Shown in pieces: positions 1-64,000 of a stretch of 64,000 nucleotides of DNA (positions are counted from its first letter, which is position 1; each line of letters starts with the position of its first letter). The notes below the pieces were generated by a model that saw nothing but the letters and a program-made list of their open reading frames with translations, was not told the DNA's origin and made no database searches. The position numbers and the translations under genes are program-made. Origin of the DNA: Paraburkholderia phytofirmans PsJN (lineage in GTDB: Bacteria > Pseudomonadota > Gammaproteobacteria > Burkholderiales > Burkholderiaceae). The stretch spans positions 2,294,001-2,358,000 of the forward strand of contig NC_010681.1 of assembly GCF_000020125.1 (NCBI RefSeq). Direction: 5' to 3'.

Positions 1-1134
1 CCGATTCCGGCGGCGCCGTTCGCCGGCGGTCTCGGCATGGCCTCGCCGTTCGGCACGATCAATTCGTCGAACATCACGCCGGACCCGCAGGCGGGTATCG
101 GTCTCTACAGCTACGACGATTTCGCGCATGCACTGCGCGACGGCGTTGCGCGCGGCGGCAAGCGGCTTTATCCGGCGATGCCGTACCCATCGTTCGCGAA
201 GATCGACGATGACGACATGCACGCGCTCTACGCCTATTTCATGCATGGCGTGCGGCCGGTCGCCACGCCGGCTCCGCCAACCCGATTGCCGTTCCCATTC
301 AACCAGCGCTGGGCGCTCATGTTCTGGGACTGGGCGTTCGTGCCGGGCGAGCGTTTCAAGCCGGAAGCAGGGCGCGACGCGCAATGGAATCGCGGCGCGT
401 ATCTCGTGCAATCGTTGGGTCACTGCGGCGCGTGCCACACGCCACGCGGGCCGGCTTATGAGGAACGCGGCTACACCGAGGCGAGTCCGCTTTATCTGAC
501 CGGCGGCACCAACGATCACTGGTTCGCACCGAACCTCACCGCCGACACCGGTTCGGGCCTGGGCCGGAGCTCCGCGGAGGATATCGCCGCTTTCCTGAAG
601 CACGGCCACGGCGGCGGCCTGGTCACGTTCGGCAGCATGGTTCAAGTGGTGGAAGACAGCACGCAGTATCTCGACGATGCCGACCTCGCGGCCATCGCCA
701 CGTATCTGAAGAGCCTGCCGCCGCGCGCTCAGAGCGGACACTTCAATGCAGGTTCGCGGGGCGCGCTGCAGAGCGTGGAGGCGCTGAAAACAGGTGAACT
801 CGAGCGGCCGGGCGCGGGAATCTATGCAACGTATTGCGCGCGCTGCCATCAGTCCGACGGTGCGGGCGTGCCGCAAAAATATCCGCGCCTTGCGGGCAAT
901 CCGGCCGTGCTCGCTCCGCAAACGACCTCGTTGGTGCGTTTGCTCGTGGAGGGCGGGGGCAGTCCGAACACGGATGGCGGCCCTGAGCCGCGCAAGATGC
1001 CGGCCTTTGCGGACAAACTGACCGACAGCGAACTCGCGCACGTTCTGACTTTTATCCGCAACACGTGGGGCAATGCGGCAGAACCGGTCACGACTCGTGA
1101 CGTGTCCGCGGTGCGGCATGCCTTGCACAAATAG
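1..1134 (+). CDS. Multi-haem cytochrome c subunit of a membrane dehydrogenase (5'-partial)
   Basis: The reading frame is open from base 1, so the N-terminus and presumably the first haem site lie outside the window; the first internal ATG (37) is not the true start. Two CXXCH haem-binding sites are visible, CGACH in the middle and CARCH in the last third, each in a cytochrome c domain. Family knowledge: tri-haem cytochromes of this layout are the electron-transfer subunits of alcohol, gluconate or aldehyde dehydrogenases and pass electrons to ubiquinone or a terminal oxidase at the periplasmic face. The catalytic subunit should be encoded upstream of the window. The family call is firm; the partner enzyme is not known from this sequence. 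Confidence 0.85.
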   Translation, partial: PIPAAPFAGGLGMASPFGTINSSNITPDPQAGIGLYSYDDFAHALRDGVARGGKRLYPAMPYPSFAKIDDDDMHALYAYFMHGVRPVATPAPPTRLPFPFNQRWALMFWDWAFVPGERFKPEAGRDAQWNRGAYLVQSLGHCGACHTPRGPAYEERGYTEASPLYLTGGTNDHWFAPNLTADTGSGLGRSSAEDIAAFLKHGHGGGLVTFGSMVQVVEDSTQYLDDADLAAIATYLKSLPPRAQSGHFNAGSRGALQSVEALKTGELERPGAGIYATYCARCHQSDGAGVPQKYPRLAGNPAVLAPQTTSLVRLLVEGGGSPNTDGGPEPRKMPAFADKLTDSELAHVLTFIRNTWGNAAEPVTTRDVSAVRHALHK

Positions 1135-1196
1135 CGGCCGCGGAAGGCATGCATGTAGCGTCGGCAATTGCGCGATCGCTTATCAGCGTGCGCGGC

Positions 1197-1415
1197 TCAC
1201 TTTTTCACCGAATCAGGAGGAATCGGGTTTTTGTCCTGAGACGAGTCGAGTGTGTTCTCCGATGCCGGATGCCGCCGCTTTTCCTTTGCGTCTTGCGCGC
1301 TTTGAGCGGTGTCTTTTAGTGACGCGTCGCTCCTGGCTGCTTCGTCAGAAAGGGGCTTGCGATGCCCTTGGTGTTCCGCGGCATCGTCCGGGGTCTGTTG
1401 AGCGGTGTGCTTCAT
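1197..1415 (-). CDS. Small very hydrophilic protein of unknown function
   Basis: The ORF encodes about 72 residues rich in Asp, Glu, Lys, Ser and Gln, with no hydrophobic segment, so it is probably disordered. I chose the ATG at 1415 because AGTGAGG lies just upstream as a ribosome-binding site; a longer version would start at a GTG at 1427. It follows the pyruvate-oxidase-like gene by about 55 bases on the same strand and may be cotranscribed. I do not recognise a family. Its reality is supported by the good ribosome-binding site and the absence of an overlapping gene. Confidence 0.5.
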   Translation of the reverse strand: MKHTAQQTPDDAAEHQGHRKPLSDEAARSDASLKDTAQSAQDAKEKRRHPASENTLDSSQDKNPIPPDSVKK

Positions 1416-1469
1416 GGTTTGCCTCACTTAAAAGACGACGGCGTCGGCCGAGCCGTCATGACACCTGGT

Positions 1470-3311
1470 CTATTTGTCGTGATGGCCGGGCAGCACCGCG
1501 CCGAGCACCTGTTTGGCCGTCTCGACGATCACGTTGCCCTGGTCCGGGTCGCCCTTCATCAACGTCGACGCGAACGCCTTGGCTTGCGCGAGCGTGATAT
1601 GCGGCGGCAAGGGCGCGATATTCGGATCGGCTTTGACTTCGATCACCACCGGGCAATTCGCGGCGAGTGCTTCGTCCCACGCCGCGCCCATCTGCTCGGC
1701 GTCGTCGACATAGATGCCCTTCAGGCCGATCAATTCGGCAAACTTGTGATAGGGCACCGAGGGAATATCCTGCGATGCCTCGAACTTGGGATCGCCTTCC
1801 ATCGCGCGCTGCTCCCACGTGACCTGGTTGAGATCGCCGTTGTTCAGCACCATGCAGATCCAGCGCGGATCGGCCCAGTTTTTCCAGTACTTCGACACCG
1901 TGATCAATTCCGCCATGTTGTTCATCTGCATTGCGCCGTCGCCGACCAACGCGATCACGGGCCGTTCGGGATAGGCGAACTTGGCGGCGATCGCGTACGG
2001 CACGGCCGCGCCCATCGACGCGAGTCCGCCGGACAGGGAACACATCATGCCGCGCTGCACCTTCAGGTCGCGGGCGTACCAGTTCGCGCACGATCCGGAA
2101 TCGCTCGTGACGATGGCGTTGGCGGGGATGCGTTTGGACAACTCCCACACCGTGCGCTGCGGATTGACCGCGTCCTTGCCGGGTTGATGCGCGCGCTTCT
2201 CGAGCGTCTTCCACCAGTCGGCGGTCCAGCCTTCGATCTTCTTGCGCCACGCGCGGTCCGGCTTGTCTTCGAGCAGCGGCAGCAACGCGCGCAGGGTTTC
2301 GACACTGTCGCCGACCAGGTTCACTTCCATTGGATAACGCAGGCTCAGCATGTCGGCCTTAAGGTCGATCTGCACGCCGCGGGCCGCACCTTCTTTCGGT
2401 AGAAACTCCGCATAAGGAAAGCCCGAACCGATCATCAGCAACGTGTCGCATTCGGTCATCAGGTCGTAGCTCGGCTTGGTGCCGAGCAGGCCGATCGAAC
2501 CCGTGACCCAAGGCAGATCGTCGGGCAGGGCGGCTTTGCCGAGCAGCGCCTTGGCGACGCCGGCACCGAGTTTTTCGGCGACGGCGATGACTTCGTCGGT
2601 GGCATGCAAAGCGCCGGCGCCGACGAGGATCGCGACTTTCTTGCCGGCGTTGAGGACATCGGCGGCTTGCTGGAGATCGTCGGGATAGGGCACGAGACGC
2701 GGCGCGCGGTAGCCCACGCCTGAATGCAGCGTGCCGTGCTTGCGGCCGGGGGCTTCGTAGGGGAGATCCTGCAGATCGTTGGGCAGCACGATAGCGGTGA
2801 CCTTGCGCTCGGAGAGCGCGACGCGCACGGCACGGTCGACCAGATGGCGCACCTGAGCGGGAACACTGGCCTGTTCGACGAAGGCGCCGGCGACGTCCTT
2901 GAACATCGAGACGAGGTCGAGTTCCTGCTGATAATGGCCGCCGAGGGCCGCGCGAGCTTGCTGGCCGGCGATGGCGAGGACCGGCATGTGATCCATCCGC
3001 GCGTCGTACAGACCGGTAATCAGGTGGGAGGCGCCGGGCCCCGAGGTGGCGATGCACACACCGAGCTCGCCGGTAAATTTCGCGTGCGCCGCGGCCATGA
3101 AGGCAGCCATTTCCTCGTGACGGACCTGGATGAATTCGATCGGAGCCGGCGCTTCGTTGTCTTTGTCTTTGCGATGTTTGCAGGCTTCGGTCTGGGCGCG
3201 GTTGAGGGCCCCGAAGACGCCGTTGATGCCGTCGCCCGGATAACCGTAGATGCGGCGAACGCCCCAGGCATGGAGCCGTTCGATGATGAAATCGCCAACG
3301 GTGTCGGCCAT
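1470..3311 (-). CDS. Thiamine-diphosphate enzyme, pyruvate oxidase/dehydrogenase (PoxB)-like
   Basis: The 613-residue protein has the three-domain plan of the acetolactate synthase/pyruvate oxidase family. An N-terminal pyrimidine-binding domain carries the catalytic Glu in RHEEMAAF (about residue 67), a central domain follows, and a C-terminal domain has the diphosphate-binding GDG (about 458) with NN some 31 residues later. Such enzymes decarboxylate pyruvate and, in PoxB, pass electrons via FAD to ubiquinone at the membrane, giving acetate. The start is the ATG at 3311, six bases after AAGGAGAG; a GTG codon directly precedes it. PoxB is the best guess, but oxo-acid specificity cannot be read from sequence. 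A small hydrophilic ORF follows on the same strand. Confidence 0.8.
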   Translation of the reverse strand: MADTVGDFIIERLHAWGVRRIYGYPGDGINGVFGALNRAQTEACKHRKDKDNEAPAPIEFIQVRHEEMAAFMAAAHAKFTGELGVCIATSGPGASHLITGLYDARMDHMPVLAIAGQQARAALGGHYQQELDLVSMFKDVAGAFVEQASVPAQVRHLVDRAVRVALSERKVTAIVLPNDLQDLPYEAPGRKHGTLHSGVGYRAPRLVPYPDDLQQAADVLNAGKKVAILVGAGALHATDEVIAVAEKLGAGVAKALLGKAALPDDLPWVTGSIGLLGTKPSYDLMTECDTLLMIGSGFPYAEFLPKEGAARGVQIDLKADMLSLRYPMEVNLVGDSVETLRALLPLLEDKPDRAWRKKIEGWTADWWKTLEKRAHQPGKDAVNPQRTVWELSKRIPANAIVTSDSGSCANWYARDLKVQRGMMCSLSGGLASMGAAVPYAIAAKFAYPERPVIALVGDGAMQMNNMAELITVSKYWKNWADPRWICMVLNNGDLNQVTWEQRAMEGDPKFEASQDIPSVPYHKFAELIGLKGIYVDDAEQMGAAWDEALAANCPVVIEVKADPNIAPLPPHITLAQAKAFASTLMKGDPDQGNVIVETAKQVLGAVLPGHHDK

Positions 3312-3496
3312 CACTCTCTCCTTGAAAACGATTAGAAGCGGCGACGTTCCCGGCGATGCAGCGGTGCGCTCCCGCCGTTCGTCGCGTATTCCTGCTTCGC
3401 CTGTCGCAAGTCCCGTTCCGCGGTATTGCAGGCTGTAATCGTCAAGGATGGTGTTCGATGAGCGCGTCCTGCGCGCGACACGCGGCGCCAGTTATT

Positions 3497-4561
3497 TCAC
3501 TGACCTTCCGCGGTCGACCTGCGAACCGCTGCCGTTTCCGTGAACTTCAGATCGCGGCGCACGCTCCGCCTCCTGGCTGATGAGGTGCGGCGAGGAGAGG
3601 GTGAGGACGTAGCAGCGGGGCGCCCGCTTTCCACGAGTTGATGAGACAGCGCTTCGAGCTTTTTGCGAAGGAGTTCGCTCGCCGCTATCTGTTCGTCGAG
3701 CGCAATTTCCCGCGACGCCAATTCTCCTTCGACGTCCGCACAGCGTGTCAACGACGTCGCCAACTGGGTTTTCGCCGCAGCAAGGGCATCACGCAACTGG
3801 TCTCGCTCCACTTGATGCGCGGCTTGAGCCTCGGCCATCCGATCGGCGGCGGCTTGCAGCTCCTGGCGCGTCTGGCGCGCGGCCGTTCGCTCGCTGTCGA
3901 TCTCGAGAAGCGCCCGCTTTTCAGTCGCGGCGAGACGCTGTTCGCTTTGATTGTGCATGACACGCAGCTTGCTCAATTCGTCGGCGAATTCCCGTCTGGC
4001 ATCCGACAGCGCCGTGGAGGCGGTCGCGCTTTCCTTTCTGGACTGCGCGAGTTGCTCGGTCAGCATGGTTCTGGCGGTTTCCAGTTCGACCAGGCGAGCG
4101 CGCAGTTTCGCGTTTTCAATCCGGACGTCGGCCGCGTCGCGCGATGTCTGCTCGGCAGCAGCGAGCGCCGTGTCGCGTTCCGCGGCCAACCGTTGTGCGT
4201 GTTCGCGTGCCTTGGCAATTTCGCGCTGGGCGTCCTGCCTGAAGGATTCCAGCGCCGCATTCGCCGCGTCGCCGGATAGCCGCCAAAGCGTCGCCGCCAA
4301 TTCGCCGGCAGCCGTTGCGACTTCGGCTGGCAAATCCGGCTGCCCGACGTCGACCCGCGTCTTGTCTCTGACTTCGGTCCAGAAGTCTCGCAAGGCTTTA
4401 GCCGGCGCGCTCATGCTGCCTTTGCGAACCAGTTGATAGAGCTTGTTCGCTGTCGGCGTTTCTCCGTAGCGGAAGAACATCAGCGCGCAAACCTCACGGT
4501 AAAGCTCCTGCGTGTCAGGGACGCGTTCACGCAGCGCTTCAATGTCGGCTTCGAGAGGCAT
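3497..4561 (-). CDS. KfrA-like DNA-binding protein with long coiled coil
   Basis: The 354-residue protein begins with a helix-turn-helix region typical of the KfrA N-terminal domain (VPDTQELYREVCALMFF...ETPTANKLYQLVRKGSM, residues about 14-50). It is followed by roughly 220 residues of Ala/Glu/Arg/Gln-rich heptads forming a continuous coiled coil, and a basic tail rich in Ser/Arg/Pro. KfrA of plasmids binds palindromes in its own promoter and forms filaments connected with plasmid maintenance. Here the gene is chromosomal and divergent from a tyrosine recombinase, with two palindromes in the 100-base gap, so autoregulation and control of the recombinase are plausible. Family assignment is good; cellular role is inference. 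Confidence 0.8.
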   Translation of the reverse strand: MPLEADIEALRERVPDTQELYREVCALMFFRYGETPTANKLYQLVRKGSMSAPAKALRDFWTEVRDKTRVDVGQPDLPAEVATAAGELAATLWRLSGDAANAALESFRQDAQREIAKAREHAQRLAAERDTALAAAEQTSRDAADVRIENAKLRARLVELETARTMLTEQLAQSRKESATASTALSDARREFADELSKLRVMHNQSEQRLAATEKRALLEIDSERTAARQTRQELQAAADRMAEAQAAHQVERDQLRDALAAAKTQLATSLTRCADVEGELASREIALDEQIAASELLRKKLEALSHQLVESGRPAATSSPSPRRTSSARRRSVRRDLKFTETAAVRRSTAEGQ

Positions 4562-4604
4562 GGGAGTCCTTTGGCGGCTGATTCGTCTTGGTGTGTTGAT
4601 AATA

Positions 4605-4619
4605 CAACGTATAACGTTG
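4605..4619. promoter_or_regulatory. Palindrome CAACGT-ATA-ACGTTG between kfrA-like and integrase genes
   Basis: A perfect 6-bp inverted repeat with a 3-base spacer lies 44 bases upstream of the KfrA-like start. KfrA-type proteins are known to bind inverted repeats at their own promoters, so this is a candidate operator; binding is not shown. Confidence 0.45.
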
Positions 4620-4642
4620 AATAACTAATTATTCGCTATTCG

Positions 4643-4674
4643 CTACACGACATTAGTACTATAATGTCGTGTAG
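4643..4674. promoter_or_regulatory. 13-bp perfect inverted repeat overlapping a consensus -10 box
   Basis: The arms CTACACGACATTA (4643-4655) and TAATGTCGTGTAG (4662-4674) are perfectly complementary, with a 6-base spacer. The spacer and right arm contain TATAAT (4660-4665), an exact -10 hexamer for the plus strand. A protein bound here would block transcription of the recombinase, so this reads as an operator. The -10 box also overlaps the first ATG of the recombinase frame (4664), which argues that translation begins further downstream. Confidence 0.6.
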
Positions 4675-4726
4675 TTCGTATAGGACGCTTTTCGCGTCGA
4701 ACCTTGCCTTTGGGACCTCTAAAACC

Positions 4727-5932
4727 GTGCCTGATGCTCAACTTGTCACCGTTAAGCCAGTCGAATCGCTCGTCGTCCCCGAAATTCTGGACGGTCGCGA
4801 CGGCACCAATCGCGGCGCTGCCGGTGGCTCGCAGTTGTCCGCCACCAACGATCTCGACGCTGTCCGCGCCTGGCTTTCGAACTACGCCGACACCAAGACC
4901 ACGTTCGAGAACTACCGCAAGGAAGCTGAGCGGCTGCTGCTGTGGGCCGTGGTGCAACTCGGCAAACCGCTGTCGTCGCTGACGCACGAGGATCTGCTGC
5001 TATTCAAGGGCTTTCTCGTCGATCCGCAGCCGGCAGCACGCTGGGTGTCGAGCACGGGCGGCAAGTTTCCCCGCGGCGACGAGCGCTGGCGTCCGTTCAA
5101 CGGGCCGCTGTCGCCGGCCAGCCAGCGCCAGGCGTTGATCATCCTGAACGCGATGTTCACGTGGCTGGTCAACGCCGGTTATCTGCGAGGCAATCCCATG
5201 GCGCTGCTTCGACAGCGCGCCAAACGCTCGGCGCCGCGAGTAACGCGTTACCTGTCGACGTCGCTATGGGATGAAGTGAAGGTATTTGTCGAGCAACTGC
5301 CGCGTGAGAGCGCCGAGGAGCGCGCCTATTACGCCCGCAGCCGCTGGCTGACGACGCTTTTCTATCTGCAAGGCATGCGCATATCTGAAGTCGCGGGCGG
5401 GAAAATGGGTGACTTTTCCCGGCGGCTAGGCGCCGATGGCAAGGATCAGTGGTGGCTCGAAACGCTCGGCAAGGGAAATAAGGAGCGCATTGTCCCCGCC
5501 TCGCCCGAACTGATTCAGGAAATGCGGCTTTACCGGATTGAAAATGGTTTGGCGCCGCTGCCTACTCGCAGCGAAGAAACGCCCTTGGTAATCCCATTCA
5601 GAGGCCGCAACCGATGTTTGTCCCGTTCCGCCATTCACGACGCGATCAAGAGCATTTTTGGCAATGCGGCTAGCTGGTTGCGCTCGAAAGGCGCTGAGTT
5701 CTCCGATCGGGCGGATGAACTGGAGCGAGCCTCGGCGCACTGGCTTCGCCATACCGCGGGTTCGCATCAAGCGGATGGCGGTGTGGATCTGCGCACGATC
5801 CGTGACAACCTGGGCCACGTGTCGCTCAACACGACCAGCCTCTACCTGCATACCGAAGACGATGCGCGCCATCGCGAAACGGTGGATCGCCACCGCATGA
5901 ACTGGGACGATTCCAAGCCTGAAGGAAAGTGA
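4727..5932 (+). CDS. Tyrosine recombinase / site-specific integrase
   Basis: The protein has an N-terminal SAM-like core-binding region and a C-terminal catalytic domain with all expected residues: Arg in GMRISE, Lys in LGKGNKER, HxxR in HWLRH, His in LGHVSLNTT and the nucleophilic Tyr in SLYLH (about 218, 249, 338/341, 364 and 373 from the chosen start). The enzyme should therefore be active in DNA strand exchange. The frame extends up to an ATG at 4664, but that codon overlaps a TATAAT promoter box, so I prefer the GTG at 4727, giving about 401 residues. The divergent KfrA-like gene and shared palindromes suggest joint regulation. No attachment site or cargo boundary could be identified, so whether it mobilises anything is unknown. 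Confidence 0.88.
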   Translation: MPDAQLVTVKPVESLVVPEILDGRDGTNRGAAGGSQLSATNDLDAVRAWLSNYADTKTTFENYRKEAERLLLWAVVQLGKPLSSLTHEDLLLFKGFLVDPQPAARWVSSTGGKFPRGDERWRPFNGPLSPASQRQALIILNAMFTWLVNAGYLRGNPMALLRQRAKRSAPRVTRYLSTSLWDEVKVFVEQLPRESAEERAYYARSRWLTTLFYLQGMRISEVAGGKMGDFSRRLGADGKDQWWLETLGKGNKERIVPASPELIQEMRLYRIENGLAPLPTRSEETPLVIPFRGRNRCLSRSAIHDAIKSIFGNAASWLRSKGAEFSDRADELERASAHWLRHTAGSHQADGGVDLRTIRDNLGHVSLNTTSLYLHTEDDARHRETVDRHRMNWDDSKPEGK

Positions 5933-5955
5933 GGCTGAGTTCCATGGGCAGCGCT

Positions 5956-5990
5956 GGGAATCGATAGACACCTCTCTGCCTATCGATCCC
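5956..5990. terminator. Stem-loop between convergent integrase and ilvD genes
   Basis: GGGAATCGATAG (5956-5967) pairs with CTATCGATCCC (5980-5990), with one bulged A and a 12-base loop. It lies between the ends of two convergent genes. There is no clear T-run, so it is at best a bidirectional or factor-assisted terminator. Confidence 0.4.
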
Positions 5991-6035
5991 TTCCGGCCCC
6001 GGCCGCCCAACAGCGAGCGCCAGAGCCGTCCCGCA

Positions 6036-7898
6036 TCACTTGCGCTTGAGTTGCGACAGATCCCGCACCGCGCCACGATCCGCCGAGGTCGCCAGCGCGG
6101 CGTAGGCCTGCAACGCTTGCGACACTACGCGTTCACGATTCGCCGGCTGCCAGGCTTTGTCGCCGCGTGCCTCCATGGCTTCGCGACGGCGCGCCAATTC
6201 CGCGTCCGACACCACCAGGTGCATCTTGCGGTTGGGAATGTCGATCTCGATCACATCGCCCTCTTCCACCAGGCCGATCGTGCCGCCCTCCGCCGCTTCC
6301 GGCGACGCATGCCCGATCACCAGCCCCGACGAACCACCCGAGAAGCGGCCGTCGGTGAAGAGCGCGCAGCTCTTGCCTAACCCCTTGGACTTCAGATACG
6401 ACGTGGGGTAAAGCATTTCCTGCATGCCGGGGCCGCCCTTCGGGCCTTCGTAGCGGATTACGACCACGTCGCCCGCCACGACCTTGTCGCCCAGAATCGC
6501 TTCGACGGCGTCGTCCTGGCTCTCGAAGACGCGCGCGCGTCCGGAGAAAATCCACTGCGATTCATCGACACCGGCGGTCTTGACGATACAGCCCTTCTCC
6601 GCGAGGTTGCCGTAAAGCACGGCGAGGCCGCCGTCTTTCGAATAGGCGCTCTGCTTGCTGCGGATGCAACCGGTGTTGCGATCGGTATCCAGCGCGGCAA
6701 AGGTGGCTTCCTGGCTGAACGCAACCGTGGTCGGAATACCGCCCGGCGCCGCGCGGAAGAACTTCTGCGCTTCCTCGCCCGCGCCACCGGCGACGTCCCA
6801 TTTGGCGATGGCGTTGCCCAGCGTGCCGCTGTGCACGTTGCCGCACGACAGATCGAGCAGTTCCGCGCGCGCCAGTTCGCCGAGAATGCCGGGAATGCCG
6901 CCCGCACGATGCACGTCTTCGATATGGAACTTGTCGGTGGCGGGCGCCACTTTGCACAGGCACGGCACCTTACGCGAGATGCGATCGATGTCGGACATCG
7001 TGAAATCGACGCCACCTTCCTGCGCGGCGGCCAGCAGATGCAGCACGGTATTGGTCGAACCGCCCATGGCGACGTCGAGCGCCATGGCGTTCTCGAAGGC
7101 CTGCTTGCTGGCGATGCTGCGCGGCAGGACCGAGGCGTCGTCTTCCTGATAGTAGCGGCGGCACAGGTCCACCACGAGACGGCCGGCCTGCTCGAACAGA
7201 CCCTTGCGCCAGGCGTGCGTGGCGACGATCGTACCGTTGCCCGGCAGCGCCAGACCGATCGCTTCGGTCAGGCAGTTCATCGAATTCGCGGTGAACATGC
7301 CCGAGCACGAACCGCACGTCGGGCAGGCGCTGCGCTCGATTTCCGCCACTTCGGCGTCGCTCACGCGGGAGTCGCCTGCCTTGATCATTGCGTCGATCAG
7401 GTCGATCTTGGCGATCACCTGCCCGTCCGTCGGCGATTTGACCTTGCCCGCTTCCATTGGACCGCCGGAGACGAACACGACGGGGATGTTCAGGCGCATG
7501 GCGGCCATCAGCATGCCGGGAGTGATCTTGTCGCAATTGGAGATGCAGACCATGGCGTCGGCGCAGTGCGCGTTGACCATGTACTCCACCGAGTCGGCGA
7601 TCAATTCGCGCGAAGGCAGCGAATACAGCATGCCGCCGTGACCCATGGCGATGCCGTCGTCGACGGCGATGGTGTTGAATTCCTTGGCGACGCCGCCGGC
7701 CGCTTCGATTTCCTTCGCGACGAGTGCGCCGAGGTCGCGCAGATGCACATGGCCCGGCACGAACTGCGTGAACGAGTTCACCACCGCGATAATGGGCTTG
7801 CCGAAATCACCGTCCTTCATTCCGGTGGCGCGCCACAAAGCGCGCGCGCCGGCCATGTTACGGCCATGGGTCGAAGTTTTCGATCGATAGTCAGGCAT
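6036..7898 (-). CDS. ilvD: Dihydroxy-acid dehydratase
   Basis: The 620-residue protein matches the long E. coli-type IlvD. It carries the iron-sulfur cysteines C122 ([10 protein letters not shown]) and C195 within [11 protein letters not shown], and the N-terminal [16 protein letters not shown] signature. It dehydrates 2,3-dihydroxy-isovalerate and 2,3-dihydroxy-3-methylvalerate in valine and isoleucine synthesis in the cytosol. The start at 7898 has GAGGA about eight bases upstream. It stands alone, with no other ilv gene nearby, as is usual in Burkholderiales. Function is firm. Confidence 0.96.
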
Positions 7899-8075
7899 CT
7901 GTGTCCTCAGGTATTGGGGTCGTCAAATTGGAATTGTGCCCAGACTGGCCGCAGGTTGCCGTTTGCGGACAGCGACGGCGCAGCGATTGCCTGCGGCTGG
8001 CGGCTCGCGGCTCGCGGCCGGCAATGACACGCGCGCGCTGGGAAGGTACGAATAGTGCGAGAGGACGCGTAAGAC

Positions 8076-8125
8076 GTCCAATATATTTTTCCGGCACGAT
8101 TAGGTCGGAAAAGATATTAATGGAC
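8076..8125. repeat. Imperfect long inverted repeat upstream of ilvD
   Basis: GTCCA followed by an AT-rich run and TTTTTCCG (8076-8092) is mirrored by CGGAAAAG, an AT-rich run and TGGAC (8106-8125) around a 13-base centre. It lies between ilvD (starting at 7898, reading left) and the end of the DUF1571 gene. It could be a terminator-like hairpin or a regulator site; no T-run decides this. Confidence 0.35.
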
Positions 8126-8181
8126 GATCGACGAAAGCGAGGAAGCGGCGCGCGTGTGAACTTGCCCGGCAGTGCGCGCCG

Positions 8182-9189
8182 TCAGCGGAAACCATATTCG
8201 GGGTTGCTGCGATCGAAAACCGATTCGCTCCAGTGGCGCGGTTCGACGTCTTCGAAACGGATCAGCTCCAGCAGACCGCCCTGCTCGTCCCAGGCGGCTT
8301 CGCCGCTGGGCCACGTGTGCTGAAGATCGAACAGCAGCCGCACACGCGGTGCGTAATGCGCGGGCGGTCCTGACGGAGCCGTCCATGTCCACGCCAGCAG
8401 CCGCGTGCCATGCGCGTTCATGAGTTCGATACGGCTCGGCTTTTCGCTGAGGCCTTCTTCACGAAAACTGCGCGCATCGTGCTCGACGGTGCGCGCGATG
8501 AACTGCAAGCCCAGATCCCGGACGCTATGGCGGGACTGCGCGTGCGCGAACGGACCGTCGACGGCGACCTTGCCCGACACGACATGCAAGCGGCCGCCGA
8601 GATGGCCGACGATACTGCCGGGGTCCGTGGTTTCATCGTAGACGATCTCCTGACCCGCATGGGCGCCGTCGGGCAGCCACTTTACGTAGACCCTTCGCGG
8701 GCTGTCCTGATATCGGATCACCATGTGATCGGGCCGCTCCGGCCATCTTCCGGAGATGCGCTCCTGCCGGAACATGCTGTATTGGTAGGCGTCGTCGGTA
8801 ATCATCTCGGATTTCGCGTACTCGACGAAGGCGTCTGGCTTCATCGCGTCCATCAAGGCAAGGAGCTGATCGTCGGTCAGCGTCAGAATCGAGTGGTTCT
8901 CGATCCGTGTGCGCAACGATGCTGCCTGTTCGCGAGCCGTGAGACAGCGGAACTCGTCGATGTCCGCGTTGACGGTATCCGACGCGCCGGCGTCCGCACA
9001 TCCCACCGATGCGGCGGACGAAGCCGGCGCCATCGGGCCGTCCGGTTGCGCAAACGCGGCCGTCGAGGCAACCAGGCATGTCAATGCGAGCACGTACAGC
9101 AACATCCGCGCGAAGGCGGAGCGTCGCGCGGCAGGCAGCGTGCGCCGCCGCATCGGATGAAAGGGAATGCCAGACCCGCGAAACGTCAT
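8182..9189 (-). CDS. DUF1571 exported protein
   Basis: The protein of about 335 residues has an Arg-rich N-terminus and a hydrophobic signal segment (MLLYVLALTCLVASTAAFAQ), so it should be exported. The remainder fits the DUF1571 family and ends in the motif FDRSNPEYGFR near the C-terminus. The ATG at 9189 overlaps the stop codon of the upstream anti-sigma gene in an ATGA tetrad, which indicates translational coupling and excludes the longer frame start. DUF1571 has no established biochemical activity; some members have a lipoprotein-LolA-like fold. Its coupling to an anti-sigma gene suggests an envelope-stress or sensing role. Confidence 0.75.
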   Translation of the reverse strand: MTFRGSGIPFHPMRRRTLPAARRSAFARMLLYVLALTCLVASTAAFAQPDGPMAPASSAASVGCADAGASDTVNADIDEFRCLTAREQAASLRTRIENHSILTLTDDQLLALMDAMKPDAFVEYAKSEMITDDAYQYSMFRQERISGRWPERPDHMVIRYQDSPRRVYVKWLPDGAHAGQEIVYDETTDPGSIVGHLGGRLHVVSGKVAVDGPFAHAQSRHSVRDLGLQFIARTVEHDARSFREEGLSEKPSRIELMNAHGTRLLAWTWTAPSGPPAHYAPRVRLLFDLQHTWPSGEAAWDEQGGLLELIRFEDVEPRHWSESVFDRSNPEYGFR

Positions 9190-9989
9190 GGATTTTGATC
9201 CGTGCTCGATAACCGGCGTTTGAAGGATTGCCCGAGCGCGCTGCACGCGTCGATCGCCATGGGCCGCAATTGCGCCTCAGAGAGTTGACCGGTCAGCGCG
9301 CACCCCGTTCCCTGACTGCCCCAGTAGAACGTGCTTCGGTCACCGTCGCGAAACAGGCGGAATGCCGCCGCATCTTTCGGAACCGCTTCGACGTACATCG
9401 TGAGGCGGGCGCCGGCCGTGTTCTGATACATGAATTGCGCGGCAGGTCCGGATTTGCCGGGCAGCAGGCGACCGCCGATCAGCGCGTACCCATATCCCCG
9501 CAGCGAAGCCACCGGCAAACGTCGATCGAGGCGCCGCGACAACCAGTTGACCAGCTGATCGCGTGGCAGCGCCGCGACCTCCACGGGGTGGCGTTGGTCG
9601 GACGTGTACAGCGCGAAAGCGAGGTCCGCGCGCTCCGCGAACACGGGCGTATCCGCCGCGAATTTCGCCGACACCCAGGCGGATGACGAGCCGAGCGCCA
9701 CGCCCATCGCCATGCAGGAGGCGGCAAGGCCGGCCCGCCGCCATCTCGGCGCGAGGCGGCAGACGACGATGTAACGCGCGTCGTCTCGCGGCTCCCGGAA
9801 CAATGCCGTCAGCGCGGCTTTTTGCGCGCGGTAGTCGGCCACGCGTGCAGCCGCCTCGGGGTCGGTCGCCAGCCAGACGAGCGTGGCCGCGCGCTCCGAC
9901 GCGCACAGTTCATTGTCAGCAAACGCCGATAGCGATCGCCAGTCCATCCTGCCCACGCCTCGCCTCCCGCGGTTGGTGTCGTCGTTCAT
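9186..9989 (-). CDS. Anti-sigma-factor-like transmembrane protein
   Basis: The first about 75 residues (LSAFADNELCASERAATLVWLATDPEAAARVADYRAQK) resemble the N-terminal helical domain of RsiW/ChrR-type anti-sigma factors. A single membrane segment follows (GLAASCMAMGVALGSSSAWV), then a periplasmic domain of about 160 residues. Such proteins hold an ECF sigma factor at the membrane until an envelope signal triggers release. No sigma-factor gene lies beside it: the next gene upstream is divergent. The gene overlaps the DUF1571 gene by four bases. The assignment rests on domain architecture and is moderately secure. Confidence 0.75.
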   Translation of the reverse strand: MNDDTNRGRRGVGRMDWRSLSAFADNELCASERAATLVWLATDPEAAARVADYRAQKAALTALFREPRDDARYIVVCRLAPRWRRAGLAASCMAMGVALGSSSAWVSAKFAADTPVFAERADLAFALYTSDQRHPVEVAALPRDQLVNWLSRRLDRRLPVASLRGYGYALIGGRLLPGKSGPAAQFMYQNTAGARLTMYVEAVPKDAAAFRLFRDGDRSTFYWGSQGTGCALTGQLSEAQLRPMAIDACSALGQSFKRRLSSTDQNP

Positions 9990-10177
9990 GGGTGAGGTGC
10001 GGTTGCATCTCCCCTGCCCTGATGCCGGACTCGAAAGACCCAGCGTCGATACCCTGAATAAACGCCCGGCAGGCTCGCTCTATTCCAATCGTGTGATGTG
10101 AAGGTTTGCGCGAAAGATGGAATAGGCGGTGACGCCGGATCGTTTAGATGTCATGTCCGAATCGACGGCAGACTTCG

Positions 10178-10921
10178 ATGAACATTCGACAGCAGCACTT
10201 CATTCGACCTGTCGGCGCAACGCTGCTGATGGCGGGCGTCGTGTGGCTCGCGGGCTGCGGAGGCGATGGTGGTGGCGGCAGCAGCGGCACGTCGATGGTT
10301 TCGATCGCCGGCACGGCGGCAACGGGCAAGGCCCTGGCGAACGCGACGATCAACATCGACTGCGCACGGGGTTCGATGTCGGTTGCAGCGGATACGAACG
10401 GAAACTTTCGCGCGACGCTTAACGCCGCGATGCCATGCATGATCACCGCGACCTCGGGCGTAACGATGCTGCATTCCGTTGCGTTCGCCGGCGGCACGTA
10501 CAACGTCACGCCGGAGACGGATCTGCTGGTGTCGTATCTGGCGGCGCAACTCGGTACAAATCAGACCGGACTCATCGCCAGCTTCGCGGTGAACTCACAG
10601 TTCCAGCAACTGCTGGCGAATCAGGCCGACGTTCTGACTGCGCAGGCCGCGGTCGTCCAGAATCTGCAGCAAACGTACGGTGTCACGTTGTCCGCGCTCA
10701 ATTTCCTGACGACCGCATTCGCAGCGGGTCAACCTGGCGAGGACAGCGATCTCGAAGCGCTCCTTACTCGCGGCGCGATCGACGCCAACGGCCAACCCGA
10801 CGCCGCCGCAGTCGCGCTGATGGCCAGGACCGGGGCGGCGCATCCGCTTGCTACATCGCCGAATAACAGTGCGGGCGGCACCGGAGTCGGCGGCATTGGA
10901 AGCTCGGGCGGCATGATGTGA
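10178..10921 (+). CDS. Lipoprotein of unknown function
   Basis: The chosen ATG (10178) gives a classic lipoprotein signal, basic residues followed by a hydrophobic stretch and the lipobox LAGC, after which come Gly/Ser-rich residues that tether the mature protein (GGDGGGGSSG). The body of about 220 residues is rich in Ala, Asn, Thr and Gln and includes a VSIAGTAATGKALANATI segment reminiscent of carboxypeptidase-regulatory-like beta domains. The tail is Gly/Ser-rich. The upstream extension to 10148 would spoil the signal sequence. The gene is divergent from the anti-sigma gene. The envelope location is well supported; no function is recognised. Confidence 0.75.
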   Translation: MNIRQQHFIRPVGATLLMAGVVWLAGCGGDGGGGSSGTSMVSIAGTAATGKALANATINIDCARGSMSVAADTNGNFRATLNAAMPCMITATSGVTMLHSVAFAGGTYNVTPETDLLVSYLAAQLGTNQTGLIASFAVNSQFQQLLANQADVLTAQAAVVQNLQQTYGVTLSALNFLTTAFAAGQPGEDSDLEALLTRGAIDANGQPDAAAVALMARTGAAHPLATSPNNSAGGTGVGGIGSSGGMM

Positions 10922-11002
10922 GAGCCCGCCTTCCGTCTTGTCTCGACGCACCCGCTTCCGGAAAGCCGACGATTTGCGTTACCCGGCCGAGACAATGTAG
11001 AA

Positions 11003-11160
11003 TCGCCCCTCTCATTGGGGAGTAGCCGCCTCGAGCGCAATGCTCGAGGGTGCCCGTCAACATACTTGGTGGTCGACAGACCGCCATGGCGTGCACAGCA
11101 CTATGCCTGGCAAGACCGATGACTCGCATTCCGACCTGACCGGGTCGCCGGAATGCGCGT
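11003..11160 (+). promoter_or_regulatory. yybP-ykoY manganese riboswitch
   Basis: The leader holds the invariant GGGGAGTAGCC (11017-11027), a perfect 8-bp hairpin CCTCGAGC/GCTCGAGG (11029-11049), then GTCAACATACTTGGTGG and the second conserved strand GGCAAGACC (11109-11117). These match the two internal-loop strands that bind Mn2+ in yybP-ykoY RNAs. Downstream, CGCATTCCG (11125-11133) pairs with CGGAATGCG (11149-11157) and could form the expression platform. The regulated gene at 11197 belongs to a manganese-exporter family known to be under this riboswitch, which is strong contextual support. Confidence 0.88.
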
Positions 11161-11196
11161 CATCGCGTACGTACTGCGCGGCCCGGCTCACAACCT

Positions 11197-11787
11197 ATGC
11201 AATCGTTCCTCGTTTCGACCAGCGTGGTCGGTCTAGCCGAAATCGGCGACAAGACCCAACTATTGTCCCTGGTGCTGGCCGCCCGATATCGCAAACCCAT
11301 TCCAATCATTCTCGGCGTCTTTGTCGCAACGCTCATCAATCATGCTGCGTCCGGTGCTCTGGGCGCATGGCTTGCCAGCGTTCTGAGTCCATCGATTTTG
11401 AACTGGGCAGTCGTCGCGTCATTTGCCGTCATGGCTGTGTGGATTCTGATTCCCGACAAGCTCGACGGCGCCGAGGCGGTGTCGACCACGCATCCGATGG
11501 GCGTGTTCGGCACCACGGCGTTGACGTTTTTTCTCGCTGAAATGGGCGACAAGACGCAGGTAGTCACGATCGCGCTGGCCGCGCGGTTTCACGAATTCTT
11601 CGGCGTGGTCGCCGGCACCACGCTTGGCATGATGCTGGCCAACGTGCCCGTCATCTACCTGGGGCACAAGTTTGCCGACCGTCTGCCGACCAAGGCGGTC
11701 CACATTCTGGCCGCGGTCATCTTCGTTGTCCTAGGTGGCTTTGCCCTCAGGACGGCGCTGTATCCGCACGAGCACCCACTGTTCTAG
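11197..11787 (+). CDS. UPF0016/GDT1 (TMEM165) family Mn2+ exporter
   Basis: The 196-residue membrane protein has two homologous halves, each with the family signature E-x-G-D-K-T (EIGDKTQ at 15-21 and EMGDKTQ at 115-121) and about six membrane helices. Bacterial members such as MneA export manganese. The gene sits directly behind a yybP-ykoY Mn2+ riboswitch, so elevated Mn2+ should raise its expression. No strong ribosome-binding site is visible before the ATG, which fits control of translation by the leader. A manganese catalase lies about 3 kb away. Substrate is inferred from family and riboswitch. Confidence 0.88.
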   Translation: MQSFLVSTSVVGLAEIGDKTQLLSLVLAARYRKPIPIILGVFVATLINHAASGALGAWLASVLSPSILNWAVVASFAVMAVWILIPDKLDGAEAVSTTHPMGVFGTTALTFFLAEMGDKTQVVTIALAARFHEFFGVVAGTTLGMMLANVPVIYLGHKFADRLPTKAVHILAAVIFVVLGGFALRTALYPHEHPLF

Positions 11788-11842
11788 TCCGAAGGGTTGG
11801 CTTGGTACGCTCGCGGAGTGCGCCACGCCGACTCCGCTGATG

Positions 11843-12361
11843 TCAACTTTCGACGGTCTGCCGGACCGGTTCCTCCACCGTGCCGCCCTTTGCGGGCGAA
11901 CCCGGAGCATCAGCGGCAGACTGAGTGGACAAACGCAGGTAGGCCGCTGCAAGCCTTCGGAGTTCTTCCTCGGATGCGTCCTCGATACCGATCAAATCGT
12001 TATTCGCGGCTCGATGCGAGGAAAGCAGTTCATTCAACTTCAGGTGCAACGCCACACTGTCTTTGTTCTGACTCTGCTGGATCAGAAAGACCATGAGAAA
12101 GGTGACGATGGTGGTGCCGGTGTTGATGACCAGTTGCCATCCGTCCGAATAGTGAAAAATGGGCCCTGTGACCACCCAGGCAGCGACTGTCAGTACAGCA
12201 AGACAGAAGGCAGCGGGTGAGCCGGCCCACCGCGTAACGAGGCTTGCAAAGCGGTCGAACAGGCGCGCCAATGGATGACGGCTGGCGTACGCAGGGCTCG
12301 ATGTGTCTGGAACGGTATCGAGTTCGTCAGTTGATGAAGACGCGGCGGGTTGTGTCGTCAT
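11843..12361 (-). CDS. Small membrane protein, low-affinity iron permease family
   Basis: The protein of about 172 residues has a hydrophilic N-terminus, two membrane helices (about 45-65 and 70-90), and a conserved region NTGTTIVTFLMVFLIQQSQNKD followed by a cytoplasmic tail. This is the signature of the small bacterial proteins annotated as low-affinity iron permeases. An iron-transport role has not been firmly proven in bacteria. The ATG at 12361 has GGAG seven bases upstream; it follows the GFA-family gene by 27 bases, so the two form an operon. Confidence 0.75.
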   Translation of the reverse strand: MTTQPAASSSTDELDTVPDTSSPAYASRHPLARLFDRFASLVTRWAGSPAAFCLAVLTVAAWVVTGPIFHYSDGWQLVINTGTTIVTFLMVFLIQQSQNKDSVALHLKLNELLSSHRAANNDLIGIEDASEEELRRLAAAYLRLSTQSAADAPGSPAKGGTVEEPVRQTVES

Positions 12362-12388
12362 GACCGGCTCCAAAAGGTTCGACAAGCG

Positions 12389-12793
12389 TCATGGCCTGTC
12401 TTCGTTATATTCAGTGCGCACTCCGGCGGGCAGCCATGGCTCTTTATGGCAACACCAAAGCTCGTAACTCGGCTCATACAGGCCCACGCGGTCAAAGGCG
12501 CCAAGCGGGAGATCCAGTTCGTCGCTGTCGTTGTGTTCCATGAACGCGACCGACCCGCATGTCGGGCAAAAATGCCTTCGCGCCTCGGGCGAACTCTGCC
12601 ACGCCTGTGTAGGACCGGACCATTCGACGGCGGCACGCTCGAACATGGCATAACCGCCAAACACGTTGCCGTGTATTCGCCGACATGTCATACAGTGACA
12701 TATCGACACTCGCCGGGGGCTCGCGGTGACGCGAAATCGCACCGCGCCGCAGGCACATCCGCCGGTTTGTTCGACTGATTCACTGTTCGTCAT
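12389..12793 (-). CDS. GFA (CENP-V) domain zinc protein
   Basis: The 134-residue protein is a single glutathione-dependent formaldehyde-activating (GFA) domain. The zinc ligands are visible: GGCACGAVRF, CHCMTCRR and FCPTCGS. The family is named after Gfa, which speeds S-hydroxymethylglutathione formation, but most members are uncharacterised. A strong AGGAGG lies nine bases before the ATG. It is first in a two-gene operon with the membrane protein downstream. Fold assignment is secure, reaction unknown. Confidence 0.85.
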   Translation of the reverse strand: MTNSESVEQTGGCACGAVRFRVTASPRRVSICHCMTCRRIHGNVFGGYAMFERAAVEWSGPTQAWQSSPEARRHFCPTCGSVAFMEHNDSDELDLPLGAFDRVGLYEPSYELWCCHKEPWLPAGVRTEYNEDRP

Positions 12794-13072
12794 CGCTGCG
12801 CCCTCCTTCGCGGAGTCGGGGGACTGTGCGCGCTAATCCCTTACTTATCTTTCTTCCTCGGAATCTTCGCGCCCGACTCGTGTTGACGTTCTTCGACTGA
12901 GCAAACGGTATGCCCACTTATCACGAGAGTTGCTGAAGCAATTAGCTGAACGTCCAAGGGTGTCCGCGAGTTGCGCGACTGCACGAATGTACAAAATCGC
13001 AGCCCGACAGGTATGCCCGTTGCGATCCCTATCAGGGATGAACTGGACAACCGTTATTCGATCGGGCACGAC

Positions 13073-13252
13073 ATGAAAAATCCATGGATGAAAAAGAACC
13101 CCTTCCTCAGCATGTGGCTAAGCGGAGCTAACGCAGTGGCGGGCTCAGCGCGCGGTCACGCGACGGCGGCGGCAAAGCGTGGCACCACCGCTTTCTGGAC
13201 CGCTGCGCTCGCACCGCCGAAACCCAAAAAGAAAAGGCGTACGCGTAGCTGA
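13073..13252 (+). CDS. Small basic protein of the Burkholderia type
   Basis: About 59 residues starting MKNPWMKKNPFLSMWLSGAN and ending in a Lys/Arg-rich tail (PPKPKKKRRTRS). I have the impression of similar short proteins in Burkholderia, often somewhat longer with an extra Ala/Gln-rich middle; this copy looks shortened there. The ATG at 13073 fits that conserved N-terminus, whereas the frame extends upstream without recognisable sequence. The amphipathic N-terminus followed by a basic tail suggests binding to a surface or nucleic acid, but no function is known. Confidence 0.6.
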   Translation: MKNPWMKKNPFLSMWLSGANAVAGSARGHATAAAKRGTTAFWTAALAPPKPKKKRRTRS

Positions 13253-13287
13253 CTCGAACTGCATGTGGCATGTCGAGCCGGCGTGCC

Positions 13288-13713
13288 TCATTGCTGCAAG
13301 CGTTCCAACGTTAGCGGATCGCCTTGGCCGTGGAAATACTTCCTGAGCGCCTCAGCAAAGGGCGCCTTGTCGACAGCCGCGCGCTCGAAAAGCGTCATTG
13401 ACGAATGAAACTTCAGATAATCCGGATACCCGAAAATGTCCTCGATTGAAGACCCCTCGACATCGTTGACGTATTGGGTCGATTGCCTCAGCCGTTCCCC
13501 CAGTACCGGATGGCCCAGGTAAGCATCGGCCTCGGCCAACGACGAAATCGCGAACCGCTGCGCCATGGCACTCGTCCCAAGCCCCTGTATCTGTGGAAAC
13601 ACGAACCACATCCAATGGCTTCGCTTACGGCCGTCGCGCAGTTCGTCGCAGACTTGTGCGTAGAGTGGATCCTGCGCGTCGACAAAGCGCTGCAGGTTGA
13701 AAGGATCGTCCAT
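13288..13713 (-). CDS. DUF1810 protein
   Basis: The protein of about 141 residues carries family hallmarks: FNLQRFVDAQ, the strongly conserved GRKRSHWMWFVFPQIQGLG, a LxEADAYLxHPVLGERL block and FGYPDYLKFHSSMTLF. DUF1810 proteins are small cytosolic proteins without established function. The ATG at 13713 has GGAGAG just upstream; the longer frame to 13794 lacks similarity. The gene stands alone. Confidence 0.85.
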   Translation of the reverse strand: MDDPFNLQRFVDAQDPLYAQVCDELRDGRKRSHWMWFVFPQIQGLGTSAMAQRFAISSLAEADAYLGHPVLGERLRQSTQYVNDVEGSSIEDIFGYPDYLKFHSSMTLFERAAVDKAPFAEALRKYFHGQGDPLTLERLQQ

Positions 13714-13923
13714 TCGCTCTCCGTTCTGCCGTTTCGTTTCTATAGCGCTTTCAAAGCGTGAAACGATATGAATGCCTCGCCGCCGATCAATCATATAGCT
13801 CGACGTGCGAGACCTTCAATATGCCCGAATCCGTGTGAGAAGTCGCCACCGTGCAGCGCCCGTTGCGGACAGTTCATGCATGAGTTGGGCAAAACCTTCC
13901 GGCCTCGACGAAGGCCGCCGCGT

Positions 13924-14706
13924 TCACTGACCGTACACGTCGAAGTCGAAGTACTTTTTCGCGATCCTGTCGTATGTGCCGTCCGCGCGCGTGTCGGCGA
14001 TCGCCTTGTCGATCTGCGCCTTCAGGTCGGTGTCTTCCTTGCGCAACCCGATCGCCGTGCCGCTTCCAAGCGTCTTCGCGTCGTAGAGCGCGTTGCCGGC
14101 AAACGCAAAGTCCTTGCCTCGCGGCGTGCGCAGGAAACCGACGTCGGCTTGCACGGCGTTCTGCAGCGATGCATCGATGCGGCCAGCGAGCAGGTCCGAG
14201 TAAACGAGATCCTGATCCTGGTAAGCCACGATCACCGCGCCGGCGGGCTCCCAGTAAGTCTTTGCATAGGTTTCCTGGATCGAGCCCTGCTCTACGCCGA
14301 TTCGCTTGCCCTTCAGCGCTTCCGGCGTGGGTGTGATCGTCGAACCCTTCTTCGCGACGAGACGGGTCGGGATACGGAATACCTTCGAAGAAAATGCGAT
14401 CTGCGCCTGGCGCGCCGGCGTCATCGACATGGTCGACAGCACGCCGTCGAACTTGCGCCCCTTCAGCGCGGGAATCATTCCGTCGAACGCGTTTTCGACC
14501 CACACGCATTTCGCGTTCAGGCGGCGGCAAATTTCATTGCCCAGGTCGATGTCGAAGCCGACCAGTTTGCCGTCGGCGGATTTCGATTCGAACGGCGGAT
14601 AGCTCGCGTCGACGCCGAACCGCACGGTCGACCATTCCTTCGCGATCGCGTTGCCGGACGAGATAGCCAGCAGCGCAATGCTCAGGCTTGCAAGCAGGGA
14701 TTTCAT
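13924..14706 (-). CDS. Periplasmic amino-acid-binding protein of an ABC importer (HisJ/ArgT type)
   Basis: The protein of about 260 residues has a signal peptide (MKSLLASLSIALLAISSGNAIA) and a solute-binding family 3 core: FGVDASYPPFESKSADGKLVGFDIDL, WVENAFDGMIPALKGRKFDGV and GIGLRKEDTDLKAQID near the end. It resembles basic-amino-acid binding proteins (lysine/arginine/ornithine or histidine). The chosen ATG at 14706 follows AAGGAAAAAC. No permease or ATPase gene lies nearby, so it must share a transporter encoded elsewhere. A close relative is encoded at 41257-42045. Exact ligand is unknown. Confidence 0.85.
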   Translation of the reverse strand: MKSLLASLSIALLAISSGNAIAKEWSTVRFGVDASYPPFESKSADGKLVGFDIDLGNEICRRLNAKCVWVENAFDGMIPALKGRKFDGVLSTMSMTPARQAQIAFSSKVFRIPTRLVAKKGSTITPTPEALKGKRIGVEQGSIQETYAKTYWEPAGAVIVAYQDQDLVYSDLLAGRIDASLQNAVQADVGFLRTPRGKDFAFAGNALYDAKTLGSGTAIGLRKEDTDLKAQIDKAIADTRADGTYDRIAKKYFDFDVYGQ

Positions 14707-14871
14707 GTTTTTCCTTTTATGACTTTTTAAACGAATGAGCGGCGGGCACCGCTGCCGGAACCGCATCCGGCGCGCAGCGCCCGCCATTCGACCGTAATTC
14801 GTCCGGTCTTACCAATTCATTAAAAAAATCAACTCATGCGTACGGCGCATGGCACCGCGCATGGCGCCACG

Positions 14872-15744
14872 TCAAACAGTCTGACCCGAACCGAGGTCCG
14901 CGCCTGTCGTCGGATCCGAGTCCGCATCCGACGCGGTTCGCGCTGCCATTGCCTGCAACACCTTCACATCACGTTGTGACACGTTGACGGTGGCGAGGCC
15001 ATCGCCGCCGTCAACGGCCGGCTCCGGCGACTCGACGAATTCCCAGTCCGGACCTTCGTTCCATGGCCCGCGCGGCGCATCATCGCCTTGCGACATGTTG
15101 TAGTACACACTCGTGTATTCCGGCACGCCAGGAAGCTTGCCCTGCGGAAAGTTCGGCTGGATCGAATGCAGGGCCTTCTCGAACGATTTCTGGTGGGCGA
15201 TTTCCCGTGTCATCAGAAAGCCGAGCGTATCCTTGATGCCCGGATCGTCGGTGACATTGATCAGGCGTTCGTAGACGATCTTCGCGCGAGCCTCGGCGGC
15301 AATGTTCGAGCGCAAGTCGGCCGTCGGATCGCCGATCGTGTCGACATACGACGCGCACCAGGGCACGCCGGCCGAGTTGGTGAGGGCCGGGCCGCCGCCG
15401 TATAACAACGCGGTGGTGTGGGAGTCGTTTCCTCCGCCCGTCATCGAACGATAGAGCTCTGCCTCCGCCTCCACGGCTTCGGCAAGTTGACCCTTGGCGC
15501 TCTTGTTCAGCATCGCCACGATCGAGCCGACGATTTCCAGGTGACTCATTTCTTCCGTTGCGATATCGAACAACAGGTCCTTTCTGCCAGGATCGTCTTC
15601 GCCGATTGCCTGCGTGAAGTATCGGCAGGCGGCGCCGAGTTCGCCTTGGGGCCCGCCGAATTGCTCAAGCAGCAGATTCGCGAGACCCGGATTCGGCGCG
15701 GCCACGCGCACGGTGTACTGGAGGCGTTTGTTATGGATGAACAT
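14872..15744 (-). CDS. Manganese catalase
   Basis: The 290-residue protein fits dimanganese catalases in length and ligands: E35 (PQGELGAA), E65 and H68 (TEEMSHLEI), E151 (AEARAKIVYER) and H184 (REIAHQKSFEKA) in a four-helix bundle. It disproportionates hydrogen peroxide without haem in the cytosol. The ATG at 15744 has GGAGA upstream; the long N-terminal extension of the open frame has no similarity and was discarded. It stands alone, but lies about 3 kb from a Mn2+-riboswitch-controlled manganese exporter. Confidence 0.92.
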   Translation of the reverse strand: MFIHNKRLQYTVRVAAPNPGLANLLLEQFGGPQGELGAACRYFTQAIGEDDPGRKDLLFDIATEEMSHLEIVGSIVAMLNKSAKGQLAEAVEAEAELYRSMTGGGNDSHTTALLYGGGPALTNSAGVPWCASYVDTIGDPTADLRSNIAAEARAKIVYERLINVTDDPGIKDTLGFLMTREIAHQKSFEKALHSIQPNFPQGKLPGVPEYTSVYYNMSQGDDAPRGPWNEGPDWEFVESPEPAVDGGDGLATVNVSQRDVKVLQAMAARTASDADSDPTTGADLGSGQTV

Positions 15745-16307
15745 GCGACTTCTCCGGTGATTGGCCGAAGCAACTCCGTACGGGTGCGGACATGGACTTG
15801 CTACGTCCCTGTACCCGGCCAGAATCGCGTGCGACCATGGATCAATCCGGACAGCGGTGCAACCGAATGGCTGCCCGCACCCAACGGTGGGCGTCCGGCT
15901 CTCAGAGCGGACGCTCTGGCGGATGCGCGGCGGAAATGCCGTGCATGGCAACGCATTGCCGCTGATTGTTCAGCATGCGCTGTGCCCATCGCGCGAATAC
16001 GATTGTTTGAATGGCCGTGCGGCGCCAGCACCATGGTTCTGCGGAGAACCCGGAGAAGCGAAGCGGCCTCTTCGCGAGTTCGATTGCTGGGTGCGTTCGC
16101 AGGTATGGAAGCGGTATTTACTTGCTTGCCTTCAGGCATCGGAACGGCGCGACGGTGGATCGTGACCCGTTGCTTTGCAGTTCCGCTGCGCAAACGAAAG
16201 CGCGTAGCGCGGCAAAATATGCCGTCGTGTGTTTGGCGTAAATCTCGCGGTCGATAAAGAGTTTCACCACTGAACCCGCGCAACGCTCCGCGCGCGAGCC
16301 TGGTCGA
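15745..16307. other. Gap of 560 bases with no convincing gene
   Basis: Several GC-driven open frames cross this stretch on both strands, but none has a ribosome-binding site with recognisable protein sequence. It should hold the promoter of the manganese catalase at its left end. I saw no strong inverted repeat. Confidence 0.4.
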
Positions 16308-17165
16308 TCACAGCAACGGCAGCGTCAGCCGGATGTGCTCCGCGAATACCGTGATCAGAGGGGACGGGCGCTTGCGCTCGAACTTCAGCGTAATACCTAT
16401 GGTGGGCAAAGGCGGGAGCGCGGGATCGCCGTTGAGTACGGAGAGATCCGGCGCGACGGCAGTCTGCGTGATGACGGCGACGGCCTGCCCCGAGCGCACC
16501 AGGGCCGTGAGGCCGGCAAGACTGCTGCTCGCATAGGCGATGCGGTACGCCCTGCCCGCGCGTTGCAGCGCTTCGCAGGCCGCCACATGGTCGAGCGTGT
16601 CCGGATCGGAAAGCGCCAGCGGCAACGGATCGAAATGCGCGCAATCCAGCCCCGCATAGCCGACCCAGACTAGCGGCTCACGGCGAATGATGTCGTCGTT
16701 CGCGGCGTCTTCGGGCAACGAGATCATGGCGAGGTCCAGCGCATGCATGTCCAGTTGTTCGAGCAGGCGCGGCGTGGGAGCACAAATCACCTCGACCAGT
16801 GCATGCGGATGCTGGCTCGAAAACTGACGCAGCAAATGCGGCAGGAAAACCGCGGCGTAATCGTCCGGGCAGCCGAAGCGGATCGTGCCCGACAGCCCTT
16901 TGCCGGACAGATCGGCCATCGCCTCGTCGTGCAGCCGCAGAATGCGTTGCGCGTGAATCAACAGGCGTTCGCCGGGATTCGTCAGCACCACCCCGCGACC
17001 CGTGCGCTGGAACAACGGCTGGTCGACGATCTCTTCGAGGCGCTTCATCTGCTGGCTCAGCGCCGATTGGGTGCGGCCGATGCGGTTCGCCGCGCGACTG
17101 AGCGCCCGAACTTCGGCGACGACGATAAACGAGCGCAGCAAATCGATTTCGAGTGAAAGACTCAA
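16308..17165 (-). CDS. dgdR: LysR-type regulator of dialkylglycine decarboxylase
   Basis: The 285-residue LysR protein has the N-terminal winged helix (FIVVAEVRALSRAANRIGRTQSALSQQMKRLEE) and a C-terminal effector domain. It is divergent from dgdA, the arrangement described for Burkholderia cepacia dgdR/dgdA, where DgdR represses dgdA and dialkyl amino acids such as 2-methylalanine relieve this. The start is a TTG (17165) with no strong ribosome-binding site; there is no nearby ATG that would keep the helix-turn-helix. Symbol assignment relies on the neighbour and on recalled similarity to DgdR. Confidence 0.85.
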   Translation of the reverse strand: MSLSLEIDLLRSFIVVAEVRALSRAANRIGRTQSALSQQMKRLEEIVDQPLFQRTGRGVVLTNPGERLLIHAQRILRLHDEAMADLSGKGLSGTIRFGCPDDYAAVFLPHLLRQFSSQHPHALVEVICAPTPRLLEQLDMHALDLAMISLPEDAANDDIIRREPLVWVGYAGLDCAHFDPLPLALSDPDTLDHVAACEALQRAGRAYRIAYASSSLAGLTALVRSGQAVAVITQTAVAPDLSVLNGDPALPPLPTIGITLKFERKRPSPLITVFAEHIRLTLPLL

Positions 17166-17179
17166 GGTATTAGGCCCGC

Positions 17180-18571
<1,392 letters not shown>

Positions 18572-18927
18572 TTCTTCGCGCGCGGGTCCGCTTATTGGCG
18601 GGCGTGCCCAAGCGGCCCGCGGGCTTCCCTGCTGATGCGGCGGACCGCTTGAGGCTGCTGCCCCGATGGTCCGCAGAACCGCGCGCCTCACTCGCTCGCG
18701 ATCCGTCAAGCCGACTGCGTCCGCGGTCCCATCAAGCGATAAACGCCCTTTTCCAGCCACAGCCGCGCCGCCATGATCGCCAATCTCGAGCCGTCAACTC
18801 TTATATAAGATATAAGATAATTGACCGCGGACGCATGTCCCCTTTAAAATTGCAGGTAAACGCTACCGGCACAGCCACGGCGGGCCGGATGCCATCCCCT
18901 GAAACGCCAACATCAGCAGGTTCTTTC
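18572..18927. other. Gap between dgdA and acnB
   Basis: About 355 bases without a gene. The left part is GC-rich and featureless to me. The right third carries an AT-rich segment with the palindrome described separately and should hold the acnB promoter. Confidence 0.5.
18799..18810. promoter_or_regulatory. Palindrome TCTTATATAAGA upstream of acnB
   Basis: A perfect 12-bp palindrome in an AT-rich island, followed at once by a near repeat of its right half (ATATAAGATAA, 18810-18820). It lies about 120 bases before the acnB start in otherwise GC-rich DNA, which suits an operator of a GntR-type or similar dimeric regulator. The identity of the regulator is not deducible. Confidence 0.45.
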
Positions 18928-21513
18928 ATGCTTGAAAACTTTCGCGCTCACGCAGCCGCACGCGCCACGCTCGGTATTCCTCCCCTGCCGTTGACCGCCC
19001 AGCAGACCGCCGAACTGGTCGAGTTGCTTACCAACCCGCCCGCAGGCGAAGAGCAAACCCTGCTCGATCTGATCACCAACCGCGTGCCCGCCGGCGTCGA
19101 CGAAGCCGCCCGCGTGAAGGCCGGTTTCCTGGCCGCCGTCGCCAAGGGTGAAACCACCTGTGCGCTGATCTCGCGCGCTCGCGCCACGGAACTGCTCGGC
19201 ACCATGCTGGGCGGCTACAACATCCAGCCGCTGATCGAACTGCTGTCGGACGCGGAAGTCGGCACGGTCGCCGCCGAGGCGCTGAAGAAAACCCTGCTCA
19301 TGTTCGACGCGTTCCACGACGTCAAGGAATTGGCCGACAAGGGCAACGCCAACGCGAAGGCCGTGTTGCAAAGCTGGGCCGACGCCGAATGGTTCACGAG
19401 CCGTCCGGAGGTGCCGCAAAGCCTGACCATCACCGTGTTCAAGGTGACGGGCGAAACCAACACGGACGACCTCTCGCCGGCGCCGGACGCCACCACCCGC
19501 CCGGACATCCCGATGCACGCGCTGGCGATGCTGAAGAACGCGCGTCCCGGCATCACGCCGGAGGAAGACGGCAAGCGCGGCCCGATCAAGTTCATCCAGT
19601 CGCTGAAAGAAAAAGGCCATCTGGTCGCCTACGTCGGCGACGTGGTCGGCACCGGCTCCTCGCGCAAGTCGGCCACCAACTCGGTGCTGTGGTTCACGGG
19701 CGAAGACATCCCCTTCATCCCGAACAAGCGCTTCGGCGGTGTGTGCCTCGGCAGCAAAATCGCGCCGATTTTCTACAACACCATGGAAGACGCGGGCGCC
19801 CTGCCGATCGAACTCGACGTGTCGCAAATGGAAATGGGCGACGTGGTCGAACTGCGTCCCTACGAAGGCAAGGCGCTGAAGAACGGCGCGGTAATCGCCG
19901 AATTCAAGGTCAAGTCCGACGTGCTATTCGACGAGGTGCGCGCCGGTGGCCGTATTCCTCTCATCATCGGCCGTGGCCTGACCGCCAAGGCGCGTGAAGC
20001 GCTCGGCCTCGCGCCGTCCACGCTGTTCCGCCTGCCGCAGCAGCCGGCCGACAGCGGCAAGGGTTTCTCGCTCGCGCAGAAGATGGTCGGTCGTGCGTGC
20101 GGCCTGCCGGAAGGCCAGGGCGTGCGCCCGGGCACCTACTGCGAACCGAAAATGACCTCGGTCGGCTCGCAGGACACCACCGGCCCGATGACCCGCGACG
20201 AACTGAAAGACCTCGCGTGCCTCGGCTTCTCCGCCGACCTCGTCATGCAGTCGTTCTGCCACACCGCCGCGTATCCGAAGTCGGTGGACGTGAAGACGCA
20301 CCGCACGCTGCCGGACTTCATCAGCAATCGTGGCGGCATCGCGCTGCGTCCCGGCGACGGCGTGATCCACTCGTGGCTGAACCGCATGCTGCTGCCCGAC
20401 ACCGTCGGCACCGGCGGCGACTCGCACACGCGCTTCCCGATCGGCATCAGCTTCCCGGCGGGTTCGGGGCTGGTCGCATTTGCCGCGGCCACCGGCACGA
20501 TGCCGCTGGACATGCCGGAATCGGTGCTGGTTCGCTTCAAGGGCAAGATGCAGCCGGGCGTCACGCTGCGTGACCTCGTCAACGCGATTCCGCTGTACGC
20601 GATCAAGCAAGGCACGCTAACGGTCGCCAAGCAAGGCAAGAAGAACATTTTCTCGGGCCGTGTGCTCGAAATCGAAGGTCTGCCGGATCTGAAGGTCGAG
20701 CAGGCGTTCGAGCTGTCGGATGCGTCCGCCGAGCGTTCGGCTGCCGGCTGCACGGTGCACCTGAACAAGGAACCGATCATCGAGTACCTGAACAGCAACG
20801 TCACGCTGCTCAAGTGGATGATCGCGCAGGGTTACCAGGATCCGCGCAGCCTGCAGCGCCGCATCAAGGCCATGGAAGCATGGCTCGCCGACCCGCAACT
20901 GCTGTCGCCGGATGCGGACGCCGAGTACGCGGCCGTGATCGAGATCGACCTCGCCGACATCCATGAACCGATCGTCGCCTGCCCGAACGACCCGGACGAC
21001 GTGAAGACGCTGTCCGACGTGGCCGGTGCGAAGATCGACGAAGTGTTCATCGGCTCGTGCATGACGAACATCGGTCACTTCCGCGCGGCGTCGAAGCTGC
21101 TGGAAGGCAAGCGCGACATCCCGGTCAAGCTGTGGGTCGCGCCGCCTACCAAGATGGATCAGAAGCAACTGACCGAAGAAGGCCATTACGGCGTGTTCGG
21201 CACGGCCGGCGCGCGTACGGAAATGCCGGGCTGCTCGCTGTGCATGGGCAATCAGGCCCAAGTGCGCGAAGGCGCGACGGTCATGTCCACATCGACCCGT
21301 AACTTCCCGAACCGTCTGGGCAAGAACACGAACGTGTATCTCGGCTCGGCCGAACTGGCGGCAATCTGCTCGCGCCTGGGCAAGATTCCAACCAAAGAGG
21401 AATACATGGCCGACATGGGCGTGCTGACCGCCAGCGGTGACAAGATCTATCAGTACATGAACTTCGACCAGATCGAAGACTTCAAGGACCTGGCGGATAC
21501 GGTCGCGATGTAA
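18928..21513 (+). CDS. acnB: Aconitate hydratase B / 2-methylisocitrate dehydratase
   Basis: The 861-residue protein matches AcnB in length (E. coli 865) and in its unusual domain order: an N-terminal HEAT-like domain ([22 protein letters not shown]), then the swivelling domain, then the catalytic domains. The [4Fe-4S] ligands are visible in [11 protein letters not shown] and [10 protein letters not shown]. It interconverts citrate and isocitrate in the TCA cycle and can act in the methylcitrate cycle. The ATG at 18928 is preceded by AGCAGG; the open frame extends 330 bases further upstream without similarity. It is transcribed alone and followed by a terminator-like hairpin. Confidence 0.96.
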
Positions 21514-21576
21514 ATGTGATGACGAGCTATGACGTGCGATGCGTTGTAGATGACGTCAAGGCGCGTCACAAGAGTT

Positions 21577-21680
21577 TGAACTGCACCCCAAAAAGTTGGA
21601 CACCTGTCTAACGATTTGGGGTGTTTTTTATGGGCAGGTACAACTGCAGTGCTGGAAATAGTGCAAGGCGGTTGCGCGAG
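21577..21680 (+). mobile_element. Remnant of the left end of an IS3-family element
   Basis: TGAACTGCACCCCAAAAAGT starting at 21577 resembles the terminal repeat of IS3-family elements, and the leader up to an ATG at 21630 follows the usual layout. The ATG begins MGRY, and after a frame change the bases read LEIVQGG, which recalls the orfA N-terminus of that family (MGRY..LKLEVVQ). Sequence beyond about 21680 no longer resembles a transposase, so only about 100 bases seem to remain. Recognition is from memory of the family, not a search. Confidence 0.45.
21584..21629 (+). terminator. Rho-independent-like terminator after acnB
   Basis: CACCCCAAA (21584-21592) and TTTGGGGTG (21615-21623) form a perfect 9-bp stem with a 22-base loop, followed by six T. 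The position 70 bases after the acnB stop fits a terminator. The same bases look like an IS3-family end, see the mobile-element entry. Confidence 0.6.
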
Positions 21681-22026
21681 GTCGGCGTGGGTGTGCATTG
21701 CGCTGTGCATGCAGGTGAGAGGGATGTATCTGCCAGGCACACGGCTCGCGCGGCACTTCGAACTGGCGCGCGGGCGGCGACCTCTGGAGAAGCGCGTTTG
21801 CGCGTAGCTTGCGTGGTTTTCCTCGTCGTCAGTTCCTAAGCGGGCCAGTTTCTGCCGTTCGATCGCGCCTGCACCCAGATGTTCGAGCGCCTGCTCGGGC
21901 TCAGTTAACGGACTGTCACGGACCGTGCCGCCCAATTGACTAGCCAGCGAAGTCCATCAGAAATCGAAGCGCTATCGCGTTCGGCTGACTTCCGCAACGA
22001 AGCGGGGCGGCGCAATCATCGCAGTG
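21681..22026. other. Non-coding stretch after the IS remnant
   Basis: About 345 bases with short open frames only. On the minus strand a stretch reads EPEQALEHLGAGAIERQKLARLG..., which looks protein-like, but it has no clear start and I do not recognise it. Nothing else is evident. Confidence 0.35.
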
Positions 22027-22470
22027 TCAATCGTTGTCCGGATTGATAACGCGTATCGGACGAGTCCCGATTTTCGCTCCCGTCACCTCGTCAACGGCCA
22101 CCGCCCTGATCTCTGTTCCAGTTTCCGCATCCAGGAAGCGAACCAGCTTGCCGTCACCACGATATTGCCGCCCCCATGCACCGATCATGAAGAGCACCGG
22201 GAGGAAGTCTCGCCCGGCAGCCGTGAGCAGGTACTCCTCGCGCGGCGGGTGCTCGGAATAGCGGCGTTTCTCCAGTAATCCGTCCTCTGTCAGCGTTGCC
22301 AGTCGGCGGGTCAGCATGGTCGGTGCAATGCCAAGACTTTTGCGGAACTGGTCAAAACGCGTGAGACCGGCATGGGCGTCGCGCAGGATAAGAATGCTCC
22401 ACGCGTCGCCCGCGACGCTTAAGCTGCGCGCGATCGGACACGGCTCATCGCAAAAATTTTTGTCGTCCAT
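22027..22470 (-). CDS. HxlR-family transcriptional regulator
   Basis: The 147-residue winged-helix protein has the HxlR core: CPIARSLSVAGDAWSILILRDAHAGLTRFDQFRKSLGIAPTML..L, then the wing with HPPREEYLLTAAG. Two cysteines occur near the N-terminus (C7 and C11 in FCDEPCPIARS), and similarly placed cysteines in YodB, QorR and HypR sense quinones or oxidants. It is divergent from an oxidoreductase operon, which includes a quinone-oxidoreductase-like gene, so redox control of that operon is likely. Sensing chemistry is inferred. Confidence 0.88.
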   Translation of the reverse strand: MDDKNFCDEPCPIARSLSVAGDAWSILILRDAHAGLTRFDQFRKSLGIAPTMLTRRLATLTEDGLLEKRRYSEHPPREEYLLTAAGRDFLPVLFMIGAWGRQYRGDGKLVRFLDAETGTEIRAVAVDEVTGAKIGTRPIRVINPDND

Positions 22471-22476
22471 ACCATT

Positions 22477-22532
22477 TTGATAGTGACATGCTCTCGATTT
22501 GCCAGTATAGTCGATTTCAAATTGGTAGTGAC
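22477..22532. promoter_or_regulatory. Direct repeat TTGRTAGTGAC in the HxlR-SDR intergenic region
   Basis: TTGATAGTGAC (22477-22487) and TTGGTAGTGAC (22522-22532) differ in one of eleven bases and are 45 bases apart in the short region between the divergent genes. They are candidate binding sites for the HxlR protein. Confidence 0.45.
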
Positions 22533-22558
22533 TTAAATTCTCTCACGTGGAGCGTCGA

Positions 22559-23419
22559 ATGGTCGGCAAAACGAATTTGGGTGTGGCCCTTGTTACGGGC
22601 GCATCTTCAGGCATCGGACAGGCCGCCGCCGAGCGGCTGGCCGACGCCGGTTATACGGTCTTCGGCACGAGCAGACGGGCAGCCTATACGGGGCAGCGAT
22701 CCTTCGAAATGCTGACTCTTGACGTCACCAGCGATGAATCCGTCGCGGCGGTGGTCAACGAAGTCATACGACGGGCGGGTCGCATCGACTTGCTGGTGAA
22801 TAACGCTGGCTTTGGCGTGGCTCCGGCGGGCGCCGAAGAAAGCTCGATCGAGCAGGCCCGGTCGATCTTCGACACAAACTTCTTTGGCGTCGTCCGCATG
22901 ACCCGCGCCGTCGTGCCCTACATGCGGCATCAGGGAAGCGGTCGCATCGTCAATATCGGCTCGGTGCTCGGCTTCTTGCCGATGCCTTACGGGGCGCTCT
23001 ATGCGGCAACGAAGCATGCGATTGAAGGATATTCCGAGTCGCTCGACCATGAGCTGCGCACTTGGGGCATACGTGTCTCGGTCATCGAGCCGGCTTACAC
23101 CAAGACGCCGTTCGATGCGAATTTCCTGGAACCCGATGCCAAGCTCGATGCATACCGCGAGGCTCGTGCGGTCGTCAGCAACCGTGTCAATGAGGTGATG
23201 GCAACGGCTGCGGAGCCCCGCGTCGTGGCCGACGTTGTGCTGAAGGCTGCAGTTGCGGCTCGTCCAAGACTCCGGTACACAGCGGGTGCGCTCGCGGGCC
23301 GTCTGCAATTGCTGCGCAGATTCATGCCAGCGGGTCTGGTGGACGCCGCGCTTCGGAAGGACCTGCGGCTCGGCATGATACCGTCGCCGAGGTCTGGTAA
23401 GCCAGTCCTGCAAAAATAG
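22559..23419 (+). CDS. Short-chain dehydrogenase/reductase
   Basis: The 286-residue classical SDR shows the cofactor motif TGASSGIG, NNAG, an active-site Ser in NIGSVLG and YAATK, so Tyr and Lys are present. The Arg pair after VFGTSRR suggests NADP preference. The ATG at 22559 has GGAG seven bases upstream; an in-frame GTG at 22547 is less likely. It heads an operon with a small membrane protein and an MDR-type oxidoreductase, under a divergent HxlR regulator. Substrate unknown. Confidence 0.88.
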   Translation: MVGKTNLGVALVTGASSGIGQAAAERLADAGYTVFGTSRRAAYTGQRSFEMLTLDVTSDESVAAVVNEVIRRAGRIDLLVNNAGFGVAPAGAEESSIEQARSIFDTNFFGVVRMTRAVVPYMRHQGSGRIVNIGSVLGFLPMPYGALYAATKHAIEGYSESLDHELRTWGIRVSVIEPAYTKTPFDANFLEPDAKLDAYREARAVVSNRVNEVMATAAEPRVVADVVLKAAVAARPRLRYTAGALAGRLQLLRRFMPAGLVDAALRKDLRLGMIPSPRSGKPVLQK

Positions 23420-23428
23420 CAAATCGCC

Positions 23429-23836
23429 ATGAACGTCAACTTCCGCAATCTTGCAATCCTCGCCGCGCTTGTTTTCTCCGCTTTGGGATTTGCCTGGATG
23501 CTCTCGCCGAATTTCTTCCCGTCAATATGGGGTGTCGAGTTCTCCTATCCGGTCGGACTGATCGGTCGGCGCGGGGCAGCCCTGTATGTCGGCATCGGAT
23601 TTATGTTCTTTTCGGCGAGGAACGCGGAACCATCATCCGCCCGCTCCGCCCTCGTCAAAGGTTTGATTGTTGCCTGCTTGACTCTCGCGGGCCTTGGTGT
23701 CCTCGAATTCCTCACCAGCCACGCCCGGTCCGGCATCCTGGCTGCCGTCGCGATAGAAGTCGCGCTTGCTCTGATGTTCGTGCGTGTCGCTCGCATCGAG
23801 CACACGCGCCGCGAAACAGGAACCTTTAGTTCGTAG
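23429..23836 (+). CDS. Small four-helix membrane protein
   Basis: The 135-residue protein has four predicted membrane helices (about 7-24, 43-60, 75-92, 99-118) and ends in a charged tail. It starts ten bases after the SDR stop, so it is in the same operon. I do not recognise a characterised family; similar proteins are annotated as hypothetical or DUF4345-like. Its conserved place between two oxidoreductases suggests it belongs to the same redox response. Confidence 0.75.
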   Translation: MNVNFRNLAILAALVFSALGFAWMLSPNFFPSIWGVEFSYPVGLIGRRGAALYVGIGFMFFSARNAEPSSARSALVKGLIVACLTLAGLGVLEFLTSHARSGILAAVAIEVALALMFVRVARIEHTRRETGTFSS

Positions 23837-23931
23837 TTGCGCCGCAAGCTGCGGCGCGCTGGCTCAGGTCTCTATTGCTGTCGAGAAAAAAACGCGTGGA
23901 CCGTAAAATCAAATCTGGAAAACAAAACACT

Positions 23932-24933
23932 ATGAGAGCATTTATTCTCGAACGTTACGGACGCAAGGATGGCGTGCGCATTGGCGAAATGCCGGAACCG
24001 GAACTACGCGACGATGACGTATTGATCCAGGTGCACGCCGCAGGCGTGAACCTTCTTGATTCCAAAATCCGCGACGGCGAATTCAAACTAGTTCTGCCCT
24101 ACCGCTTGCCGCTAGTTCTGGGCAGCGATGTGGCCGGGGTGGTCGTCCGGGTTGGACCGCGCGTGCGGCGATTCAAGGCCGGCGACGAAGTTTATGCCCG
24201 GCCCGATAAGGATCGAATCGGTGCGTTTGCGGATCTGATTGCAGTGAACGAAGCGGACCTCTCGATCAAACCGAAGACGCTTACCATGGAAGAGGCCGCC
24301 TCCATTCCACTGGTTGGTCTGACTGCATGGCAGGCGTTGATCGAAAAAGCGCACCTCGCGAAAGGACAAAGGGTTCTGATCCACGCGGGCTCCGGTGGTG
24401 TCGGGACGTTTGCGATCCAGCTGGCAAAGCATGTCGGCGCGTTCGTCGCGACGACAACAAGCACGGCGAACGTGGACTGGGTGAAGCGCCTCGGTGCCGA
24501 CGTCGTCATCGATTACACGAAGGACGATTTCGAGAATATCCTTTCCGACTATGACGTGGTTATAAATAGTCTCGACGCAAAGACGCTCAACAAATCCCTG
24601 CGCGTGCTGAAACCCGGCGGACAGCTCATCTCGATCTCTGGGCCGCCGGATCCGGATTTTGCAAAGGAGCTTGGCTTGTCCCTGTTCCTGCGACTGGTCA
24701 TGCGTCTCCTGAGTTATCGGATCAGGAAGGAAGCAAAAAGTCGTAAGGTTAGCTATTCGTTTCTGTTCATGAGGGCAAGCGGAGACCAGCTACGCCAGAT
24801 TACGTCCCTCATTGATTCCGGCGTCATACGCCCGGTCGTGGATCGGGTCTTTCCGTTCGAATCGACCAGGGAGGCGATGGCCTACGTCGATACCGGGCGA
24901 GCCAAAGGCAAAGTCGTTGTCACGATGAGGTGA
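23932..24933 (+). CDS. NADP-dependent MDR-family oxidoreductase (quinone oxidoreductase-like)
   Basis: The 333-residue medium-chain reductase has a GroES-like N-terminal half (VHAAGVNLLDSKIRDG, GSDVAGVVVRVG) and a Rossmann half with the nucleotide motif HAGSGGVGTFAIQLAK. Zinc-binding cysteines are absent, as in quinone and enone reductases. The ATG at 23932 fits the family N-terminus MRAFILERYG. About 95 bases separate it from the previous gene. Under HxlR control, a function in electrophile or quinone detoxification is plausible. Confidence 0.88.
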   Translation: MRAFILERYGRKDGVRIGEMPEPELRDDDVLIQVHAAGVNLLDSKIRDGEFKLVLPYRLPLVLGSDVAGVVVRVGPRVRRFKAGDEVYARPDKDRIGAFADLIAVNEADLSIKPKTLTMEEAASIPLVGLTAWQALIEKAHLAKGQRVLIHAGSGGVGTFAIQLAKHVGAFVATTTSTANVDWVKRLGADVVIDYTKDDFENILSDYDVVINSLDAKTLNKSLRVLKPGGQLISISGPPDPDFAKELGLSLFLRLVMRLLSYRIRKEAKSRKVSYSFLFMRASGDQLRQITSLIDSGVIRPVVDRVFPFESTREAMAYVDTGRAKGKVVVTMR

Positions 24934-25030
24934 TTGGTATGCCCGGAAGAAGAGCGGCCATTCCGGTAAACCTTGAGAGCAACCGCTCGGGCAGCGGAGG
25001 TTCGAACGGGAAGGAAAGCGGCAGCGGCAG

Positions 25031-25573
25031 TCACTCTTCGACGCTGTCGCCTTCCCGGCTGTCGACGCCAAACGCAATCTCGCGTTGATTCAATTCGTGA
25101 GCCCGCGCTTCGAGCTTTGACATCACGGTCTCCAGCAGGCGCGCCTCGTCATCATTCAGGCAAGCGGCGAATTCGATGTTGTATTGCTGGCCGGCAGCGT
25201 GTGCCTGCGCGTACACCTGCTCGCCTGATTCAGTGAGCCGCAGCAAGGAAACACGCTTGTTCGCCGGTTGTCTCCGGTTCGCCAGCAGCCCGCGTTGCAC
25301 GAGCTGCGTAACGCACCGGCTCGCGATCACCGTGTCCAGTCCTGTGAGTTCCGCCAGCCGTGTGAGGTTGAGGTCGGGGAATCGGCCAACGAACGCCAGG
25401 ACGCGCCAGTCACGCCGGCTAATGCCTATTTCACGCCGGAACATCAACCCGACTCCTTGAACCGCGACGCGCGTCAGGTTATGCAACCGGTACAGCAGAA
25501 ACTCATCGATATGGCTGGGGTGTTTCAGCCGGGGCTCGTCAGCGGCACCGGGCGCGGTGGGAGTGTGCGACAT
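25031..25573 (-). CDS. MarR-family transcriptional regulator
   Basis: The protein of about 180 residues has the MarR winged helix: ISRRDWRVLAFVGRFPDLNLTRLAELTGLDTVIASRCVTQLVQRGLL, and a wing with RQPANKRVSLLRLTESG. I chose the ATG at 25573 with AGGACC upstream; the frame is open to 25687 without similarity. It is divergent from a sulfatase-type hydrolase and an MFS carrier and probably represses them until a substrate-related ligand binds. Confidence 0.88.
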   Translation of the reverse strand: MSHTPTAPGAADEPRLKHPSHIDEFLLYRLHNLTRVAVQGVGLMFRREIGISRRDWRVLAFVGRFPDLNLTRLAELTGLDTVIASRCVTQLVQRGLLANRRQPANKRVSLLRLTESGEQVYAQAHAAGQQYNIEFAACLNDDEARLLETVMSKLEARAHELNQREIAFGVDSREGDSVEE

Positions 25574-25704
25574 GGGTCTCGGTCCTGAAGCGGAACGGGC
25601 ATTATGCGCGATTGTGCAAGCGCACATACGATTGATTAGGTCAAACGTGTGTGCCTTCCCTAGCATCGGGGCATGTCGTTCATTCACGCTCCCGACGCCG
25701 ACCC

Positions 25705-27276
25705 ATGACAGCCATCCGAAACGTCCTTTTCATCATGTGTGACCAGTTGCGGCGGGATCACCTCGCCTGCTACGGCCACCCATACATGCGCACACGCAAC
25801 ATCGACACGCTCGCCGCGCGCGGCGTGCGCTTCGACAACGCCTATGTCAGCTCCGGCGTCTGCGGGCCGTCGCGCATGTCGTATTACACCGGCCGCACGA
25901 TGACGAGCCACGGCGCGAACTGGAATCGCGTGCCGATGTCCATCGGCGAGATCACGCTTGGGGAGTATCTGCTCCGCCATGGACGCTCGCTCGCCCTCGC
26001 CGGAAAGACCCATGTTCAGGCGGACGCGTCGGGCATGGAGCGGCTGGAAATCGGTAGGGACAGCCCGCTTGGGCTGCGCCTTTCTGCGGGCTCGTTCGTC
26101 GAACTGGACCGTTACGACGGGCATCACGAACCGGGCCGCGAAAGCGGTTATCCCGCGTATCTGCGCGCACACGGGTACGCGAGCGACCGGCCGTGGAGCG
26201 ACTATGTGATCAGCGTCGAAGACGACCGCGGCGAGGTCCGCTCGGGCTGGCAGATGCGCAATGTGCGCTGGCCGTCGCGCGTCGCGGAGCCGCACTCCGA
26301 AACAGCGTATATGACCGATCAGGCGATCCGCCATATCGAACAACAAGGCGACGAGCCCTGGGCGTTACACCTGTCGTACGTGAAGCCGCATTGGCCGTAT
26401 GTCGCGCCGCATCCCTATCACGACATGTACTCGCTCGATCAGTGCCTGCCGCTCGTGCGCCACACCGCGGAGCTGGACAATGCCCACCCGGTGACGGCCG
26501 CTTATCGCCAGCATGAAGAGAGCGTCAATTTTTCGCGCGACGAAGTGTCCAATACGGTGCGGCCCATTTACCAGGGATTGATCCAGCAGATCGACGATCA
26601 TCTCGGGCGTCTCTGGGACGTGCTCGACCGGCTGAATCGCTGGGACGACACGCTGATCGTCCTGACCGCCGATCACGGCGATTTCCTCGGCGATCACTGG
26701 CTCGGCGAGAAAGAGCAGTTCTACGATACCGTGCAGCGCGTGCCGATGGTCGTGTACGATCCATCGCCCGAAGCGAACGCCACGCGCGGTACGGCCGAGG
26801 CGCGCTTCACGTCCTGCATCGACGTGGTGCCGACCGTGCTCGAAGCGCTCGGCCTGCCTTCGTGTGAGGAGCGGATCGAAGGAAAATCGTTGCTGCCGTT
26901 GCTGCGCGACACACTCACGCAGGAAAACGGATGGCGTGACTATGTGGTCTCCGAACTCGACTACAGTTTTCGCGGAGCGCGCCTGACGCTCGGCCGCGCG
27001 CCGCACGAATGCCGCGGCTGGATGGTGCGCGACGCGCGCTGGAAATACGTGCACTGGCTCGGCTACCGGCCGCAACTGTTCGACCTCGAAGCGGACCCGA
27101 ACGAGTTTATCGATCTCGGCGGCGAGCGCACGCATGAAGCGACGCGTACGCAAATGCATGCCAAGCTGGTCGACTGGCACGCGACGCTCAAGCAGCGCGT
27201 GACGATCGACGATGCGGGCGTCGCGAGCCGCACAAATACGCACAGGGACTGGGGCGTGTTCTTCGGCGAGTGGTAA
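25705..27276 (+). CDS. Sulfatase / phosphonate monoester hydrolase-like enzyme
   Basis: The 523-residue protein belongs to the alkaline-phosphatase superfamily sulfatases. The formylglycine motif C-x-P-x-R appears as CGPSR, the N-terminal metal site as CDQLRRDH and the second as TADHGDFLGDH; the Asp-Gln pair resembles choline sulfatase and phosphonate monoester hydrolases. The Cys would be oxidised to formylglycine by a maturase encoded elsewhere. The ATG at 25705 fits the beginning of the first strand (AIRNVLFIMCDQ). No signal peptide is visible, so it should be cytosolic, working after uptake by the MFS carrier encoded 76 bases downstream. Substrate not known. Confidence 0.85.
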   Translation: MTAIRNVLFIMCDQLRRDHLACYGHPYMRTRNIDTLAARGVRFDNAYVSSGVCGPSRMSYYTGRTMTSHGANWNRVPMSIGEITLGEYLLRHGRSLALAGKTHVQADASGMERLEIGRDSPLGLRLSAGSFVELDRYDGHHEPGRESGYPAYLRAHGYASDRPWSDYVISVEDDRGEVRSGWQMRNVRWPSRVAEPHSETAYMTDQAIRHIEQQGDEPWALHLSYVKPHWPYVAPHPYHDMYSLDQCLPLVRHTAELDNAHPVTAAYRQHEESVNFSRDEVSNTVRPIYQGLIQQIDDHLGRLWDVLDRLNRWDDTLIVLTADHGDFLGDHWLGEKEQFYDTVQRVPMVVYDPSPEANATRGTAEARFTSCIDVVPTVLEALGLPSCEERIEGKSLLPLLRDTLTQENGWRDYVVSELDYSFRGARLTLGRAPHECRGWMVRDARWKYVHWLGYRPQLFDLEADPNEFIDLGGERTHEATRTQMHAKLVDWHATLKQRVTIDDAGVASRTNTHRDWGVFFGEW

Positions 27277-27352
27277 CGCGCGATATGCCGCGCCAGCTAA
27301 AGCAATTCAAAAAGATCTAAAAGACCTTCGGCGAAGGCGTATTGGAGACACC

Positions 27353-28690
27353 ATGAATAACGCTTCGAGCAGTTCCGCCGATGATGGCGTCTTCCGCAAG
27401 GTCGCGCGCCGCATCATCCCGTTCATTTTCGTCTGCTATGTAGTCAACTTCATCGACCGCGTGAATATTGGTTTTGCAAAGCTTCAGTTCCTGCAGGATC
27501 TGAAGCTCGACGACTCCGTATTCGGCATTGCAGCGGGTATGTTCTTCGTCGGCTATGTGATTTTCGAATTGCCGAGCAATCTGCTCGCGGCACGCATTGG
27601 CGTACGCAAGACGCTCGTGCGGATCATGGTGTTGTGGGGCGCCCTGACAGTCGTGCTGGTGTTCGTGCGCAGTGCGCATGCGCTTTATGTCGTGCGCTTT
27701 CTGCTTGGCGCCGCCGAAGCGGGTTTTTTTCCAGGTGTGATTCTGTACCTGACGTATTGGTTTCCCGACCGTCGGCGCGGGCGCATCATGAGTCTGTTCG
27801 TGATGGCTGTGCCGCTTGCGGGTATCGTCGGCGGGCCGCTGTCGGGCTGGATCATGAGTCATTTGCATGGCGAGCTTGGATTCGCCGGCTGGCAATGGCT
27901 GTTTCTGATCGAGGGCATTCCGGCCATCGCTTTGGGCCTTGCCGCGTACTTCGTGCTCGACGATCGTCCCGCCGACGCGAAGTGGCTCAACGACCGTGAG
28001 AAGGCGCAGATTGCGACAGCGTTAAATGCGGGACGCGCGCGACATGCACCCGAAGCGCGTTCACATGCACCGTTGGCCGATGTACTGACCAATCCGCGCA
28101 TCTATCTGATGTCGACGATCTACTTCACTGTCTTCATGGCGCTCAACGCGGTCGGCTTCTGGATTCCGTCGCTGCTGCGCCAGGTCGGCGTGCATCGCAT
28201 CAGCGATATCGGCTGGATGAGCGGCGCAATTTCGCTGTGCACGGCCATCGGCATGCTGCTGCTCGGACGGCATTCGGATCGGCACATGGAGCGCCGTTGG
28301 CATGTCGCAGGCTGTGGCTTCGCAGTAGCGGCAAGCTTTCTTCTGCTGCCTTTGACGGCGCATAGCGTCGCGCTTACTGTCGTGTTGCTGGTGATCGCGT
28401 CAGTTGGCATATACGCAGCGCTGTCGCTGTTCTGGACGATTCCCACAACCTATCTTCGGGAAGATACTGCACCGGGAGGCATTGCGACGATCACCGCGCT
28501 CGGCGCGCTCGGCGGCGCTGTGAGCCCGTGGATGGTGGGCGCGTTGAAGACATCGACGGGTAGCTTGTACACGGGGCTGGGCGCGATTGGCGTGCTACTT
28601 GCCATCGGCATGGTCGTACTGTTGTTGTGCGTTCAGGCCGTGCCGGCAAGCGACAGGCGGCCTGCCGGTGATGCCGTGGTCAACCACTGA
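27353..28690 (+). CDS. MFS transporter, anion:cation symporter (ACS) type
   Basis: The 445-residue protein has twelve predicted membrane helices and features of the ACS branch: RRIIPFIFVCYVVNFIDRVNIGFAK, ELPSNLLAARIGVR and GAAEAGFFPGVILYLTYWFP. Such carriers import organic acids and related anions with protons. TTGGAG precedes the ATG at 27353. It follows the sulfatase gene closely, suggesting it brings in a sulfated or phosphonated ester that the hydrolase cleaves. Confidence 0.9.
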   Translation: MNNASSSSADDGVFRKVARRIIPFIFVCYVVNFIDRVNIGFAKLQFLQDLKLDDSVFGIAAGMFFVGYVIFELPSNLLAARIGVRKTLVRIMVLWGALTVVLVFVRSAHALYVVRFLLGAAEAGFFPGVILYLTYWFPDRRRGRIMSLFVMAVPLAGIVGGPLSGWIMSHLHGELGFAGWQWLFLIEGIPAIALGLAAYFVLDDRPADAKWLNDREKAQIATALNAGRARHAPEARSHAPLADVLTNPRIYLMSTIYFTVFMALNAVGFWIPSLLRQVGVHRISDIGWMSGAISLCTAIGMLLLGRHSDRHMERRWHVAGCGFAVAASFLLLPLTAHSVALTVVLLVIASVGIYAALSLFWTIPTTYLREDTAPGGIATITALGALGGAVSPWMVGALKTSTGSLYTGLGAIGVLLAIGMVVLLLCVQAVPASDRRPAGDAVVNH

Positions 28691-28735
28691 GCGCATGCAA
28701 CAAGATGAGCGTTGCACGAAGCAACGCTGAGCAGT

Positions 28736-29190
28736 TCAGCCAACCATCGTCTCCCGTGCGCCGGCGTGGATGACTCGATTACTCTGCAAGCCGCCACTCG
28801 TATGCTCGGCATCAACTGCCCTCAACTGGTATCTCGCCCCGAAAAACTGGGGTCTTAGGTACCAGCACCGCCGACGCGGCGCCGGGCAACGACGCAGCAA
28901 GTGCGCGACAACCGTCAAAAACGCGTCATATTGCTGCCCGGCCGCATCGACATAACCGATGAGCGTGTGTCGTCCCGAGCCGACAAAGTCATGCAATCGC
29001 CTCGCGTGGCCAACAAAGCGTTGTGCCAGACCTCGCACGTCAGGTAGCCGGTCGCCAGGTGCGGGCGCTTCGGGATTTGCGTCGGAACATAGGTCGGCGA
29101 CGATCGGGCTGCCACGATAGGTGATCAGCAACTGGGTCTCGCGCATCGCCGGATTGGCGGCCTGGTGCTGACGCTCTCCGGCGGCGAAGG
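28736..29190 (-). pseudogene. C-terminal remnant of an FAD aromatic monooxygenase
   Basis: In the minus frame ending at 28736 the translation includes RQHQAANPAMRETQLLITY, PGDRLPDV and VGSGRHTLIGYVDAA, which resemble the C-terminal thioredoxin-like part of PheA/MhpA-type flavin hydroxylases. There is no FAD-binding N-terminus: upstream of about 29190 the DNA belongs to a different gene fragment on the other strand. The last about 40 residues no longer fit the family, so a frameshift is likely there as well. The recognition is from pattern memory. Confidence 0.5.
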
Positions 29191-29561
29191 CCGGCCTGCC
29201 GGCCCTCCGTCGCGACGGCAGCCTGACATTCGTCACCGCCATTTCCGCGCGCATCGCGAATCGCGGCACGGCTGGCCTGGGTGCGATCAACGGCGCACTG
29301 GAAAGCATGATCGGTACGCTCGCGCGCGAACTGGCGCCACGGCGCGTGAACGCCGTTTCGCCAGGCGTGATCGATACCGCGTGGTGGGACAAGTTCCCTG
29401 TCGACGTCAAGACGGACCTGTTCCGCCAGCAAGCCGAAACGCTGCCGGTGGGACGCGTCGGCCACGCGGAAGACGTGGCGCACGCGCTGCAGTTTCTGAT
29501 GGAGAACACCTTCATGACCGGCGCTATCATCGAATGCGACGGAGGCTTGCGGCTGCTCTAA
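29172..29561 (+). pseudogene. N-terminally truncated short-chain dehydrogenase
   Basis: The open frame reads DGSLTFVTAISARIANRG, INGALESMIGTLARELAP, RVNAVSPGVIDTAWWDKFP and ends TGAIIECDGGLRLL, the C-terminal half of an SDR. The Rossmann half with TGxxxGIG is missing, and a stop codon (29169-29171) lies just upstream. The positions of the usual Tyr and Lys read Leu and Asn, which also occurs in some intact SDR subfamilies. The remnant begins where the minus-strand monooxygenase remnant also begins, so both lost their 5' parts at one junction. Confidence 0.7.
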
Positions 29562-29604
29562 CGGTCGCCAGGTGGCGCGGGCAGTTCGCAGTAACCGTGT
29601 TCAG

Positions 29605-31344
29605 CTAAACCGCCGCTTCGCGATAATTTCTGAACTTCGACGCCTGTCCGATCCCCGGATTGAAGCAGTTGCAAGGATCCAGTTGCCGATAGAACGCTGC
29701 AAGCTGCGGCTTCGCGTGGTAAAGATGGCCGACGTTATGTTCCGCCGGATATTCCGCGCCGCGGCGGTCCAGCAGTGTCCACATTTTATGTTCGACCTCA
29801 AGGCAATCGTTGCCCTTCCTGACGATGTAGTCCTGGTGGAACACATGGCACAGGAAATGGCCGTAGTACAGCTTGATGGCAATCGTTTCCTCGATCTCGG
29901 GCGGCAGCGTCTCGATCCAGTCGCGATCGTTGCGGCGTAATGCGATGTCGAGTGCGACGATATTCTCGACCTCGCGGGCATGCACGGCACGATAGCGAAC
30001 CGCGGCGCCGGCGGCAGCGAAGCGATGCAGGAACGCTTTTCTGCCCTCTTCATCGGTGCATTCGAAATAAGCACCCGTGGCGCTCGCAAAGTACCCAGAG
30101 AGGAACGCACGGGTTTCGCCGACGCTTTCGGCTGCAACCTTCAGCATCAGGTGATGCTCGTATTTGTCGCGATACTGTTTCATCCGAGCCGGCAAATGGC
30201 TCGGGAACAGGCGGCTCGCGGCCTGCATGACGCGATCCGTGAAATGGGAAGGGAGAAAGCCGAGACGATCGAACAGCGCATCGCAGCGGCTCTTCAATCC
30301 GAACAGCGCGGGCAGGCGCGACGTGCCAAGATAATTGATCGCCAGAAAGGTGTCCTTGCCGTACTCTTCGGCGACGTCGAAAGCATCCCGATGAAGATAT
30401 TCGCCCGAGATCGGCAAGAATTTGAAGTCGTGCAGCGCATGGCGGCGGATATCGGTGAGCTCGTCAGGTTGGTTCGTGCCGATATAAAACACCTTGGCGT
30501 TCCGTTCGATCGGGAACGTGTCGAGTCTCACTGCAAAAACCATCAACTTGCCAGCCGAGCCCGATGCTTCATAAAGACGCTGCGGGTCGGCGTTAAAACG
30601 CGCCGGCGTATCGGCATCGACCTCACGCACATGGCTTGCGTAACCGTGGTCCGATCCGGCGCCCGCGTCGTGCTGGACATCGGAATCCGAGAACTCACCG
30701 CGTTCGAGCCGGCCAAGCATATCTTCGGGCGTTTCGCCGAGCCGGATCCCGAGATGGTTGACGAACTGCAGCTTGCCCGTTTTGTCGATCTGCGCAAACG
30801 CCGCCATTTCCGTATACGCCGGGCCGCGCTGCACCAGCGCACCACCCGAGTTGTTGCAGACACCGCCGAATACCGATGCGCCGATGCAACTTGAGCCAAT
30901 CACCGAATGCGGTTCCCGGCCAAGCGGCTTCAGTGTCCTTTCCAATTGGTCGAGCGTCGCGCCGGGCAGGCAGACGACCTGCTTGCCGCCGTCGATCACG
31001 AACACCTTCTTCATGCGGCTCGTGCTGACGATCACGATGTCACGATCGTAGTCGTCGCCGTCCGGCGTCGAGCCGCCCGTGAGGCCCGTGTTCGATGCCT
31101 GCGTGATCACGATCACGTTCGCCGCGACGCATGCCTGCAGCACTTTCCATTGCTCGACGATCGTACCGGGGCGCACCACCGCGAGCGCCTTGCCTGCGCC
31201 AAAGCGAAAGCCGGTCCGAAAGCGGCGGGTCGCGGCGTCATCGGTCAGCGTGTGTTTCCCGCCGACGATGCCGCGTAGCTCCGCGATCAAGTTGTGGGCT
31301 ACGTTGGGGCGGGCAGTGACTAACGGTGTGTGCGCTGCTGACAT
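29605..31344 (-). CDS. dld: Quinone-dependent D-lactate dehydrogenase
   Basis: The 579-residue protein matches E. coli Dld (571) in length and layout. It has an N-terminal FAD-binding domain with NTGLTGGSTPDGDDYDRDIVIV and GSSCIGASVFGGVCNNSGG, a cap, and a membrane-binding region with FPSHLPARMKQYRDKYEHHLMLK. It ends with the conserved HNVGHLYHAKPQLAAFYRQLDPCNCFNPGIG. It oxidises D-lactate to pyruvate at the inner face of the membrane and reduces quinone. GAGGA precedes the ATG. The divergent LysR gene is the likely regulator. Confidence 0.94.
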   Translation of the reverse strand: MSAAHTPLVTARPNVAHNLIAELRGIVGGKHTLTDDAATRRFRTGFRFGAGKALAVVRPGTIVEQWKVLQACVAANVIVITQASNTGLTGGSTPDGDDYDRDIVIVSTSRMKKVFVIDGGKQVVCLPGATLDQLERTLKPLGREPHSVIGSSCIGASVFGGVCNNSGGALVQRGPAYTEMAAFAQIDKTGKLQFVNHLGIRLGETPEDMLGRLERGEFSDSDVQHDAGAGSDHGYASHVREVDADTPARFNADPQRLYEASGSAGKLMVFAVRLDTFPIERNAKVFYIGTNQPDELTDIRRHALHDFKFLPISGEYLHRDAFDVAEEYGKDTFLAINYLGTSRLPALFGLKSRCDALFDRLGFLPSHFTDRVMQAASRLFPSHLPARMKQYRDKYEHHLMLKVAAESVGETRAFLSGYFASATGAYFECTDEEGRKAFLHRFAAAGAAVRYRAVHAREVENIVALDIALRRNDRDWIETLPPEIEETIAIKLYYGHFLCHVFHQDYIVRKGNDCLEVEHKMWTLLDRRGAEYPAEHNVGHLYHAKPQLAAFYRQLDPCNCFNPGIGQASKFRNYREAAV

Positions 31345-31495
31345 CGGATTTTCCTCGTGAGGTGTCGATGCGCGCCGCGACTTTGTCCAGCGTTGTCGGC
31401 TGCGTCCTTTGCGCGCATCGGATTGACACGAAGGTTAAAATCAGTCCTGTCATTAGTCCAATATCTTGAAGACGCTATTTGGAGACGAAAAACAT

Positions 31496-32395
31496 ATGGA
31501 ATTTCGCCAACTGCGTTACTTCCTCGCCGTCGCCGAACACCTTCACTTCACCGACGCGGCAACTCATCTGGGCATCGCCCAGCCGCCTTTAAGCCAGCAG
31601 ATACTGAAGCTCGAGCGGGAAATCGGCACCCCGCTGTTCCTCCGCCATCCACGCCGCGTCGAGCTGACCGAGGCGGGACGGCTCTTTCGCGAACGTGCGC
31701 AACGCATCGTGGATGACGCGCAGCAGGCATTCGTCGAAGTGCAGAACGCGGGACGAGGCGAGACCGGGCGCCTATCGCTCGGCTTCGCGGGTTCGACGGT
31801 GTTTCATCCGGCGGTCGCGATGACGATGCAGCGCTATCGGCATGCGTACGAGCGCGTCGCGATCAGTTGCGAGGAGAGCAACAGTTCGCTGCTGCTGGAT
31901 AAAGTCGCCGACCGGCAGCTCGATGCCGCGCTGGTGCGCATGCCGCTGAACTGCCGGGATTTGATAGTCGAACCATTGGTCGACGAAGACATGTTGGCGG
32001 TGTTGCCGGCAAACCATCGCTTGAACCGGCGACGGCGCGTCGATCTGGCCGACCTTGCAGACGATCCGTTCATCCTCTTTCCGCGCCCCATCGGCCCGGA
32101 TTTGTACGACTCGATTATCGGCGCCTGCCGTGAAGCCGGCTTCGCGCCCTCGATCGGCATGGAGTCGCCGCAGATCTCGTCGGCGGCGAATCTCGTGGCG
32201 GCGGGCTTCGGCGTCGCGGTGGTGCCCGCGTCGATCCGGCAGATCCAGGTCGAAAGCGTGTCGTATCACGGACTACGGGGCAATCCGCTGTCTACGGGCA
32301 TCGCGTTGATCCATCGGCAGCGCGAGAAGTCGCCGACTGTACTGAACTTCGTGAGGATTTTTCGCCAGCAACGGACCGCCTCCCGCAAGGAATGA
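31496..32395 (+). CDS. LysR-type regulator divergent from dld
   Basis: The 299-residue protein has the LysR winged helix MEFRQLRYFLAVAEHLHFTDAATHLGIAQPPLSQQILKLE and a periplasmic-binding-protein-like effector domain with GFGVAVVPASIR. The ATG at 31496 fits the family N-terminus; GGAG lies upstream at slightly long spacing. It is divergent from dld, 151 bases away, and probably controls D-lactate use. It is close to the CatR/BenM-like subgroup in general appearance. Confidence 0.9.
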   Translation: MEFRQLRYFLAVAEHLHFTDAATHLGIAQPPLSQQILKLEREIGTPLFLRHPRRVELTEAGRLFRERAQRIVDDAQQAFVEVQNAGRGETGRLSLGFAGSTVFHPAVAMTMQRYRHAYERVAISCEESNSSLLLDKVADRQLDAALVRMPLNCRDLIVEPLVDEDMLAVLPANHRLNRRRRVDLADLADDPFILFPRPIGPDLYDSIIGACREAGFAPSIGMESPQISSAANLVAAGFGVAVVPASIRQIQVESVSYHGLRGNPLSTGIALIHRQREKSPTVLNFVRIFRQQRTASRKE

Positions 32396-32483
32396 GGTTC
32401 AACTCGTAATCCTAACCATCATGATGCCGATTCAATTGACTCGCGTGCCTCCGAGCTAGCGTTCTCCCCATCCGGCAACCTGA

Positions 32484-32954
32484 CTAGCGCGCTGGATGCG
32501 CGCCGCCAGGCGCCGGCTGTCGCACGACCAGAACCGGGATTGAACTATGCGTCAGGACCTTTTGGGTTTCGCTGCCGAGCAGGAACGCCCGCATACCGCT
32601 TCGACCGTGCGACGCCATGACGATGAGATCGCAGCTCTGTTGCGCTGCAACGCTGATAATCGCTTCATAAGGATGGGCGCGACTTTCAGAGACCGTATTG
32701 CACTCCACGCCAGCCTGCGCGGCCGCGTTTTTGATGACACGGAGATAGTCCTCCGCGCGCTGTCGCGCCGTCTGAATGATGCGGTCCTCGTTGTCGGCAA
32801 TCATCTCCGTGCCATACGCGAGGACATGAAACTCCGGAATGACATGGAGGCCAGTGACTTTGGCTCCGCTTTCCGCGGCGAGCGTTACCGTCATCTGAAT
32901 GGCGGCCTCGGAAAGCGTCGAGCCGTCGGTCGGCACCAGCAGATGTTTGAACAT
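32484..32954 (-). CDS. Universal stress protein (UspA family)
   Basis: The 156-residue protein has the single Usp fold: MFKHLLVPTDGSTLSEAAI at the start and the ATP-binding loop G-x2-G-x9-G-S in GRSGMRAFLLGSETQKVL near the end, so it belongs to the ATP-binding subgroup. GGGGGAG precedes the ATG. Such proteins accumulate under starvation or oxidative and anaerobic stress. A DUF-type small protein and a GYD protein are encoded upstream on the same strand, suggesting a stress-linked group. Confidence 0.92.
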   Translation of the reverse strand: MFKHLLVPTDGSTLSEAAIQMTVTLAAESGAKVTGLHVIPEFHVLAYGTEMIADNEDRIIQTARQRAEDYLRVIKNAAAQAGVECNTVSESRAHPYEAIISVAAQQSCDLIVMASHGRSGMRAFLLGSETQKVLTHSSIPVLVVRQPAPGGAHPAR

Positions 32955-33120
32955 ATGTTTCTCCCCCGCGACCTGGTCCGGCTCGCGTCGAAATCCTGCC
33001 CGGCGCCTCTCTCGCTTGAACCCGGTGAACCTGAATCAGAGGCGGCCTCTTTGAGTATAGTCACCCAAGCCTCGCAGGCAGTGCTGTGCGTGAGCGAAAA
33101 CAAGGCGCTCCCGCGCCTCT

Positions 33121-33330
33121 TTATCGGTCTTCCGTCAGCCCTTTCAGATAAGCGTCACCGGCGTCCTGAGCCGCGGCGCGCATGGCGAACCTGTCGTCCG
33201 AAACCATCGACCGTTTGACCTTTTTTGCTCCGAAATCGACCAGCGTAATCACCCAGACAAACTCGCCGGCCTGCTCGGCCGTTTGAACGAATGCGCGTAC
33301 GTCTTCACTGTCGTTTGTTTTTGCGTTCAT
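33121..33330 (-). CDS. Small soluble protein of unknown function
   Basis: A 69-residue protein starting MNAKTNDSEDVRAFVQTAEQ, with a predicted alpha/beta core (FVWVITLVDFGAKKVKRSMV). It has a strong ribosome-binding site, AGGAG six to seven bases before the ATG at 33330. It begins 62 bases after the GYD gene, so the two are likely cotranscribed. No family recognised. Confidence 0.7.
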   Translation of the reverse strand: MNAKTNDSEDVRAFVQTAEQAGEFVWVITLVDFGAKKVKRSMVSDDRFAMRAAAQDAGDAYLKGLTEDR

Positions 33331-33392
33331 TGTGATCTCCTGAAAAAGAGTCGCGGAAAGCGACCGGATCACCTTCCGGATGAGGGCCTGTT

Positions 33393-33686
33393 TTATGGAA
33401 GCTTGCCGATAATCGCGCTGCATTCGTCTTTTGTGAACGCGCGCAGCGTTTGCGTCCGGACATTGCCTGCCGATCCTAGCGCGTAGCCGAATGCAGCGAA
33501 GCTTTGATCATCTGGTGCGTCGATGACCGTGACGATGTCGTATTTGCCCACCGTCCAGAAGATCTCTTTCATTTCACAGCCGAAGGACCTGGCCAACTCC
33601 GCCGCCTGACCGGCCCGCTGCGGACTGTTCTTGATGTTGCGTATGCCCTGATCCGTGAATTGTGCAAGAACTACATAGGTCGCCAT
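33393..33686 (-). CDS. GYD domain protein
   Basis: The 97-residue protein is a single GYD domain: MATYVVLAQFTDQGIRNIKNSPQRA, then FGCEMKEIFWTVGKYDIVTVIDAPDDQS and GNVRTQTLRAF. The name-giving G-Y-D motif appears as GKYD. The fold is a small ferredoxin-like dimer; no activity has been established. AGGAG precedes the ATG. It heads a short operon with the 69-residue protein. Confidence 0.88.
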   Translation of the reverse strand: MATYVVLAQFTDQGIRNIKNSPQRAGQAAELARSFGCEMKEIFWTVGKYDIVTVIDAPDDQSFAAFGYALGSAGNVRTQTLRAFTKDECSAIIGKLP

Positions 33687-33887
33687 GACGATTCTCCTGA
33701 CGATTAGTACGAATCGCGTTGTCTACGCGCAAGCCCGATCGCGAACGCGGCTGCGACCGGGTTGCCCGAGGGCGTTCTGCGCGTAACCTGATTCTATGCA
33801 ATGGAATTGCCTGCGACTGGCTGTTTGGCTCGATGTGCAATGGAGCGGCGGACAGAATCACTCCCGCAACAGTGGCGTGCCGTCCAC

Positions 33888-34484
33888 TCAATGCAACGAA
33901 TGCTGCACGTCGACCGGCGACTTGCCGCGTTCGCTTTCCTGTACGGCTGCGCCCGGCTTCACTGTGCCGTCGGGCTGCGGAACTTCCACCGGTTTGACTT
34001 CGACGGGAACGACGCCGTCTTTCTTCAACCCGAGCTTGTCCGCGGTCTTAGGTGACAGGTCGACAATTCGATCCTTGACATAGGGGCCACGGTCCCTGAT
34101 TTCGACCACCTCGCTGTTACCGTTTTTTAGATTCGTGACCCGGGCCTTGGTGCCAAGCGGTAGCGTCTTGCTCGCGGCGGCATTGGATTGCGGATTCATC
34201 GGCGTACCGTCGGCCATTTCTTTTTTATAGAACTCCCGACCATAGTACGAAGCCTTGCCCTTGCGCGACTTGCCGGAGCGATCGAGATGGCGTGGGGCCG
34301 GCGTCGCGCTTGCCGGGCCGGTATCGGCGGATGCCGACGGTTGCGCCGCAAGCGCCGTGCTGAGGAAGCACGACGAGACCACAAATAGAAGCGTTTGAAG
34401 TGAGCATCCTCGCGCGCGTCGCAAACGAACGTGGTCGGCATCGTCGCGGAGTCGATTCTGTGTGGTATGAAGATTGTTTTTCAT
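33888..34484 (-). CDS. RlpA-family double-psi beta-barrel protein
   Basis: The 198-residue protein has a signal segment (TLLFVVSSCFLSTALAAQ) after a basic N-terminus and a double-psi beta-barrel with the RlpA motifs GKASYYGREFY, ADGTPMNP, KTLPLGTKARVTNL and VEIRDRGPYVKDRIVDLS. The catalytic-type Asp in RDRGPY is present. RlpA proteins cleave glycan strands lacking stem peptides or act at division septa; the C-terminal SPOR domain of classical RlpA is missing here, which is common in short paralogues. AAGGAG precedes the ATG. Confidence 0.88.
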   Translation of the reverse strand: MKNNLHTTQNRLRDDADHVRLRRARGCSLQTLLFVVSSCFLSTALAAQPSASADTGPASATPAPRHLDRSGKSRKGKASYYGREFYKKEMADGTPMNPQSNAAASKTLPLGTKARVTNLKNGNSEVVEIRDRGPYVKDRIVDLSPKTADKLGLKKDGVVPVEVKPVEVPQPDGTVKPGAAVQESERGKSPVDVQHSLH

Positions 34485-34827
34485 TTGCCACTCCTTGCCA
34501 GCTTGTTGAGGCCGCGGGCACTTCGTTCAATGAGCGACACCTAAATTACCGGTGCATTCGGGATGCTAAATAAGCCTCGCGCGCCAAGTTGAGTGATGCC
34601 TGTCCGTTCGTTAAACGAGCCGCTTGGCGAGTCCACGCGCGGCTGCGCCGCCTGCGTCACACGATTGCATCCACTGTAAACCTGCGGCAATCATCGTCCA
34701 CGCTCAAACATCTGTTGATTGCCTCGCGTCCCGCGGATGACCCATGCCTGTGTCACAAGCAATTTCGTCGCCACGTCTGTTACCCAGTAATCTGAACGAG
34801 CTGATCACCACGCCCAACATTTTTCGC
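34485..34827. other. Gap without a clear gene
   Basis: About 340 bases upstream of rlpA-like gene and before the AhpD-like remnant. It should contain the promoter of the RlpA-family gene near 34485-34560. No other structure stands out. Confidence 0.4.
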
Positions 34828-35105
34828 AACATGGCGCATATCGACGACGATGAGATCCCTCTGAACCGGCTCGGCCAATCGCATATGCCCAAAACCGCAG
34901 CGGCTGTCGCGTTCGCGAAGACGCTGATAGAGACGCGCGGCAGGTCACCGAAACCGATCTGCACGCCGTGCGCGAAGCTGGTTTCAGCGACGCGAACATT
35001 GTCGAAATCGCCGCGTTCGCCGCGCAATTCATGCTGACCAACTTCGTCAATAATGGGTTCGATACCGAGGTGGATTTACCGGTCGTCGAAACCAAAGTCG
35101 CGTAA
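34828..35105 (+). pseudogene. Degraded carboxymuconolactone decarboxylase/AhpD-like protein
   Basis: One frame reads MAHIDDDEIPLNRLGQSH then TAAAVAFAKTLIETRGR; after the base run CGCGGCAGGTCACC (34939-34952) the next frame continues VTETDLHAVREAGFSD and NIVEIAAFAAQFMLTNFVNN up to a TAA at 35105. Joined, this is the C-terminal part of an AhpD-like peroxidase-related protein. A single missing base (expected CGGCCAGGTC) explains the shift. The N-terminal part with the CxxC motif is not recognisable, so the gene is also 5'-truncated. Confidence 0.7.
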
Positions 35106-35207
35106 CGACAGCGTGCTGCCACGCGCCTGGACGACGGGACCGATCATGTGCCGAGTGCATGCAACTACTGGTGAAATACGCTCGGCCCTTTCAGCATGGA
35201 GTGAAGC

Positions 35208-35551
35208 ATGAGCCGTGAAATCATTCGGGTCGAACTGCTTTCGAGCTGGCTAGAACGCCGTTCGATCCCACCACCGGCGAAGTGCTGGACGCGCCGATCG
35301 AACTGCAGGCGCAACGCGTGCTGGAACCACTGAAGCTGTGCATCGAGACGGCGGGTTCATCGCTCGATCAGGTGCTCAAATGCAACGTGTATTGCACGTC
35401 GGTTGAAGCGTTTCCGGCCGTCAACGCGATCTATGCGCGCTTCTTCGGAAGGAACCCGCCTGCGAGGATTTTCGTCAATGTGCCGGCGTGGCCAGGGCGC
35501 TTCGACATCGAGATCGATTGCGTCGCGGCAATCGATAGCAGCCGCGCCTAA
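35208..35551 (+). pseudogene. RidA/YjgF-family gene with internal deletion
   Basis: The ATG at 35208, with GGAG upstream, starts MSREIIRVELLSSWLER, the N-terminus of a RidA subfamily. The frame then runs into unrelated residues, while a second frame picks up at FDPTTGEVLDAPIELQAQRV and continues to the end at 35551 with NVYCTSVEAFPAVNAIY and PPARIFVNVPAW. The stretch normally between these blocks is gone, with a net frame change. The product would lack about 25 residues and be out of frame, so it should be inactive unless initiated internally. Confidence 0.75.
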
Positions 35552-35624
35552 GTGTCTCGATGATGCCGGTCACAGCGTCATTCGTTGCCGCGCTTTGAAA
35601 CAGGAAAGGGAATGCATGAGCGGC

Positions 35625-35653
35625 AAAAAGCCGGCGCTTTTTCGCGCCGGCTT
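35625..35653 (-). terminator. Rho-independent terminator of the Tim44-like gene
   Basis: Read on the minus strand, AAGCCGGCGC-GAAAAA-GCGCCGGCTT is a perfect 10-bp stem with a 6-base loop running into five T when the last stem bases are counted. It lies 15 bases beyond the stop of the Tim44-like gene, a textbook intrinsic terminator. Confidence 0.85.
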
Positions 35654-35667
35654 CAACCATACCGCTA

Positions 35668-36630
35668 TCAGTCGATCTGCTGGATGCCGGCAAGCCGCCA
35701 CGCCTGGTCGCCCTGTGTCTGCTTGACCAGGTTCCAGATTTCCTGGAACGGCTGCGCGGTCTGTGCATCGTCTTCCCGGATCTGACCGTAAAAGCGCACG
35801 CTGACCAGCGTCTCGTCCGCGTTGCTTTGGGTACTAAGCACTTCGGCATCGAGTTGCGGCACTTCCGTATGGCTCGGTTCGCGGCCTCGCGTTTCCAGGT
35901 CCTGCTTGAGACGCGCGAACATCTCCGGCGTTGTCAACTCGAACAGGTCACCCTGCTCGTTGCGATCCCATGCTCCTTGAAGCCGCATGAACATCGCCTT
36001 CGCCGTTACGAGATATGCAGCCTGATCCGGCCCGGACGAAAGCTCGGGCGCCTTCACGGTGTCCGCCCCCGCGGCCGATCCCATCGCGGCACGCGGCCAG
36101 CCGCGAAAATTCGTCGTTTCAGGCCGCGCTTGCCCCATCTGATTCAGAAATGGCGTGCCGCCGTTTTGCTGCCGGTTCGCGGCGCCGTTCCCATAAGCGA
36201 GATCCGGACGACGCCGATTGGCGATAAAGCGGAACAGCATCACGCCCGCGAAAATCACCGCGCCGATCAGCAACGCATTGGACATCAATTGCGCGAGTCC
36301 CTCGCCGAGGCCAAACGAAGACAACAACGCCGCAATGCCGAGTCCGGCGGCGAGCCCCGCGAGCGGGCCCATCCAGCGATTACCCGCCGCGGCAGCCGGC
36401 GTCTGTGCGGCCTGCTGCGCCGGTTGAGCTTGCTGGCGCTGTGCCGGCCCGGACGGCGACGCCGTTTGCGACTGTCTGCCGATGCTTTGGCTCCCGCCCA
36501 CGCGCTTCGCTTCGGCATCGTTCGAAGCCACGGCGCCGAGAGCAAGGAGCCCCGCAAGACCGAGCGCTGCCGTCCCGCGCGTCACCGCACCGGCAGCACG
36601 TCGAAGTTGATTGATGATTTGCGTGTACAT
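35668..36630 (-). CDS. Tim44-like domain membrane protein
   Basis: The 320-residue protein has an N-terminal hydrophobic segment, a Gln/Ala/Pro-rich linker, two membrane helices (about 85-105 and 115-135, LLIGAVIFAGVMLFRFIANRRR), and a C-terminal Tim44-like domain (about 190-320) ending QAWRLAGIQQID. In bacteria these proteins are of unknown role; the soluble domain resembles the mitochondrial import motor subunit and MRPL45. AGAGG precedes the ATG. The gene stands alone and ends in a strong terminator. Confidence 0.88.
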   Translation of the reverse strand: MYTQIINQLRRAAGAVTRGTAALGLAGLLALGAVASNDAEAKRVGGSQSIGRQSQTASPSGPAQRQQAQPAQQAAQTPAAAAGNRWMGPLAGLAAGLGIAALLSSFGLGEGLAQLMSNALLIGAVIFAGVMLFRFIANRRRPDLAYGNGAANRQQNGGTPFLNQMGQARPETTNFRGWPRAAMGSAAGADTVKAPELSSGPDQAAYLVTAKAMFMRLQGAWDRNEQGDLFELTTPEMFARLKQDLETRGREPSHTEVPQLDAEVLSTQSNADETLVSVRFYGQIREDDAQTAQPFQEIWNLVKQTQGDQAWRLAGIQQID

Positions 36631-36715
36631 AAAAAGCCTCTTTGGTAAGTCAGGGGACCGCCCGCTTCGCGCGCTCTCTTCATCGCGCCGAATACATTAC
36701 GAACGGTAATTTTTC

Positions 36716-37207
36716 TCAGGTGGCAAAACCGGCTGGTGAGTGCGTTTGAAAGCCACGCTGACCAACCTGAACAGTGTTGCCATGGATGTAATGCTCCAAT
36801 TGCCGGATTGTGTCTTCCTGCTCGGCAATCAGGTTCTTGATCAGATCGCCGATCGACACCATGCCGATCACCTGTCCTTCCGTAATGACAGGCAAATAGC
36901 GAATCCGGTATTCCGTCATGAGCGCCATGCATTCCTCGGTGGTCTGCCCCGGGCCGACATAGCGCACAGTCGTCGACATGATGTCGCGCACCGGCGTATT
37001 CCTTGATGAGCGGTGCATGAGCGCGATCTTGCGCGCGTAGTCGCGCTCCGTGACGATGCCGGCCACGCGCCCCTCATGGACGACGATGAGCGCGCCCACG
37101 CGCCGGTGAGCCATGATCGCGACCGCGTCGTAAACCGAAGTGGATGCCTGGGTCGACCATACTGTCTGGGACGCTTTTGAACGCAGGAACTGTGCAACCG
37201 ATGCCAT
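36716..37207 (-). CDS. Protein with two CBS domains
   Basis: The 163-residue protein is a tandem CBS pair: first domain about 15-70 (VYDAVAIMAHRRVGALIVV, GIVTERDYARK), second about 75-135 (VRDIMSTTVRYVGPGQTTEECMALMTEYRIRYLPVI, GMVSIGDLIKNLI). Such stand-alone pairs bind adenine nucleotides and modulate other proteins. GGAGG precedes the ATG. It is divergent from the NhaR-like gene, 148 bases away. Confidence 0.9.
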   Translation of the reverse strand: MASVAQFLRSKASQTVWSTQASTSVYDAVAIMAHRRVGALIVVHEGRVAGIVTERDYARKIALMHRSSRNTPVRDIMSTTVRYVGPGQTTEECMALMTEYRIRYLPVITEGQVIGMVSIGDLIKNLIAEQEDTIRQLEHYIHGNTVQVGQRGFQTHSPAGFAT

Positions 37208-37355
37208 CTGCCACCTCCGTCAGCTACCGTTAGCCGCCCCGCATGAACCCTTGGGCGAAACCTCAATCTACCTGAACGTGGAATAACGTAAAATGCGTAT
37301 TTTTTATAGCGATACTTCGAGAAAACCGTAGCATTGCGTAATCTGTGGAGCAATC

Positions 37356-38252
37356 GTGAACTTTAAGCATCTGCATTACTTCTGGGTCGCGGCGCACGCG
37401 GGCGGCATCGTTCGGGCGGGCGAGCAGTTGCATATCTCGCCGCAAACGCTGAGCGGCCAGATCAAACTGCTCGAAGAAGCGCTGGATAAGAAGCTGTTCA
37501 GGAAAAGCGGCCGCACGCTCGAACTGACCGACGCGGGCCGCCTCGCGCTCGATTACGCCGACGAAATATTCTCGCTGGGTTCGGAGCTCGAAAGCGCCGT
37601 GCGGCGCGAGAACGAAGCGGGCCCGCAGACGCGGTTTCGCGTCGGCATCGCGGATTCGGTGCCGAAGGCGATCGCATACAGGCTGCTGGAGCCGGCGCTA
37701 AGCCCGTCCGTCTCGGTGCGCATGATCTGTCACGAGGGCAAGCTGCATGCACTGCTCGCGCAACTTGCCCTGCACCGCCTCGACCTGATCATCGCGGATG
37801 CTCCCATTCCCGCCGACGTCAATGTCAAGGCATTCAATCACCGGCTCGGCCGTTCCACACTCAGTTGTTTCGGCGCGCCAGCGCTGATCCAGAGCGGCAA
37901 GAAACGCTTCCCGTTGTCGCTCGGTCAGTTGCCGGTGCTGCTGCCCGGCACGGAATCGGCGGTGCGCCGCAAGCTGGACCATTGGCTGGCGTCCCATGCC
38001 ATTTCGCCGCGCATCGTTGGCGAATTCGACGACGGCGCGATGACCATGGCGTTCGCTCGCGAAGGCCGCGGTTTGCTGTTCGCGCCGACCGTGCTGGAAA
38101 GCCAGCTACAGGCCGAGCACAAACTCGCGACGGTCGGGCAGATCAATTCCATCGTCGAGGAATTCTTTGCGATTTCGATCGAGCGCCGCATCAGCCATCC
38201 GGCTGTCGCGATGATTCTGGACGCGGCGCGCAGCGAGCTGTTCAACGTCTAG
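37356..38252 (+). CDS. nhaR: LysR-type regulator of the NhaR subgroup
   Basis: The 298-residue LysR protein begins MNFKHLHYFWVAAHAGGIVRAGEQLHISPQTLSGQIKLLEE, which is the characteristic N-terminus of NhaR, and continues with VGIADSVPKAIAYRLLEPAL. NhaR activates the Na+/H+ antiporter gene nhaA in response to sodium in enterobacteria; no antiporter gene is near here, so its target is elsewhere or different. The start is a GTG (37356) with GGAG upstream. The symbol is by subgroup only. Confidence 0.82.
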   Translation: MNFKHLHYFWVAAHAGGIVRAGEQLHISPQTLSGQIKLLEEALDKKLFRKSGRTLELTDAGRLALDYADEIFSLGSELESAVRRENEAGPQTRFRVGIADSVPKAIAYRLLEPALSPSVSVRMICHEGKLHALLAQLALHRLDLIIADAPIPADVNVKAFNHRLGRSTLSCFGAPALIQSGKKRFPLSLGQLPVLLPGTESAVRRKLDHWLASHAISPRIVGEFDDGAMTMAFAREGRGLLFAPTVLESQLQAEHKLATVGQINSIVEEFFAISIERRISHPAVAMILDAARSELFNV

Positions 38253-38317
38253 CGGAGCATGCTTGCGGAGATGCCATTACAATCCAGCACTTCGATCGGA
38301 CAACCTTGATTCGCGCC

Positions 38318-38719
38318 ATGAAATATCTCCTCGCATCGACACTCGTGGCGCTCGTCGCGGCCGCAAGCACGGCCGCAACCGCGCAGACATCCGGGAACAG
38401 CGATACACCCAGATTGCAATGCGCGATTGGGTATGTCACGGGTATCGGCGGGTCGGCGCAGAGCTTTCGCGAATATCTCGCGACACCGGAAAGAGACCGA
38501 TATCGCCTCCTCGCGGACAACCCGATTCAATGCAAGGTATCCGACGAGGCTCGTGCGTCCGGCTGTACCGGACTCACGAGCCTGCGGCATGAAAAGGTCA
38601 GCGTGTACGACGATATCGACAATGAGACGATGTCCGTCGTCGCGCGCGTGGAACTCGAACACGGAACGTATCCGGTCATCATCTCCGTGCGAAGACAGGA
38701 CGTGAAGTGCGAGGAGTAA
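38318..38719 (+). CDS. Small exported protein of unknown function
   Basis: The 133-residue protein has a signal peptide (MKYLLASTLVALVAAASTAATA) and a mature part with four cysteines (LQCAIGY, IQCKVSD, SGCTGL, VKCEE) that could form two disulfides in the periplasm. The ATG at 38318 lies 66 bases after the NhaR-like gene on the same strand. I do not recognise a family. Confidence 0.7.
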   Translation: MKYLLASTLVALVAAASTAATAQTSGNSDTPRLQCAIGYVTGIGGSAQSFREYLATPERDRYRLLADNPIQCKVSDEARASGCTGLTSLRHEKVSVYDDIDNETMSVVARVELEHGTYPVIISVRRQDVKCEE

Positions 38720-38747
38720 GTGCACTCACGCCCCGCTCGGCAGTGAA

Positions 38748-39872
38748 TCAGGCTCGACGCCTCGCGAGAAATTCTGAAATTTTGCCAAGCCCCGTTTCGA
38801 GCACGTCGCGGTTGTTGGCGTACCCGAGGCGCACATAACCTTCCATGTCGAGCGCACTGCCCGGTGTCAGCATCACGCCGGTTTGTTCGATCAGTTCAGT
38901 GCAGAATTCGAGCGACGACATCGGCAGGTCGTACTTCAGCAGCGCCGTGGTTCCGGACTTGGGCTTGATATAAGACATCGCCGGTTCTTTGGCGATCCAT
39001 GCGTCGACGATCGCCAGATTAGTGCGCACGATATCTTGGTTGCGCGCCAGAATCGCCGCACGGTTTTCCAGCGCAATGGAAGCAAAATGATCGTCGATCA
39101 TGCCGACGCTGATCGTGTTGTAGTCACGATGAATCGCCACGGCGCGAATCAGATCCTTCGGGCCGGCGATCCAGCCGAGCCGCAAACCCGCGAGCGAGTA
39201 CGTTTTGGACATGCTGCCAGTACTAATGCCGCGCTCGTACAGATCCGCAATCGAAGCGGTATAACCGCTGCCTTCCTGATCCGTGCCGCGATACACCTCG
39301 TCGCATAGCACATACGCTCCGCACGAACGCGCAATTTCGCCGACCTCGGCGAGGAACGCCTCGTCCATCAGGGAACCGGTGGGATTGTTGGGATTGTTGA
39401 TCGCGATGAGCCGCGTTTTGTCATTGACGAGACTGCGCAATTCGGCGAGATCCGGCAGAAACCGGTTCTCTTCACGCAGCTTCAGAATCCGCACGTCGGC
39501 GCCGTAGCTCTCGGGAATCGAATAGTGCTGCTGGTAGGTCGGTAGAACCGAGATCACCGTGTCGTCAGGCTCGACCAGGGTTTCGTACACCAGCGCGTTG
39601 CCGCCGATGGCGCCGTGCGTCACGATCAGGTTTTCCGGCGACTGGCGCGCGTACATGGCCGAGATCGCTTCGCGCAAGCGGACCGATCCCTCGATCGCGC
39701 CGTAGGTCAGCTTGAGCCCGCGGAGTTCGTCGAGAATGCTGTCCTGTTTGTTCGCGAGCGTCAGCAACTGATCGACCGTCAGCGATTCCACGCAGGTTTC
39801 CGCCAGGTTGTAAGTACACTGGTTTTCGTACAGGTCCATCCAGCGTTCGACGCCGAAGTCCTTGATCTTCAT
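38748..39872 (-). CDS. PLP-dependent aminotransferase, fold type I
   Basis: The 374-residue enzyme has class I/II features: Asn/Pro motif INNPNNPTGS, CDEVYRGTD, the PLP Lys in SMSKTYSLAGLRLGW and Arg near the end in GYVRLGYAN. Overall style recalls the branch that includes capreomycidine synthase and other arginine-related aminotransferases, but this is an impression only. AAAGGAG precedes the ATG. It is the last gene of a three-gene unit with a D-amino-acid dehydrogenase and a basic-amino-acid binding protein, so it probably transaminates the 2-oxo acid made there. Confidence 0.88.
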   Translation of the reverse strand: MKIKDFGVERWMDLYENQCTYNLAETCVESLTVDQLLTLANKQDSILDELRGLKLTYGAIEGSVRLREAISAMYARQSPENLIVTHGAIGGNALVYETLVEPDDTVISVLPTYQQHYSIPESYGADVRILKLREENRFLPDLAELRSLVNDKTRLIAINNPNNPTGSLMDEAFLAEVGEIARSCGAYVLCDEVYRGTDQEGSGYTASIADLYERGISTGSMSKTYSLAGLRLGWIAGPKDLIRAVAIHRDYNTISVGMIDDHFASIALENRAAILARNQDIVRTNLAIVDAWIAKEPAMSYIKPKSGTTALLKYDLPMSSLEFCTELIEQTGVMLTPGSALDMEGYVRLGYANNRDVLETGLGKISEFLARRRA

Positions 39873-39917
39873 CTCACTCTCCTTTGTTATTCAATCAGAC
39901 GATCCGTTGTAGAACAT

Positions 39918-41159
39918 CTAGCGGAACCGCTCGGGACGAAATGGACGCGCATCCACAAAAGGCTCGGCGCCCGTCATCATCTCCGCCAGCAAACGCCCCG
40001 TCACCGGACCGAGCGTCAAGCCATGATGGTTGTGGCCAAACGCGAACCAGAGCCCCCGATGGCGCGGCGCGGGCCCGATGACCGGGCGCATGTCGGGCGT
40101 GCACGGCCGCAAGCCGAGCCATGGATGTTCGTCGAGCCGCGCGCCGAGACCGAATGTCGGTCTGGCAGTACGCTCCGCCCGCTCCAGTTGCACGCCTGTC
40201 GGCGCCGCCTCGCGCCGGGCTATTTCGACGCCTGTCGTGAGCCGCAAGCGGCCTTGCATCGGCGCCACCACGTAACCCTGCTGCGAGTCGACGAGCGGCG
40301 TCGACAGCATGGGTTGTGTGGGTTGGTAGTGCATGTGATAGCCGCGTTTCGCACGCAGTGGAATGCGATATCCGAGCGGCGCGAATACCCGATCCGACCA
40401 CGGGCCCAGCGCGACGACGACCTCTTTCGCGCTGATCCTGCCCGACGAAGTCTGCACGGTCCACGCGCCGCCTTCCGCCTTCAGCGTGGTCGCGTCGCCG
40501 GTCAACAGCGCGCCGCCGCTCTCCTCGAACAGCCGTGCATAACCTTGCGTCAACGCGCCGGGGTTGACGATGCTCTTCGGATCCTGCCAATGCAACGCTC
40601 CGCAAAATCCCTCTGCGACGCCGGGCTCACGCGCGGCCAGCGCTGCCGCGTCGAGCGTCGTCACACGCAACCCATAAGTATTTGCCGTAACTTCGGCCGC
40701 CGCGGATTGCCGCGAGAATTCCGCCGGCGTGCGAAACGCCTCGATCCAGCCTTTGTCGCTCGCTAGCTGTTCGAGACCGGCGCGCGCGATCAGCACATCG
40801 TGCTCTGCCACGCTGTGCCGCATCAGAGGCAGCATATCGTGCGCCGCGGCCATCAGCCGTTCGGGTGACGACTCCCACCAGAAGCGCGCGAGCCAACCGG
40901 CAAAAGACGGCAGCGCGCGATAGTCCCAGTAAAGGTCGGTCGAGCGATTGCGCGCATAACGCAGCAGCGTGCCGAGATTGCGCGGAAAAGCGTACGGAAC
41001 GACGGACGAACTTTCGATCAGCCCGGCGTTGCCGAAACTGGTCTCTTCACCCGGACCACGCCGGTCGACCAGCGCCACCCGGCGGCCGCGATCCTGCAAG
41101 TGCAGCGCGGACGACACGCCGACGATTCCCGCACCCAGCACGATGACATCGAAATCCAT
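39918..41159 (-). CDS. FAD-dependent D-amino-acid dehydrogenase (DadA/DauA-like)
   Basis: The 413-residue protein begins with a GxGxxG FAD site (VIVLGAGIVGVSSALHL) and ends with a DadA-type C-terminus (LGLRPCTPDMRPVIGPAP, GLWFAFGHNHHGLTLGPVTGRLLAEM). Enzymes of this family oxidise D-amino acids to 2-oxo acids and ammonia, passing electrons to the respiratory chain. The ATG at 41159 starts the Rossmann strand at once, as in the family. The gene context with an ornithine-cyclodeaminase homologue and a DauR-type regulator favours a basic D-amino acid such as D-arginine over D-alanine. Confidence 0.85.
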   Translation of the reverse strand: MDFDVIVLGAGIVGVSSALHLQDRGRRVALVDRRGPGEETSFGNAGLIESSSVVPYAFPRNLGTLLRYARNRSTDLYWDYRALPSFAGWLARFWWESSPERLMAAAHDMLPLMRHSVAEHDVLIARAGLEQLASDKGWIEAFRTPAEFSRQSAAAEVTANTYGLRVTTLDAAALAAREPGVAEGFCGALHWQDPKSIVNPGALTQGYARLFEESGGALLTGDATTLKAEGGAWTVQTSSGRISAKEVVVALGPWSDRVFAPLGYRIPLRAKRGYHMHYQPTQPMLSTPLVDSQQGYVVAPMQGRLRLTTGVEIARREAAPTGVQLERAERTARPTFGLGARLDEHPWLGLRPCTPDMRPVIGPAPRHRGLWFAFGHNHHGLTLGPVTGRLLAEMMTGAEPFVDARPFRPERFR

Positions 41160-41256
41160 ACACTCGCTCTGCTTTCCCTGGCGGGACCGGAAGCATGCAT
41201 GCGACAGCACGCACACAGGTCCGGTGCGAATCCGTTCGCACCGGTTCGACAATGCC

Positions 41257-42045
41257 TTATTTGGCGATGATGTCGCGTTTGAAGTACTTCTGCGAAAGCG
41301 CGCTGAGCGTGCCGTCTTTCTTCAGCGCGTCGAGTGCGGCATCGATTTTCCCGGCCAGTGCGCGGTCGCCCTTGCGCAGGCCGAAGCCGGTGCCTTCGCC
41401 GAGCGTCGCCGGATCGCTGAGCGGCTGGCCGGCAATCGCGTAGTCGTGGCCCGCGGGCTTGTTCAGGAAACCGTCCTGAACAGTCTGCGCTTCCTGAACG
41501 GCGGCATCGAGGCGACCGGCCACGAGGTCGGCGTACACCTGATCCTGGTCGGCATAAGAGACGATCGACACGCCGGCATTCGCCCAATGGCGCTTCAGAA
41601 AGTCTTCCTGCGACGACGCCTGCAGCACGCCCACGCGTTTGCCCTGCAGACTCTTCACGTCAGGCAGCAAACCCGAACTACGCTTCGCGACCATCACGAT
41701 CGGCACGACATAAATGGGCCGCGTGAAAGCGATCGTCTGCTTGCGCTTGTCGGTGATGTTCATGGCCGAATTGATCGCGTCGAACTTGCGGGCCTGCAAG
41801 GCGGGAATCAGCCCGTCGAATGCATTCTCGACCCACTCGCATTTCACGCCCATCTTCGCGCAGACGGCGTTGCCGACGTCGACGTCGAAGCCCTCCAGTT
41901 GCCCCGTCGGCGACTTGCTTTCGAACGGCGGGTACGCGGCTTCGATGCCGAAACGCAAGGTGTTTTGAGTCTCCGCGCTGACGGTGCCGACCGAACCGAG
42001 CAACGCAGCAGCGACGAAAACGGAAAGTGAAAGCTTCTGAAGCAT
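41257..42045 (-). CDS. Periplasmic basic-amino-acid-binding protein
   Basis: The 262-residue protein has a signal peptide (MLQKLSLSVFVAAALLGSVGTVSA) and a family 3 solute-binding core: FGIEAAYPPFESKSPTGQLEGFDVDVG, WVENAFDGLIPALQARKFD and GFGLRKGDRALAGKID. It resembles lysine/arginine/ornithine binding proteins and the product of 13924-14706. GGGAG precedes the ATG. No permease or ATPase gene follows. As first gene of a D-amino-acid operon it probably delivers the substrate. Confidence 0.88.
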   Translation of the reverse strand: MLQKLSLSVFVAAALLGSVGTVSAETQNTLRFGIEAAYPPFESKSPTGQLEGFDVDVGNAVCAKMGVKCEWVENAFDGLIPALQARKFDAINSAMNITDKRKQTIAFTRPIYVVPIVMVAKRSSGLLPDVKSLQGKRVGVLQASSQEDFLKRHWANAGVSIVSYADQDQVYADLVAGRLDAAVQEAQTVQDGFLNKPAGHDYAIAGQPLSDPATLGEGTGFGLRKGDRALAGKIDAALDALKKDGTLSALSQKYFKRDIIAK

Positions 42046-42174
42046 GGTGGCTCCCTGTGTGGTGAGGGCATCGCGAATTGAAGGCACGGACGACGGCTGA
42101 CTGCAAAGCTTCGAGACGGCGCGGATTGCACCGGAGCGATCCGGACTCACGCGCTCTCTGGATCAACAGTCTAT

Positions 42175-42226
42175 TCTGGACTCCGGCAAAAGCAAGCAAT
42201 TTTCAAAATAAAAGTCCAGATTGGAC
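42175..42226. promoter_or_regulatory. TGGAC/GTCCA repeats in the divergent dau-like promoter region
   Basis: TCTGGACT (42175-42182) is mirrored by AGTCCAGA (42213-42220) 30 bases away, and GTCC-AGATT-GGAC (42214-42226) forms a second short dyad. They lie in the AT-rich region between the divergent binding-protein and cyclodeaminase-like genes, the natural place for sites of the DauR-like regulator. Confidence 0.5.
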
Positions 42227-42285
42227 ATTTTGACTTTAGAATCGCTTCTACGCCGCAGGCCGGCAACGTTGTGGAGAGCAGTTCA

Positions 42286-43254
42286 ATGAGCAAGACAGAC
42301 AAAGCCGTTCCGTTGATCGTCGATGAGGAAACCGTTCGCAACGCCCTGCCTCATCTCGACGTGCGCGAGGCGTTGACGCAGATGTTTCGCGCGCTTGGCA
42401 ACGACGCCGCCGTGCAGCCGCCGCAAACGCTCACGCCATTTCCAGGCGGCGCTGGGGACTTCATTACGTATCTCGGCGCGATGGCGAGCGCCAAGGTATT
42501 CGGCGCGAAACTGTCGCCGTATATCGTTACGCCCAGCAGGCCGGTCATTACCGCGTGGACCGCGCTGATGTCGATGGAAACGGGACAGCCGTTGATGTGG
42601 TGCGATGCCGGCCTGCTTACGGTCGAACGCACGGCCGGCGCAACGGCGCTTGCCGTCGAACACCTCGCCGCGCCCAATGCGCAAACGCTTGCGATCATCG
42701 GTTCGGGCGCGGTAGGTCAGGCGCATCTGCGGCACCTGGCGTCAGTCCGCCCTTGGCATTCGATTCAGGTGTTTTCACCCGACCTCAAGGACAACGCGGC
42801 GAAGCGCGCCACGCTTATGGCGCTCGACGAGCGCGTCGCCGTTTGCACCGCACTCGAAGATTGCGTGCGCGATGCCGATGTAGTCGCCTTGTGTACTTCA
42901 TCGGGCACGCCCGTGCTGCTCGAAGGCATGCTCGGCAAGCCGGCGCTCATTACGTCGATCAGCACCAACGCCACGAACGCACACGAAATTCCACCCTCGT
43001 GGATTCCCGCCATGGACGTCTATTGCGATTACCGGCAGACCACGCCGGCCAGCGCGGGAGAAATGAAATTGGCCGCCGAGCGACACGGCTGGTCCGCGGA
43101 AAACGTGGTGGCCGATTTGCCGGAGCTGGTGTCGGGCGTCGCGCAAAAGCCGTCCTATCGGCAACACGCTTTTTTCCGCTCGATCGGACTGGGACTCGAA
43201 GACGTGGCCATCGCGTTCGAACTTTTCAGGCATCTGACGCGGCGGGATGCATGA
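42286..43254 (+). CDS. Ornithine cyclodeaminase / mu-crystallin family reductase (DauB-like)
   Basis: The 322-residue protein has the family fold with an NAD(P)-binding GxGxxG in IIGSGAVGQAHLRHL, preceded by AKLSPYIVTPSRP...WTALMSMETGQPLMWCDAGLLTVERTAGATALA. Members include ornithine cyclodeaminase, ketimine reductases and DauB, which reduces 2-oxoarginine to L-arginine in Pseudomonas. Next to an FAD D-amino-acid dehydrogenase and a DauR-type regulator, the DauB-like role is the best reading. The ATG at 42286 follows GGAGAG. The gene is the first of a two-gene unit with the regulator. Confidence 0.85.
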   Translation: MSKTDKAVPLIVDEETVRNALPHLDVREALTQMFRALGNDAAVQPPQTLTPFPGGAGDFITYLGAMASAKVFGAKLSPYIVTPSRPVITAWTALMSMETGQPLMWCDAGLLTVERTAGATALAVEHLAAPNAQTLAIIGSGAVGQAHLRHLASVRPWHSIQVFSPDLKDNAAKRATLMALDERVAVCTALEDCVRDADVVALCTSSGTPVLLEGMLGKPALITSISTNATNAHEIPPSWIPAMDVYCDYRQTTPASAGEMKLAAERHGWSAENVVADLPELVSGVAQKPSYRQHAFFRSIGLGLEDVAIAFELFRHLTRRDA

Positions 43255-43293
43255 CGGTGCGCGCGGCTGGATCGAGGTCCCGCCCATGGCAGA

Positions 43294-44019
43294 ATGGCGG
43301 ATAACACACGGACCCGCAGCACCATGACGCAAGACGCTGCGGACTTTCCGAACACCGGAACTTCATCCCTCCCTATGCGAAAGACCAAGACCACGGCCGC
43401 CCGCCGGCTGCTTCTGGATCGATACAGCCGTGTCGCCGACGGCATCGCGCTGCTGTTTTTCCCGTACGTCGAAATCGTCATTCATGACTTGCAAAGCCAG
43501 ACGGTTGCTTACATAGCCAACAACCTGTCCAAGCGCGAGCTCGGCGACGAGTCGGCGCTGGAAGAAATGGACCATACGGCCGAGTCCGGCACCGTCGGCC
43601 CCTATGAAAAAATCAACTGGGACGGCAGGCGGATGCGCTGCGTCAGCACGGTCCTGTTCGACGACGCCGAGACCGCCATCGGCGTGATGTGCGTGAACTA
43701 CAACATCGCGGTATTCGAGGACGTGAAGCACGTGATCGACCGCGTCATTTCCGGCGCCGGCGTGGTGAAGCAACCCGAGGAACTCTTCAAGGACGACTGG
43801 CAGGAGCGCATCAACACGTTCCTTCACGCCTGGCTGCAGGAGCGTCAACTGGCGCTGAACTCCCTGACTCGCGACCATCGCCGCGAACTGGTCGAAGCGC
43901 TGTGGGCCGAGGGCGCGTTCAAAGGCAAAAGCGCCGCGAATTACGTGGCGAACGTACTCGGAATGGGGCGCGCCACCGTCTATCAACACATCAGGGATTT
44001 GCGAGGCGCGGCGGCCTGA
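43294..44019 (+). CDS. YheO/DauR-type PAS-HTH regulator
   Basis: The protein of up to 241 residues has the YheO-like PAS domain (LLLDRYSRVADGIALLFFPYVEIVIHDLQSQTVAYIANNLSKRELGDES, about 30-140) and a C-terminal helix-turn-helix (FKGKSAANYVANVLGMGRATVYQHIRDLR). DauR of Pseudomonas, which represses dauBA, has this architecture. The start is uncertain: ATGs at 43294 and 43324 lack good ribosome-binding sites. It lies 40 bases after the cyclodeaminase homologue and should control both divergent units. Confidence 0.85.
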   Translation: MADNTRTRSTMTQDAADFPNTGTSSLPMRKTKTTAARRLLLDRYSRVADGIALLFFPYVEIVIHDLQSQTVAYIANNLSKRELGDESALEEMDHTAESGTVGPYEKINWDGRRMRCVSTVLFDDAETAIGVMCVNYNIAVFEDVKHVIDRVISGAGVVKQPEELFKDDWQERINTFLHAWLQERQLALNSLTRDHRRELVEALWAEGAFKGKSAANYVANVLGMGRATVYQHIRDLRGAAA

Positions 44020-44454
44020 CCGGCGAGCCCACGTTTATTAAAGAAACATGATTGGGACGCCGTTATCCGGGTAACGCAACATCAACCGCCAGGCGCGTTT
44101 TTGCCGTCGCACCAGATACCCATTCGTGCCTTGCCCTTACACGCAATCTACCCCGCCTGCTGCCGATCCGGCGGCAGCGCCGCAAGCTTTCATCAGCCTC
44201 CCGCCGGACAGCGCCGCACGGCTCGCAACACATTGCGATGCAATCCGCAAATGCGCCGTTGCGACGATTAATTTGGAAAAGGGCAAGATCGGCAACAAGC
44301 CGTCATACTCTGTCTCTTCTTGCGGCGGACGGTCCCGGCAACGCATCCGGATGTCTTCACCGGAAACGCGAACCATGCATGACCGTCCGCTCCGTCCTTT
44401 CGACGGCAATTTCCGCGTAGCGCCACGCGCGGTTCAAGTGGAGCGTGCTTTGCA
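44020..44454. other. Gap upstream of the sigma-54 activator gene
   Basis: About 435 bases. A 110-codon open frame (44126-44458, GTG start) ends in an ATGA overlap with the activator gene but has no ribosome-binding site or recognisable sequence, so I do not call it. The stretch should hold the promoter of the activator operon. Confidence 0.35.
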
Positions 44455-46773
44455 ATGAGTTACCCCCCTGTCGTTCCGTTTGCCCACGACAAGGCTGATT
44501 CGGGCGCCTTCGTGGGCGGCGCCCCGGCGTTTCGCCAACTGGTCCGGATGATCGACCGGGTCGCCCCGACCGATCATCCTTTGCTCATCTTCGGCCCGAC
44601 GGGTTCGGGTAAGGAACTGGTCGCGCGCCGGGTGCATGCGCACAGCCAGCGCCAGGATCAGCCGTTCGTCGACGTCAACTGCGGCGCGATTCCCGAGAAC
44701 CTCGTCGAAGCCGAACTGTTCGGGCATGTGAAAGGCGCGTTCACCGGCGCGGCCGAAAACCGCCAGGGACTTTTTCAGCAGGTCGGCAAGGGCACGCTGC
44801 TGCTCGATGAAATCGGCGAACTGCCGCTCGCGTTGCAACCGAAACTGTTGCGCGTGCTTGAAACGCGGACCTTCCGTCCGATCGGCTCGTCCACCAGCCT
44901 GCATTTCGCGGGGCGCGTCGTCGCCGCGACCCATCGCGACCTGCGCGAACTCGCGCGTGAAGGGCTATTCCGCGAAGATCTGTTCTACCGTCTCGCGGTG
45001 TTCGTGCTCGCCGTCCCCGGACTCGAGCAGCGCATCGAGGACATCCCGGCGCTCGTCACCCACTTCGCAGCGCAGCACGCGCGCCGTCTCGAGTTTTCGC
45101 CGGCCGCCATCCGGCGGCTTTGCCAGCATTCGTGGCCGGGCCATATCCGGCAATTGCGCAATCTGATCAGCCAGTTGAGCGTGCTCGCCGAAAACACGCT
45201 GATCGATGTCGACTCGCTCGAGCCGTTTCTTGCCAACGAAACCAGCGGTCCGGTGTCGCGCGCGAGTCTCGCCGACATGCTGTTGCAACTCGAAGGCCGC
45301 GACAAGCTCGCCGCCGCCGAAGACCTGCTGATCGACCGCGCGCTCGAGCGCACCAGCGGCAACAAGAGCGCGGCCGCCAGCATGCTCGGCGTGGGGCGCA
45401 AGACCATCGAGCGGCGGCTGAAGTCGCGCGAGGAACATCACCGGGAAGCGCGCAAGTGTCTCGAACACGCGAGCGCGCTGATCGAGGAGTCGAAGTTCGC
45501 GGAAGCGATTCCATTGTTGCGCCGCTGCCTCGATCTGCTGCAGACGCCTCACGAACAGGAAGCCGTGCGCCGTCTGCAGTTCGACGCCTACCGGCTGCTC
45601 GGCATGAGCTTGCGCAGCGTGCACGGCTGGCTTTATGCGGAGGCCACCGCCTGCTACGCCGCCGCGCTGATGGTGGGCGAAGGCGTCTGCGAGCCCGCCG
45701 AGATCGCCGCGATCCAGTTCGGCATCTGGACCACGCAACTGACGACGCTCCAACTCAAGCAGGCGCGCGGCACCGCGCAGAACATGCTGGAGCGCGCACA
45801 GAACGGCGGCGACCGGGTCTCGCTCGACGAAGCCCACGTCGCGATGACCAACACCCTCTTCTGGCTCGGCGACAGCGAGGAAGCGCTGGCCTGTCTCGCG
45901 CGCGGCAACCTGCTCGGCGTGGGGCGCAACGACATCCGTACCGGCTCGCAAGGAATCGATCTTGCCAGCCTCGCGTTGACTTTCGAAGGTCTGGCCGCGT
46001 ATCAGATCGGCGCTTTCGGGCAGGCGCGGCGCGCCATGGAAATGTTGATCCTGCGCGCGTCCGAACCGGGTGCGCACGCGCTCGCTCATGCCGTCAACCT
46101 GCAGGGCGCCGCCTGGCTCGCCTGCCTGTTCGACGACGTGGACCGGCTCGGCCATCTCGCGAGCGAACTCGAATCGGTGTCGATCGCGAACGGCTTCGCG
46201 TTCTATCGCGGCGTCGGCCAGGTGCTGCGCGCCTGCCACCTCAGCGCGCTCGGCCATTCCGACGAAGCGGAAACCGTCATGCTCGACGGCTACGACAACC
46301 ATGTCGTGTGCAACGGCGGTGCGCTGTTCTATTCGTTCAAGACATGGCAGCACGGCGAACTGCTGCTGCGCGCCGGCCGCGCGAAGATCTGCGAGGCGAT
46401 TCTCGCCACCGCGATCGACGAGACCCTCGCCCGCCAGGAGCGCGTCTATCTGGGCGAACTGCTGGTCACCCGGGCGCGCGCGCAATGGGCGCTCGGTGAC
46501 GTGAACGCCGCCGAACTCGGTCTGCGCACCGCGCTGTCCACCGCGCTCGCGTTCGGTTCGGTGCCCGCGCGTGTGGACGCCGCGCGCTATCTCGCCGATC
46601 TGCTGCGCTCCACCGGCCGCGGCGCCGAAGCCATCGACACACTCGAGCGCGGCTTGCGCTCGCTGACCACGGATCCGACGACTCGCGTCACCAGCGCCGC
46701 GAATCTGCTTGCCGAACTTCAGCTGGATGCGTCTTTCAACCTCGACAGTAAAGGACTCGCAAATGGCATATGA
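44455..46773 (+). CDS. Sigma-54-dependent activator with C-terminal helical-repeat domain
   Basis: The 772-residue protein starts directly with the AAA+ sigma-54 activator domain: Walker A GPTGSGKE (48-55), an intact sigma-54-contacting GAFTGA loop (94-99), Walker B LLLDEIGE (115-122). A Fis-type helix-turn-helix follows in the middle (about 303-323, SAAASMLGVGRKTIERRL). The remaining about 440 residues are Ala/Leu/Glu-rich helical pairs resembling TPR-type sensor regions of MalT-like proteins. Usual activators have the sensor first and the helix-turn-helix last, so the order is unusual. DUF917 and racemase-like genes follow in the same operon with overlaps. Confidence 0.88.
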   Translation: MSYPPVVPFAHDKADSGAFVGGAPAFRQLVRMIDRVAPTDHPLLIFGPTGSGKELVARRVHAHSQRQDQPFVDVNCGAIPENLVEAELFGHVKGAFTGAAENRQGLFQQVGKGTLLLDEIGELPLALQPKLLRVLETRTFRPIGSSTSLHFAGRVVAATHRDLRELAREGLFREDLFYRLAVFVLAVPGLEQRIEDIPALVTHFAAQHARRLEFSPAAIRRLCQHSWPGHIRQLRNLISQLSVLAENTLIDVDSLEPFLANETSGPVSRASLADMLLQLEGRDKLAAAEDLLIDRALERTSGNKSAAASMLGVGRKTIERRLKSREEHHREARKCLEHASALIEESKFAEAIPLLRRCLDLLQTPHEQEAVRRLQFDAYRLLGMSLRSVHGWLYAEATACYAAALMVGEGVCEPAEIAAIQFGIWTTQLTTLQLKQARGTAQNMLERAQNGGDRVSLDEAHVAMTNTLFWLGDSEEALACLARGNLLGVGRNDIRTGSQGIDLASLALTFEGLAAYQIGAFGQARRAMEMLILRASEPGAHALAHAVNLQGAAWLACLFDDVDRLGHLASELESVSIANGFAFYRGVGQVLRACHLSALGHSDEAETVMLDGYDNHVVCNGGALFYSFKTWQHGELLLRAGRAKICEAILATAIDETLARQERVYLGELLVTRARAQWALGDVNAAELGLRTALSTALAFGSVPARVDAARYLADLLRSTGRGAEAIDTLERGLRSLTTDPTTRVTSAANLLAELQLDASFNLDSKGLANGI

Positions 46774-47980
46774 ATTACGCCGGAAAGATCTGGAACCGCT
46801 GCTATTGGGGGCAGCGTTCTTCGGTAGCGGCGGCGGCGGCACGATCGAATCCGCGCGGCATCTCGCCGAGCATTTCGTGACCGGTGACTATTACCCCACC
46901 GACACGGTCAAGGTCGTGTCGGTCGACGAGGCCACCGAAGGCGCGGCCGTCATGGTCGCCTACCTCGGCGCGCCCGAAGCGATCAACTCCGCGACCTATC
47001 CGCTCGGCCCCGTGACGGCCGTGCAGAACGTTCAGGCCCGGCTCGCCTCGCAATCGACGAAGCTCGCCTACGTGATGCCGCCGGAAAGCGGCGCGCTGGG
47101 CTTCACGGTGGCGGCGCTGGTGGCGGCGAAGCTCGGCCTCGCGGTGATCGACGCCGACGGCGCCGGCCGCGCCGTGCCCTCGCTGCCGATGCTCACCTTC
47201 GCGGCCGCCGAGATCGATCCGCGCCCGGCGTTTCTGGTGAGCCAGGGCGGCCTGTGCGTCGAGCTCGACGTCACGCCGCGCAACAGCAACCAGGGCGGCC
47301 CGACCCATCAACGCGACGTGTCGGCGATCGTCGAGCAGATGATGCGTCCGGTCGTCGCCGATCCCGAGTTCGGCCAGTTCGGCGGCCTCGCGATGTGGGT
47401 GATGAAGCCGGCGGAGATCCGTCGCGCCACACCGATTCATGGCACCTTGACGCGCGCGCTGGAACTCGGGCGCGCGTTGCAAGCCGGCCGGATCGGCAGC
47501 GCGCAGCAGATGATCGGCTATCTCGCCGAGCATTGCGGAATCGCCGCGCGCGCCATCTCGGAGCCCGGCGAACTGGTTTCGGCCGAGGTCGATACGAGCG
47601 GCGGCTTCGACGTCGGCAAGGTGCATATTCAGGCCGGCCAGCGGACCTATACGGTGCTGTATCAGAACGAGTCGCTGCTCGCGTGGGACAGCGCCAATCC
47701 GCAGCCGATCGTGTTGTCGCCGGATAGCGTTGCGTATTTCGTCGGCGGCGAAGGTCAGGCGATTTTCAGCAACGGCGACCTGCTCCAGGACGACGGCTCG
47801 TTGAACCCGGTGATCGGCAAGCGCCCCGTGACGCTGATCGCATGGCGTGCCGAAGCCGAGTTGCGCAAGCCCGGCCTGATTCTCGACAGCTTCATGCAGC
47901 TGCTGAACACGCTCGGCTATCTCGGGCCCTATGTGCCGCTTGAAACGCTCCACGCCGCACGCAAGGGAGAGGCAGCATGA
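46763..47980 (+). CDS. DUF917 family protein
   Basis: The 405-residue protein fits DUF917, with the Gly-rich N-terminal GAAFFGSGGGGTIESARHL, the acidic pair IDADGAGRAVPSLPM and a C-terminal beta-rich half. DUF917 proteins often accompany hydantoin, racemase or permease genes and relate to hydantoinase-type nickel or acyl-hydrolase families by context, without proven activity. AAAGGA precedes the ATG at 46763, which overlaps the end of the activator gene by 11 bases. The stop overlaps the next start in ATGA. Confidence 0.85.
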   Translation: MAYELRRKDLEPLLLGAAFFGSGGGGTIESARHLAEHFVTGDYYPTDTVKVVSVDEATEGAAVMVAYLGAPEAINSATYPLGPVTAVQNVQARLASQSTKLAYVMPPESGALGFTVAALVAAKLGLAVIDADGAGRAVPSLPMLTFAAAEIDPRPAFLVSQGGLCVELDVTPRNSNQGGPTHQRDVSAIVEQMMRPVVADPEFGQFGGLAMWVMKPAEIRRATPIHGTLTRALELGRALQAGRIGSAQQMIGYLAEHCGIAARAISEPGELVSAEVDTSGGFDVGKVHIQAGQRTYTVLYQNESLLAWDSANPQPIVLSPDSVAYFVGGEGQAIFSNGDLLQDDGSLNPVIGKRPVTLIAWRAEAELRKPGLILDSFMQLLNTLGYLGPYVPLETLHAARKGEAA

Positions 47981-48714
47981 GCACGCCTTCGAACTCGCCT
48001 ATCCGCATCTGCGTGCTCGTGCCCGTCGCTACGTCGGCCTACAACGACCGCATCATGAAGGCCATCGCGCCGGTCTTGCCGTCGGACGTGCAGGTCGAGA
48101 TCCGCAACATCACCACGGGGCATCCCGACATCGAGAACCGCACGAACTGGCTGCAGAACGGCATGCCGGTGGTCGAACTCGCGCAGGCGATCGCCAACGA
48201 CGGCTTCGACGGCATCTGGCTGACCGACTTCGACATGTGCGGCGTCGAGGCCGCGCGCGAAGTGATCGATATCCCGATCATCGGCGGTTTTCCCGCTGCG
48301 GCCTTCACCGCGCTTGCGCTCAGCCAGCGCTTCTCGATCATCACGATCCTGCAAAGTACGCTGGCGATGCAGCGCGGTCATCCGCAGACCTACGGCATCC
48401 AGGACAACTTCGCGTCGATCCGCGCGATCGATTGCCCGGTCTCGCAGCTCGACAATGTCGACGTGGTGGTCGTTCGCACCTTCGAGGCGGCACTGAAGGC
48501 GATCAAGGACGACGGCGCGCAGGCCATTCTGCTCGGCTGCACGGGTTTCGTGGACGTCGCGAGCCGCGTCTCCACGCTGCTCACCGAGGCGCTCGGCGCG
48601 TATGTGCCGGTGATCGATCCGAATCAGGCCGGCTTCAGCTTCCTCGTCTCGCTCGTGCGGATGAAGGTCCGTCCCAGCCGGTTGACGTATAGCAAGGTCA
48701 GTCTGCAGTCGTAA
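47977..48714 (+). CDS. Asp/Glu/hydantoin racemase-family protein with displaced first cysteine
   Basis: The 245-residue protein has the two-lobe racemase fold pattern with VNxNT-like start (ICVLVPVATSAYNDRI) and the C-terminal catalytic LLGCTGF (C188). In hydantoin racemases the first catalytic Cys lies in ACFGDPGLxAARE; here the aligned block is TDFDMCGVEAARE, so Asp84 replaces that Cys and the nearest Cys is four residues later (C88). One-cysteine members, such as arylmalonate decarboxylase, are not racemases. The function may therefore be a decarboxylase or isomerase acting with DUF917. The gene overlaps DUF917 by four bases. Confidence 0.82.
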   Translation: MSTPSNSPIRICVLVPVATSAYNDRIMKAIAPVLPSDVQVEIRNITTGHPDIENRTNWLQNGMPVVELAQAIANDGFDGIWLTDFDMCGVEAAREVIDIPIIGGFPAAAFTALALSQRFSIITILQSTLAMQRGHPQTYGIQDNFASIRAIDCPVSQLDNVDVVVVRTFEAALKAIKDDGAQAILLGCTGFVDVASRVSTLLTEALGAYVPVIDPNQAGFSFLVSLVRMKVRPSRLTYSKVSLQS

Positions 48715-48803
48715 CCCGGGTGATTTTCTCGTCGTGCTCGTCCGGCGCGGCACTATGCCCGCGCAGGATCCCTCCGTTTTCCCGGTCTCTCCCTGTCTCC
48801 CAT

Positions 48804-48831
48804 CGCTTTCGTCCCCATGTGGACGAAAGCG
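48804..48831. promoter_or_regulatory. 11-bp inverted repeat, candidate activator site
   Basis: CGCTTTCGTCC (48804-48814) and GGACGAAAGCG (48821-48831) are a perfect inverted repeat with a 6-base spacer. It lies about 130 bases upstream of a consensus sigma-54 promoter, the usual distance of upstream activator sites. The core GGACGA recurs at 48861 and 48893. Confidence 0.6.
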
Positions 48832-48859
48832 CCCTCTCATCACGCTCAATATGGTCAAC

Positions 48860-48875
48860 TGGACGAAATCGTCCA
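48860..48875. promoter_or_regulatory. Second inverted repeat TGGACGA-AA-TCGTCCA
   Basis: A perfect 7-bp inverted repeat with a 2-base spacer that shares the GGACGA/TCGTCC core with the repeat at 48804-48831. A half site TGGACGA follows at 48892-48898. Together they form an array in front of the sigma-54 promoter. Confidence 0.6.
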
Positions 48876-48958
48876 ATCTTGATGCCACACATGGACGAGA
48901 CTGACCAATCGCCGGTTTGGAAGTCGCCGGCACTCCCGCCTGAACGCGGTTTTCGGGC

Positions 48959-48975
48959 TTGGCACGGTCGTTGCT
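48959..48975 (+). promoter_or_regulatory. Consensus sigma-54 promoter
   Basis: TTGGCACGGTCGTTGCT matches the sigma-54 consensus YTGGCACGrNNNTTGCW at every defined position: GG at 48961-48962, GC at 48973-48974, ten bases between. Transcription should start near 48986. The operon just upstream encodes a sigma-54 activator, and inverted repeats precede the promoter at the right distance. What is transcribed is unclear, see the next entry. Confidence 0.8.
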
Positions 48976-48984
48976 AAAATATTG

Positions 48985-49709
48985 AGACAAAATGTCGCCT
49001 GAACAAGCAACCTGGACCGGCGGCATCCGGAACATGCAGCAAATCCGTCCGACAAGCCGGGGGAGCCTGAGAGACCAACAAGATCACGCGCTGCAAAGCG
49101 TTCGACACACCCACGTCCGGCGACCTGCAGACTGCAACTGAATCGCCGACGTAGCCGAACTCTGGCCTCTCTGTATTTACCGAGACCATTCGGTTAGTGA
49201 TCCGAACCATAGTTGACGCGCCGATCGAGTCCAACGACGCCTTGTCGTTGGCAACAGACCGAGAGAGGGCTGTGCTGTTGTTGTAGTGGTGACTGTCGTG
49301 TGTCGACGCATCGCGACCGAATGCTTCCACAGAGAAGATCGTCGCAATGCGTGACCGCGAAATGGCGGACTCCGCCTGGCTATGTACCAGGCGAGCAGCC
49401 ACGGGGTGCGGCCGTCGTTGCCTTCCCTTGCGGGGACAAGCAGCGGCGGCTTGCTCTTTTTTATCAGGCTGCGTCACGCGCGGCGCATTGACCCATCCTT
49501 TGCGGGACTTTCGAATCATCGGCCGGCGGCGTTGCACGGCCGGCCATCCCGACAGATTTTTTCTGGATCGTCAGACCAGCGGCCTTTTGCATTGCATGAC
49601 CACGCAGATCCACTGCGTGAACGGAATCTGCTTTTTGCAACCCTACGCGGCGTCAGATTGTTAGCGACGTCGTGAGCGGACCACTAGCCATTCACGGGGA
49701 TTCACAACA
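48985..49709. other. About 720 bases behind the sigma-54 promoter without a recognisable gene
   Basis: The first frame behind the promoter is an ATG at 48992 that gives 49 codons (ending 49141) with no recognisable sequence and almost no leader. Beyond it open frames are short or shadow-like on both strands. GGCCGGC (49521 onward) pairs with GCCGGCC nearby, without a following T-run in position for a terminator. Base use is unlike the coding regions. It may be a small RNA gene or the scar of a lost gene. Confidence 0.4.
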
Positions 49710-49898
49710 ATGCATCACCACATTTTCGAAAGCGAACTCGTTCATCTGGAACGCGTGATCGCCTGCGCGTCACGTGAACCGTTCCCGCCCACCTACTGGC
49801 GCGACCGCGTCGAACACCTGAAAAACTGTCCGCACGCGCCGCTGTTCAGCTATCGCATTGCCCGCCTGACCCGTCTTGTCGCCGAACTGAACGGATAA
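49710..49898 (+). CDS. Small conserved-looking protein
   Basis: A 62-residue protein (MHHHIFESELVHLERVIACA..FPPTYWRDRVEHLKNCPHAP) with a predicted helix pair. I have the impression of similar short proteins in Burkholderia. GGGGAT lies in front of the ATG as a modest ribosome-binding site. It is the first convincing gene downstream of the sigma-54 promoter at 48959, some 720 bases away. Function unknown. Confidence 0.6.
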   Translation: MHHHIFESELVHLERVIACASREPFPPTYWRDRVEHLKNCPHAPLFSYRIARLTRLVAELNG

Positions 49899-52633
<2,735 letters not shown>

Positions 52634-52644
52634 ACGGGCGCCGC

Positions 52645-52676
52645 GGTTGCGTCGGGGTTGTCGCTCTGACGCAACC
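52645..52676 (+). terminator. Stem-loop after katG
   Basis: GGTTGCGTC (52645-52653) and GACGCAACC (52668-52676) form a perfect 9-bp stem with a 14-base loop, 12 bases after the katG stop. There is no T-run, so termination strength is uncertain. Confidence 0.5.
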
Positions 52677-52896
52677 CTGCCCACCCAATCGGTGAAGATA
52701 AAACTGCTGTGTTACGGTGCGAGCTCCGTCGTATGGGAGCCGCACCGTTTGTTTTTGTGCGGCAGCATGGTGGAGTGTGCGAGAGTGGCGGACGGGCGAA
52801 ACGCTGCTTCAAGGTCGAGAGCCCGCGCACCGCGCCGTCGAGAATGCCGGTGCTGCAATGACGGCACTGCGGTCAACGACTTGAGGAGCCCGATCA

Positions 52897-53589
52897 ATGG
52901 GAAGCACCAGCGCCGTTGCGGCAGCGGCAATCGCCTTTGTGGGCAGTCACTTTCTGCTCTCCCATCCGCTGCGCAGACCGTTGGTCGGCGCAATCGGCGA
53001 GGCGGCCTTCCTCGGCGTGTATTCGCTGAGCGCGTTCGTAACGCTCGGCTGGCTGATCGTGGCTTACATAAAGGCGCCGCTCTCCGCACCGCTATGGCCG
53101 GTAGGAGACGTGCTCTGGGCGATGGCGACCGTGCTCATGCTGATTGCCTCGGTCCTGCTGATGGGTTCCCTGATCCGGAATCCGGCGTTGCCTACCGGCG
53201 GCCGGCCCGGTGCGTTTCCCGACACCGCGCGCGGCGTGTTCGCGGTGACGCGCCACCCGATGATGTGGTCGATCGCGCTGTGGGGGCTATGCCATATCGC
53301 CGTGTTTCCGGTGGCCAAAAACGTCATCCTGGCAGCGGCCATGGTGATTCTCGCGCTCGCCGGCGCCGCGCTGCAGGACCGCAAGAAGGAGCGGCTCCAA
53401 CCCGAGCTGTGGGCCACATGGGAAGCGCAGACCAGCTACCTGCCATTCGCGGCGATCGCCGCCGGCCGCGCGCGGCTGGGCGGCTTCGGCATGCACGCGC
53501 TGTTGGGCGGCCTCGTCGTCTGGCTCGCGGCGACGTGGGCTCATATCCCGCTCAGCGGCTGGGCCGCGGCCATCTGGCGCTGGCTATAG
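52897..53589 (+). CDS. NnrU-family membrane protein
   Basis: The 230-residue protein has six predicted membrane helices and NnrU features: FVGSHFLLSHPLRRPLV near the start and RGVFAVTRHPMMWSIALWGLCHI in the middle, with a cytoplasmic DRKKERLQPELWATWEAQTSYLPF. NnrU was found next to nitric-oxide genes in Rhodobacter; the family is related to isoprenylcysteine methyltransferase-like and 15-cis-zeta-carotene isomerase proteins. GAGGAG precedes the ATG. No denitrification genes are near. Confidence 0.88.
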   Translation: MGSTSAVAAAAIAFVGSHFLLSHPLRRPLVGAIGEAAFLGVYSLSAFVTLGWLIVAYIKAPLSAPLWPVGDVLWAMATVLMLIASVLLMGSLIRNPALPTGGRPGAFPDTARGVFAVTRHPMMWSIALWGLCHIAVFPVAKNVILAAAMVILALAGAALQDRKKERLQPELWATWEAQTSYLPFAAIAAGRARLGGFGMHALLGGLVVWLAATWAHIPLSGWAAAIWRWL

Positions 53590-53625
53590 ACGCGGTCTTG
53601 TCGGTGCCGTCGCTCAAGCCACGCT

Positions 53626-53937
53626 TCATGCCATGGCATGTCGACTCGATGTGTACGACTCTTTGCTCGTCGACGCGAAATCGGCTGCCTGAAGTGGCAC
53701 CGTATCGGAACCGCAGATCGAACGCTTCTCGCCGGCTCGGGCCAGGATGCGCGTCAGATGCGAATAGAAGTGCTGCAGTTGTTTCGCGTCCGAAGCGCGT
53801 GGTTCGAGATCGAACGCGTCTTCGAGCGCGCGGCGCGATACGTGGAAACGTTGCAGTCCGTGGACGATGCGAATCTGAAAGACGACGCCGTCACTATTGT
53901 GCGGCACCGCTGCCCAAATGAGCGAATGGCTACTCAT
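53626..53937 (-). CDS. DUF1488-like small protein
   Basis: A protein of about 103 residues with VVFQIRIVHGLQRFHVSRRALEDAF and a following helical part (AKQLQHFYSHLTRILARAGEKR), similar in layout to DUF1488. I chose the ATG at 53937; an ATG six codons upstream is also possible. The gene is convergent with nnrU. Function unknown. Confidence 0.6.
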   Translation of the reverse strand: MSSHSLIWAAVPHNSDGVVFQIRIVHGLQRFHVSRRALEDAFDLEPRASDAKQLQHFYSHLTRILARAGEKRSICGSDTVPLQAADFASTSKESYTSSRHAMA

Positions 53938-54147
53938 GGAGCCCCCGTGGATCATGTTGGATCGATAATTCGTGAATTCATATTCGCATATCTCGACGAG
54001 CGGCGAGTCCTTTCAAAATTGTGACGCTTCACGATTCGACATTTTTACCACGGTCGGCATATTGCGGTGCAGCAAAATACCTGTAGACTAAAGAAGGGGC
54101 AACTGCAATTGCACACCCATGGCCGCACTATGACGGGAGAACGCGCC

Positions 54148-54387
54148 ATGACGACTTCTCAGTCTTCACACACTCCAACCGTCCCGGTATTGCATGTTTT
54201 CGAGCAAGCCGGAGGCTGGCATTGGGGCATCACGGTTCCGCGCGCGAAGGGAAGCGGATTCAAACTGATCGCCTTCAGCGAAACAACCTTCGCGGTTGAA
54301 GACGCCGCTCGCAGGGACGGAAGCCAGGCGTTGGAAAGCCTCGCGGATAACGCCGCGCGCGACCGGATCACGACCGACGTCGCGTGA
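54148..54387 (+). CDS. Small soluble protein of unknown function
   Basis: A 79-residue protein with a possible compact alpha/beta domain (PVLHVFEQAGGWHWGITVPRAKGSGFKLIAFSETTF). The ATG at 54148 has GGGAGA upstream, but two earlier in-frame ATGs exist. I do not recognise the family. It stands alone before the NUDIX gene. Confidence 0.55.
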   Translation: MTTSQSSHTPTVPVLHVFEQAGGWHWGITVPRAKGSGFKLIAFSETTFAVEDAARRDGSQALESLADNAARDRITTDVA

Positions 54388-54621
54388 GTTCGAGCGGCCT
54401 CGATCGTCGGCGGCGGGCTACACACGACACGAAGGTCTCCGCCGCACCGGCGCCACACTAATGTCACACTTTAGAACGACGATCGATGCTTGCTCCGTCC
54501 ATGGCCCGGACGGGCGGCATGGCGCGGCGATTCTGCGGCCGCCCCGACGATAGTGACCGCCGTGCGGCCCGTTGCGCCCCTTCCGGGCATGCGGCGTGCT
54601 CCGCACAACGCGGCAGAAAAC

Positions 54622-55062
54622 ATGAGAGACACCGTGAAGCAACGAGCGACTGTTGTCTGCCAGCTCGGCAGGCGAATCCTGTTGGTCAGCCGGGAAGGCA
54701 CCCGCTGGTCGCTACCCGGCGGCAAGCCCGAGGCAGGGGAGGATCTGCGCGAAACCGCGCTGCGCGAATTGATGGAGGAAACGCGCCTTCAAGCGATGGA
54801 CATGCGGTACCTGTTCGGCTTCACCGGCATCCACACTTGCCATCACGTATTTGTCGCGACGCTTGCCGACGGCGACGAGCCGATGCCCAGCAACGAAATC
54901 ACGCGTTGCACCTGGGCGAAGGTGACGGAGGTGGGCGTGCTGCCGGTCAGCACGTCAACGAAGGGAATCGTTGACGTGCTGACCATCGCGTCCAACGGCG
55001 CATCGAGACTGCCGAGCGACTACGACCAGGTAGTGGATTTCGGAGCCCACGTCTCGCGCTGA
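54622..55062 (+). CDS. NUDIX hydrolase
   Basis: The 146-residue protein has a complete Nudix box, GGKPEAGEDLRETALRELMEETRL (about 33-56), matching G-x5-E-x7-R-E-x2-E-E. Such enzymes cleave nucleoside diphosphates linked to another moiety with Mg2+; the substrate cannot be told. The ATG at 54622 is chosen because family similarity begins just after it; the frame is open further upstream. Confidence 0.85.
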   Translation: MRDTVKQRATVVCQLGRRILLVSREGTRWSLPGGKPEAGEDLRETALRELMEETRLQAMDMRYLFGFTGIHTCHHVFVATLADGDEPMPSNEITRCTWAKVTEVGVLPVSTSTKGIVDVLTIASNGASRLPSDYDQVVDFGAHVSR

Positions 55063-55089
55063 TCGAACCGCCCCGGCGCTCGTCGAAGC

Positions 55090-55533
55090 CTACGACTTCG
55101 CCGGACGCCCGGTCTTGACCTGTTCGACAGCGGACACCGTAGCCAGAAGACGCTTCAGCGCCGCGGATTCGAGTAGCAGCAATCCGGCGCGCAGGATTTC
55201 GCCCTTCTTCACGGACACACCGGCAGCCAGGCACTTCTGTTTCAGCGCGGCAATTTTGTCGTAATCCGATTTCGGCATCGTGAAGCTGTCGCGCACGACC
55301 TTCTCTTTCTTCGCGCGCTTGTCCTTGACCGCCACGGCTGCTTTGACAGGCACCGTCGCGTCGGCTGCAATTTTCTTAGCCTTCGACACTTTCTTTGCGC
55401 TTGCGCTCTTCTTCTTCACCGCGACAGTCGCGGTGGGCTCGGCAACTTCGCCTGCGGTTTCGGACGCGGCATCGGCACCCTTCGGGAAGTGAAAGGTCTT
55501 CTTGGTTGCTTTCTTAACGCTCGGTTCACTCAT
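55090..55533 (-). CDS. Lysine-rich basic protein with C-terminal helical DNA-binding-like domain
   Basis: A 147-residue protein with a Lys/Ala/Val-rich N-terminal half reminiscent of histone-H1-like tails (KKKSASAKKVSKAKK, KAAVAVKDKRAKKEK) and a C-terminal about 60-residue domain (SFTMPKSDYDKIAALKQKCLAAGVSVKKGEILRAGLLLLESA) with the pattern of a ribbon-helix-helix protein. It may coat or bind DNA. GAGGAG precedes the ATG at 55533. A perfect 13-bp inverted repeat lies 16 bases upstream of the ATG, suggesting autoregulation. Confidence 0.7.
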   Translation of the reverse strand: MSEPSVKKATKKTFHFPKGADAASETAGEVAEPTATVAVKKKSASAKKVSKAKKIAADATVPVKAAVAVKDKRAKKEKVVRDSFTMPKSDYDKIAALKQKCLAAGVSVKKGEILRAGLLLLESAALKRLLATVSAVEQVKTGRPAKS

Positions 55534-55548
55534 CAAAATCTCCTCAAC

Positions 55549-55581
55549 AAATAACGGTATAAACAGTATATACCGTTATTT
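55549..55581. promoter_or_regulatory. 13-bp perfect inverted repeat upstream of the Lys-rich gene
   Basis: AAATAACGGTATA (55549-55561) and TATACCGTTATTT (55569-55581) are exact reverse complements separated by AACAGTA. The repeat lies directly in the promoter/leader region of the minus-strand gene at 55533 and is the best candidate operator for its ribbon-helix-helix-like product. Confidence 0.65.
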
Positions 55582-55867
55582 TGCGGCGTGAGTTCCGGAC
55601 ATGACAGATGGGTGGACGACGCGTTGGCGTAGTGCGACAAAAACGGAGTTCGATTCGTTGCATTGCAGCGTAGCAAGACGCGCTGGCCCCGCGTTCTCAA
55701 CGTGAATTCGCTCTTGTCGCAATAACTCGCGCGGTCACCCATGCGCCACGATTCGATGGAATAATGGCGTTTCGTGCTCGCCTGGATGACTCGTAGAATT
55801 GCAGCCGGATGTGCTGCAACCCGACATCATTCAGGAGGGCGCGCTTCACCTGCAATCAGCATCTGTC
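55582..55867. other. Gap of about 290 bases
   Basis: Between the operator of the Lys-rich gene and the end of the CHASE2 gene. No gene and no clear hairpin with T-run were seen; part of it must carry the promoter of the Lys-rich gene. Confidence 0.4.
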
Positions 55868-57367
55868 TCAAGGTCCCGGCGCTTTGCCGGTGCGATCGTC
55901 GCCCTCTTCTAGCGCCTGCGCCGGCGCGTTTTCCGTTCTGCCTGGTTCGTCGGCATGAAGCAATGCGGGCGTAAGAAAGCTGCCCATGACGGCAGACAGG
56001 ATAATGAAAATCGAGGCCGCGTCGACCAGCAGCCCGAACCGGATAAAAATCAGAAAGCAGCACACCACATTGAGCAGATGCAGCAATAAGCCCAGAACGG
56101 TGGCACCCTTCGGCACGCTTCGCATGAACACCGCAAACCGCGACTGACGCTGCGGCACATACCAGATAATCAGCAGCCCGAACGTCATGATGAAGGCGCT
56201 TTCCGCCCATTTCAGCCAGGTGGGCCGGCGCAGGAAACGCTCCTCCACAATCGTCTCGATCACTTGCGCCTGGATTTCGATACCCGGCACCAGTTCCCCC
56301 AGCGCGGTCGTGCGCATGTCGGTCACACCCGCGCCGGTCAGGCCGACCAGCACGAGCTTGTTGCGGATCCGGGCCGGATCGACGCTCCCCTGCAGAACGT
56401 CGCGCGCCGACACGTAGCGGCTCAGCGTCGAGCGAATGGACGCGAAATGCAACCAGATGTCGCCGCCGGGCTGCGTGGGCACCTGCACATCCGCAACGCC
56501 TACCGCCTGCACGCCCGACGTGTCGGCAAAGACGTCGATCGCCGACGATCCGGTGGCGAGGCGGAGCATTTCCATCGGCAGACTGGGAACAAGCTTCTCC
56601 CTCAAACCCATGATGAGCGGAATACGCCGAACCACGCCCTGGTCGAGCGCCACGCTCAGCATCGCCTGTCCGTGAGCCGCCGCCTGCAATTCCGGCAAGC
56701 TGGCGAGCACATAGTCGAAGCGTTGCACCGAGTCGAGCGGATCGGCGCCGTGCACGAGGATCGGCGCACTGCGCATGTCGGTGCGGGCGGCGAGGCCGGC
56801 ATGATCGAGCGGCGCGGCGCCCAGTATGGTGGGCGCCGCGCGCAGCGAGCGCGCGAGAATGGCTTCGTGACTCGGCAGCGCCCGCAAGCCGGCGGCCAGC
56901 GCCGCCGCCGATTTCGGCAGAGCGGCGGCAATCATGTCGGGCGACGTCTGATCCGGCTCGGGCATGTAAATGTCGAGGCCGATGGCCAGTGGTTTCAGTG
57001 CGTCGATCGCATCGACGAGAGTCGCGAGCCGGTCTCGCGGCCACGGCCATTGACCGACGCTCGCCAGCGTCTCCTCGTCGATCTCCACGATGGTCACGGG
57101 TTGCGCCGTCGGCACCCGCGGGTAGTGACGCTGATACTGGTTGAACAGAATTTGCCGGGCGGTTTTGAAGGAATCGGGCAGCGCCGCGTCCAGCGCGTCG
57201 ACGAAAGCCGGGCGCGGAATGTCGCTCGGCCATTCGCTGGTCAGATTGAGCAGGCTCAGACCGAACAGCAGCGCCAGCGCCACCGGGCGCCCCTGGGCGG
57301 TCCTCAACAGACGTCTGATTCCCGCAACCCGTGGGGCGAAGTAGCGTTTCATCGACGGCAAGGCCAT
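55868..57367 (-). CDS. CHASE2-domain membrane sensor without output domain
   Basis: The 499-residue protein has an N-terminal membrane helix (about 27-43), an extracytoplasmic CHASE2 domain (about 50-375, with TIVEIDEETLASVGQWPWPRDRLA, DIYMPEPDQ and VLVGLTGAGVTDMRTTALG) and three C-terminal membrane helices (about 390-480). CHASE2 proteins normally continue into an adenylate cyclase, kinase or diguanylate cyclase domain; here only a 30-residue hydrophilic tail follows. AGGG lies ten bases before the ATG at 57367. It is the third gene of a FecR-OmpA-CHASE2 operon. Confidence 0.88.
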   Translation of the reverse strand: MALPSMKRYFAPRVAGIRRLLRTAQGRPVALALLFGLSLLNLTSEWPSDIPRPAFVDALDAALPDSFKTARQILFNQYQRHYPRVPTAQPVTIVEIDEETLASVGQWPWPRDRLATLVDAIDALKPLAIGLDIYMPEPDQTSPDMIAAALPKSAAALAAGLRALPSHEAILARSLRAAPTILGAAPLDHAGLAARTDMRSAPILVHGADPLDSVQRFDYVLASLPELQAAAHGQAMLSVALDQGVVRRIPLIMGLREKLVPSLPMEMLRLATGSSAIDVFADTSGVQAVGVADVQVPTQPGGDIWLHFASIRSTLSRYVSARDVLQGSVDPARIRNKLVLVGLTGAGVTDMRTTALGELVPGIEIQAQVIETIVEERFLRRPTWLKWAESAFIMTFGLLIIWYVPQRQSRFAVFMRSVPKGATVLGLLLHLLNVVCCFLIFIRFGLLVDAASIFIILSAVMGSFLTPALLHADEPGRTENAPAQALEEGDDRTGKAPGP

Positions 57368-57389
57368 TCAGCACCCTGACTGGCGCGGG

Positions 57390-58004
57390 TCATTGGATGG
57401 TGATGACCGCGCGCCGGTTCATGCGATGGGGAACCCCATCCGCCGTGGGGACCAGTGGCTCGCGCTTGCCGCGGGCCGCGGTCTCGATCCGTTGGGCAGG
57501 AATGCCTTGCTTGATGAGGAACGCGGCAACCGTCTGCGCCCGCTGCATGGACAGTCTGTCGTTGAATTCCTGCGAGCCTGCCAGATCGGTGTGACCGACC
57601 ACCACGAGTTGAGGCGCGGGCCAGGTCGCGAGCACGGTTTTCAGTTTCTGCACCGTGGCGGCCGACTCCGGCGCCAATTCGGTGGCGGAGTCGAACAGGA
57701 AAAAGATCGTGAATGTCATGGGCCGCGGCGGCCGGGCCGCGAGCAGTTCGCCATAGCGTGCCTGCACGGTGGACTGGCTATCCACCGTCGGCTCGATGCT
57801 GCCGCCTTTGGTGACGTCGACGCCGGCGTAAGCCTTGTCGATGGTCTGCTCTCCGGTGGCGCTGCGGACCACGACCGCGCCGACCTTGCCGTCGGGATCC
57901 GGCAATAAAATAATTTTGTCCGGAGTACTACACGCGGCCAGAGAAGCTAGCATGATGAATGCCGCTGCCCATGCCAGCCCATAACGTCGGATCGAGGCCT
58001 TCAA
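57390..58004 (-). CDS. OmpA-like lipoprotein
   Basis: The 204-residue protein has a lipoprotein signal (AAAFIMLASLAAC, lipobox LAAC) and a C-terminal OmpA domain with FFLFDSATELAPES, VVVGHTDLAGSQEFNDRLSMQRAQTVAAFL and the peptidoglycan-binding NRRAVI. It is anchored to the outer membrane and should bind peptidoglycan. The start is a TTG at 58004 that overlaps the FecR stop in TTGA; the signal sequence needs this start. It lies between the FecR and CHASE2 genes. Confidence 0.88.
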   Translation of the reverse strand: MKASIRRYGLAWAAAFIMLASLAACSTPDKIILLPDPDGKVGAVVVRSATGEQTIDKAYAGVDVTKGGSIEPTVDSQSTVQARYGELLAARPPRPMTFTIFFLFDSATELAPESAATVQKLKTVLATWPAPQLVVVGHTDLAGSQEFNDRLSMQRAQTVAAFLIKQGIPAQRIETAARGKREPLVPTADGVPHRMNRRAVITIQ

Positions 58005-58468
58005 CGCGCCCCCTCCCCTTTATCGCCGACTTCGATGATGAACTCGGTGCCGCGCACGCCGAGCGTCGTGGTCGGCGTGCTGAAACGCACGGCGTCCGGA
58101 TTTGCCTTCGCCAGCTTGCCGGAAATCACGGCGAGAGAACCGCGTTTCACGGAAGCGTCGAGCACGCCGCCATGGGTCGTGGTATTGAAGGCGAATTGAT
58201 TGAGGTCGAGAATGGTGTCGGCGCCGGCCGAGAGTTGAGTGGTGTCGCGCAGCGTGATGCCGACGGAGGACTGCGGGCCGGTCACGATCCGATCCTTGCC
58301 ATACACCTCGCTGCCGATAGCCGCGCCCGAACTTGCTCCGGAGCGCTCGATCTGCACGGTGCCCTTGACCGTCTTGACCACACCTGCGGCATCGTCGGCC
58401 AGTGCGTCCGCGAGAGTCAGGCATCCGCAGGCGAGGAGCAACGCATAGTGAGCGGCTTGGAGACGCAT
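58001..58468 (-). CDS. FecR-domain periplasmic protein
   Basis: A 155-residue protein with a signal peptide (LQAAHYALLLACGCLTLADALA) and a FecR domain: VVKTVKGTVQIER, GSEVYGKDRIVTGPQSSVGITLRDTTQLSAGADTILDL, then TLGVRGTEFIIEVG. Unlike FecR of iron uptake it has no cytoplasmic anti-sigma part. It heads the operon with OmpA-like and CHASE2 proteins, a combination often found before adenylate cyclases. The ATG at 58468 is chosen for its signal peptide; the frame is open to 58549. Confidence 0.85.
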   Translation of the reverse strand: MRLQAAHYALLLACGCLTLADALADDAAGVVKTVKGTVQIERSGASSGAAIGSEVYGKDRIVTGPQSSVGITLRDTTQLSAGADTILDLNQFAFNTTTHGGVLDASVKRGSLAVISGKLAKANPDAVRFSTPTTTLGVRGTEFIIEVGDKGEGAR

Positions 58469-58790
58469 CGGTGGCACCTGATGGCGAAAACGCTGCATTC
58501 CGCGCGACAGCGCGGCTCCCTGATGTCGGCGGAGACTTCTGTGCGGCATCCATCAGACTAGCGCCGTGCCCCGGGTGACTCTGTGCGCTTCCGCGCATAT
58601 CGCCCAGAGACGCTCCATTGGCAGCCGGTTCGCGCCGGCATGCCTCTCGCTTTAGGGTTAACCCATTCAGAACCGCGCATCAAACTGCATACAGTTCTTG
58701 CATACGACCCTGCTTCAGACGCGGGGGTAGTGCCGCCCGGGGACTTCCGGCGGTGCTTCCTCAGTTCCACGAACTCAACGGAGATGAAAG
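58469..58790. other. Divergent promoter region of the FecR operon and the permease gene
   Basis: About 320 bases without a gene. A GG-N10-GC spacing occurs at 58620-58633 (TTGGCAGCCGGTTCGC), which is weakly sigma-54-like but too common in GC-rich DNA to call. Confidence 0.4.
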
Positions 58791-60248
58791 ATGGAAATCC
58801 GCGACCCTTCGCCCGGCCTTTACAACGAAGATCTCGCCCCTTCGAGGGTGCGCAACTGGGGGGCCTTCAGCATCTTCAACGTCTGGACCTCCGATGTGCA
58901 CAGTCTCTGGGGCTACTACCTCGCCGCCAGCCTGTTCCTGCTGTGCGGCACGTTCACCAACTTCGTGCTGGCGATCGGAATCGGCTCGCTGGTGATCTTC
59001 GCGCTGATGAACCTGATCGGCTACGCCGGCGAGAAGACCGGCGTGCCTTATCCGGTACTGGCGCGCGCGTCCTTCGGCGTGTGGGGCGCCAATCTTGCGG
59101 CGCTGGTGCGCGCCGTGGTGGCCTGCTTCTGGTACGGCGCGCAGACGGCCGCGGCCGCGGGCGCGCTGGTCGCGCTGCTCATCCGCAACGACAGCCTGAT
59201 GACGTTCTACAAGGGCACGCACTTCCTCGGCCACTCGGGACTGGAGGTGATCTGTTACGTGGTCATCTGGGCGCTGCAGTTGCTCATCATCCAGAAGGGC
59301 ATGGAGACGGTGCGCAAGTTTCAGGACTGGGCCGGCCCGGCAGTGTGGGTCGCGATGCTGATTCTGGCGATCGGGCTGTGCGTGAAGGCCGGCGGCTTCT
59401 CTTTCTCGCACGGCATTCCGATGGACGTGCTGCTCGACAAAACCAAAGATGCCGGTGTCAGCGGTGAGCCGGGCTCGTTCTGGGCGCTGATGGCAGTGGG
59501 CGCGACCTGGATCACTTACTTCGCGGCGCTGTACCTGAATTTCTGCGACTTCTCGCGCTACGCCAGGAATCGCGATGCCGTGAAGAAAGGCAATCTGTGG
59601 GGTCTGCCGGTCAATCTGATCGCGTTCTCGCTGGTGGCCGGCATCACCACCATCGCCGCCTTCAAGGTGTACGGCGAGGTGCTGCTGCACCCCGAGCAGA
59701 TCTCCGCCAAGTTCGACAGCTGGGTACTGGCGCTCATCGCGGCGCTGACCTTCGCGGTCGCCACGCTGGGCATCAACGTGGTCGCCAATTTCGTCTCGGC
59801 CGCGTTCGACATCTCCAACGTGTTCCCCAGGCAGATCAGCTTCAAGAAGGGCGGCTATATTGCCGCGGCCATCGCGCTGGTGCTCTACCCGTTCGCGCCG
59901 TGGGAAGGCAACGCCGCGCACTTCGTCAACGCCATCGGCGCGACGATGGGCCCTTTGCTGGGGATCATTCTGGTGGACTACTATCTGGTCGCCAAGGGCA
60001 ACATCAACGTTGCAGCGCTCTATCAGGAGTATGGCGAGTACCGTTACGAAGGCGGCTGGAACGTCAACGCGTTGATCGCGGCAGCGATCGGCAGCGTGTT
60101 TTCGACCTTTCTGCCGAACTTCACCACGCTGCTGCCGGTCTGGTGGAATACCTATGGCTGGTTCTTCGGCGTGCTGATCGGCGGCGGCACGTATCTGATC
60201 ATGGCGACGCTGCGGCCACGCGCGGCCGTCGCGCCGACCCGCGCTTAA
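58791..60248 (+). CDS. NCS1-family permease (cytosine/allantoin/hydantoin type)
   Basis: The 485-residue protein has twelve predicted membrane helices and NCS1 landmarks: NWGAFSIFNVWTSDVHSLWGYYLAASLF, FWYGAQTAAAAGALVALL, the Na+/substrate region ITYFAALYLNFCDFSRYARN, and ANFVSAAFDISNVFPR. The family imports nucleobases, allantoin, hydantoins or thiamine precursors. GGAG precedes the ATG. Such permeases commonly accompany DUF917 and hydantoin-racemase genes, which are found 10 kb upstream here. Confidence 0.9.
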   Translation: MEIRDPSPGLYNEDLAPSRVRNWGAFSIFNVWTSDVHSLWGYYLAASLFLLCGTFTNFVLAIGIGSLVIFALMNLIGYAGEKTGVPYPVLARASFGVWGANLAALVRAVVACFWYGAQTAAAAGALVALLIRNDSLMTFYKGTHFLGHSGLEVICYVVIWALQLLIIQKGMETVRKFQDWAGPAVWVAMLILAIGLCVKAGGFSFSHGIPMDVLLDKTKDAGVSGEPGSFWALMAVGATWITYFAALYLNFCDFSRYARNRDAVKKGNLWGLPVNLIAFSLVAGITTIAAFKVYGEVLLHPEQISAKFDSWVLALIAALTFAVATLGINVVANFVSAAFDISNVFPRQISFKKGGYIAAAIALVLYPFAPWEGNAAHFVNAIGATMGPLLGIILVDYYLVAKGNINVAALYQEYGEYRYEGGWNVNALIAAAIGSVFSTFLPNFTTLLPVWWNTYGWFFGVLIGGGTYLIMATLRPRAAVAPTRA

Positions 60249-60380
60249 GGGTTCTCGTGGGCTGGACGCGGTGCCGCGCGTTCAGCCCCAGGTGGATCAA
60301 GCATTAGCTTGCGCTGCAGCGCGCAGGCGGACTGGCCGTCGCGATAGTCGTGATAGTCGTAATAGTCGCGCCTGATTTGT

Positions 60381-61751
60381 TCACGGGTTGATCTGCCCTG
60401 CTGCAATGTCTTCCAGCGATCTTCCGCGCGTCGGTACGCCCATGAGCAACACCGCCGCCGCACCGATCAGCAGCACCAGCGTCGTCGCCCCGAACACGCC
60501 GGCAAAACCCAGCCGCGGGTAGACATACCCGACGAGGATAGGCGCGGCGATCGCGCCCAGCCGGCCAATCGACGATGCGAGCCCGGTGCCGGTCGCGCGC
60601 ACGTCGGTGGGAAAGACCTCGGGGGTATAGGCATAAACGCCGGCATAGGTGCCGTTCATGAAGAACGAAAGCAGGATGCCCGACACCATGATGCCGGTAT
60701 CCGTACCCGTCAACGCGAGCCCAAGCGCCGAGATGCCGCCCAATATCATGTACGACGCAATCGTCGCCTGCCGGCCGATCTTCTCGTTGAGCCACGCGCC
60801 CGAAAAGTAGCCGGGAATCTGCGCGATGTAAATCACGAGCGAATACGAAAAACTTCGCGTGATCGTCATTCCGTTCTGAACCAGCAAGCCGGGAATCCAC
60901 GTGAAAAACGCGTAATAGCTGAACGTGATGGACAGCCACATCAGCCACGTCATGGCCGTGATGCGCGCGAGCTTCGCGGCCCATAACGCCTTGACGTTCG
61001 CGATGATCGAAGCCCGTCCGGCCGCGAGCGGAACGGCTTCCTCGCGCGCGGCAGGCAGCGGCTCCAGTTGCACGCCGGCTTTCAGCACTTCCGCTTCCAT
61101 TCGCGACACGATCGCATCGGCTTCCGCGTGGCGGTCGCGCGCCTCGAGCCAGCGCGGCGACTCGGGCAATGCGCGGCGCCACCAGAGCAGCATCACGATG
61201 GGCAGTGCGGTGATGACCATGACCGCGCGCCATGCATTGGGTGCGAGAGGGATCACCAGATAGCCGAGCAATGCCGCCGCCACGAAGCCAAACGAGAAGA
61301 ATCCCGCGAGGCTGCCGGTGAAACTGCCGCGATACCGTCGCGCCACGAACTCCGAAAGAAACGGCGCGACGATGGCGCTTTCCGCTCCCGTCCCCAGGCC
61401 GGCGACAATACGCGTCGCCAGAAAAAAGCCCCAGTCGTTCGCGAGCGCGCTGGCAAGAGAGGCGACACAATAGATCACGAGCGCATACATCATGACCTTG
61501 CGTCGGCCGATGACGTCGCCGAGCATGCCCGCGAGCATCGCGCCGACGAAATAGCCCATGAACGTACCGCTTCCCAGCACGCCGGTCTGCACGCTCGTCA
61601 AAACCCATTGCGTACGCAACACCGGCAGCAGAAACGCGAGCACGGCGGCGTCCATCGCGTCGAAGGTATAACCGAGGCCGCCCATCAGCAGCAGACGGCG
61701 GTGAAAACCTGAAAACGGCAAACGCTCGATACGGGCGGCAATCATCGACAT
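60381..61751 (-). CDS. MFS transporter of the sugar/metabolite symporter group
   Basis: The 456-residue carrier has twelve predicted helices and motifs of the SP/MHS-like group: GDVIGRRKVMMY after helix 2, PESPRWLEARDRH after helix 6 and PEVFPTDVRATGTGLASSIGR near helix 10. GGAG lies seven bases before the ATG at 61751; an in-frame TTG precedes it. It follows the amidohydrolase gene by 60 bases, so both are cotranscribed and the carrier probably imports the substrate of the hydrolase. Confidence 0.9.
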   Translation of the reverse strand: MSMIAARIERLPFSGFHRRLLLMGGLGYTFDAMDAAVLAFLLPVLRTQWVLTSVQTGVLGSGTFMGYFVGAMLAGMLGDVIGRRKVMMYALVIYCVASLASALANDWGFFLATRIVAGLGTGAESAIVAPFLSEFVARRYRGSFTGSLAGFFSFGFVAAALLGYLVIPLAPNAWRAVMVITALPIVMLLWWRRALPESPRWLEARDRHAEADAIVSRMEAEVLKAGVQLEPLPAAREEAVPLAAGRASIIANVKALWAAKLARITAMTWLMWLSITFSYYAFFTWIPGLLVQNGMTITRSFSYSLVIYIAQIPGYFSGAWLNEKIGRQATIASYMILGGISALGLALTGTDTGIMVSGILLSFFMNGTYAGVYAYTPEVFPTDVRATGTGLASSIGRLGAIAAPILVGYVYPRLGFAGVFGATTLVLLIGAAAVLLMGVPTRGRSLEDIAAGQINP

Positions 61752-61810
61752 GGGCAAACTCCGATCAGGACACGAGGGCGGCGCGCACGCGCGCTCATAC
61801 GCTTAAGCGG

Positions 61811-63061
61811 TCAGGCGCTTTCGAGTTCGTTGACGAAGATCCGGCCGTCCTTCATGACGAGCGGTATATGCTCGCCCTGCCCCAACAGGCAATCGACGGA
61901 CTTCAAAGGATTGCCGTCGACCACCAGCACATCCGCATGCGCGCCCGGCATGATTCTGCCGAGCTTGTCCTGCATGCCGAGCACTTCCGCGCCGACGAGC
62001 GTCGCGCTCGCGATCACTTCGGCCGGCGACATGACGTCGGCCAGAATCCGGAACTCATCGCTTTGCAACCGCTGCGCCTCGCCGAGCAGATCCGTGCCGA
62101 AGCCCATCTTCACGCCGGCGCGCTTCATGATTTCGATCGACTGCAGACCGGCGCCATGCACGTCCGCGACCTTTGCAATGCTGGCCGGCGGCAGTCCGTA
62201 TTTCTCGCCTTCGCTTGCAAGGGCGTCGTAAGTGACGAGGGTCGGCACGACATACGCGCCGTGCTCCGCGACGAGGCGCGCGGTCTCCTCGTCGATCAGG
62301 TTGCCGTGTTCGATCGTGCGCACGCCGCAGCGCACGGCGCGCGCGATTGCCGCGGGCGTGTAGGCATGCGCGAGCACATACGTGCCGCGTCCCTCTGCTT
62401 CGGCGACGATGGCGCGGATCTCATCTTCGGAGTAACCAAAAGCGCCGACGGGATCCGTAGGTGAAGCCACCCCGCCCGACGCCATGATCTTGATCTGGTC
62501 CGCGCCCATCTGCAGTTCCTCGCGCACGGCGCGGCGCACTTCATCGACGCCGTCCGCCACGCGGCCGAGCGCACCCACGCGCACGCAGCATCCGCAAGGG
62601 GCATCGGGCGGCATGTAATCGGAGCGGGCGCGCGGATCGGCGTGACCGCCCGTCTGGCTCAACGCGCGGCCGGACACAAACAGGCGCGGACCTTCGATCA
62701 ACCCCGACTCGACCGCCTGCTTGAATGGATACCCTGCTCCGCCCGCGTCGCGCACGGTGGTAAAGCCGCGGCGCAGCATCGCGCGCATGATCGGCACGGC
62801 GCGGAGCGTGACGAGCACGTTGGGCAGCGTGGCCACGCGCGGCAAGTTGAATTCGATGGCAACGACATGCACGTGCAGATCGATCAGACCCGGCATGATC
62901 GTTTTGCCTTTGACGTCGATCACATGCGCTTTGCTGCTATTGATCGGCTTGTCGGACACTTCGCGCACGAAGCCATCCTCGATGAGAATTTCAAAGCCTT
63001 CCAGCAGATCAGCACGGGTGGGATCGAGAAGCGCGCCGTTACGTAGGACGAAGGTGGTCAA
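61811..63061 (-). CDS. Metal-dependent amidohydrolase (prolidase/Xaa-dipeptidase-like)
   Basis: The 416-residue enzyme has the amidohydrolase metal ligands: DLHVH, the carboxylated-Lys region QIKIMASGG, HAYTP, RTIEHGN and the Asp in GFGTDLLGE. A second feature, ALSQTGGHAD and PCGCCVRV, matches the imidazolonepropionase-like prolidase subgroup that cleaves Xaa-Arg/Lys or Xaa-Pro dipeptides. The start is a TTG (63061) preceded by an ideal AAGGAG at seven bases. The MFS gene follows 60 bases downstream. Confidence 0.88.
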   Translation of the reverse strand: MTTFVLRNGALLDPTRADLLEGFEILIEDGFVREVSDKPINSSKAHVIDVKGKTIMPGLIDLHVHVVAIEFNLPRVATLPNVLVTLRAVPIMRAMLRRGFTTVRDAGGAGYPFKQAVESGLIEGPRLFVSGRALSQTGGHADPRARSDYMPPDAPCGCCVRVGALGRVADGVDEVRRAVREELQMGADQIKIMASGGVASPTDPVGAFGYSEDEIRAIVAEAEGRGTYVLAHAYTPAAIARAVRCGVRTIEHGNLIDEETARLVAEHGAYVVPTLVTYDALASEGEKYGLPPASIAKVADVHGAGLQSIEIMKRAGVKMGFGTDLLGEAQRLQSDEFRILADVMSPAEVIASATLVGAEVLGMQDKLGRIMPGAHADVLVVDGNPLKSVDCLLGQGEHIPLVMKDGRIFVNELESA

Positions 63062-63406
63062 CTGGTATCTCCTTCAGGTTTCGATCGCAGCGCACCGCAC
63101 ACGGGCCTCGCTTCGAGTAGCGAGGCTGGCGTTTGGAAGCGCTGCCGGACTATTCGTCAGGACAGATCTCGCACGCATTAAGTATGCGCTGACAAACCCA
63201 TGCCGCAAAGCAGATCGAAAAAAAGCTTTTCCCACATGTTGATCTTTCGTGGGCCTGAGCATTAAGATGGGCACCTCGGCGCACGGCATCCCGTACAAAT
63301 GCACGATGACGTCGCGCAGCCGACACCACTTAATTGATCCTGCTCGCCGTGCGAGGCCAACGGATCAGGTTCCCAGCCAGGCAGCAAGCTCAGCCAGGAG
63401 ACGACG
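63062..63406. other. Divergent promoter region
   Basis: About 345 bases between the amidohydrolase and the small gene at 63407. Open frames here are short and lack support. No strong repeat noticed. Confidence 0.4.
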
Positions 63407-63613
63407 ATGCTCAGTCCACACGAATTTGCGACCCTCATGTTGCTCAGGGATGCACCGGATCTGCTGAGTCTGGACGGGGCCGATCTGGAAGCGCTTCTGG
63501 AGCGCCAACTCGTGACGCTGGAAGACCTCGCTTCCGGGCAGCAACGCCCGCTCATTACCGCTGACGGACAAATATTTCTGAAGGTCGCCGCTCGTCTCCT
63601 GAACGACGAATGA
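63407..63613 (+). CDS. Small acidic helical protein
   Basis: A 68-residue protein, MLSPHEFATLMLLRDAPDLL then LDGADLEALLERQLVTLEDL, all-helical in pattern, with AGGAG seven bases before the ATG. I have the impression of similar proteins in Burkholderia. A second small gene follows at 41 bases. Function unknown. Confidence 0.7.
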   Translation: MLSPHEFATLMLLRDAPDLLSLDGADLEALLERQLVTLEDLASGQQRPLITADGQIFLKVAARLLNDE

Positions 63614-63653
63614 CACGTATCGCTTGATCAGTTGCACAGTCGAGGAGTGTTGC

Positions 63654-63812
63654 ATGGCCGAATCGGCGGCGGGAATCGTCGTGGGTCTATGCGGGTTGAG
63701 CGTCGCCATGCTGCTGGTCGCCGGACATTATTGGCGCGAGATGAGCAGGCGGCGGCAGCTCAAGCGGATGGACCATCGCGACTGCTGGGAAGTGATGCGC
63801 CACCGGCGCTGA
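63654..63812 (+). CDS. Small single-helix membrane protein
   Basis: A 52-residue protein with one membrane helix (AAGIVVGLCGLSVAMLLVAGHYW) and a basic cytoplasmic tail (EMSRRRQLKRMDHRD). GAGGAG precedes the ATG at 63654. It is in tandem with the small gene before it. Function unknown. Confidence 0.6.
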   Translation: MAESAAGIVVGLCGLSVAMLLVAGHYWREMSRRRQLKRMDHRDCWEVMRHRR

Positions 63813-63892
63813 AGCGCACTGGCCGATGCGGTGCTTGTGGTGCACGCGCTGCTCGCGTTGTTCATCGTGTGCGGGTTCGTCGCGATCTGGCT
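63813..63892 (+). pseudogene. Fragment resembling the N-terminus of DUF2784
   Basis: Directly after the previous stop codon and in the same frame the bases read LADAVLVVHALLALFIV then CGFVAIWLLE, which resembles the first membrane helix of DUF2784 proteins. There is no start codon, and the similarity ends near 63892. Recognition is by eye only. Confidence 0.4.
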
Positions 63893-64000
63893 ACTTGAAA
63901 AAAGTATAAGTGGCGATGTAAGGCGAGCTGCCCATCGCATGTTCGACGGTGCATGGCGCGGTCGGCGCAACGCCGCCTGCGGTCATCGTGCGTTGCACGT
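63891..64000 (-). CDS. 3' end of a gene running off the window
   Basis: The minus frame ending at the TAG at 63891-63893 is open to the window edge and gives TAGGVAPTAPCTVEHAMG followed by SSPYIATYTFFK at the C-terminus. The Thr/Ala/Pro-rich and aromatic end looks like real protein rather than a shadow. The family is not recognisable from 36 residues. Confidence 0.4.
   Translation of the reverse strand, partial: VQRTMTAGGVAPTAPCTVEHAMGSSPYIATYTFFK

Follow-up and report, generated by a model that had tools for sequence, protein, structure and literature searches.

A conserved sigma-54 promoter, its neighbouring activator gene and a predicted structured RNA in Paraburkholderia phytofirmans

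What does a sigma-54 promoter with a perfect consensus match transcribe when the DNA behind it appears to hold no gene? This question is raised by a locus in a 64,000-nucleotide stretch of the Paraburkholderia phytofirmans PsJN genome, the whole of which is referred to here as the window. The initial annotation had described such a promoter with repeats resembling activator sites upstream, the operon of a sigma-54 activator directly before it and 720 apparently geneless bases behind it, and had proposed either a regulated small RNA or short peptide as the product or the loss or relocation of the original target.

The promoter, its activator sites and the adjacent activator gene

The following features precede the seemingly empty DNA.

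44455-46773, plus strand: sigma-54 activator with an AAA+ domain (Sigma54_activat, E 4.4e-64), a Fis-type HTH (HTH_8) and a C-terminal TPR-like region
46769-47980, plus strand: S-Me-THD-like (DUF917) protein of the activator operon, assigned by family scan
47977-48714, plus strand: Asp/Glu/hydantoin racemase family protein, assigned by family scan
48820-48835, no strand: third, weaker palindrome resembling an activator site, three mismatches, overlapping the inverted repeat 48804-48831
48860-48875, no strand: activator site 1, palindrome TGGACGAAATCGTCCA, no mismatch to TGGACGANNTCGTCCA, 99 bp ahead of the promoter start
48892-48907, no strand: activator site 2, three mismatches, 67 bp ahead of the promoter start
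48959-48975, plus strand: sigma-54 promoter TTGGCACGGTCGTTGCT, predicted transcription start near 48986

A consensus scan of the window with TTGGCACN5TTGCT returned eight sites with at most two mismatches (4.4 expected), and the promoter at 48959-48975 was the only one with none. Across the 8.2-Mb genome, TTGGCACGNNNNTTGCT had a single match, the TTGGCACGGTCGTTGCT promoter itself, and its reversed control had none. By these measures the predicted promoter is real, as had been claimed at the outset; setting the C of the -12 GC at 48974 would place the transcription start at about 48986. The repeats reported upstream were recovered as well, namely the inverted repeat 48804-48831 in a repeat scan and the three palindromes listed above, the one at 48860 being perfect. 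Site 1 has no second exact copy in the genome. Places resembling it with at most two mismatches numbered 128, compared to 84 for a reversed control; when site 1 and 14 further such places (all three with one mismatch and eleven with two) were checked, a sigma-54 promoter lay 40-250 bp behind site 1 alone. Further targets of the activator among the other places are conceivable.

The gene opening the preceding operon does encode a sigma-54 activator, in agreement with the earlier description, and the GAFTGA motif can be read directly in its sequence. The family scan found no domain N-terminal of the AAA+ domain, and the TPR_16 and TPR_7 matches in its TPR-like C-terminal part fall below the curated cut-offs.

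Activator orthologues (E <= 1e-200) were present in 57 of 144 genomes of the genus. All 57 carried the promoter with at most three mismatches and 56 kept TTGC, with the limit that GG and GC were demanded by the promoter search. Site 1 was located at 98-101 bp in 56 of the 57 (0-3 mismatches), and the best match to site 2 at 66-69 bp, likewise in 56 but with 1-5 mismatches. In every activator genome, a stretch of 13.5 kb or less contained both activator and promoter, which in G086 are separated by about 7 kb. Site and promoter in their exact combination occurred once each in 21 of the 144 genomes and never in the reversed control; 20 of these 21 are activator genomes, and the remaining one, G157, has activator matches in pieces. 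The DUF917-like gene was absent beside the activator in several loci and hence lies outside the stable unit, and the racemase family gene was also missing in several. A stop codon was found inside the activator match in two of the 57 genomes (G148 and G064), both of which keep the promoter, the RNA described below and the 62-aa gene. Poor conservation of promoter and repeats, which the initial annotation had named as evidence against its reading, was thus not what these genomes displayed; as judged from sequence, activator, promoter and sites are a conserved linked unit.

A predicted structured RNA behind the promoter

The description of 720 geneless bases was accurate in that no recognisable gene was found in 48986-49709, but it had missed that this stretch holds a conserved RNA and that a conserved gene for a 62-aa protein (ORF62) starts at 49710. 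That first base of the gene is also the last base of the interval noted earlier. The features behind the promoter are as follows.

48986-49460, plus strand: about 475 nt predicted to be a structured non-coding RNA or a leader (alignment, folding, covariation)
49042-49107, plus strand: conserved 5' block A of the RNA (alignment)
49192-49207, plus strand: conserved block B, GGTTAGTGATCCGAAC, with 13 of its 16 bases shared by the outlying locus L148
49230-49252, plus strand: hairpin H, whose 5' arm (49232-49238) could pair instead with the 5' arm of the final stem
49262-49460, plus strand: RNA core, modelled from the alignment as R1
49410-49462, plus strand: long GC-rich hairpin with its stem at 49410-49451 and TTTTTT behind it at 49457-49462, resembling a terminator in the window
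49622-49709, plus strand: conserved stretch ahead of the 62-aa gene that includes a stem at 49646-49674 (alignment, folding)
49710-49898, plus strand: ORF62, conserved 62-aa protein (codon-position substitutions)

A DNA search of the genus with the stretch behind the promoter matched 29 of 144 genomes, among them G085 with a 28-bp match and G151 with a fragment without promoter; with the divergent G014 added, a 28-row alignment was obtained, from which L002 and L028 (duplicates) and L041 and L042 (promoter not found) were left out. Alignment A1, from which L007 was also dropped, has 27 rows, and codon counts were made without L040. Inspected by eye, the 28-row alignment displayed conserved blocks at about 49042-49106, 49190-49290 and 49330-49455, then a part that varies up to about 49620, after which conservation resumes and extends into the 62-aa gene. 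Of the 98 indel runs that 27 relatives show relative to the window within 49190-49455, 83 were not multiples of three, and substitutions across 49262-49455 in 26 relatives showed no codon phase (361/364/304). A coding region on either strand of 49190-49455 was considered and rejected: 8 of 28 sequences had no open frame there on either strand, the frames open in 20 of 28 differed, and both indels and codon phase spoke against it.

We also noted by eye that 49272-49286 and its counterparts in relatives, a conserved block (block C) of the form AGAGAGGGCTGTGC..TGTAG, contain a tiny frame GTG-CTG-(TTG)n-TAG that seems to stay in-frame in most length variants. This is probably triplet-repeat slippage, and L017 breaks the frame; a minimal leader peptide is conceivable.

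The consensus structure (59 pairs, 27 rows), which was drawn from alignment A1 itself, was paired in 91.2% of cells, compared to at most 53.7% for slid versions. Cells with a change on both sides numbered 61, relative to 26.8 ± 4.6 in shuffled alignments (reached by 0 of 500) and at most 31 in slid versions, and the score was 0.228 compared to 0.179 ± 0.006 after shuffling and at most 0.104 after sliding; covariation among relatives, which the initial annotation had suggested looking for, is present. Two of the five measures in this comparison were weaker, being equalled or exceeded by 15 and 62 of 500 shuffles. In helices 3 and 6, several pairs failed in 9-12 of the 27 sequences. Helix 1 (AGAGAGGG with a U run) has no pair changed on both sides and was not relied on. 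In the fold, G-U cells (275) outnumbered A-C cells (46), which places it on the plus strand, the strand read by the promoter. Folding z values for the window were -3.19 for the core and -2.45 for the 475 nt. Collectively, about 49042-49460 folds as a conserved plus-strand RNA that is non-coding and has compensatory changes, and the seemingly empty DNA behind the promoter is conserved and probably functional. A search of 48900-49720 found no Rfam match at the gathering score (best 16.9 bits, E 1.4, gathering score 43.2), and the structured RNA is not in Rfam. Three matches at a permissive threshold were at chance level and were discarded.

The six Ts after the final stem in the window make termination at about 49462 likely. 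A smaller hairpin (49437-49453) precedes the same six-T run, and five terminator-like sites were counted in the region over both strands, compared to 1.6 expected. A run of four or more Ts follows the final hairpin in 11 of 28 genomes and is absent in the other 17, which argues that the hairpin is not a terminator everywhere. Such a run was present in nine of ten genomes where the spacer between stem and 62-aa gene is at least 249 nt and in two of 17 with a shorter spacer; by this pattern, the RNA may stand alone in some lineages and be a plain leader in others. Locus L124 of P. madseniana RP11, for example, combines a long spacer with a T run, and locus L125 of P. graminis C4D1M has a short spacer and no long T run. 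Hairpin H itself has changes on both sides. Its alternative arm ranks first among 382 sequence windows, partly via G-U pairs, in triplet-like sequence, and this triplet-like character leaves the case for the alternative pairing weak. A bistable regulatory RNA of a new class under double control can be envisaged, in which the sigma-54 activator would decide synthesis, and the competition of hairpin H plus terminator with the 49232-49238/49414-49420 pairing would decide between a small RNA and the following gene (that for the 62-aa protein or for an AraC-type regulator). We hold this scheme to be speculative and rather improbable.

Genes behind the promoter and the spread of the RNA

The 62-aa frame has the substitution pattern of a coding sequence, with 209/137/585 changes by codon position and no indels in 26 relatives compared to the window. 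No family was found for it in Pfam, NCBIfam or PHROGs and no relative among solved structures, and its relatives are an uncharacterised small-protein family. Matches to ORF62 at E <= 0.001 occurred in 140 of the 144 genus genomes, mostly weak and often in several copies.

Which gene follows the promoter in other genomes, a comparison the initial annotation had proposed, has more than one answer. The 62-aa family stands behind it in 40 of the 57 activator genomes (27 close loci, L146, L147 and L149-L159), an AraC-type HTH protein in nine (L137-L145; one was scanned with Pfam and the others resemble it in sequence), DUF1842/DUF1843/radical SAM genes in five (L160-L164; the proteins of L160 and L161 were scanned, and L162 lacks the first DUF1843 frame) and other genes in two (L148 and L165). 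The last case, G153, has the RNA without a co-directional gene: a convergent gene for a short-chain fatty acid transporter has its 3' end directly after the RNA, and the 13-kb stretch of this genome yielded no 62-aa-family gene, though activator, promoter and RNA are kept. A permease, the example once offered for a lost target, was not seen as the first co-directional gene behind the promoter when the listed frames were read by eye.

Outside the genus, two loci of another genus (L219 and L220) have a 65-aa ORF62 homologue starting 59-63 nt behind the promoter's first base, and database copies of it carry the name Caballeronia. A further genus provided seven loci, with DUF1843-type genes behind the promoter in four (L221, L222, L224 and L225) and a protein of about 575 aa in two (L223 and L226); in the short stretch L227 no promoter was seen. 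The radical SAM maturase of L161 belongs to TIGR03913 (GDL-peptide type, 996.8 bits). The operons of L160-L164, L221, L222, L224 and L225 suggest what this activator type controls elsewhere. The frames behind the promoter in L165, L223 and L226 span 575-611 aa, and the one scanned, L226, had no Pfam match.

The structured RNA was found behind the promoter in 38 of the 57 activator genomes, comprising the 27 sources of model R1, G014 and ten loci (L137-L146) in which R1 matched at 34.8-90.4 bits behind the promoter on the strand it reads. It is kept whatever follows: it precedes the 62-aa family in 28 loci and an AraC-type gene in nine, and G153 has no co-directional gene behind it. Those ten loci lie outside the training set of R1, as do three others that it matched, L007, L041 and L071, at 62.9-122.9 bits. 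Beyond the 38, G157 has an R1 match at 67.6 bits and G151 a fragment. Both look like decaying copies: G157 (L071) keeps RNA and promoter, but its activator matches are fragmented and its 62-aa match is incomplete, and G151 (L093) retains a 3' RNA fragment only, without the promoter. A family-wide R1 search of 398 genomes gave 14 matches, 12 of them at known loci. The other two, in G139 (28.5 bits) and G394 (25.6 bits), were marginal, had no site-plus-promoter nearby and were not accepted as RNA loci. At L148, an outlying locus, R1 scores only 13.9 bits, yet the matches to blocks B and C exceed those of 200 out of 200 shuffles. Twelve relatives (L147 and L149-L159) had no R1 match, though promoter and 62-aa-family gene are kept, so that the RNA is either not needed there or diverged past recognition. 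The exact core motif was found in 18 stretches, all from Paraburkholderia or from strains labelled Burkholderia sp., in a collection that may omit the window's genome; the hosts include P. caledonica, P. kirstenboschensis, P. domus, P. phenoliruptrix, P. rhynchosiae, P. aspalathi, P. dilworthii, P. madseniana, P. graminis, P. fungorum and P. sediminicola.

In an activator tree built by a quick method, the 28 close RNA loci grouped together (SH-aLRT 96), as did the nine AraC loci (99), and L146 joined the twelve loci without R1 match (96). The tree left out L093 and also L080, whose activator lies outside the stretch and whose genome, G086, is represented by L166. By this topology the RNA would predate the groups, with loss or divergence in one.

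Proposed mechanism, competing explanations and known systems

From sequence, the promoter and its sites are conserved, the activator is linked to them, the RNA fold is non-coding and on the plus strand, and the 62-aa frame is conserved as coding. We favour, with a probability of roughly 0.6, a reading in which a dedicated sigma-54 activator drives a structured RNA of about 475 nt that ends partly at the hairpin with six Ts and serves partly as leader of the 62-aa gene. The activator encoded just upstream would bind the TGGACGAnnTCGTCCA sites and, with sigma-54 polymerase, start transcription at about 48986; the product would be a long structured non-coding RNA, part of which would end in the window at the hairpin and six Ts, at about 49462. 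The remaining transcripts would run into the 62-aa gene at 49710 with the RNA as their 5' leader, and the RNA may exert control in cis over the following gene or in trans over other messages. The first branch of the initial annotation, a regulated small RNA or short peptide, is thereby supported by a predicted structured RNA followed by a conserved small gene, whereas its second branch, a lost or moved target, fits poorly with a 62-aa family that stands behind the promoter in 40 of the 57 genomes and starts 59-63 nt behind its first base in two genomes of another genus.

The alternatives differ in what they make of the RNA and of the gene. A stand-alone sigma-54-dependent small RNA, acting in trans and ended at the T-run hairpin, with the 62-aa gene a separate unit under its own promoter, would suit the six Ts in the window, the concurrence of T runs with long spacers, the persistence of activator, promoter and RNA in G153 and the nine AraC loci that keep the RNA without the 62-aa family. 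It would, however, need a promoter for the gene, and a simple scan found no sigma-70-like one in 48700-50400; a co-directional gene follows the RNA in 37 of the 38 RNA loci, and the start of the 62-aa family gene so close to the promoter in L219 and L220 indicates that the gene is probably inside the sigma-54 unit. We regard such a separate RNA as possible, albeit on the improbable side. The presence of the 62-aa family behind the promoter in 40 of the 57 genomes, with or without a detected RNA, together with predicted leaders of 474-739 nt in 27 genomes, would be expected of an ordinary long 5' UTR in which the 62-aa protein is the sole product and the RNA structure serves no separate function; yet the conserved blocks, compensatory changes and plus-strand bias, and the retention of the RNA with another gene, or none, behind it, make this explanation decidedly unlikely.

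That the promoter is a relic whose target was lost or moved could draw on the more distant activators, which stand in front of another operon, that for DUF1843, DUF1842 and a radical SAM protein of the GDL-peptide type. Against this, promoter and site are kept in all 57 activator genomes, a conserved RNA and gene lie behind the promoter, and the window's genome has no TIGR03913 gene above the cut-off (best 42.4 bits, cut-off 591.75), so that we give a relic hardly any credence.

One activator and one promoter with near-constant geometry have been kept in 57 genomes while the product behind them changed between a 62-aa protein, an AraC-type regulator, a radical SAM peptide operon and no co-directional gene. 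The unit is a natural experiment on how regulatory RNAs arise within an existing regulated unit. To our knowledge, few bacterial RNAs have their own dedicated sigma-54 activator.

CrcZ-type RNAs carry repeated CA-rich Hfq/Crc-binding motifs (AANAANAA), and GlmY is a sigma-54-dependent small RNA in many enterobacteria. One report describes the Pseudomonas sigma-54 activator CbrB as directly switching on the regulatory RNAs CrcZ and CrcY through upstream activator sites, and as controlling at least 61 genes through non-palindromic subsites (PMC6296734). CrcZ/CrcY are the nearest analogue in design, a sigma-54 activator acting on a non-coding RNA; in contrast to CbrB, the sites in the window are palindromic, with one exact site-plus-promoter copy seen per genome. 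The motif AANAANAA occurs nowhere in the window and at most once in each of 28 leaders, no Rfam family matches at the gathering score, and the window RNA is not of the same family as CrcZ/CrcY. GlmY, a topic of PMC7073468, shares the predicted sigma-54 dependence, whereas the window RNA has no Rfam match at the gathering score. Attenuator and riboswitch leaders resemble the locus in having a structured conserved RNA, a terminator-like hairpin, a co-directional gene and a possible alternative pairing, but differ in that a T run of four or more is absent here in 17 of 28 genomes and no Rfam family is matched. Operons for GDL-motif peptides with TIGR03913 maturases share a related activator and the same kind of site and promoter (five Paraburkholderia and four other-genus genomes); in contrast, the window's genome has no such maturase above the cut-off, and the 62-aa protein has no Pfam match.

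No earlier account of this promoter and RNA locus was found in the accessible portion of the open-licence literature. A P. phymatum study reports RpoN-dependent genes, and the terms 'small RNA' and 'non-coding' are absent from its main text (PMC5979394). A DUF1842/DUF1843/radical SAM cluster is listed among quorum-sensing-controlled genes of Chromobacterium (PMC12114271).

Two minor observations concern the RNA of a relative and another part of the window. The RNA core of L144 (G107) contains a long expansion of the hexamer CTGTGG, and the window's only Rfam match at the gathering score is a manganese (yybP-ykoY) riboswitch at 11005-11187, with 55.2 bits.
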